From: Anadara kagoshimensis | Taxonomy: Eukaryota > Mollusca > Bivalvia > Arcoida > Arcidae | NCBI GenBank assembly: GCA_021292105.1 | Contig: CM037861.1 | Location: 73,012,509 to 73,076,508, forward strand | DNA length: 64,000 nucleotides | Direction: 5' to 3' | Part shown: positions 1 to 64,000 of the stretch, one piece after another | Layout: every line of letters starts with the position of its first letter | Numbering within the stretch: the stretch's first letter is position 1 | Translations under genes and position numbers: made by a program | Notes under the pieces: generated by a model | Told to the model about the DNA's origin: nothing | What the model saw: the letters and a program-made list of their open reading frames with translations, nothing else | Database searches by the model: none

Positions 1-180
1 GAGTTCTCAATGTACAGTTGAGTTATCACTGTACAGTTCAGTTGTTAATGTATGGTTGAGTTGTCACTGTACAGTTGAGTTCTCAATGCACGGTTGAGTT
101 GTCGCTGTACAGTTGAGTTGTCACTGTATAGTTGAATTGTCAAGGTACAATTGAGTTGTCACTGTACAGTTGGGTTGTCT
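1..180. repeat. 19-bp tandem array (window edge)
   Basis: About nine diverged copies of a 19-bp unit of the form GTTGAGTTGTCACTGTACA run in from the left edge of the window. Copies differ at several bases each (ATCACTG, CTCAATG, GTCAAGG variants), so this is an older or less homogenised array than its neighbours. It gives way at about 180 to a short non-repetitive join before the next array. Confidence 0.85.
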
Positions 181-199
181 CCATATCTCTGGTAATGGT

Positions 200-3100
200 A
201 GGAAGTTCCACTTAGTGACATCAATGTATCAGATAATCCTAGGATACTCCACTGAATGATGCCAATGTATCATGTGATGCTTTGAACCTCCACTTAATGA
301 CCTCAGTGTACAAGGTGATCCTAGGAACCCCCATTGAATGATCTCACTGTATCATGTGATGCTAGGAACACCCACTAAATGACCCAAATGCATCATGTAT
401 CATGTGATGCTAGGAATACCCACTAAATGACCCCAATGTATTATATATCATGTGATGCTAGGAACCCCCACTAAAGATCCCAATGTATTATGTATCAGGT
501 GATGCTAGAAACCCCCACTAAAGACCCCAATGTATCATGTATCAGGTGATGCTAGGAACCCCCATTAAATTACCCAAATGTATCATGTGATGCTAGGAAC
601 CCCCACTAAATAACTCCAATGTATCATGTATCATGTGATGCTTCGACCCCCCCCCCCACTAAATGACCCCAATGTATTATGTATCAGGTGATGCTAGAAA
701 CCCCCACTAAATGACCCCAATGTATCATGTGATGCTAGAAATCCCCACTAAATGACCCTGATGTATCATGTATCGGGTGATGCTTGAAACCCCCACTAAA
801 TAACTCCAATGTATCATGTGATGCTAGAAATCCCACTAAATGACCTCAATGTATTATGTATCATGTGATGCTTGGAACTCCCACTAAATGACACCAATGT
901 ATTATGTATCATGTGATGCTAGGAACTCCACTAAATGACCCCAATGTATTATGTATCAGGTGATGCTAGAAACCCCCACTAAATGACCCCAATGTATCAT
1001 GTATCAGGTGATGCTAGAAACCCCCACTAAATGACCCCAATGTATCATGTATCAGGTGATGCTAGAAACCCCCACTAAATGACCCCAATGTATCATGTAT
1101 CAGGTGATGCTAGAAACCCCCACTAAATGACCCCAATGTATTATGTATCAGGGGATGCTAGAAACACCCACTAAATGACCCCAGTGTATCATGTATCATG
1201 TGATGCTAGAAATCCCCAATAAATGACCCCAATGTATTATGTGATGCTAGGAACCCTCACTAAATGACATTAATGTATTATGTATCATGTGATGCTAGGA
1301 ACCCCCACTAAATGACCCCAATGTATTATGTATCATGTGATGCTAGGAACCCCCACTAAATGCCCTCAATGTATCAGGTGATGCTAGGAACCCCCACTAA
1401 ATGCCCTCAGTATATCATGTAATGCTAGGAACCCCCTTCAATGACCCAATGTATCATGTATCAAGTGATGCTAGGAAACCCCACTAAATGACCCCAATGT
1501 ATTATGTATCAGGTGATGCTAGGAACACCCACTAAATGACCCCAATGTATCATGTGATGCTAGGAACCCCCACTAAATGACCCTAATGTATCATGTGATG
1601 CTAGAAATACCCACTAAATGCACTCAATGTATCATGTGATGCTAGGAACCCCCACTAAATGACCCTAATATATTATGTATCATGTGATGCTAGGAACACC
1701 CACTAAATGACCCCAATGTATCATGTATCGGGTGATGCTAGGAACCCCCATTAAATGCCCTCAGTGTATCATGTGATGCTAGAAACCCCCACTAAATAAC
1801 TCCAATGTATCATGTATCATGTGATGCTAGGAACCCCCACTAAATGACATTAATGTATTATGTATCAGGTGATGCTAGGAACCCCCACTAAATGACCCCA
1901 ATGTATAATGTATCAGGTGATGCTAGAAACCCCCACTAAATGACCCCAATGTATCAGGTGATGCTAGAAACCCCCACTAAATGCCTTCAGTATATCATGT
2001 AATGCTAGTAACCCCCCCCCCCCTTAAATGACCCCAATGTATCATGTATCAAGTGATGCTAGTAACCCCACTAAATAACCCAATGTATCATGTATCAAGT
2101 GATGCTAGGAACCCCCACTAAATAACCCAATGTATTATGTATCAGGTGATGCTAGGAACCCCCACTAAATGCCCTCGGTGTATCATGTGATGCTAGGAAC
2201 CCCCACTAAATGACCCCAATGTATCATGTGATGCTAGGAACCCCCACTACATGACCCTAATGTATTATGTAATGGGTGATGCTAGAAACCCCCACTAAAG
2301 ACCCCAATGTATCGTAATGCTAGAAATCCCGACTAAATGCACTCAGTGTATCATGTGATGCTAGGAACCCCCACTAAATGACCCTAATATATTAAGCATC
2401 ATGTGATGCTTGGAACCCCCACTAACTGACCCCAATGTATCGGTTGATGCTAGGAACACCCACTGAATGACCCCAATGTATCATGTATCGGGTGATGCTA
2501 GGAACCCCCATTAAATGAACTCAATGCCCCATGTGATGCTAGGAACCCCCACTTAATGACCCCAATGTATCATGTATCAGGTGATGCTAGGAACCCCCAC
2601 TAAATGCCCTCAGTGTATCATGTAATGCTAGGAACTCCCACTAAATAACCCCAATGTATTATATATCAGGTGATGCTAGGAACCCCCACTAAATAACCCC
2701 AATGTATTATGTATCATGTGATGCTAGGAACCCCCACTAAATAACCCCAATGTATCATGTATCAGGTGATGCTAGAAACCCCCACTAAATGACCCCAATG
2801 TATTATGTATCATGTGATGCTAGGAACCCCCACTAAATGACCCCGATGTATTATGTATCATGTGATGCTAGGAACCCCCACTAAATGACCCTAATGTATT
2901 ATGTATCATGTGATGCTTGGAACCCCCACTTAATGACCCCAATGTATCATGTATCATGTATCATGTGATGCTAGGAACCCCCACTAAATAACCCCAATGT
3001 ATTATGTATCTTGTGATGCTTGGAACCCCCACTAAATGACCCCAATGTATCAGGTGATGCTAGGAACCCCCACTAAATGCCCTCAGTATATCATGTAATG

Positions 3101-5225
3101 CTAGGAACCCCCCCTTCAATGACCCCAATGTATCATGTATCAAGTGATGCTAGGAAACCCCACTAAATGACCCCAATGTATTATGTATCAGGTGATGCTA
3201 GGAACACCCACTAAATGACCCCAATGTATCATGTGATGCTAGGAACCCCCACTAAATGACCCTAATGTATCATTTGATGCTAGAAATACCCACTAAATGC
3301 ACTCAGTGTATCATGTGATGCTAGGAACCCCCACTAAATGACCCTAATATATTATGTATCATGTGATGCTTGGAACCCCCACTAAATGACCCCAATGTAT
3401 TATGAATCAAGTGATGCTAGAAACCCCCACTAAATGACCCCAATGTATCAGGTGATGCTAGGAACCTCCACTAAATGACCCCAATGTATTATGTATCAGG
3501 TGATGCTAGAAAACCCCACTAAATGACCCCAATGTATCATGTATCATGTGATGTTAGGAACACCCACTAAATGACCCCAATGTATCATGTATCGGGTGAT
3601 GCTAGGAACCCCCATTAAATGCCCTCAGTGTATCATGTGATGCTAGAAACCCCAACTAAATAACTCCAATGTATCAAGTACATGTGTCATGTGATGCTAG
3701 GAACCCCCACTAAATGACCCCAATGTATAATGTATCAGGTGATGCTAGAAACCCCCACTAAATGACCCCAATGTATCAGGGGATGCTAGGAACCCCCACT
3801 AAATGCCTTCAGTTTATCATGTAATGCTAGTAACCCCCCCTCTTAAATGACCCCAATGTATCATGTATCAAGTGATGCTAGGAACCCCCACTAAATGCCC
3901 TCAGTGTATCATGTGATGCTAGGAACCCCCACTAAATGACCCCAATGTATCATGTGATGCTAGAAATCCCCACTAAATGCACTCAGTGTATCATGTGATG
4001 CTAGGAACTCCCACTAAATGACCCTAATATATTAAGCATCATGTGATGCTTGGAACCCCCACTAAATGACCCCAATGTATCAGGTGATGCTATGAACACC
4101 CACTGAATGACCCCAATGTCTCATGTATCGGGTGATGCTAGGAACCCCCATTAAATGACCTCAATGCCCCATGTGATGCTAGGAACCCCCACTAAATGAC
4201 CCCAATGTATCATGTATCAGGTGATGCTAGGAACCCCCACTAAATGCCCTCAGTGTATCATGTAATGCTAGGAACCCCCACTAATAACCCCAATGTATTA
4301 TGTATCAAGTGATGCTAGGAACCCCCACTAAATAACCCCAATGTATTATGTATCATGTGATGCTAGAAACCCCCACTAAATAACCCCAATGTATCATGTA
4401 TCAGGTGATGTTAGAAACCCCCACTAAATGACCCCAATGTATTATGTATCATGTGATGCTAGAAACCCCCACTAAATGACCCCAATGTATTATGTATCAT
4501 GTGATGCTAGGAACCCCCACTAAATGCCCTCAGTGTATCATGTAATGCTAGGAACCCCCACTAAATAACCCCAATGTATTATGTATCAAGTGATGCTAGG
4601 AACCCCCACTAAATGACCCCAATGTATGATGTATCATGTGATGCTAGGAACCCCCACTAAATAACCCCAATGTATTTTGTATCAGGTGATGCTAGAAACC
4701 CCCACTAAATGACCCCAATGTATTATGTATCATGTGATGCTAGAAACCCCACTAAATGACCCCAATGTATTATGTATCATGTGATGCTAGGAACCCCCAC
4801 TAAGTGACCCCGATGTATTATGTATCATGTGATGCTAGGAACCCCCACTAAATGACCCCAATGTATTATGTATCAGGTGATGCTAGAAAACCCCATTTAA
4901 TGACCCCAATGTATCATGTATCATGTGATGCTAGGAACCCCCACTAAATAATCCCAATGTATTATGTATCATGTGATGCTTGGAACCCCCACTAAATGAC
5001 CCCAATGTATCATGTATCATGTGATGCTAGGAACCCCCACTTAATGACCCCAATGTATCATGTATCAGGTGATTCTAGAAACCCCCACTTAATTACCCCA
5101 ATATTTCATGTATCGGGTGATGCTGGGAACCCCCACTTAATGACCCCAATGTATCATGTATCGGGTGATGCTAGGAACCCCCATTAAATGACCTCAATGC
5201 CTCATGTGATGCTAGGAACCCCCAT
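200..5225. repeat. 41/48-bp minisatellite array, about 5 kb
   Basis: Around 110 copies of a unit built on AATGTATCATG, GTGATGCTAGGAA and CCCCCACTAAATGACCCC. The unit occurs in two lengths, 41 bp and 48 bp, which differ by an extra 7-bp TATCATG-type step (ATGTATCATGTATCAGG against ATGTATCATGTGATG). The two lengths alternate irregularly. The left edge (200-450) is more diverged than the middle, as expected for arrays homogenised by unequal exchange. C-runs at 648-658 and 2013-2022 are length-variable. Short ORFs in it, such as 4996-5187, are chance products of repetition and are not called as genes. Confidence 0.93.
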
Positions 5226-5890
5226 TAAACATGTTAAATGACTGCAGTGTCACTATATGACCTCAATGCCTCATGTGATGCTAGGAACCCCCATTAAACA
5301 TGTTAAATGACTGCAGTGTCACTATATGACCTCAATGCCTCATGTGATGCTAGGAACCCCCATTAAACATGTTAAATGACTGCAGTGTTACTAAATGACC
5401 TCAATGCCTCATGTGATGCTAGGAACCCCCATTAAACATGTTAAATGACTGCAGTGTCACTAAATGACCTCAATGCCTCATGTGATGCTAGGAACCCCCA
5501 TTAAACATGTTAAATGACTGCAGTGTCACTAAATGACCTCAATGCCTCATGTGATGCTAGGAACCCCAATTAAACATGTTAAATGACTGCAGTGTCACTA
5601 AATGACCTCAATGCCTCATGTGATGCTAGGAACCCCAATTAAACATGTTAAATGACTGCAGTGTCACTAAATGACCTCAATGCCTCATGTGATGCTAGGA
5701 ACCCCAATTAAACATGTTAAATGACTGCAGTGTCACTATATGACCTCAATGCCTCATGTGATGCTAGGAACCCCCATTAAACATGTTAAATGACTGCAGT
5801 GTCACTAAATGACCTCAATGCCTCATGTGATGCTAGGAACCCCCATTAAACATGTTTAATGACTGCAGTGTCACTAAATGACCTCAATGT
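5226..5890. repeat. 69-bp composite tandem array, about 10 copies
   Basis: Ten copies with a strict 69-bp period (CATGTTAAATGACTGCAG begins at 5230, 5299, 5368 and so on to 5851). Each unit joins one 41-bp-type unit of the preceding array (CCTCATGTGATGCTAGGAA followed by the C-run and ATTAAA) to a roughly 28-bp segment, CATGTTAAATGACTGCAGTG, not found in the preceding array. The copies are nearly identical, differing mainly at CACTATATG/CACTAAATG and CCCCCATT/CCCCAATT. This is a young derivative array grown from the edge of the older one. Confidence 0.9.
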
Positions 5891-6099
5891 TATCAATTAT
5901 CTACAAATTGCTTTAACCTTACATGCTGCTTTATTAGTGTTCTTTTTTATTTTAAAAATTAAATGTTAATAATTTTTTACACAATTATATGCATGTTATG
6001 ATACACTTCCCTAGTATATATTTATTTCTTTCCATTGTCATATATCATTATAATGTATTACAGTAAAACCCATTTAATGCTGCTTCAAGCTCTTAGTTA
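5891..6099. other. Unique AT-rich spacer
   Basis: About 210 bp of unique, T-rich sequence between two arrays. I see no convincing exon, promoter or RNA gene in it. It presumably belongs to an intron upstream of the first exon recognised in this window. Confidence 0.6.
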
Positions 6100-8014
6100 C
6101 TTAGGTTTTCACTACAGTAAAGATTGATACCTTGGCCAAAGTATTTACTTAGGTTTTCACTACAGTAAAGATTGATACCTTGGCCAAAGTATTTACTTAG
6201 GTTTTCACTACAGTAAAGATTGATACCTTGGCCAAAGTATTTACTCAGGTTTTCACTACAGTAAAGATTGATACCTTGTCCAAAGTATTTACTTAGGTTT
6301 TCACTACAGTAAAGATTGATACCTTGTCCAAAGTATTTACTTAGGTTTTCACTACAGTAAAGATTGATACCTTGTCCAAAGTATTTACTAAGGTTTTTAC
6401 TACAGTAAAGATTGATACCTTGGCCAAAGTATTTGCTTAGGTTTTTACTACAGTAAAGATTGATACCTTGGCCAAAGTATTTACTTAGGTTTTTACTACA
6501 GTAAAGATTGATACCTTGGCCAAAGTATTTGCTTAGGTTTTCACTACAGTAAAGATTGATACCTTGGCCAAAGTATTTGCTTAGGTTTTCACTACAGTAA
6601 AGATTGATACCTTGGCCAAAGTATTTACTTAGGTTTTCACTACAGTAAAGATTGATACCTTGGCCAAAGTATTTACTAAGGTTTTTACTACAGTAAAGAT
6701 TGATACCTTGTCCAAAGTATTTACTTAGGTTTTCTCTACAGTAAAGATTGATACCTTGGCCAAAGTATTTACTTAGGTTTTCACTACAGTAAAGATTGAT
6801 GCCTTTGCCAAAGTATTTACTTAGGTTTCACTACAGTAAAGATTGATACCTTGGCCAAAGTATTTACTTAGGTTTTCTCTACAGTAAAGATTGATACCTT
6901 GGCCAAAGTATTTACTTAGGTTTTCTATACAGTAAAGATTGATACCTTGGCCAAAGTATTTACTAAGGTTTCTACTACAGTAAAGATTGATACCTTGGCC
7001 AAAGTATTTACTTAGGTTTTTACTACAGTAAAGATTGATACCTTGGCCAAAGTATTTACTTAGGTTTTCACTACAGTAAAGAATGATACCTTGGCCAAAG
7101 TATTTACTAAAGTTTTTACTACAGAAAAGATTGATACCTTGGCCAAAGTATTTACTAAGGTTTTTACTACAGTAAAGATTGATACCTTGGCCAAAGTATT
7201 TACTTAGGTTTTCACTACAGTAAAGATTGATACCTTGTCCAAAGTATTTACTTAGGTTTTCACTACAGTAAAGAATGATACCTTGGCCAAAGTATTTACT
7301 CAGGTTTTCACTACAGTAAAGATTGATACCTTGGCCAAAGTATTTACTTAGGTTTTCACTACAGTAAAGATTGATACCTTGTCCAAAGTATTTACTTAGG
7401 TTTTCACTACAGTAAAGAATGATACCTTGGCCAAAGTATTTACTAAAGTTTTTACTACAGAAAAGATTGATACCTTGGCCAAAGTATTTACTAAGGTTTT
7501 TACTACAGTAAAGATTGATACCTTGGCCAAAGTATTTACTTAGGTTTTCACTACAGTAAAGATTGATACCTTGTCCAAAGTATTTACTTAGGTTTTCACT
7601 ACAGTAAAGATTGATACCTTGTCCAAAGTATTTACTAAGGTTTTTACTACAGTAAAGATTGATACCTTGTCCAAAGTATTTACTTAGGTTTTCACTACAG
7701 TAAAGATTGATACCTTGTCCAAAGTATTTACTTAGGTTTTCACTACAGTGAAGATTGATACCTTGTCCAAAGTATTTACTTAGGTTTTCACTACAGTAAA
7801 GATTGATACCTTGTCCAAAGTATTTACTTAGGTTTTCACTACAGTAAAGATTGATACCTTGTCCAAAGTATTTACTTAGGTTTTTACTACAGTAAAGATT
7901 GATACCTTGGCCAAAGTATTTACTTAGGTTTTCACTACAGTAAAGATTGATACCTTGTCCAAAGTATTTACTTAGGTTTTCACTACAGTAAAGATTGATA
8001 CCTTGTCCAAAGTA
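6100..8014. repeat. 48-bp tandem array, about 40 copies
   Basis: Period 48 bp (AGATTGATAC begins at 6121, 6169 and so on). The unit contains the palindrome TTGGCCAA inside a longer near-palindrome (ATAC-C-TTGGCCAA-A-GTAT) and the block ACTTAGGTTTTCACTACAG. Common variants are TTGGCC/TTGTCC, TTTTCACT/TTTTTACT and ACTTAGG/ACTAAGG. Because 48 is a multiple of three, the minus strand stays open for 411 codons (6821-8056) as a 16-residue repeat. I treat that as a by-product of the repeat, not a gene. Confidence 0.94.
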
Positions 8015-8310
8015 TTTTAAGATCCCAAAATCTGTTTCTTTTATGCATTTTATCAAAAGTTACCCTTTTTTCATTTCCAAACCCCCGATAATGTAGAAAT
8101 TTGACTGAATTAGCGGTGTCAATTGATTTAGGTTTTACTTTTTTGTTTGATGTTTAGCAACAATTTTTTATTTTGAATTATTACATACAGAAAACATGTC
8201 CATAAATTATAATAGAAATGTAATACCTTGATAAAATTGATTTGTAGTTGAATATTGCAAATATAATTTCCCTTCTATAACAATTATTCATTAGTGATTT
8301 TTCTGATTAA
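8015..8310. other. Unique AT-rich spacer
   Basis: About 300 bp of unique sequence between the 48-bp and 33-bp arrays. No splice-bounded open frame that fits the downstream gene is apparent. Confidence 0.6.
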
Positions 8311-8929
8311 CCAGTTGATGTAATAAATCAGTTGTTGTGTTCACCAGTTGATGTAATAAATCAGTTGTTGTGGTAATATAGTTGATGTAATAAATCAGTT
8401 GTTATGGTCACCAGTTGATGTAATAAATGATCAGTTGTTGTGTTCACCAGTTGATGTAATAAATCAGTTGTTATGGTCACCAGTTGATGTAATAAATCAG
8501 TTGTTATGGTCACCAGTTGATGTAATAAATCAGTTGTTATGTTCACCAGTTGATGTAATAAATCAGTCGTTATGGTAAGCCAGTTGATGTAATAAATCAG
8601 TTGTTATGGTAAGCCAGTTGATATAATAAATCAGTTGTTATGGTAAGCCAGTTGATGTAATAAATCAGTTGTTATGGTCACCAGTTGATGTAATAAATCA
8701 GTTGTTATGGTCACCAGTTGATATAATAAATCAGTTGTTATGGTCACCAGTTGATGTAATAAATCAGTTGTTATGGTCACCAGTTGATGTAATAAATCAG
8801 TTGTTATGGTCACCAGTTGATGTAATAAATCAGTTGTTATGGTCACCAGTTGATGTAATAAATCAGTTGTTATGGTAAGCCAGTTGATATAATAAATCAG
8901 TTGTTGTTGAAACCAGTTGATGCAATAAA
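8311..8929. repeat. 33-bp tandem array, about 19 copies
   Basis: Unit of 33 bp (CACCAGTTGATGTAATAAAT then CAGTTGTTATGGT). For example, GTTGATG recurs at 8651 and 8684. Variants replace GGTCACC by GGTAAGCC or TGTTCACC. The period is divisible by three, which leaves short ORFs open on both strands (8361-8546, 8631-8846, 8669-8878). None is a credible gene. Confidence 0.92.
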
Positions 8930-9203
8930 TTAATCATCGTGTTAAGGTAGCTATATAGTATATGTTTGTTATGTTGATGTAATAAGTCAATAATCGTGTT
9001 AAGGTAGCTATATAGTATATGTTTGTTATGTTGATGTAATAAGTCAATAATCGTGTTAAGGTAGCTATATAGTATATGTTTGTTATGTTGATGTAATAAG
9101 TCAATAATCGTGTTAAGGTAGCTATATAGTATATGTTTGTTATGTTGATGTAATAAGTCAATAATCGTGTTAAGCTAGCTATATAGTATATGTTTGTTAT
9201 GTT
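8930..9203. repeat. 57-bp tandem array, about 5 copies
   Basis: Almost identical 57-bp copies (AAGGTAG at 8944, 9001, 9058, 9115; AAGCTAG at 9172). The unit contains GTTGATGTAATAA, the core of the preceding 33-bp array, plus new sequence including GCTATATAGTATATG. It therefore looks like an offshoot of that array. It stops about 30 bp before the splice acceptor of the exon at 9234. Confidence 0.9.
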
Positions 9204-9233
9204 TATTATTTTGATTTTGTTTGTTTATTGTAG

Positions 9234-9300
9234 TATGATAGATCAGAAAGCAGCATTACTTACAAATGTGTTGAATGATTACAACATCATAAGAATTGTG
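9234..9300 (+). CDS. Membrane-adjacent extracellular exon (phase 2 in, 0 out)
   Basis: 67 nt between TTGTTTATTGTAG and GTAGGT. Only one frame is open across it (one base plus 22 codons), reading IDQKAALLTNVLNDYNIIRIV at its core. The codon-complete end joins in phase to the next exon at 11498. The product would lie just outside the membrane. In Usher-type cadherins this is the membrane-adjacent domain, but I cannot prove homology from 22 residues. The 57-bp array ends only 30 bp upstream, so branch point and polypyrimidine tract must lie in about 30 bp or within the repeat itself. Confidence 0.7.
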
Positions 9301-12300
9301 GTAGGTATACTGTTAATTAGTTTTGAAGTAACTGGAATTTGTCCTTGTCTCAAATTTGAAAAAAAAACAGCATTTTGAAAAAAAATCACCATATTCTTGT
9401 GACTTTTAAGATCATATTTTATGCTACAATTTTTCAGTAACAAGCAATGTCACCTTGTAACCATATGTATATATACATACTTTCTCATGTTTTATTTGTT
9501 TAACTCCACATACAGATATATGGATGACATTCTCTCTCTTTACAATCCTAAATATGGAGACTATGTAAATGCCATCTATCCTAGTGAGCTATGACTGATT
9601 CCTCAAGTTCTGCTTCATATTTAGACTTATACCTCAATCTTGATGCCCACGAAAGGCTACTTTTAAAACTTTTTGACAAACATGATGACTTCAACTTTTC
9701 TATTGTCAGTTTTGCTTTTTTATGCAGCAGTATACCTGCTTCTCCTACTTATTGTGTATTTGTTTTCAAATTAATATGCTATGGTAGAGTTTGTTTCCAC
9801 TATAGGGACTTTGTACAATGAAGCAGGCTTCTAAATAAATTGTTGACCCAGGGATATTTCACGCCTAAGCTTATCAAGGCCCTCAAAAAGTCTTATGGCC
9901 ATCATTACAGTATTGTTGATAAGTTTGATGCCTCTGTGTCTTGGATTGCCTTGGATTTTTTGACATCCCACAGTTCCATGTTCCTTTCACCCAATTTTGA
10001 TTACACATGTGGCTGGTGTACTAGCTATACAGGAGTTGTTTAACCTTCCGAAGCACCCGGCCTCACTTCCCTGGTGGAAGTTCATGTGTCTACCCTACCT
10101 TGTAAGTTGAATAGTTTTTACTTTGCTTCTGAATTGTGATTTGGACATGGATTAGTATTTTTTTAATTGATTACAACCATCCAAATATTAAAATTGACTC
10201 CTTACATACATTGCCATCAGAATGAGAAGTAACTATACCATTTTGACACCAAGACATCTAATCACATCAGGGATAAACCCTTTGACAACAAGACATCTAT
10301 CCCACACAGGGATATACCCCTTGACAACAAGACATCTATCCCACATCAGGGATAAACCCCTTGACACCAAGACATCTAATCACACCAGGGATAAACCCTT
10401 TGACAACAAAAAATCTATCCCACATAGGGATATACCCCTTGACAACAAGACATCTACCCACATCAGGGATAAACACTTTGACAACAAGACATCTATCCCA
10501 CATCAGGGATAAACCCCTTGACAACAAAACATCTACCCACATCAGGGATAAACCTCTTGACAACAAAACGTCTATCCCTCATCAGGGATAAACCTCTTGA
10601 CAACAAGACATCTATCCCACATCAGGGATAAACCCTTTGACAACAACACATCTATCCAACATCAGGGATAAACCTCTTGACAACAAAACGTCTATCCCTC
10701 ATCAGGGATAAACCTCTTGACAACAAGACATCTATCCCACATCAGGGATAAACCCTTTGACAACAAGACATCTGTCCCACATCAGGGATAAACCCCTTAA
10801 CAACAAGAAATCTATCCCACATCAGGGATAAACCTCTTTACAACAAGACATCTATCCCACATCAGGGATAAACCCCTTGACAACAAGACATCTATCCAAC
10901 ATCAGAAATGAACCCCTTGACAACAAAACATCTATCCCACATCAGGGATAAACCTCTTGACAACATGACATCTATCCCACATCAGGGATAAACCCCTTGA
11001 CAACAAGACATCTATCCAACATCAGGGATGAACCTTTTGACAACAAAACATCTATCCCACATCAGGGATGAACCCTTTGACAACAAAACATCTATCCAAC
11101 ATCAGGGATAAACCTCTTGACAACAAAACGTCTATCCCTCATCAGGGATAAACCTCTTGACAACAAGACATCTATCCCACATCAGGGATAAATCCATTGA
11201 CAACAAAACATGTATCCCACATCAAGGAGAAGCCCCTTGACAACAAGACATTTATCTCACAGCAGGGATAAACCCCTTTTCAACTTTGACTCATATGGAC
11301 ACTACAGGAGTGGATGCTGTACAGATCTTATAACCTTATTAAAACACTGTATTGTTCCTATCATATTATAAAGCAGCTTGAGTAATCACATCACTTTAAA
11401 ATAATAAAGGTACCACTGTGTTAACTTGTACTACAAAGTAACAGTTTCAATTTCAGTGTAAAATTTCTGTGTATAAATAAATAAATTGTTATTTTAGCCA
11501 ACTACAGCACCACAAGAAGAGGATGACTCAAAGAGAAAGTTAACAATGGCCATAATATTACTAGCTATTATTCTTGGAATTCCTTGTGTTGTATTGATAT
11601 GTGTTGTCTACATGCAGCGTAAGAAGTAAGTAAAACTCAATGAACTGACATAAAGTAAAGTGTCTTACTGACAATAGAGCATAATTAGGTGTACTATACA
11701 TAAAGTAAAGTGTCTTACTGACAATAGAGCATAATTAGGTGTACTATACATAAAGTAAAGTGTCTTACTGACAATAGACCATAATTAGGTGTACTATACA
11801 TAAAGTAAAGTGTCTTACTGACAATAGACCATAATTAGGTGTACTATACATAAAGTAAAGTGTCTTACTGACAATAGACCATAATTAGGTGTACTATACA
11901 TAAAGTAAAGTGTCTTACTGACAATAGACCATAATTAGGTGTACTATACATAAAGTAAAGTGTCTTACTGACAATAGACCATAATTAGGTGTACTATACA
12001 TAAAGTAAAGTGTCTTACTGACAATAGACCATAATTAGGTGTACTATACATAAAGTAAAGTGTCTTACTGACAATAGACCATAATTAGGTGTACTATACA
12101 TAAAGTAAAGTGTCTTACTGACAATAGACCATAATTAGGTGTACTATACATAAAGTAAAGTGTCTTACTGACAATAGACCATAATTAGGTGTACTATACA
12201 TAAAGTAAAGTGTCTTACTGACAATAGACCATAATTAGGTGTACTATACATAAAGTAAAGTGTCTTACTGACAATAGACCATAATTAGGTGTACTATACA

Positions 12301-15300
12301 TAAAGTAAAGTGTCTTACTGACAATAGACCATAATTAGGTGTACTATACATAAAGTAAAGTGTCTTACTGACAATAGACCATAATTAGGTGTACTATACA
12401 TAAAGTAAAGTGTCTTACTGACAATAGACCATAATTAGGTGTACTATACATAAAGTAAAGTGTCTTACTGACAATAGACCATAATTAGGTGTACTATACA
12501 TAAAGTAAAGTGTCTTACTGACAATAGACCATAATTAGGTGTACTATACATAAAGTAAAGTGTCTTACTGACAATAGACCATAATTAGGTGTACTATACA
12601 TAAAGTAAAGTGTCTTACTGACAATAGACCATAATTAGGTGTACTATACATAAAGTAAAGTGTCTTACTGACAATAGACCATAATTAGGTGTACTATACA
12701 TAAAGTAAAGTGTCTTACTGACAATAGACCATAATTAGGTGTACTATACATAAAGTAAAGTGTCTTACTGACAATAGACCATAATTAGGTGTACTATACA
12801 TAAAGTAAAGTGTCTTACTGACAATAGACCATAATTAGGTGTACTATACATAAAGTAAAGTGTCTTACTGACAATAGACCATAATTAGGTGTACTATACA
12901 TAAAGTAAAGTGTCTTACTGACAATAGACCATAATTAGGTGTACTATACATAAAGTAAAGTGTCTTACTGACAATAGACCATAATTAGGTGTACTATACA
13001 TAAAGTAAAGTGTCTTACTGACAATAGACCATAATTAGGTGTACTATACATAAAGTAAAGTGTCTTACTGACAATAGACCATAATTAGGTGTACTATACA
13101 TAAAGTAAAGTGTCTTACTGACAATAGACCATAATTAGGTGTACTATACATAAAGTAAAGTGTCTTACTGACAATAGACCATAATTAGGTGTACTATACA
13201 TAAAGTAAAGTGTCTTACTGACAATAGACCATAATTAGGTGTACTATACATAAAGTAAAGTGTCTTACTGACAATAGACCATAATTAGGTGTACTATACA
13301 TAAAGTAAAGTGTCTTACTGACAATAGACCATAATTAGGTGTACTATACATAAAGTAAAGTGTCTTACTGACAATAGACCATAATTAGGTGTACTATACA
13401 TAAAGTAAAGTGTCTTACTGACAATAGACCATAATTAGGTGTACTATACATAAAGTAAAGTGTCTTACTGACAATAGACCATAATTAGGTGTACTATACA
13501 TAAAGTAAAGTGTCTTACTGACAATAGACCATAATTAGGTGTACTATACATAAAGTAAAGTGTCTTACTGACATAGACCATAATTAGGTGTACTATACAT
13601 AAAGTAAAGTGTCTTACTGACACTAGACCATAATTAGGTGTACTATACATAAAGTAAAGTGTCTTACTGACAATAGACCATAATTAGGTGTACTATACAT
13701 AAAGTAAAGTGTCTTACTGACAATAGACCATAATTAGGTGTACTATACATAAAGTAAATGTCTTACTGACAATAGACCATAATTAGGTGTACTATACATA
13801 AAGTAAAGTGTCTTACTGACAATAGACCATAATTAGGTGTACTATACATAAAGTAAAGTGTCTTACTGACAATAGACCATAATTAGGTGTACTATACATA
13901 AAGTAAAGTGTCTTACTGACAATAGACCATAATTAGGTGTACTATACATAAAGTAAAGTGTCTTACTGACAATAGACCATAATTAGGTGTACTATACATA
14001 AAGTAAAGTGTCTTACTGACAATAGACCATAATTAGGTGTACTATACATAAAGTAAAGTGTCTTACTGACAATAGACCATAATTAGGTGTACTATACATA
14101 AAGTAAAGTGTCTTACTGACAATAGACCATAATTAGGTGTACTATACATAAAGTAAAGTGTCTTACTGACAATAGACCATAATTAGGTGTACTATACATA
14201 AAGTAAAGTGTCTTACTGACAATAGACCATAATTAGGTGTACTATACATAAAGTAAAGTGTCTTACTGACAATAGACCATAATTAGGTGTACTATACATA
14301 AAGTAAAGTGTCTTACTGACAATAGACCATAATTAGGTGTACTATACATAAAGTAAAGTGTCTTACTGACAATAGACCATAATTAGGTGTACTATACATA
14401 AAGTAAAGTGTCTTACTGACAATAGACCATAATTAGGTGTACTATACATAAAGTAAAGTGTCTTACTGACAATAGACCATAATTAGGTGTACTATACATA
14501 AAGTAAAGTGTCTTACTGACAATAGACCATAATTAGGTGTACTATACATAAAGTAAAGTGTCTTACTGACAATAGACCATAATTAGGTGTACTATACATA
14601 AAGTAAAGTGTCTTACTGACAATAGACCATAATTAGGTGTACTATACATAAAGTAAAGTGTCTTACTGACAATAGACCATAATTAGGTGTACTATACATA
14701 AAGTAAAGTGTCTTACTGACAATAGACCATAATTAGGTGTACTATACATAAAGTAAAGTGTCTTACTGACAATAGACCATAATTAGGTGTACTATACATA
14801 AAGTAAAGTGTCTTACTGACAATAGACCATAATTAGGTGTACTATACATAAAGTAAAGTGTCTTACTGACAATAGACCATAATTAGGTGTACTATACATA
14901 AAGTAAAGTGTCTTACTGACAATAGACCATAATTAGGTGTACTATACATAAAGTAAAGTGTCTTACTGACAATAGACCATAATTAGGTGTACTATACATA
15001 AAGTAAAGTGTCTTACTGACAATAGACCATAATTAGGTGTACTATACATAAAGTAAAGTGTCTTACTGACAATAGACCATAATTAGGTGTACTATACATA
15101 AAGTAAAGTGTCTTACTGACAATAGACCATAATTAGGTGTACTATACATAAAGTAAAGTGTCTTACTGACAATAGACCATAATTAGGTGTACTATACATA
15201 AAGTAAAGTGTCTTACTGACAATAGACCATAATTAGGTGTACTATACATAAAGTAAAGTGTCTTACTGACAATAGACCATAATTAGGTGTACTATACATA

Positions 15301-18300
15301 AAGTAAAGTGTCTTACTGACAATAGACCATAATTAGGTGTACTATACATAAAGTAAAGTGTCTTACTGACAATAGACCATAATTAGGTGTACTATACATA
15401 AAGTAAAGTGTCTTACTGACAATAGACCATAATTAGGTGTACTATACATAAAGTAAAGTGTCTTACTGACAATAGACCATAATTAGGTGTACTATACATA
15501 AAGTAAAGTGTCTTACTGACAATAGACCATAATTAGGTGTACTATACATAAAGTAAAGTGTCTTACTGACAATAGACCATAATTAGGTGTACTATACATA
15601 AAGTAAAGTGTCTTACTGACAATAGACCATAATTAGGTGTACTATACAAAGTAAAGTGTCTTACTGACAATAGACCATAATTAGGTGTACTATACATAAA
15701 GTAAAGTGTCTTACTGACAATAGACCATAATTAGGTGTACTATACATAAAGTAAAGTGTCTTACTGACAATAGACCATAATTAGGTGTACTATACATAAA
15801 GTAAAGTGTCTTACTGACAATAGACCATAATTAGGTGTACTATACATAAAGTAAAGTGTCTTACTGACAATAGACCATAATTAGGTGTACTATACATAAA
15901 GTAAAGTGTCTTACTGACAATAGACCATAATTAGGTGTACTATACATAAAGTAAAGTGTCTTACTGACAATAGACCATAATTAGGTGTACTATACATAAA
16001 GTAAAGTGTCTTACTGACAATAGACCATAATTAGGTGTACTATACATAAAGTAAAGTGTCTTACTGACAATAGACCATAATTAGGTGTACTATACATAAA
16101 GTAAAGTGTCTTACTGACAATAGACCATAATTAGGTGTACTATACATAAAGTAAAGTGTCTTACTGACAATAGACCATAATTAGGTGTACTATACATAAA
16201 GTAAAGTGTCTTACTGACAATAGACCATAATTAGGTGTACTATACATAAAGTAAAGTGTCTTACTGACAATAGACCATAATTAGGTGTACTATACATAAA
16301 GTAAAGTGTCTTACTGACAATAGACCATAATTAGGTGTACTATACATAAAGTAAAGTGTCTTACTGACAATAGACCATAATTAGGTGTACTATACATAAA
16401 GTAAAGTGTCTTACTGACAATAGACCATAATTAGGTGTACTATACATAAAGTAAAGTGTCTTACTGACAATAGACCATAATTAGGTGTACTATACATAAA
16501 GTAAAGTGTCTTACTGACAATAGACCATAATTAGGTGTACTATACATAAAGTAAAGTGTCTTACTGACAATAGACCATAATTAGGTGTACTATACATAAA
16601 GTAAAGTGTCTTACTGACAATAGACCATAATTAGGTGTACTATACATAAAGTAAAGTGTCTTACTGACAATAGACCATAATTAGGTGTTACTATACATAA
16701 AGTAAAGTGTCTTACTGACAATAGACCATAATTAGGTGTACTATACATAAAGTAAAGTGTCTTACTGACAATAGTCCATAATTAGGTGTACTATACATAA
16801 AGTAAAGTGTCTTACTGACAATAGACCATAATTAGGTGTACTATACATAAAGTAAAGTGTCTTACTGACAATAGACCATAATTAGGTGTACTATACATAA
16901 AGTAAAGTGTCTTACTGACAATAGACCATAATTAGGTGTACTATACAAACCAGTCTGCTTACTACTTAGTCTGAATATTTCATATGTTCTGGAAATTACA
17001 GAATTAATACTATAAACTAATGGAATATTGATGTACCTGACAATTTATAAACTTGTTCTATAGTGTTGATTTATTCTACTGTCAGAGTCACTAAATTTGT
17101 GACAGTAATTATGCTTAATTTCCATAGAAAATCCAACAAACTTGTATATTGTTTGATATTGTTCACTTACTTGAGCCATAGTCATAGCTGAAAATTGCTA
17201 TTAATATTACTTATTGTCATACAAACATTATGTAGAAAGAAATATGTTACAGCCTTGGATATTCTACATATCAAAAATCATTATATTTATAAGGGAAGTG
17301 ATGCACTTGTTGGCATATTATGTTGCATGCACAAAAGGATCAGCCATGTACCTGGTTTCTCAGTATGTAAAATTCCCATAGTGGCAACATTTTACTCTGT
17401 GCAGAGATATTCTACAGTTATGACTTGACCCAATTGAGTGAAAAAATAAAGGTTTAGCATATTTGACTGTCACAATAACATTGACTCTGATAATAGTTAT
17501 AATAATTTGATTATATTACTTGTAGGTATATGAGGAAGTTAAAAGCAGCTACAGCTATGGCCTATGGTGAGTTAATGAGACTAGGGTTTTTTCATGGTTC
17601 AGGATATTTGTTCAAAATCGTATTTCACTGTGACCTGAAGTAGTAAAACTTTTTAATAGCTTATCATAAACTAAAAGGTCTAGAAGTTTCATGTTGATAC
17701 TTCTTATTGTTTTGAAGTTATGCTGCAAATAAAATTATGATGTATAAGTGAACAAATGGACTGGGAAAAGTGATATCTACATGCTTTCCCTTTGGGAAGC
17801 ATAAAAACTGAGATATCAAATTGAATCTTCATAGGTAGATAGAACTCTATGAAAATAATTTAAGCACAGTGTACAACAAGATACATAACTCTCTTTTGCA
17901 TAATTTAGGAGTTTTTGCCCTTTTTATTTTTCATACTAAATTTTAATTTGTTAGAATGCCTTCTTGCCTCCATTGGTCATATATATATAAATTTGACTGA
18001 TTTTCTTGTTTTCATTGAAGATCATGTGTATAGTTTAATTACACAGATTGTCAGGTGAACAGTAAAGCCTCTTGTTTAAATCACATGTCCATTTCCATGC
18101 ATCTTCTTTCATTCTTTTATGGTCCAAAAAATGTCAGCAGTTAGGAGACTATGAATTACAATTCAGTACTTTCAGTAAGTTTGTTAATTGTTTTATCTAT
18201 TAATATTTTACATGCTGCTACAGGCAATAAAGGAGGATCAGGTATATACATGTATAAATACAGCCATAATTATGTCACAGATTCATGTGACATCAGATTA

Positions 18301-21300
18301 ATGTTCTCAGTGTACATACAGTCATCTGACATCAGGTCAATGTTGTCAGTGTATTTACAGTCATCTGACATCAGATTAATGTTGTCAGTGTACATACAGT
18401 CATCTGACATCAGATTAATGTTCTCAGTGTACATACAGTCATCTGACATCAGGTCAATGTTGTCAGTGTATTTACAGTCATCTGACATCAGATGAATGTT
18501 GTCAGTGTATTTACAGTCATCTGACATCAGATGAATGTTGTCAGTGTATTTACAGTCATGTGACATCAGATTAATGTTGTCAGTGTATTTACAGCCATGT
18601 GACATCAGATTAATGTTCTCAGTGTATTTACAGTCATGTGACATCAGATTAATGTTCTCAGTGTACATACAGTCATCTGACATCAGATCAATGTTGTCAG
18701 TGTATTTACAGTCATGTGACATCAGATGGATGTTGTCAGTGTATTTACAGTCATCTGACATCAGATGAATGTTGTCAGTGTATTTACAGTCATGTGACAT
18801 CAGATGAATGTTGTCAGTGTATTTACAGTCATGTGACATCAGATTAATGTTCTCAGTGTACATACAGTCATGTGACATCAGATTAATGTTGGCAGTGTAT
18901 TAACGGTCATCTGTCATCAGATTAATGTTCTCAGTGTACATACAGTCATCTTGTCAGTGTATTTACAGTCATGTGACATCAGATTAATATTGTCAATGTA
19001 TTTACATTCATCTGACATCAGATTAATGTTGTCAGTGTATTTACAGTCATCTGACATCAGATAAATGTTGTCAATGTATTTATAGTCATCTGACATCAGA
19101 TTAATGTTCTCAGTGTACATACAGTCTTCTGACATCAGATTAATGTTGTCAGTGTATTTACAGTCATGTGACATCATATTAATGTTGTCAGTGTACATAC
19201 AGTCATCTGACACCAGATTAATGTTGTCAGTGTACATACAGTCATGTGACATCAGATCAATGTTGTCAGTGTATTTATAGTCATCTGACATCAGATTAAT
19301 GTTGTCAGTGTATTTACAGTCATCTGACACCAGATTAATGTTGTCAGTGTACATACAGTCATGTGACATCAGATCAATGTTGTCAGTGTATTTATAGTCA
19401 TCTGACATCAGATTAATGTTGTCAGTGTATTTACAGTCATGTGACATCAGATAAATGTTGTCAGTGTATTTACAGTCATGTGACATCTGATCAATGTTGT
19501 CAGTGTATTTACAGTCATCTGACATCAGATTAATGTTGTCAGTGTATTTACAGTCATGTGACATCAGATTAATGTTGTCAGTGCACATACAGTCATCTGA
19601 CATCAGAATAATGTTGTCAGTGTATTTACATTCATCTGACATCAGATTAATGTTGTCAGTGTATTTACAGTCATCTGACATCAGATTAATGTTGTCAGTG
19701 TATTTACAGCCATGTGACATCAGATTAATGTTGTCAGTGTATTTACAGTCATGTGACATCAGATTATTGTTGTCAGTGTATTTACAGTCGTGTGACATCA
19801 GATGAATGTTGTCAGTGTATTTACAGTCATCTGACATTAGATTAATGTTGTCAGTGTATTTACAGTCATCTGACATCACATTAATGTTGTCAGTGTAAAT
19901 ACAGTCATCTGACATCAGATTAATGTTGTCAGTTTATTTACAGTCATCTGACATCAGATTAATGTTGTCAGTGTACATACAGTCATCTGACATCAGATTA
20001 ATGTTGTCAGTGTATTAACAGTCATCTGACATCAGATTAATGTTGTCAGTGTATTTACAGTCATGTGACATCAGATTAATGTTGGCAGTGTATTAACGGT
20101 CATCTGTCATCAGATTAATGTTGTCAGTGTATTTACAGTCATGTGACATCAGATTAATGTTGTCAGTGTATTTACAGTCATCTGACATCAGATTAATGTT
20201 GTCAGTGTATTTACAGTCATGTGACATCATATTAATGTTGTCAGTGTATTTACAGTCATGTGACATCACATTAATGTTCTCAGTGTATTTACAGCCATCT
20301 GTGTATATAAACAGTCATGTGACATCAGATTAATGTTGTCAGTGTATTTACAGTCATGTGACATCAGATTAATGTTGTCAGTGTATTTACAGTCATCTGA
20401 CATCAGATTAATGTTGTCAGTGTATTTACAGTCATGTGATATCACATTAATGTTGTCAGTGTATTTACAGTCATGTGACATCACATTAATGTTCTCAGTG
20501 TATTTACAGCCATCTGTGTATATAAACAGTCATGTGACATCAGATTAATGTTCCCCTTTTCTGAATCTTATTGCAAAGTATTGGCAACTATCTTAAAAGT
20601 TATCACTAAAAATAGTAAAAAAAATTGAAATGTGTTTGAAATCTGTATTATTGTTAACAGAAATGTTCAGTCAAATCTGTCTATATAGGCCACATAAGGG
20701 AACCAGTAAAAATGGCCTTTATGGGCAGGTGACCCTTATATAGAGGTGGCTTTTATAGGCAGGTGGTCCTTACATAGAGGTTGCATTTAAGGCAGGTTTG
20801 ATTGTATTGCTGAATCTTTTCTTAAAGGATTAAATAGGATTATAATTAATGCTTCAACAATTGTTTCAGGTTCCCAAGATTCTGATATGCAGAAGTTAGA
20901 GCTGCCTGGTACAAATCTTCATTCTTATGAAAAGTAAGTAAACAATTTTGTTACAGTGTTAACTATGTTAATCATTGTTAGTATTAAAACACCGGGACAC
21001 AGTGTAACCTAACCACTGGAAGCATTAACCACACTGGAAAATGGTGTTACTTAACCTTTTCTAGTATAAAAAAACACCGGGACACAGTGTAACCTAACCA
21101 CTGGAAGCATTAACCACACTGGAAAACGGTGTTACTTAACCTTTTTTAGTATTAAAACACCGGGACACAGTGTAACCTAACCACTGGAAGCATTAACCAC
21201 ACTGGAAAATGGTGTTACTTAACCTTTTTAGCTCACCTGACCGAAGGTCATGTGAGCTTATGGCATAGCGCAGCGTGTGTATGTGCGTGTGTGCGTGTGT

Positions 21301-24300
21301 GCGTGTGTGCGTCGTTAACACCTATTTTCGACTTCTCCTCTGAAACTACTGGACAGTTTTTAATGAAACTTTGTCAGAAGTATATATGGGCCGGTGCAAT
21401 TCAGATTTGTTCGTGGCGTTGCCATGGCTACCATAACTAGGTCAAGGTGACCTAGGGGTGCAAAAATCTTAAAAAATCTTCTTCTCCGAAAGTACTGATT
21501 GGAGAAAAAATCTGATGTGATATTTGGCTTCTCTAGGGTCTTAAGCCTATAGTTTGTTCATTTTGTGAAATTCGGATAAAAAATAGGTTACGCGTTTTTG
21601 CGTTTAATTTTGAAAAAATCGTAAAATAGCTTCAAATTGTTATAACTTGACTATTTGACCAGATAATGACATGGGGTTTTCAGTTTTGACATCTTCTTGT
21701 TAGTATCTTCAAATTGAGGTCAAGGTCAATTGTGAAGGTCGTGACCTAATTTTTTTTACCTCTGATTATAATTATTATCTCGAAAACTATAAACTTTTTG
21801 TATAGGCATGTATATTAGAATGTTGTAGGTATTGATACAACGATCATTTTGATGTATAGAAAAAGGTCATGGGTTCAAAGGTCAAGGTCACAGATGTGAA
21901 ACAATACCGAAATGGTTAATTATCTTGAAAACTATAAACTTTTTGTATAGGCATGTATATTAGAATGTTGTAGGTATTGATACAACAATCATTTTGATGT
22001 ATAGATTAAGGTCATGGGTTTAAAGGTCAAGGTCACAGATGCGAAACAATACCGAAATGGTTAATTATCTCGAAAACTATAAACTTTTTGTATAGGCATG
22101 TATATTAGAATGTTGTAGGTATTGATACAACGATCATTTTGATGTATAGATTAAGGTCATGGGTTTAAAGGTCAAGGTCACAGATGCGAAACAATACCCA
22201 AATGGTTAATTATCTCGAAAACTATAAACATTTTGTATAGGCATGTATATTAGAATGTTGTAGGTATTGATACAACGATCATTTTGATGTATAGAAAAAG
22301 GTCATGGGTTCAAAGGTCAAGGTCACAGATGCGAAACAATACCAAAATGGTTAATTATCTCGAAAACTATAAACTTTTTGTATAGGCATGTATAATAGAA
22401 TGTTGTAGGTATTGATACAACGATCATTTTGATGTATAGAAAAAGGTCATGGGTTCAAAGGTCAAGGTCACAGATGCGAAACAATACAGAAATTGTTAAT
22501 TATCTCGAAAACTATTAACATTTTGTATAGGCATGTATATTAGAATGTTGTAGGTATTGATACAATGATCATTTTGATGTATAGAAAAAGGTCATGGGTT
22601 CAAAGGTCAAGGTCACAGATGTGAAACAATACCAAAATGGTTAATTATCTCGAAAACTATAAATTTTTTGTATAGGCATGTATATTAGAATGTTGTAGGT
22701 ATTGATACAACAATGATTTTGATGTATAGAAAAAGGTCATAGGTTCAAAGGTCAAGGTCACATATGCGAAACAATACTGAAATGGTTAATTATCTCGAAA
22801 ACTATAAACTTTTTGTATAGGCATGTATATTAGAATGTTGTAGGTATTGATACACAATCATTTTGATGTATAGAAAAAGGTCATGGGTTCAAAGGTCAAG
22901 GTCACAGATGTAAAACAATACCGAAATGGTTAATTATCTCGAAAACTATAAATTTTTTGTATAGGCATGTATACTAGAATGTTGTAGGTATTGATACAAC
23001 AATCATTTTGATGTATAGAAAAAGGTCATAGGTTCAAAGGTCAAGGTCACAGATGCGAAACAATACCGAAATGGTTAATTATCTCAAAAACTATAAACTT
23101 TTTGTATAGGCATGTATATTAGAATGTTGTAAGTATTGATACAACGATCATTTTGATGTATAGAAAAAGGTCATGGGTTCAAAGGTCAAGGTCACAGATG
23201 CGAAACAATACCGTAATGGTTAATTATCTCGAAAACTATAAACTTTTTGTATATGCATGTATATTAGAATGTTGTAGATATTGATACAACAATCATTTTG
23301 ATGTATAGAAAAAGGTTATGGGTTTAAAGGTCAAGGTCACATATGCGAAACAATACCGTAATGGTTAATTATCTCGAAAACTATAAACTTTTTGTATATG
23401 CATGTATATTAGAATGTTGTAGATATTGATACAACAATCATTTTGATGTATAGAAAAAGGTTATGGGTTTAAAGGTCAAGGTCACATATGCGAAACAATA
23501 CCGAAATGGTTAATTATCTCGAAAACTATAAACTTTTTGTATAGGCATGTATATTAGAATGTTGTAGGTATTGATACAACAGTTATCATGATTTAAAGAA
23601 AAAAGTCATTGGGGTTTAGTATTTATGTTTTCTTTAAATCTATCAGCTAGCCATTAGTTGTCAGGTGAGCGTATCAGGCCCATGGGCCTCTTGTTTAGTA
23701 TTAAAACACCGCGACACAGTGTAACCTAACCACTGGAAGCATTAACCACACTGGAAAATGGTGTTACTTAACCTTTTTTAGTATCAAAAAACACTGGGAC
23801 ACTGTTACATAACCATTGGTAGCATTAACCACAGTATTAAAACATCGAGACACAGTGTTCCTTAACCATTGCTAGTATTCACCACACTGGACCATAGTGT
23901 TACTTAACCATTGTTAGTATTAACAACACTTGAACACAGTGTTCCTTAACCATTGCTAGTATTAAAACACCAGGACATAGTGTTACTTAACCATTGTTAG
24001 TATTTACAACACTGGAGCATAGTGTTACTTAACCATTGCTTGTATTCACCACACTGGAACATAGTGTTACTTAACCATTGTTACTATTAACAACACTGGA
24101 ACATAGTGTTACTTAACCATTGTTAGTATTAACAACACTGGAACATAGTGTTACTTAACCATTGTTAGTATTAACAACACTGGAACATAGTGTTACTTAA
24201 CCATTGTTAGTATTTACAACACTGGAACATAGTGTTACTTAACCATTGTTAGTATTAACAACACTGGAACATAGTGTTACTTAACCATTGTTAGTATTTA

Positions 24301-27300
24301 CAACACTGGAACATAGTGTTACTTAACCATTGTTAGTATTAACAACACTGGAACACAGTGTTTCTTAACCTTTGTTAATATTTACCATTGAGAAAACACA
24401 ATGCTTATTAAGCATTGTTAGTGTTAACCACACTTAATATGGTATATCTTAACCATCGTTAGTATTAACCACACTGGAAACACAGTGTTTCTTTTACCTC
24501 TGTTAGTATTTACCATTCAGAAAACACTGTGTAAATTTACCATTTTAAGCATTTACCACACTTAATATGCTGTTACTTAACAATTGCTGGCATTAACAAC
24601 ACTAGAACACAGACTAACATAACCCCTGTTAGTATTTACCATTCAGAAAACATAGTGTTACTTAACCATTGTTAGTACAAACCACACTGGAAACACAGTG
24701 CTACTTAACAATTGTTAGTACAAACCACACTGGAAACACAGTGTTACTTAACCATTGTTAGTACAAACCACACTAGAAACACAGTGCTACTTAACAATTG
24801 TTAGTACAAACCACACTGGAAACACAGTGTTACTTAACCATTGTTAGTACAAACCACACTGGAAACACAGTGCTACTTAACAATTGTTAGTACAAACCAC
24901 ACTGGAAACACAGTGTTAGTTAACCATTGTTAGTACAAACCACACTGGAAACACAGTGCTACTTAACAATTGTTAGTACAAACCACACTGGAAACACAGT
25001 GCTACTTAATCCTTGTTAGTATTGGAGTATGTTAGTATCTGAACAGTAAGGTAATTGGAGTATGTTAGTGTCTGAACAGTAAGGTAATGGGAGTATGTTA
25101 GTATCTGAACAGTAAGGTAATTGGAGTATGTTAGTGTCTGAACAGTAAGGTAATTGGAGTATGTTAGTGTCTGAACAGCAAGGTAATTGGAGTATGTTAG
25201 TATCTGAACAGTAAGGTAATGGGAGTATGTTAGTATCTGAACAGTAAGGTAATTGGAGTATGTTAGTGTCTGAACAGTAAGGTAATGGGAGTATGTTAGT
25301 ATCTGAACAGTAAGGTAATTGGAGTATGTTAGTGTCTGAACAGTAAGGTAATTGGAGTATGTTAGTATCTGAACAGTAAGGTAATTGGAGTATGTTAGTG
25401 TCTGAACAGTAAGATAATTGGAGTATGTTAGTGTCTGAACAGCAAGGTAATTGGTGTATGTTAGTGTCTGAACAGTAAGGTAATTGGAGTATGTTAGTGT
25501 CTGAACAGTAAGGTAATTGGAGTATGTTAGTGTCTGAACAGTAAGGTAATTGGAGTATGTTAGTGTCTGAACAGTAAGGTAATGGGAGTATGTTAGTGTC
25601 TGAACAGTAAGGTAATTGGAGTATGTTAGTATCTGAACAGCAAGGTAATTGGTGTATGTTAGTGTCTGAACAGTAAGGTAATTGGAGTATGTTAGTGTCT
25701 GAACAGTAAGGTAATTGGAGTATGTTAGTGTCTGAACAGTAAGGTAATTGGAGTATGTTAGTGTCTGAACAAAAAGGTAATGGGAGTATGTTAGTGTCTG
25801 AACAGTAAGGTAATTGGAGTATGTTAGTGTCTGAACAGTAAGGTAATTGGAGTATGTTAGTGTCTGAACAGTAAGGTAATTGGAGTATGTTAGTATCTGA
25901 ACAGTAAGGTAATGGGAGTATGTTAGTATCTTAACAGTAAGGTAATTGGAGTATGTTAGTATCTGAACAGTAAGGTAATTGGAGTATGTTATTGTCTGAA
26001 CAGCAAGGTAATTGGAGTATGTTAGTGTCTGAACAGTAAGGTAACGGGAGTATGTTAGTATCTTAACAGTAAGGTAATTGGAGTATGTTAGTATCTGAAC
26101 AGTAAGGTAATTGGAGTATGTTATTGTCTGAACAGCAAGGTAATTGGAGTATGTTAGTGTCTGAACAGTAAGGTAATGGGAGTATGTTAGTATCTTAACA
26201 GTAAGGTAATTGGAGTATGTTAGTATCTGAACAGTAAGGTAATTGGAGTATGTTATTGTCTGAACAGCAAGGTAATTGGAGTATGTTAGTGTCTGAACAG
26301 TAAGGTAACGGGAGTATGTTAGTGTCTGAACAGTAAGGTAATTGGAGTATGTTAGTATCTGAACAGTAAGGTAATGGGAGTATGTTAGTATCTGAACAGT
26401 AAGGTAATTGGAGTATGTTAGTATCTGAACAGTAAGATAATTGGAGTATGTTAGTATCTGAACAGTAAGGTAATTGGAGTATGTTAGTATCTGAACAGTA
26501 AGGTAATTGGAGTATGTTATTGTCTGAACAGTAAGATAATTGGAGTATGTTAGTGTCTGAACAGTAAGGTAATTGGAGTATGTTAGTGTCTGAACAGTAA
26601 GGTAATGGGAGTATGTTAGTATCTGAACAGTAAGGTAATTGGAGTATGTTAGTATCTGAACAGTAAGGTAATGGGAGTATGTTAGTATCTGAACAATAAG
26701 GTAATTGGAGTATGTTAGTATCTGAACAGTAAGGTAATTGGAGTATGTTAGTGTCTGAACAGTAAGGTAATTGGAGTATGTTAGTATCTGAACAGTAAGG
26801 TAATTGGAGTATGTTAGTGTCTGAACAGTAAGGTAATTGGAGTATGTTAGTGTCTGAACAGTAAGGTAATTGGAGTATGTTAGTGTCTGAACAGTAAGGT
26901 AATTGGAGTATGTTAGTGTCTGAACAGTAAGGTAATTGGAGTATGTTAGTATCTGAACAGTAAGGTAATGGGAGTATGTTAGTATCTGAACAGTAAGGTA
27001 ATGGGAGTATGTTAGTGTCTGAACAGTTAGGTAATGGGAGTATGTTAGTGTCTGAACAGTAAGGTAATTGGAGTATGTTAGTATCTGAACAGTTAGGTAG
27101 TTGGAGTATGTTAGTGTCTGAACAGTAAGGTAATTGGAGTATGTTAGTATCTGTACAGTAAGGTAATTGGAGTATGTTAGTGTCTGAACAGTTAGGTAAT
27201 GGGAGTATGTTAGTGTCTGAACAGTAAGGTAATTGGAGTATGTTAGTATCTGAACAGTTAGGTAGTTAGAGTATGTTAGTATCTGAACAGTAAGGTAATT

Positions 27301-30300
27301 GGAGTATGTTAGTGTCTGAACAGTAAGGTAATTGGAGTATGTTAGTGTCTGAACAGTAAGGTAATTGGAGTATGTGAGTGTCTGAACAGTAAGGTAATTG
27401 GAGTATGTTAGTATCTGAACAGTAAGGTAATTGGAGTATGTTAGTGTCTGAACAGTAAGGTAATTGGAGTATGTTAGTATCTGAACAGTAAGGTAATTGG
27501 AGTATGTTAGTATCTGAACAGTAAGGTAATTGGAGTATGTTAGTGTCTGAACAGTAAGGTAATTGGAGTATGTTAGTGTCTGAACAGTAAGGTAATTGGA
27601 GTATGTTAGTGTCTGAACAGTAAGGTAATTGGAGTATGTTAGTGTCTGAACAGTAAGGTAATTGGAGTATGTTAGTATCTGAACAGTAAGGTAATGGGAG
27701 TATGTTAGTATCTGAACAGTAAGGTAATGGGAGTATGTTAGTGTCTGAACAGTTAGGTAATGGGAGTATGTTAGTGTCTGAACAGTAAGGTAATTGGAGT
27801 ATGTTAGTATCTGAACAGTTAGGTAGTTGGAGTATGTTAGTGTCTGAACAGTAAGGTAATTGGAGTATGTTAGTATCTGTACAGTAAGGTAATTGGAGTA
27901 TGTTAGTGTCTGAACAGTTAGGTAATGGGAGTATGTTAGTGTCTGAACAGTAAGGTAATTGGAGTATGTTAGTATCTGTACAGTAAGGTAATTGGAGTAT
28001 GTTAGTGTCTGAACAGTTAGGTAATGGGAGTATGTTAGTGTCTGAACAGTAAGGTAATTGGAGTATGTTAGTATCTGAACAGTTAGGTAGTTAGAGTATG
28101 TTAGTATCTGAACAGTAAGGTAATTGGAGTATGTTAGTGTCTGAACAGTAAGGTAATTGGAGTATGTTAGTGTCTGAACAGTAAGGTAATTGGAGTATGT
28201 GAGTGTCTGAACAGTAAGGTAATTGGAGTATGTTAGTATCTGAACAGTAAGGTAATTGGAGTATGTTAGTGTCTGAACAGTAAGGTAATTGGAGTATGTT
28301 AGTATCTGAACAGTAAGGTAATTGGAGTATGTTAGTATCTGAACAGTAAGGTAATTGGAGTATGTTAGTGTCTGAACAGTAAGGTAATTGGAGTATGTTA
28401 GTGTCTGAACAGTAAGGTAATTGGAGTATGTTAGTGTCTGAACAGTAAGGTAATTGGAGTATGTTAGTGTCTGAACAGTAAGGTAATTGGAGTATGTTAG
28501 TATCTGAACAGTAAGGTAATGGGAGTATGTTAGTGTCTGAACAGTAAGGTAATTGGAGTATGTTAGTGTCTGAACAGTAAGGTAATGGGAGTATGTTAGT
28601 GTCTGAACAGTAAGGTAAATGGAGTATGTTAGTATCTGAACAGTAAGGTAATTGGAGTATGTTAGTGTCTGAACAGTAAGGTAATTGGAGTATGTTAGTA
28701 TCTGAACAGTAAGGTAATTGGAGTATGTTAGTGTCTGAACAGTAAGGTAATTGGAGTATGTTAGTATCTGAACAGTAAGGTAATTGGAGTATGTTAGTGT
28801 CTGAACAGTAAGGTAATTGGAGTATGTTAGTGTCTGAACAGTAAGGTAATTGGAGTATGTTAGTGTCTGAACAGTAAGGTAATTGGAGTATGTTAGTGTC
28901 TGAACAGTAAGGTAATGGGAGTATGTTAGTATCTGAACAGCAAGGTAATTGGTGTATGTTAGTATCTGAACAGTAAGGTAATTGGAGTATGTTAGTATCT
29001 GAACAGTAAGGTAATGGGAGTATGTTAGTGTCTGAACAGTAAGGTAATTGGAGTATGTTAGTGTCTGAACAGTAAGGTAATGGGAGTATGTTAGTGTCTG
29101 AACAGTAAGGTAAATGGAGTATGTTAGTATCTGAACAGTAAGGTAATTGGAGTATGTTATTGTCTGAACAGTAAGGTAATTGGAGTATGTTAGTATCTGA
29201 ACAGTAAGGTAATGGGAGTATGTTAGTGTCTGAACAGTAAGGTAATTGGAGTATGTTAGTATCTGAACAGTAAGGTAATGGAGTATGTTAGTATCTGAAC
29301 AGTAAGGTAATTGGAGTATGTTAGTGTCTGAACAGTAAGGTAATTGGAGTATGTTAGTATCTGAACAGTAAGGTAATGGGAGTATGTTAGTATCTGAACA
29401 GTAAGGTAATTGGAGTATGTTAGTGTCTGAACAGTAAGGTAATTGGAGTATGTTAGTATCTGAACAGCAAGGTAATTGGTGTATGTTAGTGTCTGAACAG
29501 TAAGGTAATTGGAGTATGTTAGTATCTGAACAGCAAGGTAATTGGTGTATGTTAGTGTCTGAACAGTAAGGTAATTGGAGTATGTTAGTGTCTGAACAGT
29601 AAGGTAATGGGAGTATGTTAGTATCTGAACAGTAAGGTAATTGGAGTATGTTAGTGTCTGAACAGTAAGGTAATGGGAGTATGTTAGTATCTGAACAGTA
29701 AGGTAATTGGAGGATGTTAGTGTCTGAACAGTAAGGTAATTGGAGTATGTTAGTGTCTGAACAGTAAGGTAATTGGAGTATGTTAGTGTCTGAACAGTAA
29801 GGTAATTAGAGTATGTTAGTGTCCGAACAGTCAGTTTAATGTTAAATACAAACATTTGAAATAAATTTTGCTTGATTTGAACAGAAATCATTTTTACGAA
29901 GGAGAAACAAGATTCTAGGTTGAGTAATACCATATTTTAATAATTTTTTGTTTATTTTTAAGTTGCTGTATATTGTACCTATACAATAATTGAAATGCAT
30001 GCTAAGTGTTATTATTTGTTGAATGTTGCATTCTATGTTTAATAACCATGAAAACTTGTGATATAAAAACTGAGAACATAATAAAACACAATCTGAACTT
30101 TTGATATACATAGATATTTATTCCTAGGTCAGGATTTTTTCAATTAATACATGTACATGTACTAAAGATTTTGAAATTTTTTCAGAATGGTTGTACAAGA
30201 AGAATACTGTTTGCATTTCACTGAGAAAGGGGACTATTCTAATTGGACTTCTAATGAGGGTATACATGGGTGTCCTTTAATGTTTTGTTATAATGTTCAT

Positions 30301-33300
30301 TCTGTTGTCTTATTATTGTTAACTGTCCAACTTGCTTTGTGTTTTGTGAATATTACAAAATGAGAATTTGTTTGTGGATTCTAAGATATAATTATTGAGG
30401 TACTGAAAGTTTTCACATGATTTGCTCAGTGGTTGGTAATTTGTGTGATCTTTCTCTTCCAACTGCAGAACGAACAAAACCACTTAGTTATTATCCCACT
30501 TCAAGACTTGATGAATATGTGACAGGAGTAATGTCTATGTACAGGTGCAAGGTTAAAACTGGCTAAAACATCATCATTAATAGTTGTGGTCTACCCAGAC
30601 AAGGGGACTTTGAAGCTATCTATAGAGTCTGCTATAACAACTCTTGCTGGCAGAGTGTTCCAGAGACACATAGCTACTGGGATAAAAGATGTCTGTTAGA
30701 ATATAGTTCTGGAGAGTGGTACCAGGCATTTTTGACTTTTGTCTCTGGTCCTTACGGATATCTACTGTAGATGGTGCTTTACCTGTATGTATATCCACAA
30801 AGGAGTGATGTTCTACAATTTGTTTTGACTTCTCTACATTTGGTTCAGAAATAGACTTTTGTGTGAATTATACATAAAAAGATTCACAAATAGTTTTAAT
30901 TAATACTCGTATGTTATTGAAATAGAAATAGCTTTGATATTTGTTAAATTTGTTCTTTAAGTGCTCATATATCATTGGCTTAACTGTTGTATGACCCTGT
31001 GTATACCCTCTGAAGTTACAAGTAGACTTTTGTTAGGTACTTGGTGAAATAGGAATATTGAAAAGGGAAATATTTTACTATGTGTTAATTACATTACTGT
31101 AATTATAGTTTGTAAGCATTTAAAATAAAAATTTGTATGGTGAAAGTAAAGATGTAACTGCTGAAAGTGGGTTCATTTTAAAGTGTTTATGAGAATAAAC
31201 ATGAGAGTACTTGTTATTCTTTGTTTAATGCATAATGTTGAAGATATATTAGAATGCCAAGCTAGTAAACTGAAACAGTAAAAGGTGATATCTATGGCAT
31301 GTCAGAAAATTACCTATAAAGTATAACCAGCATTATTCAACAACATCCATAACATTAACTAAAACAAACAAGTGATATGATATACAGTCAAACCTGTCTA
31401 TAAAGACCACCTAAGGGAACCAGTAAAAGTGGCCTTTATAAATAGCTTCAAATAATATTAATAAAGAACAATTGGGATACTATTCTACTGACCTTTATAA
31501 GTTGGTTATATAGAGCCTCAGGTGGCCTTTAAGGCAGGTTGGACATACCATATTTGCAGATGAAAATGTTGAATTTAGTAGTACAGTTATATTTAGGTTA
31601 ATTAATGACTTAACATCTTGGGTAAATTAAGATCTTTGATGTAAAGTTAAGGTAAAATTTAATTATAGTAAATCAGCAGAAAATAACCAGGGTTTTCTTA
31701 GAAAACAGAGACCGACATGTAATAACATTTTGATGAATATATAATAAAATTATACCTTGTACGATTTTTCATTGTAAATGCTCTTGACATATAGGGATTT
31801 AAATTGCTAACTTTTGATGAGCTTAATGTTAAACGCTTATATATTTTAATTTGTTTTTCTCATCAACTATGGGCCAAATTTGATACAATATTTTATTATA
31901 ACTATATCTCAATTCAGCTATGCTTCAAGTTAAGAGGTTTTGTCCAGTTTAGTCTTCTTATGGGAAAGAAGGGAAAATTGGATCTGCTTAAAGTATTTTA
32001 TATTAAGTGGGCACATCACATCAGTAAAACTGCAAGAGATTTGCGGTAAAAACCTAAGTTGACATTCTATCGTGTTCTGTAAAACTAATAAATCTGTTTG
32101 GATGTAGAATTTGTTATATCCATGAACTAGCCGTCATTACAATTGTTGCAAGAATGGCTAAACTAAGTAAAAAATTAATAAATTGATCATGTACCAGATT
32201 TAAAAAAAAAAACGATTATTAGAGATTTTGTGTGGAATGCAACCCATATTCATAGAAAAACAATCCAGTTTGTTAAAAGTAACTTATCCAAGCAAGTAAA
32301 CTAGCTATCCTTCAATTTTACATTTGTATTTTAATATATTACTAAGTTTTAGTTGTAATGTTATAACTAGTTAATTTGGCTACTTTTGATGCTGCTCCCA
32401 AATTTAATGTTGTAATAACCATTGAATCCCTATGTGTTAGATATATAGACTACCGTAATATAACAAGCTGTTTGTTTTACATGGAATTTGCATGATACAT
32501 CAAATACAAATTCTACATGCCATTGGATAATATTTTTAATGTATTTATTCAATGAAAAATTATATATTTTATCTTTGCATGTAAACATTCAAAACATGAT
32601 TGCTCCTTAGTGCATGATTGATGCATGTCAGACTTATTCTGAGGTTTTAACTTTTTAACAACCAGTTGAAAATTTGAAAATAAGAAATAATGTTACTAAA
32701 TGATATATAAAATGTTGCTGTCACATAAAATGTACTTGGCAGTCCAGGACAGAATCACTATGTAGTTGCTGTCACATTAAATGTACTTGGCAGTCCAGGA
32801 CAGAATCAATATGTAGTTGCTGTCACATAAAATGTACTTGGCAGTCCAGGACAGAGTCACTATGTAGTTGTTGCAATAATATGCATGAAAAAGAAGAGTA
32901 AGACAAAAATTTAACACTTATATAAACATTTTTATGATAAACTGGTATTATATGTAACTGATTAATATTGCTGATGATACAAATAGGACCCATTACAGAT
33001 GATACATCCCACTGAAAAAGGGATATATTATCATTGATATGTATTGTTCAAGCCTTTAATTTCAATAATATCTGTTTTATATTAAATTATTATAATAAAA
33101 TGTATTTACTTTATTTTTTCCATTCTACAGCACAAACCCAATATTTCTAGAGAAAGTGATGTTAGAAGAAGCCGGAGAAGAAGCCACGTAAGTTATATAC
33201 AACCAGTAACCGGGACAACCATTAGGAATTTATATTACAATTTGTTTTTATTAGTGTAACAATAAATTATGATCAAATGTTACTATTATCTTATAAGTAT

Positions 33301-36300
33301 AGACTATATGTTGATCTTTTACTGTATTTTGTAAGATGCTGCCATGAAACTTCATTTACTCTTCATCTTCATTGTTACTCTTTACAGATGTTTACATTAT
33401 AGAAGCCAGATCATACCAGTTTTTGAGGAATTACAATTTTTTACTAGCTGCAAATTTAAACAATAATAATACACAATTATTACCTACATTTATTATTAGA
33501 GACTATGTTACTATTTTCACCAGCTTGTATTGACTCAATATCTATCTTATTTTTTGTAACTCAATGAGTTGAAATCAATATTTAATTATACTGGGGAACA
33601 TAGAACAGTTGAACAGTTGTTCTATGATCTTTGATTCTGTAAAACTTGATAAATATTTTAGTAAAGCTTCTGTTGTGTAATGGTAAGTGTTATTATTTTA
33701 TTGATGGCTTGAAAACATTCTGCAGATTGGTGTTTATTATTTTGGCCATTATCACATTACAGAACCATAATTTTAGTTATCGTCAACTACTGAATTATTG
33801 TTTATTTATTGTATCTAAACCAGGTCCAAATTTCCCTGATAAAACCTAACTTATTGACTAACCCATTGGCTATGATGCTCCTTTGTAATACACATTTCTT
33901 ATGTTAATTAATAAAGATCTTATATGACGTTTGATTGTACTGTACTTAGTCAACTTTATGTTAGAATGCACAAAACAGATTTGTATCTGAAATAAAAATA
34001 TCCATGTGTTGTAAATAAGATCCAAATAGATAGATATACATCTTATTATAAACCTTACAAAATAGAATTTAAAATCGTCATTTATCATAAGTGTCGGTTG
34101 TGTTGGTTATTCTCTACATGTGTGTTTCTTATTTTATTACTTCTTCCATTGGTTGTTTTATGTTCTTTGTTGCATTAATTATGACCAGATAAATTTTTCT
34201 TTCTAATACTTAATTCAAATCTTGGATTAAACTCTTGAGTTTTGAGTTGTGTAAACATATGATCACAGAATATGATGCTCTAAGATGATACCTACCTTGA
34301 ATTATATGTTATTGTACCAGTACATAGTTTGTAAAAATTTAACAGTTTTATATCTGCCTTGTCATTCCTTAACTTGTTGGGGGGAATTTAACAGTTTAAA
34401 TGCTGCCTGGTCATTTCTGAACTTATCAAGATAATTTAATAGATGAATTACTGCATGGTCATTACTAAACTTGTCCAGAAAATAAATTTTACAGTTTAAT
34501 TTTGCCTGATCATTCCTTAACATGTTAAGACAATTTAACAGTTACATTACTACCTGGTCATTCCTTCTCTGGTCAGAAAAATTTAACATTTTAAATCCTC
34601 GCACATTAATTCCTCAGCTTGTCAAGAAATTTGACAATTAAATTTTTGTCAGGTCATTCCTGAATTGCTGCCTGGTCAATCCTGAACTTGTCTGGTAAAT
34701 TTAACAGTTAAATTGCTGCCTGTTCAATCCTGAACTTGTCTGGAAAATTTAACAGTTAAATTGCTGCCTGGTCATTCCTGATTTGTCTGGAAAATTTAAC
34801 AGTTAAATTGCTGCCTGGTCATTCCTGACTTGTCCAGAAAATTTAACAGTTAAATTGCTGCCTGGTCATTCCTGAACTTGTCCAGAAAATTTACAGTTAA
34901 ATTGCTGCCTGGTCATTCCTGAACTTGTCCAGAAAATTTAACAGTTAAATTGCTGTCTGGTCATCCTGAACTTGTCAGAAAATTTAACAGTTAAATTGCT
35001 GTCTGGTCATTCCTGAATTTGTCTGGAAAATTTAACAGTTAAATTGCTGTCTGGTCATTCCTGAATTTGTCTGGAAAATTTAACAGTTAATTGCTGTCTG
35101 GTCATTCCTGAATTTGTCTGGAAAATTTAACAGTTACATTGCTGTCTGGTCATTCCTGAATTTGTCTAGAAAATTTAACAGTTAAGTTGCTGCCTGGTCA
35201 TTCCTGAATTTGTCTAGAAATTTAACAGTAAGTTGCTGCCTGGTCATTCCTGAACTTGTCCAGAAAATTTAACAGTTAAATTGCTGCCTGGTCATTCCTG
35301 AATTTGTCAGAAAATTTAACAGTTAAATTGCTGTCTGGTCATTCCTGATTTGTTGGAAAATTTAACAGTTAAATTGCTGCCTGGTCATTCCTGATTTGTC
35401 CAGAAAATTTAAACAGTTAAGTTGCTGCCTGGTCATTCCTGAACTTGTCCAGAAAATTTAACAGTTAAATTGCTGTCTGGTCATTCCTGAACTTGTCCAG
35501 AAAATTTAACAGTTAAATTGCTGCCTGGTCATTCCTGAACTTGTCCAGAAAATTTAACAGTTACATTGCTGTCTGGTCATTCCTGAACTTGTCCAGAAAA
35601 TTTAACAGTTAAATTGCTGCCTGGTCATGCCTGAACTTGTCCAGAAAATTTAACAGTTAAATTGCTGCCTGGTCATGCCTAAATTTGTCCGGAAAATTTA
35701 ACAGTTACATTGCTGTCTGGTCATTCCTGAATTTGTCTGGAAAATTTAACAGTTAAGTTGCTGCCTGGTCATTCCTGAACTTGTCTGGAAAATTTAACAG
35801 TTACATTGCTGTGTGGTCATTCCTGAATTTGTCTGGAAAATTTAACAGTTACATTGCTGTCTGGTCATTCCTGAATTTGTCTGGAAAATTTAACAGTTAC
35901 ATTGCTGTCTGGTCATTCCTGAATTTGTCTGGAAAATTTAACAGTTACATTGCTGTCTGGTCATTCCTGAACTTGTCTAGAAAATTTAACAGTTAAGTTG
36001 CTGCCTGGTCATTCCTGAATTTGTCTAGAAAATTTAACAGTTAAGTTGCTGCCTGGTCATTCCTGAATTTGTCTAGAAAATTTAACAGTTAAGTTGCTGC
36101 CTGGTCATTCCTGAACTTGTCCAGAAAATTTAACAGTTAAATTGCTGTCTGGTCATTCCTGAATTTGTCTGGAAAATTTAACAGTTACATTGCTGTCTGG
36201 TCATTCCTGAATTTGTCTAGAAAATTTAACAGTTAAGTTGCTGCCTGGTCATTCCTGAACTTGTCCAGAAAATTTAACAGTTAAGTTGCTGCCTGGTCAT

Positions 36301-39300
36301 TCCTGAACTTGTCTGGAAAATCCAACAGTTAAGTTGCTGCCATGTCATTTTTGAACTTGTCTGGAAAATTTAACAGTTACATTGCTGTCTGGTCATTCCT
36401 GAATTTGTCTGGAAAATTTAACAGTTAAATTGCTGCCTGGTCATTCCTGAACTTGTCCAGAAAATTTAACAGTTAAATTGCTGCCTGGTCATTCCTGAAC
36501 TTGTCTGGAAAATTCAACAGTTAAGTTGCTGCCATGTCATTCCCGAACTTGTCCAGAAAACTTAACAGTTGAATTGCTGTCTAGTCATTCCTGAATTTGT
36601 CTGGAAAATTTAACAGTTAAGTTGCTGCCTGGTCATTCCTTAACATGTAAAGTCATTATCATTTGATTATAAAATTTTATTTCCTAAGCACATGCTGAAA
36701 GTCACATAGCATCACCTTAGGTAGAAGTTAATTGTCTAATTGGGTTAAAACTTTGGTTATAGTGCATGATGTCACAGGAATTTAGAAGAATCACTTGTTA
36801 CAACATATAACATATACCTAACTGTTTAATAATTATAAATAATGTTTGAAATATCTTGACACTATAGTTTATGGTGAAGGATTATTTATAGTAAGGTATT
36901 TCAGGGTTCTTCAGTTTACCAAACATTAAAACAATAAGGAATGGAAAATGTTTTCTTAACTGTATATTGCAATTAAGCTAACCATACCAAATGAAGTTAT
37001 AACTTTTGTTATACATATGGAAAATTATTAACAAGACAGGAATTGAACACAATGAAAAAATGATGTTGAATGTCAGCATTGTTATAGGTATCTAATAGTG
37101 ATGTTGAATGTCAGCATTGTTATAGGTATCTAATGGTGATGTTGAATGTCAGCATTGTTATAGGTATCTAATAGTGATGTTGAATGTCAGCATTGTTATA
37201 GGTATCTAATGGTGATGTTGAATGTCATCATTGTTATAGGTATCTAATGGTGATGTTGAATGTCAGCATTGTTATAGGTATCTAATAGTGATGTTGAATG
37301 TCAGCATTGTTATAGGTATCTAATGGTGATGTTGAATGTCAGCATTGTTATAGGTATCTAATAGTGATGTTGAATGTCAGCATTGTTATAGGTATCTAAT
37401 GGTGATGTTGAATGTCAGCACTGTTATAGGTATCTAATGGTGATGTTGAATGTCAGCATTGTTATAGGTATCTAATGGTGATGTTGAATGTCAGCATTGT
37501 TATAGGTATCTAATGGTGATGTTGAATGTCATCATTGTTATAGGTATCTAATGGTGATGTTGAATGTCAGCATTGTTATAGGTATCTAATAGTGATGTTG
37601 AATGTCAGCATTGTTATAGGTATCTAATGGTGATGTTGAATGTCAGCATTGTTATAGGTATCTAATAGTGATGTTGAATGTCAGCATTGTTATAGGTATC
37701 TAATGGTGATGTTGAATGTCAGCATTGTTATAGGTATCTAATGGTGATGTTGAATGTCAGCATTGTTATAGGTATCTAATGGTGATGTTGAATGTCAGCA
37801 TTGTTATAGGTATCTAATGGTGATGTTGAATGTCATCATTGTTATAGGTATCTAATGGTGATGTTGAATGTCAGCATTGTTATAGGTATCTAATAGTGAT
37901 GTTGAATGTCAGCATTGTTATAGGTATCTAATGGTGATGTTGAATGTCAGCATTGTTATAGGTATCTAATAGTGATGTTGAATGTCAGCATTGTTATAGG
38001 TATCTAATGGTGATGTTGAATGTCAGCATTGTTATAGGTATCTAATAGTGATGTTGAATGTCGGCATTGTTATAGGTATCTAATAGTGATGTTGAATGTC
38101 ATCATTGTTATAGGTATCTAATAGTGATGTTGAATGTCAGCATTGTTATAGGTATCTAATGGTGATGTTGAATGTCAGCATTGTTATAGGTATCTAATAG
38201 TGATGTTGAATGTCGGCATTGTTATGAGTATCTAATGGTGATGTTGAATGTCAGCATTGTTATAGGTATCTAATGGTGATGTTGAATGTCAGCATTGTTA
38301 GAATGTCAGCATTGTTATTGGTATCTAATGGTGATGTTGAATGTCAGCATTGTTATTGGTATCTAATGGTGATGTTGAATGTCAGCATTGTTATAGGTAT
38401 CTAATAGTGATGTTGAATGTCAGCATTGTTATAGGTATCTAATGGTGATGTTGAATGTCAGCATTGTTATAGGTATCTAATAGTGATGTTGAATGTCAGC
38501 ATTGTTATAGGTATCTAATAGTGATGTTGAATGTCAGCATTGTTATAGGTATCTTATAGTGATGTTGAATGTCAGCATTGTTATAGGTATCTAATGGTGA
38601 TGTTGAATGTCAGCATTGTTATAGGTATCTAATGGTGATGTTGAATGTCAGCATTGTTATAGGTATCTAATAGTGATGTTGAATGTCAGCATTGTTATAG
38701 GTATCTAATAGTGATGTTGAATGTCAGCATTGTTATAGGTATCTAATAGTGATGTTGAATGTCAGCATTGTTATAGGTATCTAATAGTGATGTTGAATGT
38801 CAGTATTGTTATAGGTATCTAATGGTGATGTTGAATGTCAGCATTGTTATAGGTATCTAATGGTGATGTTGTATGTCAGCATTGTTATAGGTATCTAATG
38901 GTGATGTTGAATGTCAGCATTGTTATAGGTATCTAATAGTGATGTTGAATGTCAGCATTGTTATAGGTATCTAATGGTGATGTTGAATGTCAGCATTGTT
39001 ATAGGTATCTAATAGTGATGTTGAATGTCAGCATTGTTATAGGTATCTAATAGTGATGTTGAATGTCAGCATTGTTATAGGTATCTAATGGTGATGTTGA
39101 ATGTCAGCATTGTTATAGGTATCTAATGGTGATGTTGAATGTCAGCATTGTTATAGGTATCTAATGATGATGTTGAATGTCAGTATTGTTATAGGTATCT
39201 AATGGTGATGTTGAATGTCAGCATTGTTATGGGTATCTAATGGTGATGTTGAATGTCAGCATTGTTATAGGTATCTAATAGTGATGTTGAATGTCAGCAT

Positions 39301-42300
39301 TGTTATAGGTATCTAATAGTGATTAAACTATTTTAGTTACAAAACAAGTTTTCATATATAAAACTGGTGTTCGTACAATATAATGTAAATTTAGTTATTT
39401 TATAATAATGCTTCTCCTGAACATTTCAAATCATTTACTATTTATTTCAAGATATGTCTTTGTAAACTTGTAAACAACAAGTTAATTATCATAATCTGTT
39501 CTACAGTAAAGAAGAAAAATAATATTCAGAACTCCATAGTACGTTTTGTGTATCTTCTACAATTTTGTAAATTATTTTGAGTAGTTTGATATGGCTATTG
39601 AAGAGTAATCGTTATTCAGTGACAGATTTGTTTATATAATTTTCCTTTATTTAAGATTAGTCAATAATATTCATGATTTGACCATGAGGTTTTAATGCCA
39701 AAATTATCTTTGTAATAATCTATTTAAGTGAGAAAGGAAATTTTGGTAGTTTTCACAGAATTTCAATAGCTTTTGTTAAAATAAGTCATCATTTCTAATT
39801 ATAAAATTTTGAATGATGTAATTGTAGCTGTGGACATATTCTATTTCACAGATATCTATCATGTAAGGAGGAAACATCTGTTTTTAATCATTTTAGCTTG
39901 TTTGATTGTGATACAGTTATCATTTTAAGTCTTCACATTAAAACAGTTTCTCAACATTAATAATCCTTTAATCTGTACCCCAATAAAAATTCTGAGTTGA
40001 TCATCCCAGTCCACTGAAACAATATCTGAAATCATAATGACAAGTGCCTACATAACATACCTTGCAATAGTACAACACTTTATCCCCTCTGAAATATATG
40101 AAGGGAAATAACTGAGTTCTTTTGTAATGTTTTTGCCCAATATTTGTGTCCTTTTTATCTATTGTTATGCCAGCTATCAAGTAATACTAAAACATCATTG
40201 AAAAAACATGTCATAATTTGTTATAGTTAACAAACCCCTAACAGCTATAAACTACCGGTTATAGTTGACAAACCCCTGAACAGCTATAAACTACCGGTTA
40301 TAGTTAACAAACCCCTAACAGCTATAAACTACCGGTTATAGTTAACAAACCCATGAACAGCTATAAACTACCGGTTATAGTTGACAAACCCCTAACAGCT
40401 ATAAACTACCGGTTATAGTTGACAAACCCCTGAACAGCTATAAACTACCGGTTATAGTTAACAAACCCCTGAACAGCTATAAACTACCGGTTATAGTTGA
40501 CAAACCCCTGAACAGCTATAAACTACCGGTTATAGTTGACAAACCCCTAACAGCTATAAACTATGGTTATAGTTGACAAACCATGAACAGCTATAAACTA
40601 CCGGTTATAGTTGACAAACCCCTGAACAGCTATAAACTACCGGTTATAGTTGACAAACCCCTAACAGCTATAAACTACCGGTTATAGTTAACAAACCCAT
40701 GAACAGCTATAAACTACCGGTTATAGTTAACAAACCCCTGAACAGCTATAAACTACCGGTTATAGTTGACAAACCCCTAACAGCTATAAACTACCGGTTA
40801 TAGTTGACAAACCCCTGAAAAGCTATTAACTACCGGTTATAGTTGACAAACCTATGAACAGCTATAAACTACCGGTTATAGTTGACAAACCCTGAACAGC
40901 TATAAACTACCGGTTATAGTTGACAAACCCCTGAACAGCTATAAACTACCGGCTATAGTTGACAAACCCTGAACAGCTATTAACTACCAGTTATAGTTGA
41001 CAAACCCTGAACAGCTATAAACTACCGGTTATAGTTGACAAACCCCTGAACAGCTATAAACTACCGGTTATAGTTGACAAACCCCTGAACAGCTATTAAC
41101 TACCGGTTATAGTTGACAAACTCATGAACAGCTATAAACTACCGGTTATAGTTGACAAACCCCTGAACAGCTATAAACTACCGGTTATAGTTGACAAACC
41201 CCTGAACAGCTATAAACTACCGGTTATAGTTGACAAACCCCTGAACAGCTATTAACTACCGGTTATAGTTGACAAACCCATGAACAGCTATAAACTACCG
41301 GTTATAGTTGACAAACCCCTGAACAGCTATAAACTACCGGTTATAGTTGACAAACCCATGAACAGCTATAAACTACCGGTTATAGTTGACAAACCCCTGA
41401 ACAGCTATAAACTACTTGTTATAGTTAACAAACCCCTGAACAGCTATAAACTACCGGTTATAGTTAACAAACCCCTGAACAGCTATAAACTACCGGTTAT
41501 AGTTGACAAACCCATGAACAGCTATAAACTACCGGTTATAGTTGACAAACCCCTAACAGCTATAAACTACCGGTTATAGTTAACAAACCCCTGAACAGCT
41601 ATAAACTACCGGTTATAGTTGACAAAACCCCTAACAGCTATAAACTACCGGTTATAGTTAACAAACCCATGAACAGCTATAAACTACCGGTTATAGTTAA
41701 CAAACCCCTGAACAGCTATAAACTACCGGTTATAGTTGACAAACCCCTGAACAGCTATAAACTACCAGTTATAGTTAACAAACCCATGAACAGCTATAAA
41801 CTACCGGTTATAGTTGACAAATCCCTGAACAGCTATAAACTACCGGTTATAGTTGACAAACCCCTGAACAGCTATTAACTACCGGTTATAGTTGACAAAC
41901 CCCTGAACAGCTATAAACTACCGGTTATAGTTGACAAACCCCTAACAGCTATAAACTACCGGTTATAGTTGACAAACCCATGAACAGCTATAAACTACCG
42001 GTTATAGTTAACAAACCCCTGAACAGCTATAAACTACCTGTTATAGTTAACAACCCCCTGAACAGCTATAAACTACCGGTTATAGTTGACAAACCCCTGA
42101 ACAGCTATAAACTACCGGTTATAGTTGACAAACCCCTGAACAGCTATAAACTACCGGCTATAGTTGACAAACCCCTGAACAGCTATTAACTACCGGTTAT
42201 AGTTGACAAACCCTGAACAGCTATAAACTACCGGTTATAGTTGACAAACCCCTGAACAGCTATAAACTACGGGTTATAGTTGACAAACCCCTGAACAGCT

Positions 42301-45300
42301 ATTAACTACCGGTTATAGTTGACAAACCCATGAACAGCTATAAACTACCGGTTATAGTTGACAAACCCCTGAACAGCTATAAACTACCGGTTATAGTTGA
42401 CAAACCCCTGAACAGCTATAAACTACCGGTTATAGTTGACAAACCCATGAACAGCTATAAACTACCGGTTATAGTTGACAAACCCCTGAACAGCTATAAA
42501 CTACCAGTTATAGTTGACAAACCCCTGAACAGCTATAAACTACCGGTTATAGTGACAAACCCCTGAACAGCTATAAACTACCGGTTATAGTTGACAAACC
42601 CATGAACAGCTATAAACTACCGGTTATAGTTGACAAACCCCTGAACAGCTATAAACTACCAGTTATAGTTGACAAACCCCTGAACAGCTATAAACTACCG
42701 GTTATAGTTGACAAACCCATGAACAGCTATAAACTACCGGTTATAGTTGTCAAACCCTGAACAGCTATAAACTACCAGTTAGTTGACAAAGCCATGAACA
42801 GCTATAAACTACCGGTTATAGTTGACAAAGCCATGAACAGCTATAAACTACCGGTTATAGTTGACAAACCCCTGAACAGCTATAAACTACCTGTTATAGT
42901 TAACAAACCCCTGAACAGCTATAAACTACCGGTTATAGTTAACAAACCCCTGAACAGCTATAAACTACCGGTTATAGTTAACAAACCCCTGAACAGCTAT
43001 AAACTACCGGTTATAGTTCACAAACCCCTAACAGCTATAAACTACCGGTTATAGTTGACAAACCCCTGAACAGCTATAAACTACCGGTTATAGTTGACAA
43101 ACCCCTGAACAGCTATAAACTACCGGTTATAGTTAACAAACCCCTGAACAGCTATAAACTACCGGTTATAGTTGACAAACCCCTGAACAGCTATAAACTA
43201 CCGGTTATAGTTGACAAACCCCTGAACAGCTATAAACTACCGGCTATAGTTGACAAACCCCTGAACAGCTATTAACTACCGGTTATAGTTGACAAACCCC
43301 TGAACAGCTATAAACTACCGGTTATAGTTGACAAACCCCTGAACAGCTATAAACTACCGGTTATAGTTGACAAACCCCTGAACAGCTATTAACTACCGGT
43401 TATAGTTGACAAACCCATGAACAGCTATAAACTACCGGTTATAGTTGACAAACCCCTGAACAGCTATAAACTACCGGTTATAGTTGACAAACCCCTGAAC
43501 AGCTATAAACTACCGGTTATAGTTGTCAAACCCCTGAACAGCTATTAACTACCGGTTATAGTTAACAAACCCATGAACAGCTATAAACTACCGGTTATAG
43601 TTGACAAACCCCTGAACAGCTATAAACTACCAGTTATAGTTGACAAAGCCATGAACAGCTATAAACTACCGGTTATAGTTGACAAACCCCTGAACAGCTA
43701 TAAACTACCTGTTATAGTTAACAACCCCTGAACAGCTATAAACTACCGGTTTATAGTTAACAAACCCCTGAACAGCTATAAACTACCGGTTATAGTTGAC
43801 AAACCATGAACAGCTATAAACTACCGGTTATAGTTAACAAAACCCCTGAACAGCTATAAACTACCGGTTATAGTTGACAAACCCATGAACAGCTATAAAC
43901 TACCGGTTATAGTTGACAAACCCTGAACAGCTATAAACTACGGTTATAGTTGACAAACCCCTGAACAGCTATAAACTACCGGTTATAGTTGACAAACCCA
44001 TGAACAGCTATAAACTACCGGTTATAGTTGACAAACCCCTGAACAGCTATAAACTACCGGTTATAGTTAACAAACCCCTGAACAGCTATAAACTACCAGT
44101 TATAGTTGACAAACCCCTGAACAGCTATAAACTACCGGTTATAGTTGACAAACCCCTGAACAGCTATAAACTACCGGTTATAGTTGACAAACCCCTGAAC
44201 AGCTATAAACTACCGGTTATAGTTAACAAACCCCTGAACAGCTATAAACTACCGGTTATAGTTGACAAACCCCTGAACAGCTATAAACTACCAGCTATAA
44301 ATAACAAACCCTTGAACAGCTATAAACTACCGGTTATAGTTGACAAACCCCTGAACAGCTATAAACTACCGGTTATAGTTGACAAACCCCTGAACAGCTA
44401 TAAAATACCGGTTATAGTTGACAAACCCATGAACAGCCATAAACTACCGGTTATAGTTGACAAACCCCTGAACAGCTATTAACTACCGGTTATAGTTGAC
44501 AAACCCCTGAACAGCTATAAACTACCGGTTATAGTTGACAAACCCCTGAACAGCCATAAACTACCGGTTATAGTTGACAAACCCCTAACAGCTATAAACT
44601 ACCAGTTATAGTTGACAAACCCATGAACAGCTATAAACTACCGGTTATAGTTGACAAACCCCTGAACAGCTATAAACTACCGGTTATAGTTGACAAACCC
44701 ATGAACAGCTATAAACTACCAGTTATAGTTGACAACCCCCTGAACAGCTATAAACTACCGGTTATAGTTGACAAACCCCTGAACAGCTATAAACTACCGG
44801 TTATAGTTGACAAACCCCTGAACAGCTATAAACTACCGGTTATAGTTGACAAACCCTGAACAGCTATAAACTACCGGTTATAGTTGACAAACCCCTAACA
44901 GCTATAAACTACCAGTTATAATTGACAAACCCCTAACAGCTATAAACTACCGGTTATAGTTGACAAACCCTGACAGCTATAAACTACAGTTATAGTTGAC
45001 AAACCCTAACAGCTATAAACTACCGGTTATAGTTGACAAACCCTGAACAGCTATAAACTACCAGTTATAGTTGACAAACCCCTAACAGCTATAAACTACC
45101 GGTTATAGTTGACAAACCCCTGAACAGCTATAAACTACCAGTTATAGTTGACAAACCCCTAACAGCTATAAACTACCAGTTATAGTTGACAAACCCCTGA
45201 ACAGCTATTAACTACCGGTTATAGTTGACAAACCCCTGAACAGCTATAAACTACCGGTTATAGTTGACAAAACCCCTAACAGCTATAAACTACCAGTTAT

Positions 45301-45706
45301 AGTTGACAAACCCCTGAATAGCTATAAACTACCGGTACATTTCTTGGGGCATCCAAACATTTGGGTTGGACTATGTATATATATTGTGTTTATGTAAGAT
45401 TATGTAAATATGACTATAAATATTTTATTTTATTACAGAGAGGATGATGATCTTGATGACAATGCTGTTGATCCATCACAACCAAAACCTTTTGATACAC
45501 AAGACGCATGGATGACATTTTATAAAGAAAATAATAAGAACCAGAATATTGGTAGTCCTGATATGAATCTTAAAGACACGTTGTATATACATAATATTAC
45601 TAAGGATAAAATACCTGAGAACTTGGTCAGTAGCAATGGAAAAGTTATTGAAAATGGAAACGTTGAAACAAGAATGGTAAATGGGCTTCAGACCACAGAT
45701 ATTTAA
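9234..45706 (+). CDS. 3' end of a single-pass membrane protein gene, cadherin-related family member 2 (protocadherin-24)-like
   Basis: Six constitutive exons chain without a phase conflict: 9234-9300, 11498-11625, 17526-17566, 20870-20933, 33131-33187 and 45439-45706, with GT/AG boundaries and junction phases 0, 2, 1, 2, 2. Together they encode a membrane-adjacent segment, one transmembrane helix, a basic juxtamembrane stretch (QRKKYMRKLK), an acidic tail with EEAGEEATEDDDLDD, and a C-terminal TTDI that fits the class I PDZ ligand rule (S/T-x-aliphatic). From memory, the pattern PGTN....E..NP then LDDNxVD then TTD-aliphatic is shared with the CDHR2 tail. Proteins of that class form extracellular links between microvilli and bind PDZ scaffolds of the harmonin type. 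Cadherin repeats are not in the window, so the family call is an inference. The 5' part of the gene lies to the left. Optional exons are listed separately. Confidence 0.75.
9301..9513 (+). other. Start of intron, unique
   Basis: Begins GTAGGT. A frame that runs on from the exon to 9378 is simple read-through into the intron. Nothing else is recognised before the retroelement fossil. Confidence 0.6.
9514..10040 (+). mobile_element. Reverse-transcriptase fossil (YMDD-type retroelement fragment)
   Basis: A remnant of a retroelement polymerase lies inside the first intron, in the same orientation as the host gene. It starts at an RYMDDILSL box, the catalytic aspartate motif of reverse transcriptases. 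It continues through YGDYVNAIYPSEL, SASYLDLYLNLD, KLFDKHDDFNFSIVSF and SSIPASPTY, and ends near KKSYGHHYSIVDKFDASVS. I recall this chain from a large family of animal reverse-transcriptase-like proteins. I cannot say whether it is Penelope-like, non-LTR or another class. It is a 5'-truncated fragment carrying a few breaks and is not functional. No terminal repeats are visible around it. Confidence 0.75.
10041..10236. other. Unique intron sequence
   Basis: Tail of the retroelement remnant fading into unique AT-rich sequence. No further feature is recognised. Confidence 0.5.
10237..11280. repeat. 40-bp tandem array, about 26 copies
   Basis: Unit of about 40 bp (GACAACAAGACATCTATCCC then ACATCAGGGATAAACCCCTT); for example, ATCAGGGATA occurs at 10621 and 10661. 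Length varies from 38 to 41 bp. Each unit carries the inverted pair TATCCC/GGGATA separated by six bases, so its transcript could fold into a small hairpin. Local blocks of units recur, for example the pair of units around 10561-10620 again at 10681-10740. ORFs such as 10222-10512 are shadows of the repeat. Confidence 0.93.
11498..11625 (+). CDS. Transmembrane exon (phase 0 in, 2 out)
   Basis: 128 nt between TTATTTTAG and GTAAGT. It reads PTTAPQEEDDSKRK, then a hydrophobic run of about 23 residues (LTMAIILLAIILGIPCVV, LICVVY), then MQRKK. That is a single membrane-spanning helix flanked by an acidic outer stretch and a strongly basic inner stretch, as expected for a type I membrane protein. 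It begins on a codon boundary, matching the end of the exon at 9234. It ends two bases into a codon, which the exon at 17526 completes as lysine. The open frame, hydrophobic profile and phase agreement make this the best-supported exon along with the last one. Confidence 0.88.
11651..16947. repeat. Near-perfect 50-bp satellite, about 106 copies
   Basis: Strict 50-bp period (TAAAGTAAAG at 11701, 11751 and so on) over 5.3 kb. The unit reads ATAAAGTAAAGTGTCTTACT, GACAATAGACCATAATTAGG, TGTACTATAC. I could see only about ten departures. The first two copies have GAGC for GACC. Single-base or three-base indels lie near 13572, 13757, 15647 and 16690. Substitutions lie near 13622 and 16774. This implies very recent expansion or efficient homogenisation. 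The array begins 25 bp after the splice donor of the transmembrane exon and fills most of that intron. Each unit includes CTTACTGAC followed by AATAG, which resembles a branch point plus acceptor. Confidence 0.97.
16948..17525 (+). other. Unique 3' part of the intron
   Basis: About 580 bp of unique intron between the 50-bp array and the acceptor TTACTTGTAG. A 77-codon open frame (17195-17428) shows no recognisable domain and no splice signals matching the phase of the gene. I do not call it. Confidence 0.6.
17526..17566 (+). CDS. Juxtamembrane cytoplasmic exon (phase 2 in, 1 out)
   Basis: 41 nt between TTACTTGTAG and GTGAGT. Joined to the preceding exon it reads KYMRKLKAATAMAYG, a basic stretch directly under the membrane. 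Phases match on both sides: one base completes the lysine codon and one base (G) is left for the next exon. Short size and strong splice sites fit a conserved cytoplasmic exon. Confidence 0.82.
17567..18223 (+). other. Unique intron sequence
   Basis: About 650 bp of unique AT-rich intron. A frame from 18151 begins with a signal-peptide-like run (MNYNSVLSVSLLIVLSIN) but runs straight into the 39-bp array and is not credible as a gene. Confidence 0.55.
18224..18241 (+). CDS. Candidate 18-nt in-frame microexon
   Basis: GCAATAAAGGAGGATCAG sits between a T-rich tract ending CATGCTGCTACAG and a donor GTATAT. Its length is a multiple of three, and it enters and leaves in phase 1, exactly the phase of the flanking exons at 17526 and 20870. 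Inclusion would insert six residues (GNKGGS) between MAYG and SQDSD. No stop is created. The evidence is sequence fit only. Chance occurrence of an AG...GT pair with the right phase in a 3.3-kb intron is quite possible, so this is a hypothesis. Confidence 0.4.
18282..20552. repeat. 39-bp tandem array, about 58 copies
   Basis: Unit of 39 bp (TCATCTGACATCAGATTAAT, GTTGTCAGTGTATTTACAG). Many copies contain the near-palindrome ATCTGA-CA-TCAGAT. Two-state positions (CATCTG/CATGTG, TTGTCAG/TTCTCAG, ATTTACAG/ACATACAG) are shuffled along the array. Larger duplications are visible: a 117-bp block of three units (around 19209 and 19326) and a 215-bp block (20118-20332 and 20333-20547) that includes a shortened unit with GTGTATATAAACAG. 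Being divisible by three, the period leaves long ORFs on both strands (332 codons on the minus strand, 18917-19915). These are repeat shadows. Confidence 0.95.
20668..20808 (+). repeat. Dispersed repeat, copy 1 (CAGTCAAA-CTGTCTATA type)
   Basis: Starts CAGTCAAATCTGTCTATA, contains AAGGGAACCAGTAAAA and several GGCAGGTGxxCTTATA-like internal repeats, and ends AAGGCAGGTTTG. A diverged relative in the same orientation lies at 31385-31550. I associate this motif with an abundant interspersed repeat of mollusc genomes. It has no coding capacity and its mechanism is unknown to me. Confidence 0.65.
20870..20933 (+). CDS. Cytoplasmic exon with the PGTN motif (phase 1 in, 2 out)
   Basis: 64 nt between ATTGTTTCAG and GTAAGT. 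It reads SQDSDMQKLELPGTNLHSYE with two bases left over. Joined directly to the exon at 33131 the tail reads PGTNLHSYENTNPIF, which matches a motif (PGTN....E..NP) I recall in cadherin tails of the CDHR2/Usher type. Phase agrees with both neighbours and with the optional exon at 30186. Confidence 0.85.
20974..21230. repeat. 84-bp tandem array, left part (split by an inserted element)
   Basis: Three copies of an about 84-bp unit that is itself a dimer of two related halves (one with AACACCGGGACACAGTGT, one with AACCACACTGGAAAATGGTG). The array starts 40 bp after the splice donor at 20934. It is interrupted at 21230 by a dispersed element and resumes at 23694. Confidence 0.88.
21231..23693 (+). 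mobile_element. 2.46-kb non-autonomous dispersed element (bivalve GCTCACCTGA type) inserted into a tandem array
   Basis: The left end is a hairpin, GCTCACCTGACC-GAA-GGTCATGTGAGC (one mismatch). Near the right end are the inverted copy GTCAGGTGAGC (23660-23670) and the palindrome GGCCCATGGGCC before CTCTTG. The flanks TTTA (21227-21230) and TTTA (23694-23697) are identical, and removing the element restores the array sequence CTTTTTAGTATTAAAACACC, so TTTA is a probable 4-bp target duplication (TTA cannot be excluded). There is no coding region. The interior holds (GTGC)n-like sequence and about a dozen 145-bp tandem units. The terminal motifs are those I know from very abundant bivalve repeats. 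Class (DNA transposon derivative, Helitron-like or other) is unresolved. Confidence 0.8.
21760..23590. repeat. 145-bp tandem units inside the dispersed element, about 12.5 copies
   Basis: Period 145 bp (GAAACAATACC at 21898, 22043, 22188 and so on). Units carry TTAATTATCTCGAAAACTAT, TATAGGCATGTATATTAGAA, TTGATACAAC and AAAGGTCAAGGTCACAGATG. Copies differ by scattered substitutions. Two adjacent units (about 23215-23500) share TATATGCATG and GGTTATGGG, showing a local duplication of units within the element. Confidence 0.92.
23694..25019. repeat. 84/42/43-bp tandem array, right part
   Basis: Continues the array cut by the element. It grades from 84-bp dimers into a 42-bp unit (GTTAGTATTAACAACACTGG, AACATAGTGTTACTTAACCATT), then to a diverged stretch (24360-24650), then to a 43-bp form (GTTAGTACAAACCACACTGG, AAACACAGTGCTACTTAACAATT) in two alternating versions. 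It merges at 25020 into the 33-bp array through a shared GTTAGTAT. Confidence 0.9.
25020..29828. repeat. 33-bp tandem array, about 145 copies
   Basis: Unit of 33 bp (GGAGTATGTTAGTGTCTGAA, CAGTAAGGTAATT). Three biallelic positions (GTGTCT/GTATCT, AATTGG/AATGGG, AGTAAGG/AGCAAGG or AGTTAGG) make unit types that can be followed along the array. Rare marker variants (GTAGTTAGAG at 27263 and 28088; ATGTGAGTG at 27373 and 28198; CTGTACAG at 27151 and 27976) lie 825 bp apart. This shows a 25-unit segment duplicated in tandem. The minus-strand ORF 29256-29933 is a repeat shadow. Confidence 0.95.
29829..30185 (+). other. Unique intron segment before optional exon A
   Basis: About 357 bp of unique intron. 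It contains one other splice-bounded stretch (29885-29918) that would add an in-frame stop; see the rejected list. It ends in the T-rich acceptor of exon A. Confidence 0.55.
30186..30259 (+). CDS. Optional cytoplasmic exon A (phase 2 in, 1 out)
   Basis: 74 nt between GAAATTTTTTCAG and GTATAC. Entered in the phase left by the exon at 20870 it is open throughout: MVVQEEYCLHFTEKG then DYSNWTSNEG. It ends one base into a codon, exactly what exon B (30469) needs. On its own it would shift the frame of the exon at 33131, so it must be used together with exon B. Rich in aromatic and acidic residues. No known domain is recognised. Confidence 0.6.
30469..30544 (+). CDS. Optional cytoplasmic exon B (phase 1 in, 2 out)
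   Basis: 76 nt between CTCTTCCAACTGCAG and GTGCAAGG. In the phase set by exon A it reads ERTKPLSYYPTSRL then DEYVTGVMSMY, and leaves two bases that the exon at 33131 completes as serine. A plus B add 150 nt (50 residues) with no frame change, inserted between PGTNLHSYE and TNPIF. The tyrosines (YYPTS, DEY) could be signalling sites, but that is speculation. A LINE remnant starts just downstream of its donor. Confidence 0.62.
30555..30810 (-). mobile_element. LINE 3'-end remnant (reverse transcriptase C-terminus)
   Basis: On the minus strand the stretch 30593-30680 reads PVAMCLWNTLPARVV, then IADSIDSFK, then a stop. This is the typical C-terminal signature of animal non-LTR retrotransposon ORF2 proteins (WN.LP..VV.A.S.DSFK). 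Upstream on the same strand, in a different frame, is MDIHTGKAPSTVDIRKDQ (30745-30798), so the copy has at least one frameshift, and it is heavily 5'-truncated. Clade is not determined. It lies in the intron, antisense to the host gene. Confidence 0.7.
30811..31384 (+). other. Unique intron sequence
   Basis: AT-rich intron with no recognised exon, repeat or RNA gene. Confidence 0.55.
31385..31550 (+). repeat. Dispersed repeat, copy 2 (CAGTCAAA-CTGTCTATA type)
   Basis: Shares with the copy at 20668 the start CAGTCAAACCTGTCTATA, the block AAGGGAACCAGTAAAA, GTGGCCTTTATA and the end TTTAAGGCAGGTT. The middle is replaced by an unrelated stretch of about 70 bp. The two copies lie in the same host intron region 10.7 kb apart in the same orientation. 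Confidence 0.65.
31551..32713 (+). other. Unique intron sequence
   Basis: About 1.2 kb of AT-rich intron. An 81-codon frame (31804-32049) has no recognisable domain or matching splice phase. Nothing is called here. Confidence 0.55.
32714..32870. repeat. 51-bp tandem triplication
   Basis: Three copies, starting at 32714, 32765 and 32816, of a 51-bp unit (GTTGCTGTCACATAAAATGT, ACTTGGCAGTCCAGGACAGA, ATCACTATGTA). They differ at only a few bases. This is the smallest array in the window and may show how the larger ones start. Confidence 0.88.
33131..33187 (+). CDS. Cytoplasmic exon with NP motif and acidic run (phase 2 in, 2 out)
   Basis: 57 nt between TTTCCATTCTACAG and GTAAGT. It reads TNPIFLEKVMLEEAGEEA, with two bases left that complete a threonine with the last exon. 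Entry phase fits both the exon at 20870 (giving ENTNPIF) and optional exon B (giving YSTNPIF). Acidic content rises toward its end and continues in the last exon. Confidence 0.85.
33188..34331 (+). other. Unique intron sequence
   Basis: About 1.1 kb of AT-rich intron. Open frames at 33646-33849 (+) and 33870-34088 (-) lack domains, and neither carries splice sites in the needed phase. Nothing is called here. Confidence 0.55.
34332..36648. repeat. 48-bp tandem array, about 48 copies
   Basis: Unit of 48 bp (TCCTGAATTTGTCTGGAAAA, TTTAACAGTTAAATTGCTGC, CTGGTCAT; period read at 35821 and 35869). The first 350 bp are strongly diverged and the centre is homogeneous. Variants are CTGCCTGG/CTGTCTGG, AACTTGTCCAG/AATTTGTCTGG and AGTTAAA/AGTTACA/AGTTAAG. 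The ORF 35781-35996 is a repeat shadow. It shares its 48-bp period with the array at 6100 but no sequence. Confidence 0.93.
36649..37060 (+). other. Unique intron spacer
   Basis: About 410 bp of unique AT-rich intron between two arrays. No feature is recognised. Confidence 0.6.
37061..39323. repeat. 38-bp tandem array, about 60 copies
   Basis: Unit of 38 bp (TGATGTTGAATGTCAGCATT, GTTATAGGTATCTAATAG; GTTATAGG at 37081 and 37119). The main polymorphism is TAATGG/TAATAG, with rare TCATCATT, TCGGCATT, TTATTGG and TTATGAG types. A partial unit at 38298-38320 duplicates GAATGTCAGCATTGTTA. Runs of unit types recur (for example 37060-37550 and 37560-37860), implying multi-unit duplication. Confidence 0.95.
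39324..40220 (+). other. Unique intron spacer
   Basis: About 900 bp of unique AT-rich intron. One stretch with acceptor and donor-like ends (39829-39863) has a length that would break the frame; I rejected it. Nothing else is recognised. Confidence 0.55.
40221..45336. repeat. 39-bp tandem array, about 131 copies
   Basis: Unit of 39 bp (GAACAGCTATAAACTACCGG, TTATAGTTGACAAACCCCT), with a 37-bp form lacking GA (CCCCTAACAGC). Each unit carries the inverted pair CTATAA/TTATAG around ACTACCGG. Variants are GTTGAC/GTTAAC, CCCCTGA/CCCATGA, TATAAAC/TATTAAC and ACCGG/ACCAG. The + strand ORFs repeating NSYKLPVIVDKPL (for example 44000-44482) exist only because the period is divisible by three. The array ends 102 bp before the last coding exon. 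Confidence 0.96.
45439..45706 (+). CDS. Last coding exon: acidic tail and C-terminal PDZ ligand
   Basis: Acceptor TTTTATTTTATTACAG. The frame set by the upstream exon gives TEDDDLDDNAVDPSQPKPF, then DTQDAWMTFYKENNKNQN, and ends NGLQTTDI followed by TAA at 45704-45706. An ATG-started frame from 45410 is only read-in from the intron. The alternative acceptor two bases later (after ACAGAG) would give an early stop, which supports 45439. The ending TTDI has T at -2 and I at 0, a class I PDZ-binding motif. LDDNAVD followed by a TTD-aliphatic end is the part most like what I remember of CDHR2. Other cadherin-like membrane proteins cannot be excluded. Confidence 0.88.
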
Positions 45707-46214
45707 CATTTTATATATATTGTGATTGTTATGCAAAACTTTTAATTGTTTGATATTCAATGTAACTAATGTGATATATATTTTTATCAAAATCTTTTTA
45801 TGTCAAAATTGCATAACTGTGATTATTTTATACAAGTAATTCTGCCAGTCAGAGCTTGCCATAGTACATTGTTACTATTGTTAATGTTAGCCATACCTCA
45901 TACTACTTATTGAGAACTATTTGTACAGAGTTGTTAGGACATTCTATATACAGTAGTGTAATATATTTAGTATTTGTAACTTGAGATTTAAATGATATTA
46001 TACAGTTCATCAAATCTAAAGATTGTTATAGTCATATAAAATAGTTTGACCAAATATTGTTAATGACATAAGTAGAACAAGCTAATCTTCTATAAGTTAA
46101 AACATAAACTGAAATCTGAATGCTTTTGTTTACCAAGTACATTGATTTACTACTTATGTAAGATGCTGTACTATTTTCACTGTAAATGTGTCTGACTTAT
46201 AAAAGTTATTGTAG
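45707..46214 (+). other. Probable 3' UTR, unique part
   Basis: AT-rich sequence directly after the stop codon with no further open frame. The first AATAAA hexamers occur inside the 59-bp array; others are at 46860-46865, 47311-47316 and 47468-47473. The real polyadenylation site cannot be chosen from sequence alone. Confidence 0.5.
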
Positions 46215-46803
46215 TACTCAAGAACTACTGTAGTATTAATAAATACTAAGGTGATAAATATGTACCAGGTAATAACTTAAGATCTACTGTAGTATTAATA
46301 AATACTAAGGTGATAAATATGTACCAGGTAATAACTTAAGAACTACTGTAGTATTAATAAATACTAAGGTGATAAATATGTACCAGGTAATAACTTAAGA
46401 TCTACTGTAGTATTAATAAATACTAAGGTGATAAATATGTACCAGGTAATAACTTAAGATCTACTGTAGTATTAATAAATACTAAGGTATAAATATGTAC
46501 CAGGTAATAACTTAAGATTACTGTAGTATTAATAAATACTAAGGTGATAAATATGTACCAGGTAATACTTAAGAACTACTGTAGTATTAATAAATACTAA
46601 GGTGATAAATATGTACCGGTAATAACTTAAGAACTACTGTAGTATTAATTAAATACTAAGGTGATAATATGTACCAGGTAATAACTTAAGACTACTGTAG
46701 TATTAATAAATACTAGGTGATAAATATGTACCAGGTAATAACTCAAGAACTACTGTAGTATTAATAAATCTAAGGTGATAAATATGTACCAGGTAATAAC
46801 TTT
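46215..46803. repeat. 59-bp tandem array, about 10 copies, in the probable 3' UTR
   Basis: Unit of 59 bp (TGTACCAGGTAATAACTTAA, GATCTACTGTAGTATTAATA, AATACTAAGGTGATAAATA; 46261 and 46320). It holds the inverted pair AGTATT/AATACT and an AATAAA. The first five copies are almost perfect. The last five differ mostly by one-base deletions (TACTTAAG, GATAATATG, ACTAGGTG, ATCTAAGG) rather than substitutions, a pattern more typical of long-read consensus error than of evolution. Confidence 0.9.
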
Positions 46804-47879
46804 AGTTGTAAATTTAACAAACTGTTATGACAGTATAAAGTTTGGGTGGATGTATTTAGAATAAATTATGTGACTTCATCAGATGAACATTTGGTAGACA
46901 AAATGCTGGTGGCTGCCCAACTTTTAAGACCAATATTGTAAACTGCAGAAGTGCAATGGAGTTTTTCAGTGTACTAAGTGTCAAGGCTCCTTAACATTTG
47001 TGCAGAACGTTTTGTAAAATGTTTACATCAAGCTTGTAGGAATAATATCATTTTACAGATAAACATGAACTGAAGTGATTTCATATCTAATGAAAACTAT
47101 TGTTTTGCAGAAACATTTTCGGGTATCAAGTTGTACTCTGGAGAACCCCATTAGCTATTATTGAAGTGACAAGTCATCATTTTTACAATAGTGACATCTC
47201 TTTTTTATTCTGCTTCTAAATGTGTATGTCAGTATTTACTACCATTCTCATATCTTCTTTTATTATCACAGGACAAGTGTCCTCATTTTAATCATACATC
47301 CTTTTTATAGAATAAAAATGCCATGAAGTGTCTTTCAGAAGAATGTTATGTTTCTAACATTACTTCAAGCCACCAGATAGATATTATGCTGTATATATAA
47401 GGGCTTATTCTTCCAACGAATTATTTATACTTGACTTATATTCTCACTTTATGTTAACTGTGCTAGGAATAAATGTTAATTTGTTTTGTAAGACAATCCT
47501 ATTCTGTTTTTGCATGTATTCATTCTTTATGAAAATAATCTTATAAAAATTGTATCCACTTCAGATCTTTACATTAAAAATTTAGACCATTTAAATGCTA
47601 GTATGTTTTATATTTTGAATTTTTTTACTGCTGTAAAACTTGGGTACTAACTATTCTTAATGTAATGAGTTCCTATTTACCAAGTTTGGATCTAATAATG
47701 TTTTGTATAAATCTCTGCAACTTTATCAAACTGGATTATACTTTAACAATTTGTTTAAAACTGAGTTATAATTTAACAATTTGTTTAAAACTGGATCATA
47801 ATCATTATCTCTAAGCCCCAAAAAATATACAACAAAAACCTATTTTATGAACTTCTTAAGTTTACAATGTGAAATGATA

Positions 47880-49291
47880 TGACGTCAATAATAGATTATG
47901 ACGTCAGACACACTTTTTGTCGTATGACATCATTAGTTAATTGTAGATTATAATCTCAATAGTCAGCATTTGGCATTTTTGTTTACTTTTCAAAAGATTA
48001 TGAGTATCTCTTGGTCTTTTAAGCAAGATGTGTCAATTACATTGAAAGGACATATGTGTCCGTATGGCAGGCTGTCAATAGAGTACACATATGTCCGTTT
48101 GGCAGCAAGAGGGTTAAACAGGATTCACAGCATACACCTGATATTTCATTGTAACTAAGTTACAATATGATATTAGTTATGGACTATATACTTATATGTT
48201 GTATTAAAACAGTTGAGTTTTGAATGGTTTAGCGTGTTGACAATGTTTAAGTTGGAAAGACACGAAACTTTATATAAGACAAATTACATTTGATATAATA
48301 TAGGATGAATTAAATTGCAATAGTGATATTGTTTATATAATAAAACATTTTGATCACTTCTTATCTGTTATCCAATAATATTGTATTAGGTAAAAAAAAT
48401 CTAAAAATGGCATAACCAAATAGTTAAATCTCCATTTTTATTGAATATGTTTTTCTCCCATGACGTCATGTAATATAGAAATATTCCATTGGGGATATTT
48501 CTATCCTCTATGAGTCGCGCATGCAAATAAGCGCTGTAACTACCTTGGTGGCGTCATAATCAAAAGACAATCATGTGATGTTATCATGTGGAAACATGAC
48601 GTCATTTTGTGGGAAAAGGACACCAAAGTCTTCAAAATTTAGAAATTTTGACTGTGTTACAAATGTTCATTCTTAGAATTTAGAATAAATAACTTTGTTT
48701 TGTAGTTTATACATGTTGTATGAACCAAAATCAGGTACATTCTTTCTGATGGTGATATTTATTTTAAAGTAGAACGTTGAATAAACAAAGTTATTTTTTC
48801 CATCATGGCGTCGATGTCTATGTAAATCAAATTTGAAGCCAAGTATTGGCATTAAAATGGGAGAAAAACAATCCATTATGAGTTTATCAATGTAGGATAG
48901 GGAATTCTCAGCTTCGGATTTGAACATTTGTGGTCAGAGACCTTGCAGAGTCTCTGACCAGAAATGTTCAATACCCAGGGTGAGATTTCCCTATCCTATA
49001 TGGACACTCATAATGGATTCTTATAATCTACATACTCGTATAAAATTAATATTTAAGTTAAATGTACAATGGCTTACAAGTATGTAGATACCTGTTGTAT
49101 TCTTTGTATTTAAATGATGATTGCTCAGTAAAGCAATGTAATAGTAATTATTTGTGTTTTATGGATTACATATATGACTTTCAATACCATGTTAATAATA
49201 TATAATTCAATGCTTCTATGTTTCAAGCATTATGATTGGTCAGATCTTTTCAGTTATGTTTGTATGAATGGCTTAGCTCTCAATGACGTCA
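47880..49291. promoter_or_regulatory. Cluster of five perfect CRE-type palindromes (TGACGTCA)
   Basis: TGACGTCA occurs at 47880-47887, 47899-47906, 48461-48468, 48597-48604 and 49284-49291. An octamer is expected about once per 65 kb at equal base use, and less often in AT-rich DNA, so five in 1.4 kb is unusual. TGACGTCA is the consensus for CREB/ATF-type bZIP factors. Whether this is a real regulatory region, or CG-rich debris of a repeat family, is unknown. No gene start is seen nearby. Confidence 0.4.
48871..49018. repeat. Imperfect inverted repeat (about 70-bp arms, 8-bp loop)
   Basis: The left arm starts ATCCATTATGAGT at 48871 and ends GGTCAGAGAC at 48941. The right arm starts GTCTCTGACC at 48950 and ends ACTCATAATGGAT at 49018. 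Pairing is strong at both ends and around GGATAGGGAA/TTTCCCTATCC, with mismatches between. It may be a fold-back or MITE-like element; no target duplication was established. Confidence 0.75.
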
Positions 49292-49463
49292 TCTTATAGT
49301 GGACGCCACACAGAGATATTTAATTTGCTACAGACATGTTCTCCTTGATTTTTTTTTCTTGTTGAAAAATTTATATAAATTGAATTATAAAAATAATTAA
49401 GGATTAAGTGTTATACTCTTCTCAATTTTTGTGGTTAAGATTGAAACTGAAAACACAAACAAC

Positions 49464-49625
49464 ACATACTGATTTATTGTTGAATGGTCACACACACATC
49501 CAGATTTATTGTCGAATGGCCGCAAACACAAACAGGTTTTATTGTTGAATGGTCACACACACACAAACAGGGTTTATTGTTGAATGGTCACATACACAAA
49601 CAGGGTTTATTGTTGAATGGTAAAA
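49464..49625. repeat. Short diverged tandem repeat (TTTATTGTTGAATGG), 5 copies
   Basis: Five copies of a 30-40-bp unit containing TTTATTGTTGAATGGTCACA and CACACAAACAGG. Spacing varies through the length of the CA run. The ORF 49484-49696 is produced by these repeats. Confidence 0.8.
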
Positions 49626-50380
49626 ACATGAGTTTTTATATAATCACAAACCAAAACTTTTGTTATAATTCAGGTGACACGGATAAAATAAAATAATCAA
49701 GATTTACTATCATTTTATTGAGAAAAATATATTTACCCTTATACAACTGCATTAATTGTTGTCATAGATTTGCTCAGTAATTTTATTTGAATATAAATAT
49801 ATATCAACCCATTGGGTTAATATTATGCTGGTCATAATTATTTCTTTTGGACTGTATGCTGACTTACTTGAAATTGGAAATAATTTATAATACTTTGTGT
49901 CATTTAAACATTTAGAAAAACAAACTGTTAGCAAAGCATCACATTTGGTCATTGAATGTAAACTAGTACATATCATATTGCACCTTGTTTTATATTTATG
50001 AGCTCCTGCAGTCATAGATATTTTTAATTTCTCTCAGAATATGTGAGTTATAACTGTCCAAAGTGTAATTTCTCATCAGTTTATTGTAGTATATCATGAA
50101 GCTTAAACTGACTCAATTAGAAACTGATGCACTTCAAGGATATGTTAGAATGTTTGATACAAATATCATGTTTATACAACTGATGAATCCATTGTACAAA
50201 CACAACAACATGGTGCAATAAAACCATTTTCAGATATATTATAAGTATTGTAAATGTTATTCATCCTATGCAGGTCAGTTGTTAATTAAATGTTTTATAA
50301 ATTTACACATTTGTTATTTTTATATTCACTCCAACAAATGTTTTATTTAAGTAGTTACCATATAACATAATAATGAAATA
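49626..50380. other. Unique spacer before the 77-bp satellite
   Basis: About 750 bp of AT-rich sequence. An 87-codon minus-strand frame (49752-50015) has no domain that I recognise, so it is left uncalled. A diverged GTTTTATTTAAGTAGTTACC stretch leads into the satellite. Confidence 0.5.
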
Positions 50381-53300
50381 GGAACCATGGTTTACTAATG
50401 GGTACACAATGAGACATTACTATAGAATAGGGATCATGATTATATAATGATATACCAGGAACCATGGTTTACTATGGGTACACAATGAGACATTACTATA
50501 GAATAGGGACTGATATATAATGATATACCAGGAACCATGGTTTACTAATGGGTACACAATGAGACATTACTATAGAATAGGGATCATGATTATATAATGA
50601 TATACTGGAACCATGGTTTACTAATGGGTACACAATGAGACATTACTATAGAATAGGGACCATGATTATATATGATATACCAGGAACCATGGTTTACTAA
50701 TGGGTACACAATGAGACATTACTATAGAATAGGAACCATGATTATATAATGATATACCGGAACCATGGTTTACTAATGGGTACACAATGAACATTACTAT
50801 AGAATAGGACCATGATTATATAATGATATATCCAGGAACCATAGTTTACTAATGGGTACACAATGAGACATTACTATAGAATAGGGATCATGATTATATA
50901 ATGATATACCAAGAACCATGGTTTACTAATGGTACACAATGAGACATTACTATAGAGAGGGACATGATTATATAATGATATACCAGGAACCATGGTTTAC
51001 TAATGGGTACACAATGAGACATTACTATAGAATAGGGACCATGATTATATAATGATATACCAGGAACCATGTTTACTAATGGGTACACAATGAGACATTA
51101 CTATAGAATAGGAACCATGATTATATAATGATATATCCAGGAACCATGGTTTACTAATGGGTACACAATGAGACATTACTATAGAATAGGGACCATGATT
51201 ATATAATGATATACCGGAACCATGGTTTACTAATGGGTACACAATGAGACATGACTATAGAATAGGGACCATGATTATAATGATATACCGGAACCATGGT
51301 TTACTAATGGGTACACAATGAGACATGACTATAGAATAGGGACCATGATTATATAATGATATACCAGGAACCATGGTTTACTATGGTACACAATGAGACA
51401 TGACTATAGAATAGGGACCATGATTATATAATGATATACCGGAACCATGGTTTACTAATGGGTACACAATGAGACATTACTATAGAATAGGGGCCATGAT
51501 TATATAATGATATACCAGGAACCATGGTTTACTAATGGGTACACAATGAGACATTACTATAGAATAGGGCCATGATTATATAATGATATATCAGGAACCA
51601 TGTTTACTAATGGTACACAATGAGACATTACTATAGAATAGGGACCATGATTATATAATGATATACCAGGAACCATGGTTTACTATTGGTACACAATGAG
51701 ACATTACTATAGAAGAGGGACCATGATTATATAATGATATACCAGGAACCATGGTTTACTAATGTACACAATGAGACATGACTATAGAATAGGGACCATG
51801 ATTATATAATGATATACCGGAACCATGGTTTACTAATGGGTACACAATGAGACATGACTATAGAATAGGGACCATGATTATATATGATATACCAGGAACC
51901 ATGGTTTATAATGGGTACACAATGAGACATGACTATAGAATAGGGACCATGATTATATAATGATATACCGGAACTGGTTTACTATGGGTACACAATGAGA
52001 CATTACATAGAATAGGGACCATGATTATATAATGATATACCGGGAACCATGGTTTACTAATGGTACACAATGAGACATTACTATAGAATAGGGACCATGA
52101 TTATATAATGATATACCAGGAACCATGGTTTACTAATGGGTACACAATGAGACATTACTATAGAATAGGGACCATGGTTATATAATGATATACCAGGAAC
52201 CATGGTTTACTAATGGGTACACAATGAGACATTACTATAGAATAGGGACCATGATTATATATGATATACCAGGAACCATGGTTTACTAATGGTACACAAT
52301 GAGACATTACTATAGAATAGGGACCATGATTATATAATGATATACCAGGGAACCATGGTTTACTAATGGGTACACATGAGACATGACTATAGAATAGGGA
52401 CCATGATTATATAATGATATACCGGAACCATGGTTTACTAATGGGTACACAATGAGACATTACTATAGAATAGGGACCATGATTATATAATGATATACCG
52501 GGAACCATGGTTTACTAATGGGTAAACAATGAGACATGACTATAAATAGGGACCATGATTATATAATGATATACCGGAACCATGGTTTACTAATGGGTAC
52601 ACAATGAGACATGACTATAGAATAGGGACCATGATTATATAATGATATACCGGAACCATGGTTTACTAATGGGTACACAATGAGACATTACTATAGAATA
52701 GGACCATGATTATATAATGATATACCGGAACCATGGTTTACTAATGGTACACAATGAGACATGACTATAGAATAGGGACCATGATTATATAATGATATAC
52801 CGGAACCATGTTTACTATGGGTACACAATGAGACATTACTATAGAATAGGGATCATGATTATATAATGATATACCAGGAACCATGGTTTACTAATGGGTA
52901 CACAATGAGACATGACTATAGAATAGGGACCATGATTATATAATGACATACCAACCATGGTTTACTTGGGTACACAATGAGACATTACTATAGAATAGGG
53001 ACCATGATTATATATGATATACCAGGAACCATGGTTTACTAATGGTACACATGAGACATTACTATAGAATAGGACCATGATTTATAATGATATAACGGGA
53101 ACCATGGTTTACTTATGGGTACACAATGAGACATTACTATAGAATAGGAACCATGATTATATAATGATATACCAGGGATCCATGGTTTACTAATGGGTAC
53201 ACAATGAGACATGACTATAGAATAGGGATCATGATTATATAATGATATACCAGGAACCATGGTTTACTATGGTACACAATGGACATTACTATAGAATAGG

Positions 53301-56300
53301 GACCATGATTATATAATGATATACCAGGAACCATGGTTTACTAATGGGTACACAATGAGACATTACTATAGAATAGGGACCATGATTATATAATGATATA
53401 CCGGAACCATGGTTTACTAATGGTACACATGAGACATTACTATAGAATAGGGATCATGATTATATAATGATATACCAGGAACCATGGTTTACTAATGGGT
53501 ACACAATGAGACATTACTATAGAATAGGGACCATGATTATATAATGATATACAGGAACCATGGTTTACTATGGGTACACAATGAGACATTACTATAGAAT
53601 AGGGACCATGATTATATATGATATCCGGAACCATGGTTTACTAATGGGTACACAATGAGACATTACTATAGAATAGGGATCATGATTATATAATGATATA
53701 CCAGGAACCATGTTTACTATGGGTACACAATGAGACATTACTATAGAATAGGACCATGATTATATAATGATATACCAGAACCATGGTTTTACTAATGGGT
53801 ACACAATGAGACATTACTATAGAATAGGGACCATGATTATATATGATATACCAGGAACCATGTTTTACTAATGGGTACACAATGAGACATTACTATAGAA
53901 TAGGGACCATGATTATATAATGATATACCGGGAACCATGGTTTCTAATTGGTACACAATGAACATTACTATAGAATAGGGACCATGATTATATAATGATA
54001 TACCAGGGAACCATGGTTTACTAATAAGTACACAATGAGACATGACTATAGAATAGGGACCATGATTATATAATGATATACCGGGACCATGGTTTACTAA
54101 TGGGTACACAATGAGACATACTATAGAATAGGGACCATGATTATATAAGATATACCGGAACCATGGTTTACTAATGGGTACACAATGAGACATGACTATA
54201 GAATAGGGACCATGATTATATAATATATACCGGGAACCATGGTTTACTAATGGGTACACAATGAGACATTACTATAGAATAGGGACCATGATTATATAAT
54301 GATATACCGGACCATGGTTTACTATGGGTACACAATGAGACATGACTATAGAATAGGGACCATGATTATATAATTATACCGGGAACCATGGTTTTACTAA
54401 TGGGTACACAATGAGACATTACTATAGAATAGGGACCATGATTATAATGATATACCAGGAACCATGGTTTACTAATGGGTACACAATGAGACATTACTAT
54501 AGAATAGGGACCATGATTATATAATGATATCGGGAACCATGTTTACTAATGGGTACACAATGAGACATGACTATAGAATAGGGACCATGATTATATAATA
54601 TATACCAGGGAACCATGGTTTACTATGGGTACACAATGAGACATTACTATAGATAGGGACCATGATTATATAATGATAGACCAGGAACCATGGTTTACTA
54701 ATGGTACACAATGAGACATGACTATAGAATAGGGACCATGATTATATAATGATATACCGGGAACCATGGTTTACTAATGGGTAACAATGAGACATTACTA
54801 TAGATAGGGACCATGATTATATAATGATATACCGGAACCATGTTTACTAATGGGTACACAATGAACATTACTATAGAATAGGGACCATGATTATATAATG
54901 ATATACCAGGAACCATGGTTTCTAATGGGTACACAATGAGACATGACTATACAAAGGGACCATGATTATATAATGATATACCGGAACCATGGTTTACTAT
55001 GGTACACAATGAACATTACTATAGAATAGGGACCATGATTATATAATGATATACCGGAATCATGGTTTACTAATGGATACACAATGAGACATTACTATAG
55101 AATAGGGACCATGATTATATAATGATATACCGGGAACCATGGTTTACTAATGGGTACACAATGAGACATTACTATAGAATAGGGATCATGATTATATAAT
55201 GATATACCAGGAACCATGGTTTACTAATGGGTACACAATGAGACATTACTATAGAATAGGGACCATGATTATATAATGATATATCAGGAACCATGGTTTA
55301 CTAATGGGTACACAATGAGACATTACTATAGAATAGGGACCATGATTATATAATGATATACGGAACCATGGTTTACTAATGGGTACACAATGAGACATTA
55401 CTATAGATAGGGATCATGATTATATAATGATATATCAGGAACCATGGTTTACTAATGGGTACACAATGAGACATATTACTATAGAATAGGGACCATGATT
55501 ATATAATGATATATCAGGAACCATGGTTTACTAATGGGTACACATGAGACATTACTATAGAATAGGGACCATGATTATATAATGATATATCAGGAACCAT
55601 GGTTTACTAATGTACACAATGAGACATTACTATAGAATAGGGACCATGATTATATAATGATATACCAGGAACCATGGTTTACTAATGGGTACACAATGAG
55701 ACATTACTATAGAATAGGGACCATGATTATATAATGATATACAGGAACCATGGTTTACTAATGGGTACACAATGAGACATTACTATAGAATAGGGACCAT
55801 GATTATATAATGATATATCAGGAACCATGGTTTACTAATGGGTACACAATGAGACATTACTATAGAATAGGGACCATGATTATATAATGATATACCGGGA
55901 ACCATGGTTTACTAATGGGTACACAATGACATTACTATAGAATAGGGACCATGATTATATAATGATATACCGGGAACCATGGTTTACTAATGGGTACACA
56001 ATGAGACATTACTATAGAATAGGGACCATGATTATAATGATATACCGGGAACCATGGTTTACTAATGGGTACACAATGAGACATTACTATAGAATAGGGA
56101 CCATGATTATATAATGATATACCGGGAACCATGGTTTACTAATGCGTACACAATGAGACATTACTATAGAATAGGGACCATGATTATATAATGATATACC
56201 GGGAACCATGGTTTACTAATGGGTACACAATGAGACATTACTATAGAATAGGGACCATGATTATATAATGATATACCAGGAACCATGGTTTACTAATGGG

Positions 56301-59300
56301 TACACAATGAGACATTACTATAGAATAGGGACCATGATTATATAATGATATACCAGGAACCATGGTTTACTAATGGGTACACAATGAGACATTACTATAG
56401 AATAGGGACCATGATTATATAATGATATATCAGAACCATGGTTTACTAATGGGTACACAATGAGACATTACTATAGAATAGGACCATGATTATATAATGA
56501 TATACGGGAACCATGGTTTACTAATGGTACACAATGAGACATTACTATAGAATAGGACCATGATTATATAATGATATACCGGGAACCATGGTTTACTAAT
56601 GGGTACACAATGAGACATTACTATAGAATAGGGACCATGATTATATAATGATATACCGGGAACCATGGTTTACTAATGGGTACACAATGAGACATTACTA
56701 TAGAATAGGACCATGATTATATAATGATATACCAGGAACCATGGTTTACTAATGGGTACACAATGAGACATTACTATAGAAGAGGGACCATGATTATATA
56801 ATGATATACCAGGAACCATGGTTTACTAATGGTACACAATGAGACATTACTATAGAAGAGGACCATGATTATATAATGATATACCGGGAACCATGGTTTA
56901 CTAATGGGTACACAATGAGACATTACTATAGAATAGGGACCATGATTATATAATGATATACCGGAACCATGGTTTACTAATGGGTACACAATGAGACATT
57001 ACTATAGAATAGGGACCATGATTATATAATGATATATCAGGAACCATGGTTTACTAATGGGTACACAATGAGACATTACTATAGAATAGGGACCATGATT
57101 ATATATGATATATCAGGAACCATGGTTTACTAATGGGTACACAATGAGACATTACTATAGAATAGGGACCATGATTATATAATGATATATCAGGAACCAT
57201 GGTTTACTAATATACACAATGAGACATTACTATAGAATAGGGACCATGATTATATAATGATATACCAGGAACCATGGTTTACTAATGGGTACACAATGAG
57301 ACATTACTATAGAATAGGGACCATGATTATATATATGATATACCGGGAACCATGGTTTACTAATGGGTACACAATGAGACATTACTATAGAATAGGGACC
57401 ATGATTATATAATGATATACCGGGAACCATGGTTTACTAATGGTACAATGAGACATTACTATAGAATAGGGACCATGATTTATAATGATATACCAGGAAC
57501 CATGGTTTACTAATGGGTACACAATGAGACATTACTATAGAATAGGGACCATGATTATATAATGATATACCAGGAACCATGGTTTACTAATGGGTACACA
57601 ATGAGACATTACTATAGAATAGGGACCATGATTATATAATGATATACCAGGAACCATGGTTTACTAATGGGTACACAATGAGACATTACTATAGAATAGG
57701 GACCATGATTATATAATGATATACCGGAATCATGGTTTACTAATGGGTACACAATGAGACATTACTATAGAATAGGGACCATGATTATATAATGATATAC
57801 CGGAACCATGGTTTACTAATGGGTACACAATGAGACATTACTATAGAATAGGGACATGATTATATAATGATATCCAGGAACCATGGTTTACTAATGGGTA
57901 CACAATGAGACATTACTATAGAATAGGGACCATGATTATATAATGATATACCAGGAACCATGGTTTACTAATGGGTACACAATGAGACATTACTATAGAA
58001 TAGGGACCATGATTATATAATGATATACCGGGAACCATGGTTTACTAATGGGTACACAATGAGACATTACTATAGAATAGGGACCATGATTATATAATGA
58101 TATATCAGGAACCATGGTTTACTAATGGGTACACAATGAGACATTACTATAGAATAGGGACCATGATTATATAATGATATATCAGGAACCATGGTTTACT
58201 AATGGGTACACAATGAGACATTACTATAGAATAGGGACCATGATTATATAATGATATATCAGGAACCATGGTTTACTAATAAGTACACAATGAGACATTA
58301 CTATAGAATAGGGACCATGATTATATAATGATATACCAGGAACCATGGTTTACTAATGGGTACACAATGAGACATTACTATAGAATAGGGACCATGATTA
58401 TATAATGATATACCAGGAACCATGGTTTACTAATGGGTACACAATGAGACATTACTATAGAATAGGGACCATGATTATATAATGATATATCAGGAACCAT
58501 GGTTTACTAATGGGTACACATGAGACATTACTATAGAATAGGGACCATGATTATATAATGATATACCGGAACCATGGTTTACTAATGGGTACACAATGAG
58601 ACATTACTATAGAATAGGGACCATGATTATATAATGATATACCGGGAACCATGGTTTACTAATGGGTACACAATGAGACATTACTATAGAATAGGGACCA
58701 TGATTATATAATGATATACCGGGAACCATGGTTTACTAATGGGTACACAATGAGACATTACTATAGAATAGGGACCATGATTATATAATGATATACCGGG
58801 AACCATGGTTTACTAATGGGTACACAATGAGACATTACTATAGAATAGGACCATGATTATATAATGATATACCGGGAACCATGGTTTACTAATGGGTACA
58901 CAATGAGACATTACTATAGAATAGGGACCATGATTATAATGATATACCGGAACCATGGTTTACTAATGGGTACACAATGAGACATTACTATAGAATAGGG
59001 ACCATGATTATATAATGATATACCGGAACCATGGTTTACTAATGGGTACACAATGAGACATTACTATAGAATAGGACCATGATTATATAATGATATACAA
59101 GGAACCATGGTTTACTAATGGGTACACAATGAGACATTACTATAGAATAGGGACCATGATTATATAATGATATACCGGGAACCATGGTTACTAATGGGTA
59201 CACAATGAGACATTACTATAGAATAGGGACCATGATTATATAATGATATACCGGGAACCATGGTTTACTAATGGGTACACAATGAGACATTACTATAGAA

Positions 59301-62300
59301 TAGGGACCATGATTATATAATGATATACCGGAACCATGGTTACTAATGGGTACACAATGAGACATTACTATAGAATAGGGACCATGATTATATAATGATA
59401 TACCAGGAACCATGGTTTACTAATGGGTACACAATGAGACATTACTATAGAAGAGGGACCATGATTATATAATGATATACCAGGAACCATGGTTTACTAA
59501 TGGGTACACAATGAGACATTACTATAGAATAGGGACCATGATTATATAATGATATACCGGAACCATGGTTTACTAATGGGTACACAATGAGACATTACTA
59601 TAGAATAGGACCATGATTATATAATGATATACCGGGAACCATGGTTTACTAATGGGTACACAATGAGACATTACTATAGAATAGGGACCATGATTATATA
59701 ATGATATACCGGAACCATGGTTTACTAATGGGTACACAATGAGACATTACTATAGAATAGGGATCATGATTATATAATGATATACCAGGAACCATGGTTT
59801 ACTAATGGGTACACAATGAGACATTACTATAGAATAGGACCATGATTATATAATGATATACCAGGAACCATGGTTTACTAATGGGTACACAATGAGACAT
59901 TACTATAGAATAGGGACCATGATTATATAATGATATACCAGGAACCATGGTTTACTAATGGGTACACAATGAGACATTACTATAGAATAGGGACCATGAT
60001 ATATAATGAATACAGGAACCATGGTTTACTAATGGGTACACAATGAGACATTACTATAGAATAGGGACCATGATTATATAATGATATACCAGGAACCATG
60101 GTTTACTAATGGGTACACAATGAGACATTACTATAGAATAGGGACCATGATTATATAATGATATACCGGGAACCATGGTTTACTAATGGGTACACAATGA
60201 GACATTACTATAGAATAGGGACCATGATTATATAATGATATACCGGGAACCATGGTTTACTAATGGGTACACAATGAGACATTACTATAGAATAGGGACC
60301 ATGATTATATAATGATATACCGGGAACCATGGTTTACTAATGCGTACACAATGAGACATTACTATAGAATAGGGACCATGATTATATAATGATATACCGG
60401 AACCATGGTTTACTAATGGGTACACAATGAGACATTACTATAGAATAGGGACCATGATTATATAATGATATACCGGGAACCATGGTTTACTAATGGGTAA
60501 CAATGAGACATTACTATAGAATAGGGACCATGATTATATAATGATATACCGGAACCATGGTTTACTAATGGGTACACAATGAGACATTACTATAGAATAG
60601 GGACCATGATTATATAATGATATACAGGAACCATGGTTTACTAATGGGTACACAATGAGACATTACTATAGAATAGGGACCATGATTATATAATGATATA
60701 CCAGGAACCATGGTTTACTAATGGTACACAATGAGACATTACTATAGAATAGGGACCATGATTATATAATGATATACCAGGAACCATGGTTTACTAATGG
60801 GTACACAATGAGACATTACTATAGAATAGGGACCATGATTATATAATGATATACCAGGAACCATGGTTTTACTAATGGGTACACAATGAGACATACTATA
60901 GAATAGGGACCATGATTATATAATGATAACCGGAACCATGGTTTACTAATGGGTACACAATGAGACATTACTATAGAATAGGGACCATGATATATAATGA
61001 TATACGGAACCATGGTTTTCTAATGGGTACACAATGAGACATTACTATAGAATAGGGACCATGATTATATAATGATATACAGGAACCATGGTTTACTAAT
61101 GGGTACACAATGAGACATTACTATAGAATAGGGACCATGATTATATAATGATATACAGGAACCATGGTTTACTAATGGGTACACAATGAGACATTACTAT
61201 AGAATAGGGACCATGATTATATAATGATATACCAGGAACCATGGTTTACTAATGGGTACACAATGAGACATTACTATAGAATAGGGACCATGATTATATA
61301 ATGATATACCAGGAACCATGGTTTACTAATGGGTACACAATGAGACATTACTATAGAATAGGGACCATGATTATATAATGATATACCAGGAACCATGGTT
61401 TACTAATGGGTACACAATGAGACATTACTATAGAATAGGGACCATGATTATATAATGATATACCGGAACCATGGTTTACTAATGGGTACACAATGAGACA
61501 TTACTATAGAATAGGGACCATGATTATATAATGATATACCGGGAACCATGGTTTACTAATGGGTACACAATGAGACATTACTATAGAATAGGGACCATGA
61601 TTATATAATGATATACCGGGAACCATGGTTTACTAATGGGTACACAATGAGACATTACTATAGAATAGGGACCATGATTATATAATGATATACCGGGAAC
61701 CATGGTTTACTAATGCGTACACAATGAGACATTACTATAGAATAGGGACCATGATTATATAATGATATACCGGGAACCATGGTTTACTAATGGTACACAA
61801 TGAGACATTACTATAGAATAGGGACCATGATTATATAATGATATACCGGGAACCATGGTTTACTAATGGGTACACAATGAGACATTACTATAGAATAGGG
61901 ACCATGATTATATAATGATATACCGGAACCATGGTTTACTAATGGGTACACAATGAGACATTACTATAGAATAGGGACCATGATTATATAATGATATACA
62001 AGAACCATGGTTTACTAATGGGTACACAATGAGACATTACTATAGAATAGGACCATGATTATATAATGATATACCGGGAACCATGGTTTACTAATGGTAC
62101 ACAATGAGACATTACTATAGAATAGGGACCATGATTATATAATGATATACCGGGAACCATGGTTTACTAATGGGTACACAATGAGACATTACTATAGAAT
62201 AGGGACCATGATTATATAATGATATACCGGGAACCATGGTTTACTAATGGGTACACAATGAGACATTACTATAGAATAGGACCATGATTATATAATGATA

Positions 62301-63088
62301 TACCAGGAACCATGGTTTACTAATGGGTACACAATGAGACATTACTATAGAATAGGGACCATGATTATATAATGATATACCAGGAACCATGGTTTACTAA
62401 TGGGTACACAATGAGACATTACTATAGAAGAGGGACCATGATTATATAATGATATACCAGGAACCATGGTTTACTAATGGGTACACAATGAGACATTACT
62501 ATAGAGAGGACCATGATTATATAATGATATACCGGGAACCATGGTTTACTAATGGGTACACAATGAGACATTACTATAGAATAGGGACCATGATTATATA
62601 ATGATATACCAGGAACCATGGTTTACTAATGGGTACACAATGAGACATTACTATAGAATAGGGACCATGATTATATATGATATACGGAACCATGGTTTAC
62701 TAATGGGTACACAATGAGACATTACTATAGAATAGGGACCATGATTATATAATGATATACCAGGAACCATGGTTTACTATTGGGTACACAATGAGACATT
62801 ACTATAGAATAGGGACCATGATTATATAATGATATACCGGGAACCATGGTTTACTATGGGTACACAATGAGACATTACTATAGAATAGGGACCATGATTA
62901 TATAATGATATACGGGAACCATGGTTTACTAATGGGTACACAATGAGACATTACTATAGAATAGGGACCATGATTATATAATGATATACCAGGAACCATG
63001 GTTTACTAATGGGTACACAATGAGACATTACTATAGAATAGGGACCATGATTATATAATGATATACCAGGAACCATGGTTTACTAATG
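50381..63088. repeat. 77-bp satellite array, about 166 copies, 12.7 kb
   Basis: Unit of 77 bp (GGAACCATGGTTTACTAATG, GGTACACAATGAGACATTAC, TATAGAATAGGGACCATGAT, TATATAATGATATACCA; period read at 57541 and 57618). It contains two palindromes, ACCATGGT and ATTATATAAT. The stretch starting GGAACCATGG and the one starting GGGACCATGA match at 17 of 28 positions, so the unit probably grew from an older internal duplication. Substitution types are CATTAC/CATGAC, CCAGG/CCGGG/ATCAGG and GGGACC/GGGATC. One-base deletions are very frequent, above all in 50400-55400, and much rarer after 57500. Minus-strand ORFs of 64-140 codons here are shadows that break at every deletion. Confidence 0.97.
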
Positions 63089-63828
63089 ATGTTACTAGAA
63101 GCAATAAATGATATACAGGAATGTTAAATACAGACAGCAATAAAACTTGAATATGGAAGTTAGACCGACAAAATTTGGTATTATTTTGAAAATTTTAATG
63201 AAAAAAAAAAATAAATAAACAATAAATTTTTTAAATTACAAAATGTACAATCAATGAACAGACCTGGCTTTGTAATATAGATATGGAAGTCCACAAATAG
63301 TTAATTATGAATTTTTATCTGTATCCGAAATCCTTGGTAGTAAATCCTTTTATGAAAATGTCCGAATCAGTTATGTAATAAAGTTCACAGTTAATTTCCT
63401 AGTAATAATTCCAAATTAGTAAAATCCAATTTTGAAGAAATATTGTTGTCGAAAATGGTCCACAGAGTCTAATAAAATGTTACTTATAATCCAATTGTTT
63501 GAATCAAACAGCTCCCAAAGTATGTTAGTCGAAAGTAGAATTCCAGGTAAACAGATTGCAGTATCAAAATACACATAAAATAACTTTACAAAAGCTACTC
63601 AAAATTTCTCTCTCATTTCACACCGAAAATCTTCATACATATACAATAATACCAGTCACATAACTAATACATGTAAACACACTTATTCTAGAAATTACAG
63701 ATAAATTTAATTGAAAACATTAAAAACTATGTTTAAAACCATGACCGAGCTTATCCTTCAAAAAGTACACACAAAATAAAAATCACCCCAGTGAACCTGT
63801 GATCCTAAAGAATCCTAATTTTGGTCTA
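63089..63828. other. Unique segment upstream of the ribozyme
   Basis: About 740 bp of A-rich unique sequence with no open frame or second ribozyme that I can see. It may be the body of a non-autonomous retroelement ending in the hammerhead, but no boundary, terminal repeat or coding trace supports this. Confidence 0.5.
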
Positions 63829-63874
63829 AGCACTACTGATGAGGAATTGTATACCGAAACGGCAGTCTAGTGCT
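63829..63874 (+). ncRNA. Hammerhead self-cleaving ribozyme, type I, with short helix III
   Basis: All core elements are in order: helix I strand AGCACTA (63829-63835), CTGATGA (63836-63842), helix II GG...CC (63843-63855, extended by A-U and U-A across an A.A mismatch with a UGU loop), GAAA (63856-63859), a short helix III closed by C63860-G65 with loop GGCA plus the A-U core pair, then the cleavage triplet GTC (63865-63867) and TAGTGCT (63868-63874), which pairs perfectly with the first strand over 7 bp. Cleavage is predicted after C63867. Hammerheads with one- or two-pair helix III are known from animal Penelope-like retroelements and retrozymes, where they process transcripts. Here no companion copy is seen in the window. 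Confidence 0.88.
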
Positions 63875-63930
63875 GTAAAATTAAAACTGGTATAATATGT
63901 AATTTATAACATATACTTTATTTACACACT
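63875..63930. other. AT-rich sequence following the ribozyme
   Basis: Short AT-rich stretch (TGTAAAATTAAAACTGG and onward) leading to the microsatellite. It could be the end of the retroelement carrying the hammerhead. Confidence 0.4.
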
Positions 63931-63931
63931 C

Positions 63932-63976
<45 letters not shown>

Positions 63977-64000
63977 ATATATATATATGTGTGTGTGTGT
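63931..64000. repeat. (AT)n / (GT)n microsatellite
   Basis: TATATATA runs broken by AATATATAAT steps, turning into GTGTGTGTGT at the right edge of the window. Simple-sequence tails often follow retroelement 3' ends, which fits the ribozyme just upstream. The array continues beyond the window. Confidence 0.95.

Follow-up and report, generated by a model that had tools for sequence, protein, structure and literature searches.

Type I hammerhead ribozymes occur in large numbers in several animal genomes. PMC7229834 reports over 6000 of them for Acropora millepora, about 5000 for Mytilus galloprovincialis and 126,247 for the axolotl genome. In the axolotl hammerhead HHR_Amex2, helix III comprises two base pairs and a tetraloop, as in the hammerheads of invertebrate retrozymes. 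HHR_Amex2 also carries a U·U mismatch at the base of the helix II stem, yet its monomer is described to cleave 22% in an hour (PMC7229834). Hammerheads of the Penelope type, in contrast, are described to lack helix III in most cases (PMC7761336, PMC6155905). Minimal hammerheads are mostly found dispersed in non-coding DNA, according to PMC7761336, and for a Penelope-like element studied in vitro, PMC11167929 reports that mutations in the hammerhead left insertion unaffected.

The window analysed here, a stretch of DNA of 64 kb, carries a type I hammerhead sequence on the plus strand at positions 63829-63874. The blocks CTGATGA, CGAAAC and GTC can be read directly in the correct order and register, which confirms the claim of an earlier sequence-only reading that the invariant core bases are present in order. 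Helix I consists of the 5' arm AGCACTA (63829-63835) and the 3' arm TAGTGCT (63868-63874); all seven pairs are Watson-Crick, both arms are flush with the core and the helix is open-ended, in agreement with the perfect 7-bp helix described earlier. The 5' arm is followed by the catalytic core CUGAUGA (C3-A9, 63836-63842), which was also matched exactly in a pattern search of the window, and by a weak helix II (GGAATTGTATACC, 63843-63855), which was assigned from sequence reading and folding. In the helix II sequence GGAAUUGUAUACC, G63843-C63855 and G63844-C63854 are paired, A63845 and A63853 form an A·A mismatch, and beyond this mismatch the pairs A63846-U63852 and U63847-A63851 enclose a UGU loop. 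The core element GAA (G12-A14) occupies 63856-63858. Helix III, as it can be drawn from the sequence, is composed of AC (63859-63860), a GGCA loop (63861-63864) and GT (63865-63866), and thus contains the two pairs A63859-U63866 and C63860-G63865 that had been noted before. Position 63867 corresponds to C17, and by the register and the established hammerhead numbering, cleavage is predicted between 63867 and 63868, the same position that had been proposed earlier. Further outwards, the arms AATTTT (63817-63822) and AAAATT (63877-63882) could form a weak, A/T-only distal extension of helix I, separated from the inner helix by an internal loop of 6 nt on the 5' and 2 nt on the 3' side. This distal helix may quite possibly have arisen by chance and was left out of the evidence.

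If transcribed from the plus strand and correctly folded, the RNA would cleave itself between C63867 and U63868. The 2'-OH of C17 would attack, with G12 acting as the base and the 2'-OH of G8 as the acid, thereby generating a 2',3'-cyclic phosphate and a 5'-OH. In mobile copies arranged in tandem, cleavage would release a unit-length RNA, which would then be circularised and reverse transcribed; the single copy found here is predicted to have weak or no activity.

With the animal non-LTR retrozymes of Acropora, Mytilus and the axolotl (HHR_Amex2), as they are described in PMC7229834, the motif shares the type I topology with an open helix I, a helix III that can be drawn with 2 bp and a tetraloop, and surroundings of low G+C content. 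Like the Mytilus retrozyme copies, it is also devoid of most of the usual nucleotides of the loop-loop interaction (PMC7229834). It differs from retrozymes in that these are reported to form tandem units of about 150-450 bp (PMC7229834), whereas a single copy is found here, with 126 bases covered downstream, and in that its helix II is interrupted by the A·A mismatch. Penelope-like elements and Terminons also possess type I hammerheads, which are dispersed or located in pseudo-LTRs and are described without clear tertiary contacts (PMC7761336, PMC6155905, PMC11167929); however, those of Penelope-like elements usually lack the helix III that can be drawn here as two base pairs and a loop (PMC7761336, PMC6155905). 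The closer resemblance is therefore to the retrozyme type, since the helix III of the motif corresponds to that of HHR_Amex2. The minimal helix III had previously been assigned to Penelope-like elements and retrozymes alike; this holds for the retrozymes (PMC7229834) and does not for the Penelope-type hammerheads, so that the two cannot be treated as one form on the basis of these reports (PMC7761336, PMC6155905). Within the window, no defining feature of either a retrozyme or a Penelope element was found beyond the ribozyme itself, and the motif is classed as a type I hammerhead sequence that is assigned to neither. It adds one more genomic hammerhead to the thousands present in known animal genomes.

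We consider it probable that the motif is a type I hammerhead that stands alone and belongs to the kind found in animal non-autonomous retrozymes or Penelope elements, most likely as a dispersed copy, weakened or in decay. Most probably, it is an unremarkable remnant of a mobile element; this descent, a eukaryotic and probably invertebrate animal host, and the transcription of the motif are what we infer. The more specific claim that the hammerhead marks the 3' or terminal region of a retroelement found no support in the window. A search of the 64 kb with R1, a covariance model built from ten hammerheads from IMG/VR viral contigs, revealed no second hammerhead. Comparison of the region 63089-64000 with the window gave no clear flanking repeat among the matches listed (to an E-value of about 0.5), which comprised only AT runs and scattered weak matches, and no tandem unit was detected in the window upstream of the motif or in the 126 bases covered downstream. 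There are 76 open frames of at least 45 codons in the unique regions of the window, 45 of which were listed; in the 19 hand-picked from these, one of them located after 63088, no Pfam family scored above its cut-off. Five matches far below the cut-off (E 0.04-0.2) were taken as chance. In this limited search of 19 frames and 126 downstream bases, no frame for a Penelope reverse transcriptase or a GIY-YIG domain was recognised beside the motif.

The earlier statement that there is no other recognisable trace of an element is subject to one caveat, which lies about 54 kb away from the motif. At 9403-10040 on the plus strand, three adjacent open frames in two reading frames contain the peptides RYMDDILSL, SYLDLYLNLD and LLNKLLTQGYF. 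These broken frames with their YMDD-like motif may resemble the last part of a reverse transcriptase of the kind found in invertebrate genomes. They gave no Pfam or NCBIfam match; a peptide pattern derived from the middle frame matched 71 stretches in viral contigs, among which no relative was confirmed.

A more favourable view of the hammerhead, which we regard as unlikely, is that it is an active monomer currently working in a transcribed locus, perhaps aided by tertiary contacts that an internal loop of helix I (63823-63828/63875-63876) makes with the loop region of helix II. In favour of this view, the core is complete, helix I has 7 bp, the possible AATTTT/AAAATT helix would turn the bases between it and the inner helix into such an internal loop, and HHR_Amex2, as described in PMC7229834, tolerates a mismatch in helix II. 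The predicted folding, however, argues against high activity. Using ViennaRNA, the hammerhead fold reaches -4.8 kcal/mol with a 2-bp helix II and -4.1 kcal/mol when helix II continues past the mismatch, whereas the minimum-energy fold at -9.4 kcal/mol is a hairpin in which the core CUG is paired with CAG. The hammerhead fold thus lies 4.6-5.3 kcal/mol above the competing hairpin, and the probability of the -4.1 kcal/mol fold is about 1e-5, compared to 0.04-0.46 for seven yardstick loci in the same calculation. For five of these seven, the hammerhead is the minimum; L025 and L071 have another minimum by 0.4 kcal/mol. In the ensemble of the motif, helix I is predicted to form, with a probability of only 0.42 for its innermost pair, while helix II reaches 0.46 for the two G-C pairs and 0.12 for the first pair past the mismatch. 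The pairs of helix III have a probability of just 0.0004-0.0005 in the free 46-mer, in which the competing CUG/CAG helix reaches 0.77. An extended 66-mer including the possible distal helix gives -4.4 kcal/mol for the hammerhead versus -12.6 kcal/mol for the minimum. Furthermore, with 7 contiguous base pairs, the inner helix I is longer than the 4-6 bp found in 11 distinct yardstick stretches.

Weak type I hammerheads have been reported to work as two-strand dimers with an extended helix III. For the motif, such a dimer is calculated at -14.5 kcal/mol in the hammerhead form versus -26.2 kcal/mol, and the folding stability of the plus strand is no better than that of shuffled sequences (z -0.3 to -0.8). 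Nearest-neighbour energies ignore tertiary contacts of the core and the loops, and the calculations therefore argue for a weak ribozyme and do not prove a dead one. The description of the hammerhead as intact-looking was nevertheless too strong, as it took account of neither the A·A mismatch in helix II nor the competing fold; a core that is perfect in its letters may still fold badly by prediction.

A second alternative is that the motif is an A/T-rich imperfect hairpin that has acquired the letters of a hammerhead by accident. In support of this, a loose descriptor (CUGANGA with helices II and III of 2 bp or more) does find matches in shuffled DNA: when the window was dinucleotide-shuffled 300 times, it matched five times, in each case with 4 bp or more in helix I (4, 4, 4, 5 and 6 bp). 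When extrapolated to 7 bp, such loose matches would be of the order of ten per Gb. In addition, neither copies nor element context are seen within the window, which also contains no Rfam match at the gathering threshold. In contrast, none of the loose matches in the 300 shuffles had a helix I of 7 bp, and the strict core CTGATGA N6-30 CGAAAC N2-8 GTC matched three times in 5978 shuffles, which corresponds to 0.0005 per 64-kb window (0.0021 by a mononucleotide calculation). The chance of seven helix I pairs is 1.2e-4 for Watson-Crick pairs only and 1.4e-3 with G-U pairs, and that of at least four of five helix II pairs is 0.08. Multiplication of core and helices gives a joint expectation of about 5e-9 to 2e-7 for each window, corresponding to about 8e-5 to 4e-3 per Gb; this calculation assumes that the parts are independent and was designed after the motif was known. 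The shuffles, the strict-core expectation, the R1 score and the natural core matches described below agree with the earlier judgement that a random match is very unlikely, and a chance origin of the motif at 63829-63874 is very unlikely.

Natural matches to the core were collected from IMG/VR viral contigs, with one scan contributing at least 120 stretches and a second one 63. Among the 165 distinct core matches listed, none has a 7-bp helix I; the longest has 6 bp. Fewer than four helix II pairs are present in 123 of the 165, which show a helix I of 0-2 bp in 112 cases, 3 bp in five and 4-6 bp in six; in four of these last six (L023, L093, L098 and L114), helix II is long and has a mismatch close to its base. 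The remaining 42 have at least four helix II pairs and a helix I of 0-1 bp (29 loci), 2 bp (one) or 4-6 bp (12). Some of the loci whose helix I measures 0-1 bp are probably genuine hammerheads for which the regular expression misplaced the boundary, since several of them score well with model R1. Three viral contigs (L160, L168 and L180) each carry three copies of a hammerhead core, preceded by GGTTAA and with CGTT or TGTT after GTC; they look like a family with a different helix boundary, because their helix I is not flush under the regular expression used. The exact 25-nt core string of the motif had no match in viral contigs, and a helix-I-specific pattern had none in bacterial and archaeal genomes. 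A distant BLAST search of 63089-64000 against phage records yielded 67 matches; the 20 listed are all short pieces with E-values of 0.3 or worse and were taken as chance.

Searches with covariance models gave a divided result, and the check that had been suggested earlier came out accordingly: no Rfam model matched at its gathering threshold anywhere in the window, while R1 detected the motif with 31.7 bits (E 1.5e-9). The second-best R1 match in the window, at 50174, has 15.3 bits and an E-value of 0.005 and is merely a CUGAUGA hairpin; the E-values of R1, whose calibration was short, are therefore optimistic. As the ten sequences of R1 were chosen for the same core, its score depends on the core as well, and what it adds independently is mainly helix I. 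In a joint R1 search of the motif and 63 hand-chosen loci with the same core, carried out with the default filters of Infernal, the motif ranked sixth, and of the 63 loci, 15 appeared at E-values up to 0.3, whereas 48 were not listed. The Rfam models share the core blocks with the motif and score low. Hammerhead_1 (RF00163) aligns to a 111-base segment with 12.9 bits (gathering threshold 34, E 1.8) in a register shifted by 3 nt, and RAGATH-1-hammerhead (RF03152) aligns in register to the 46-mer, likewise with 12.9 bits (gathering threshold 56.3). A scan of the last 1000 bases at E-values up to 10 returned no hammerhead, only six microRNA-family matches, all of them on the AT repeat. The gathering threshold is a database cut-off and not a feature of the ribozyme, and none of seven control loci with well-paired hammerheads reaches it for any Rfam hammerhead model. 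The silence of Rfam is therefore not decisive, and curated models should be used with the caution that they can miss well-paired hammerheads. The motif nonetheless fits Rfam less well than two of three controls in 111-base scans: L022 obtained 26.4 bits with HH9 (E 4.5e-5) and L041 23.8 bits with Hammerhead_1 (E 0.00046), both clearly above the motif, while L023 gave no hammerhead match.

It is highly improbable that the motif is a stand-alone hammerhead, outside any tandem repeat, in single-copy non-coding DNA that acts on a host transcript, although such a role has been proposed for the conserved amniote hammerheads. Given its unusual architecture of a 7-bp inner helix I and a helix II interrupted by A·A, it would then need an outside partner or a protein in order to fold. 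That the motif is a different small RNA, namely a C/D-box snoRNA or a mir-252-like precursor, is barely credible: SNORD82 (15.5 bits, E 0.76, thereby outranking Hammerhead_1) and mir-252 (13.1 bits) appear in the 111-base scan, but both are far under their gathering thresholds of 43 and 45 bits, and neither explains the GAAA and GUC blocks. In C/D-box snoRNAs, the C and D boxes flank the closing stem; as far as the sequence can be read, no D box CUGA is located beside the closing stem on the 3' side.

The leftover of a mobile element, as which the hammerhead is most likely to be regarded, is embedded in an A/T-rich window full of minisatellites (68 rows in the repeat table), in which ARAGORN detected no tRNA. 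An (AT)n/(GT)n tract begins about 60 bases 3' of the motif, and a 12.7-kb array of about 167 copies of a 77-bp unit (50380-63088) ends about 740 bases before it. This array is one of over a dozen in the window that exceed 500 bp in length, their units measuring 33-145 bp. A stop-free frame of 1599 codons on the minus strand (25006-29805) corresponds to a 33-bp minisatellite that is read in frame and is unlikely to encode a protein. The 5.3-kb array at 11648-16947 consists of 50-bp units whose copies are 99% matched, compared to 88% in the flanking arrays; since it is more uniform than both of its neighbours, a recent expansion of this array is suggested.
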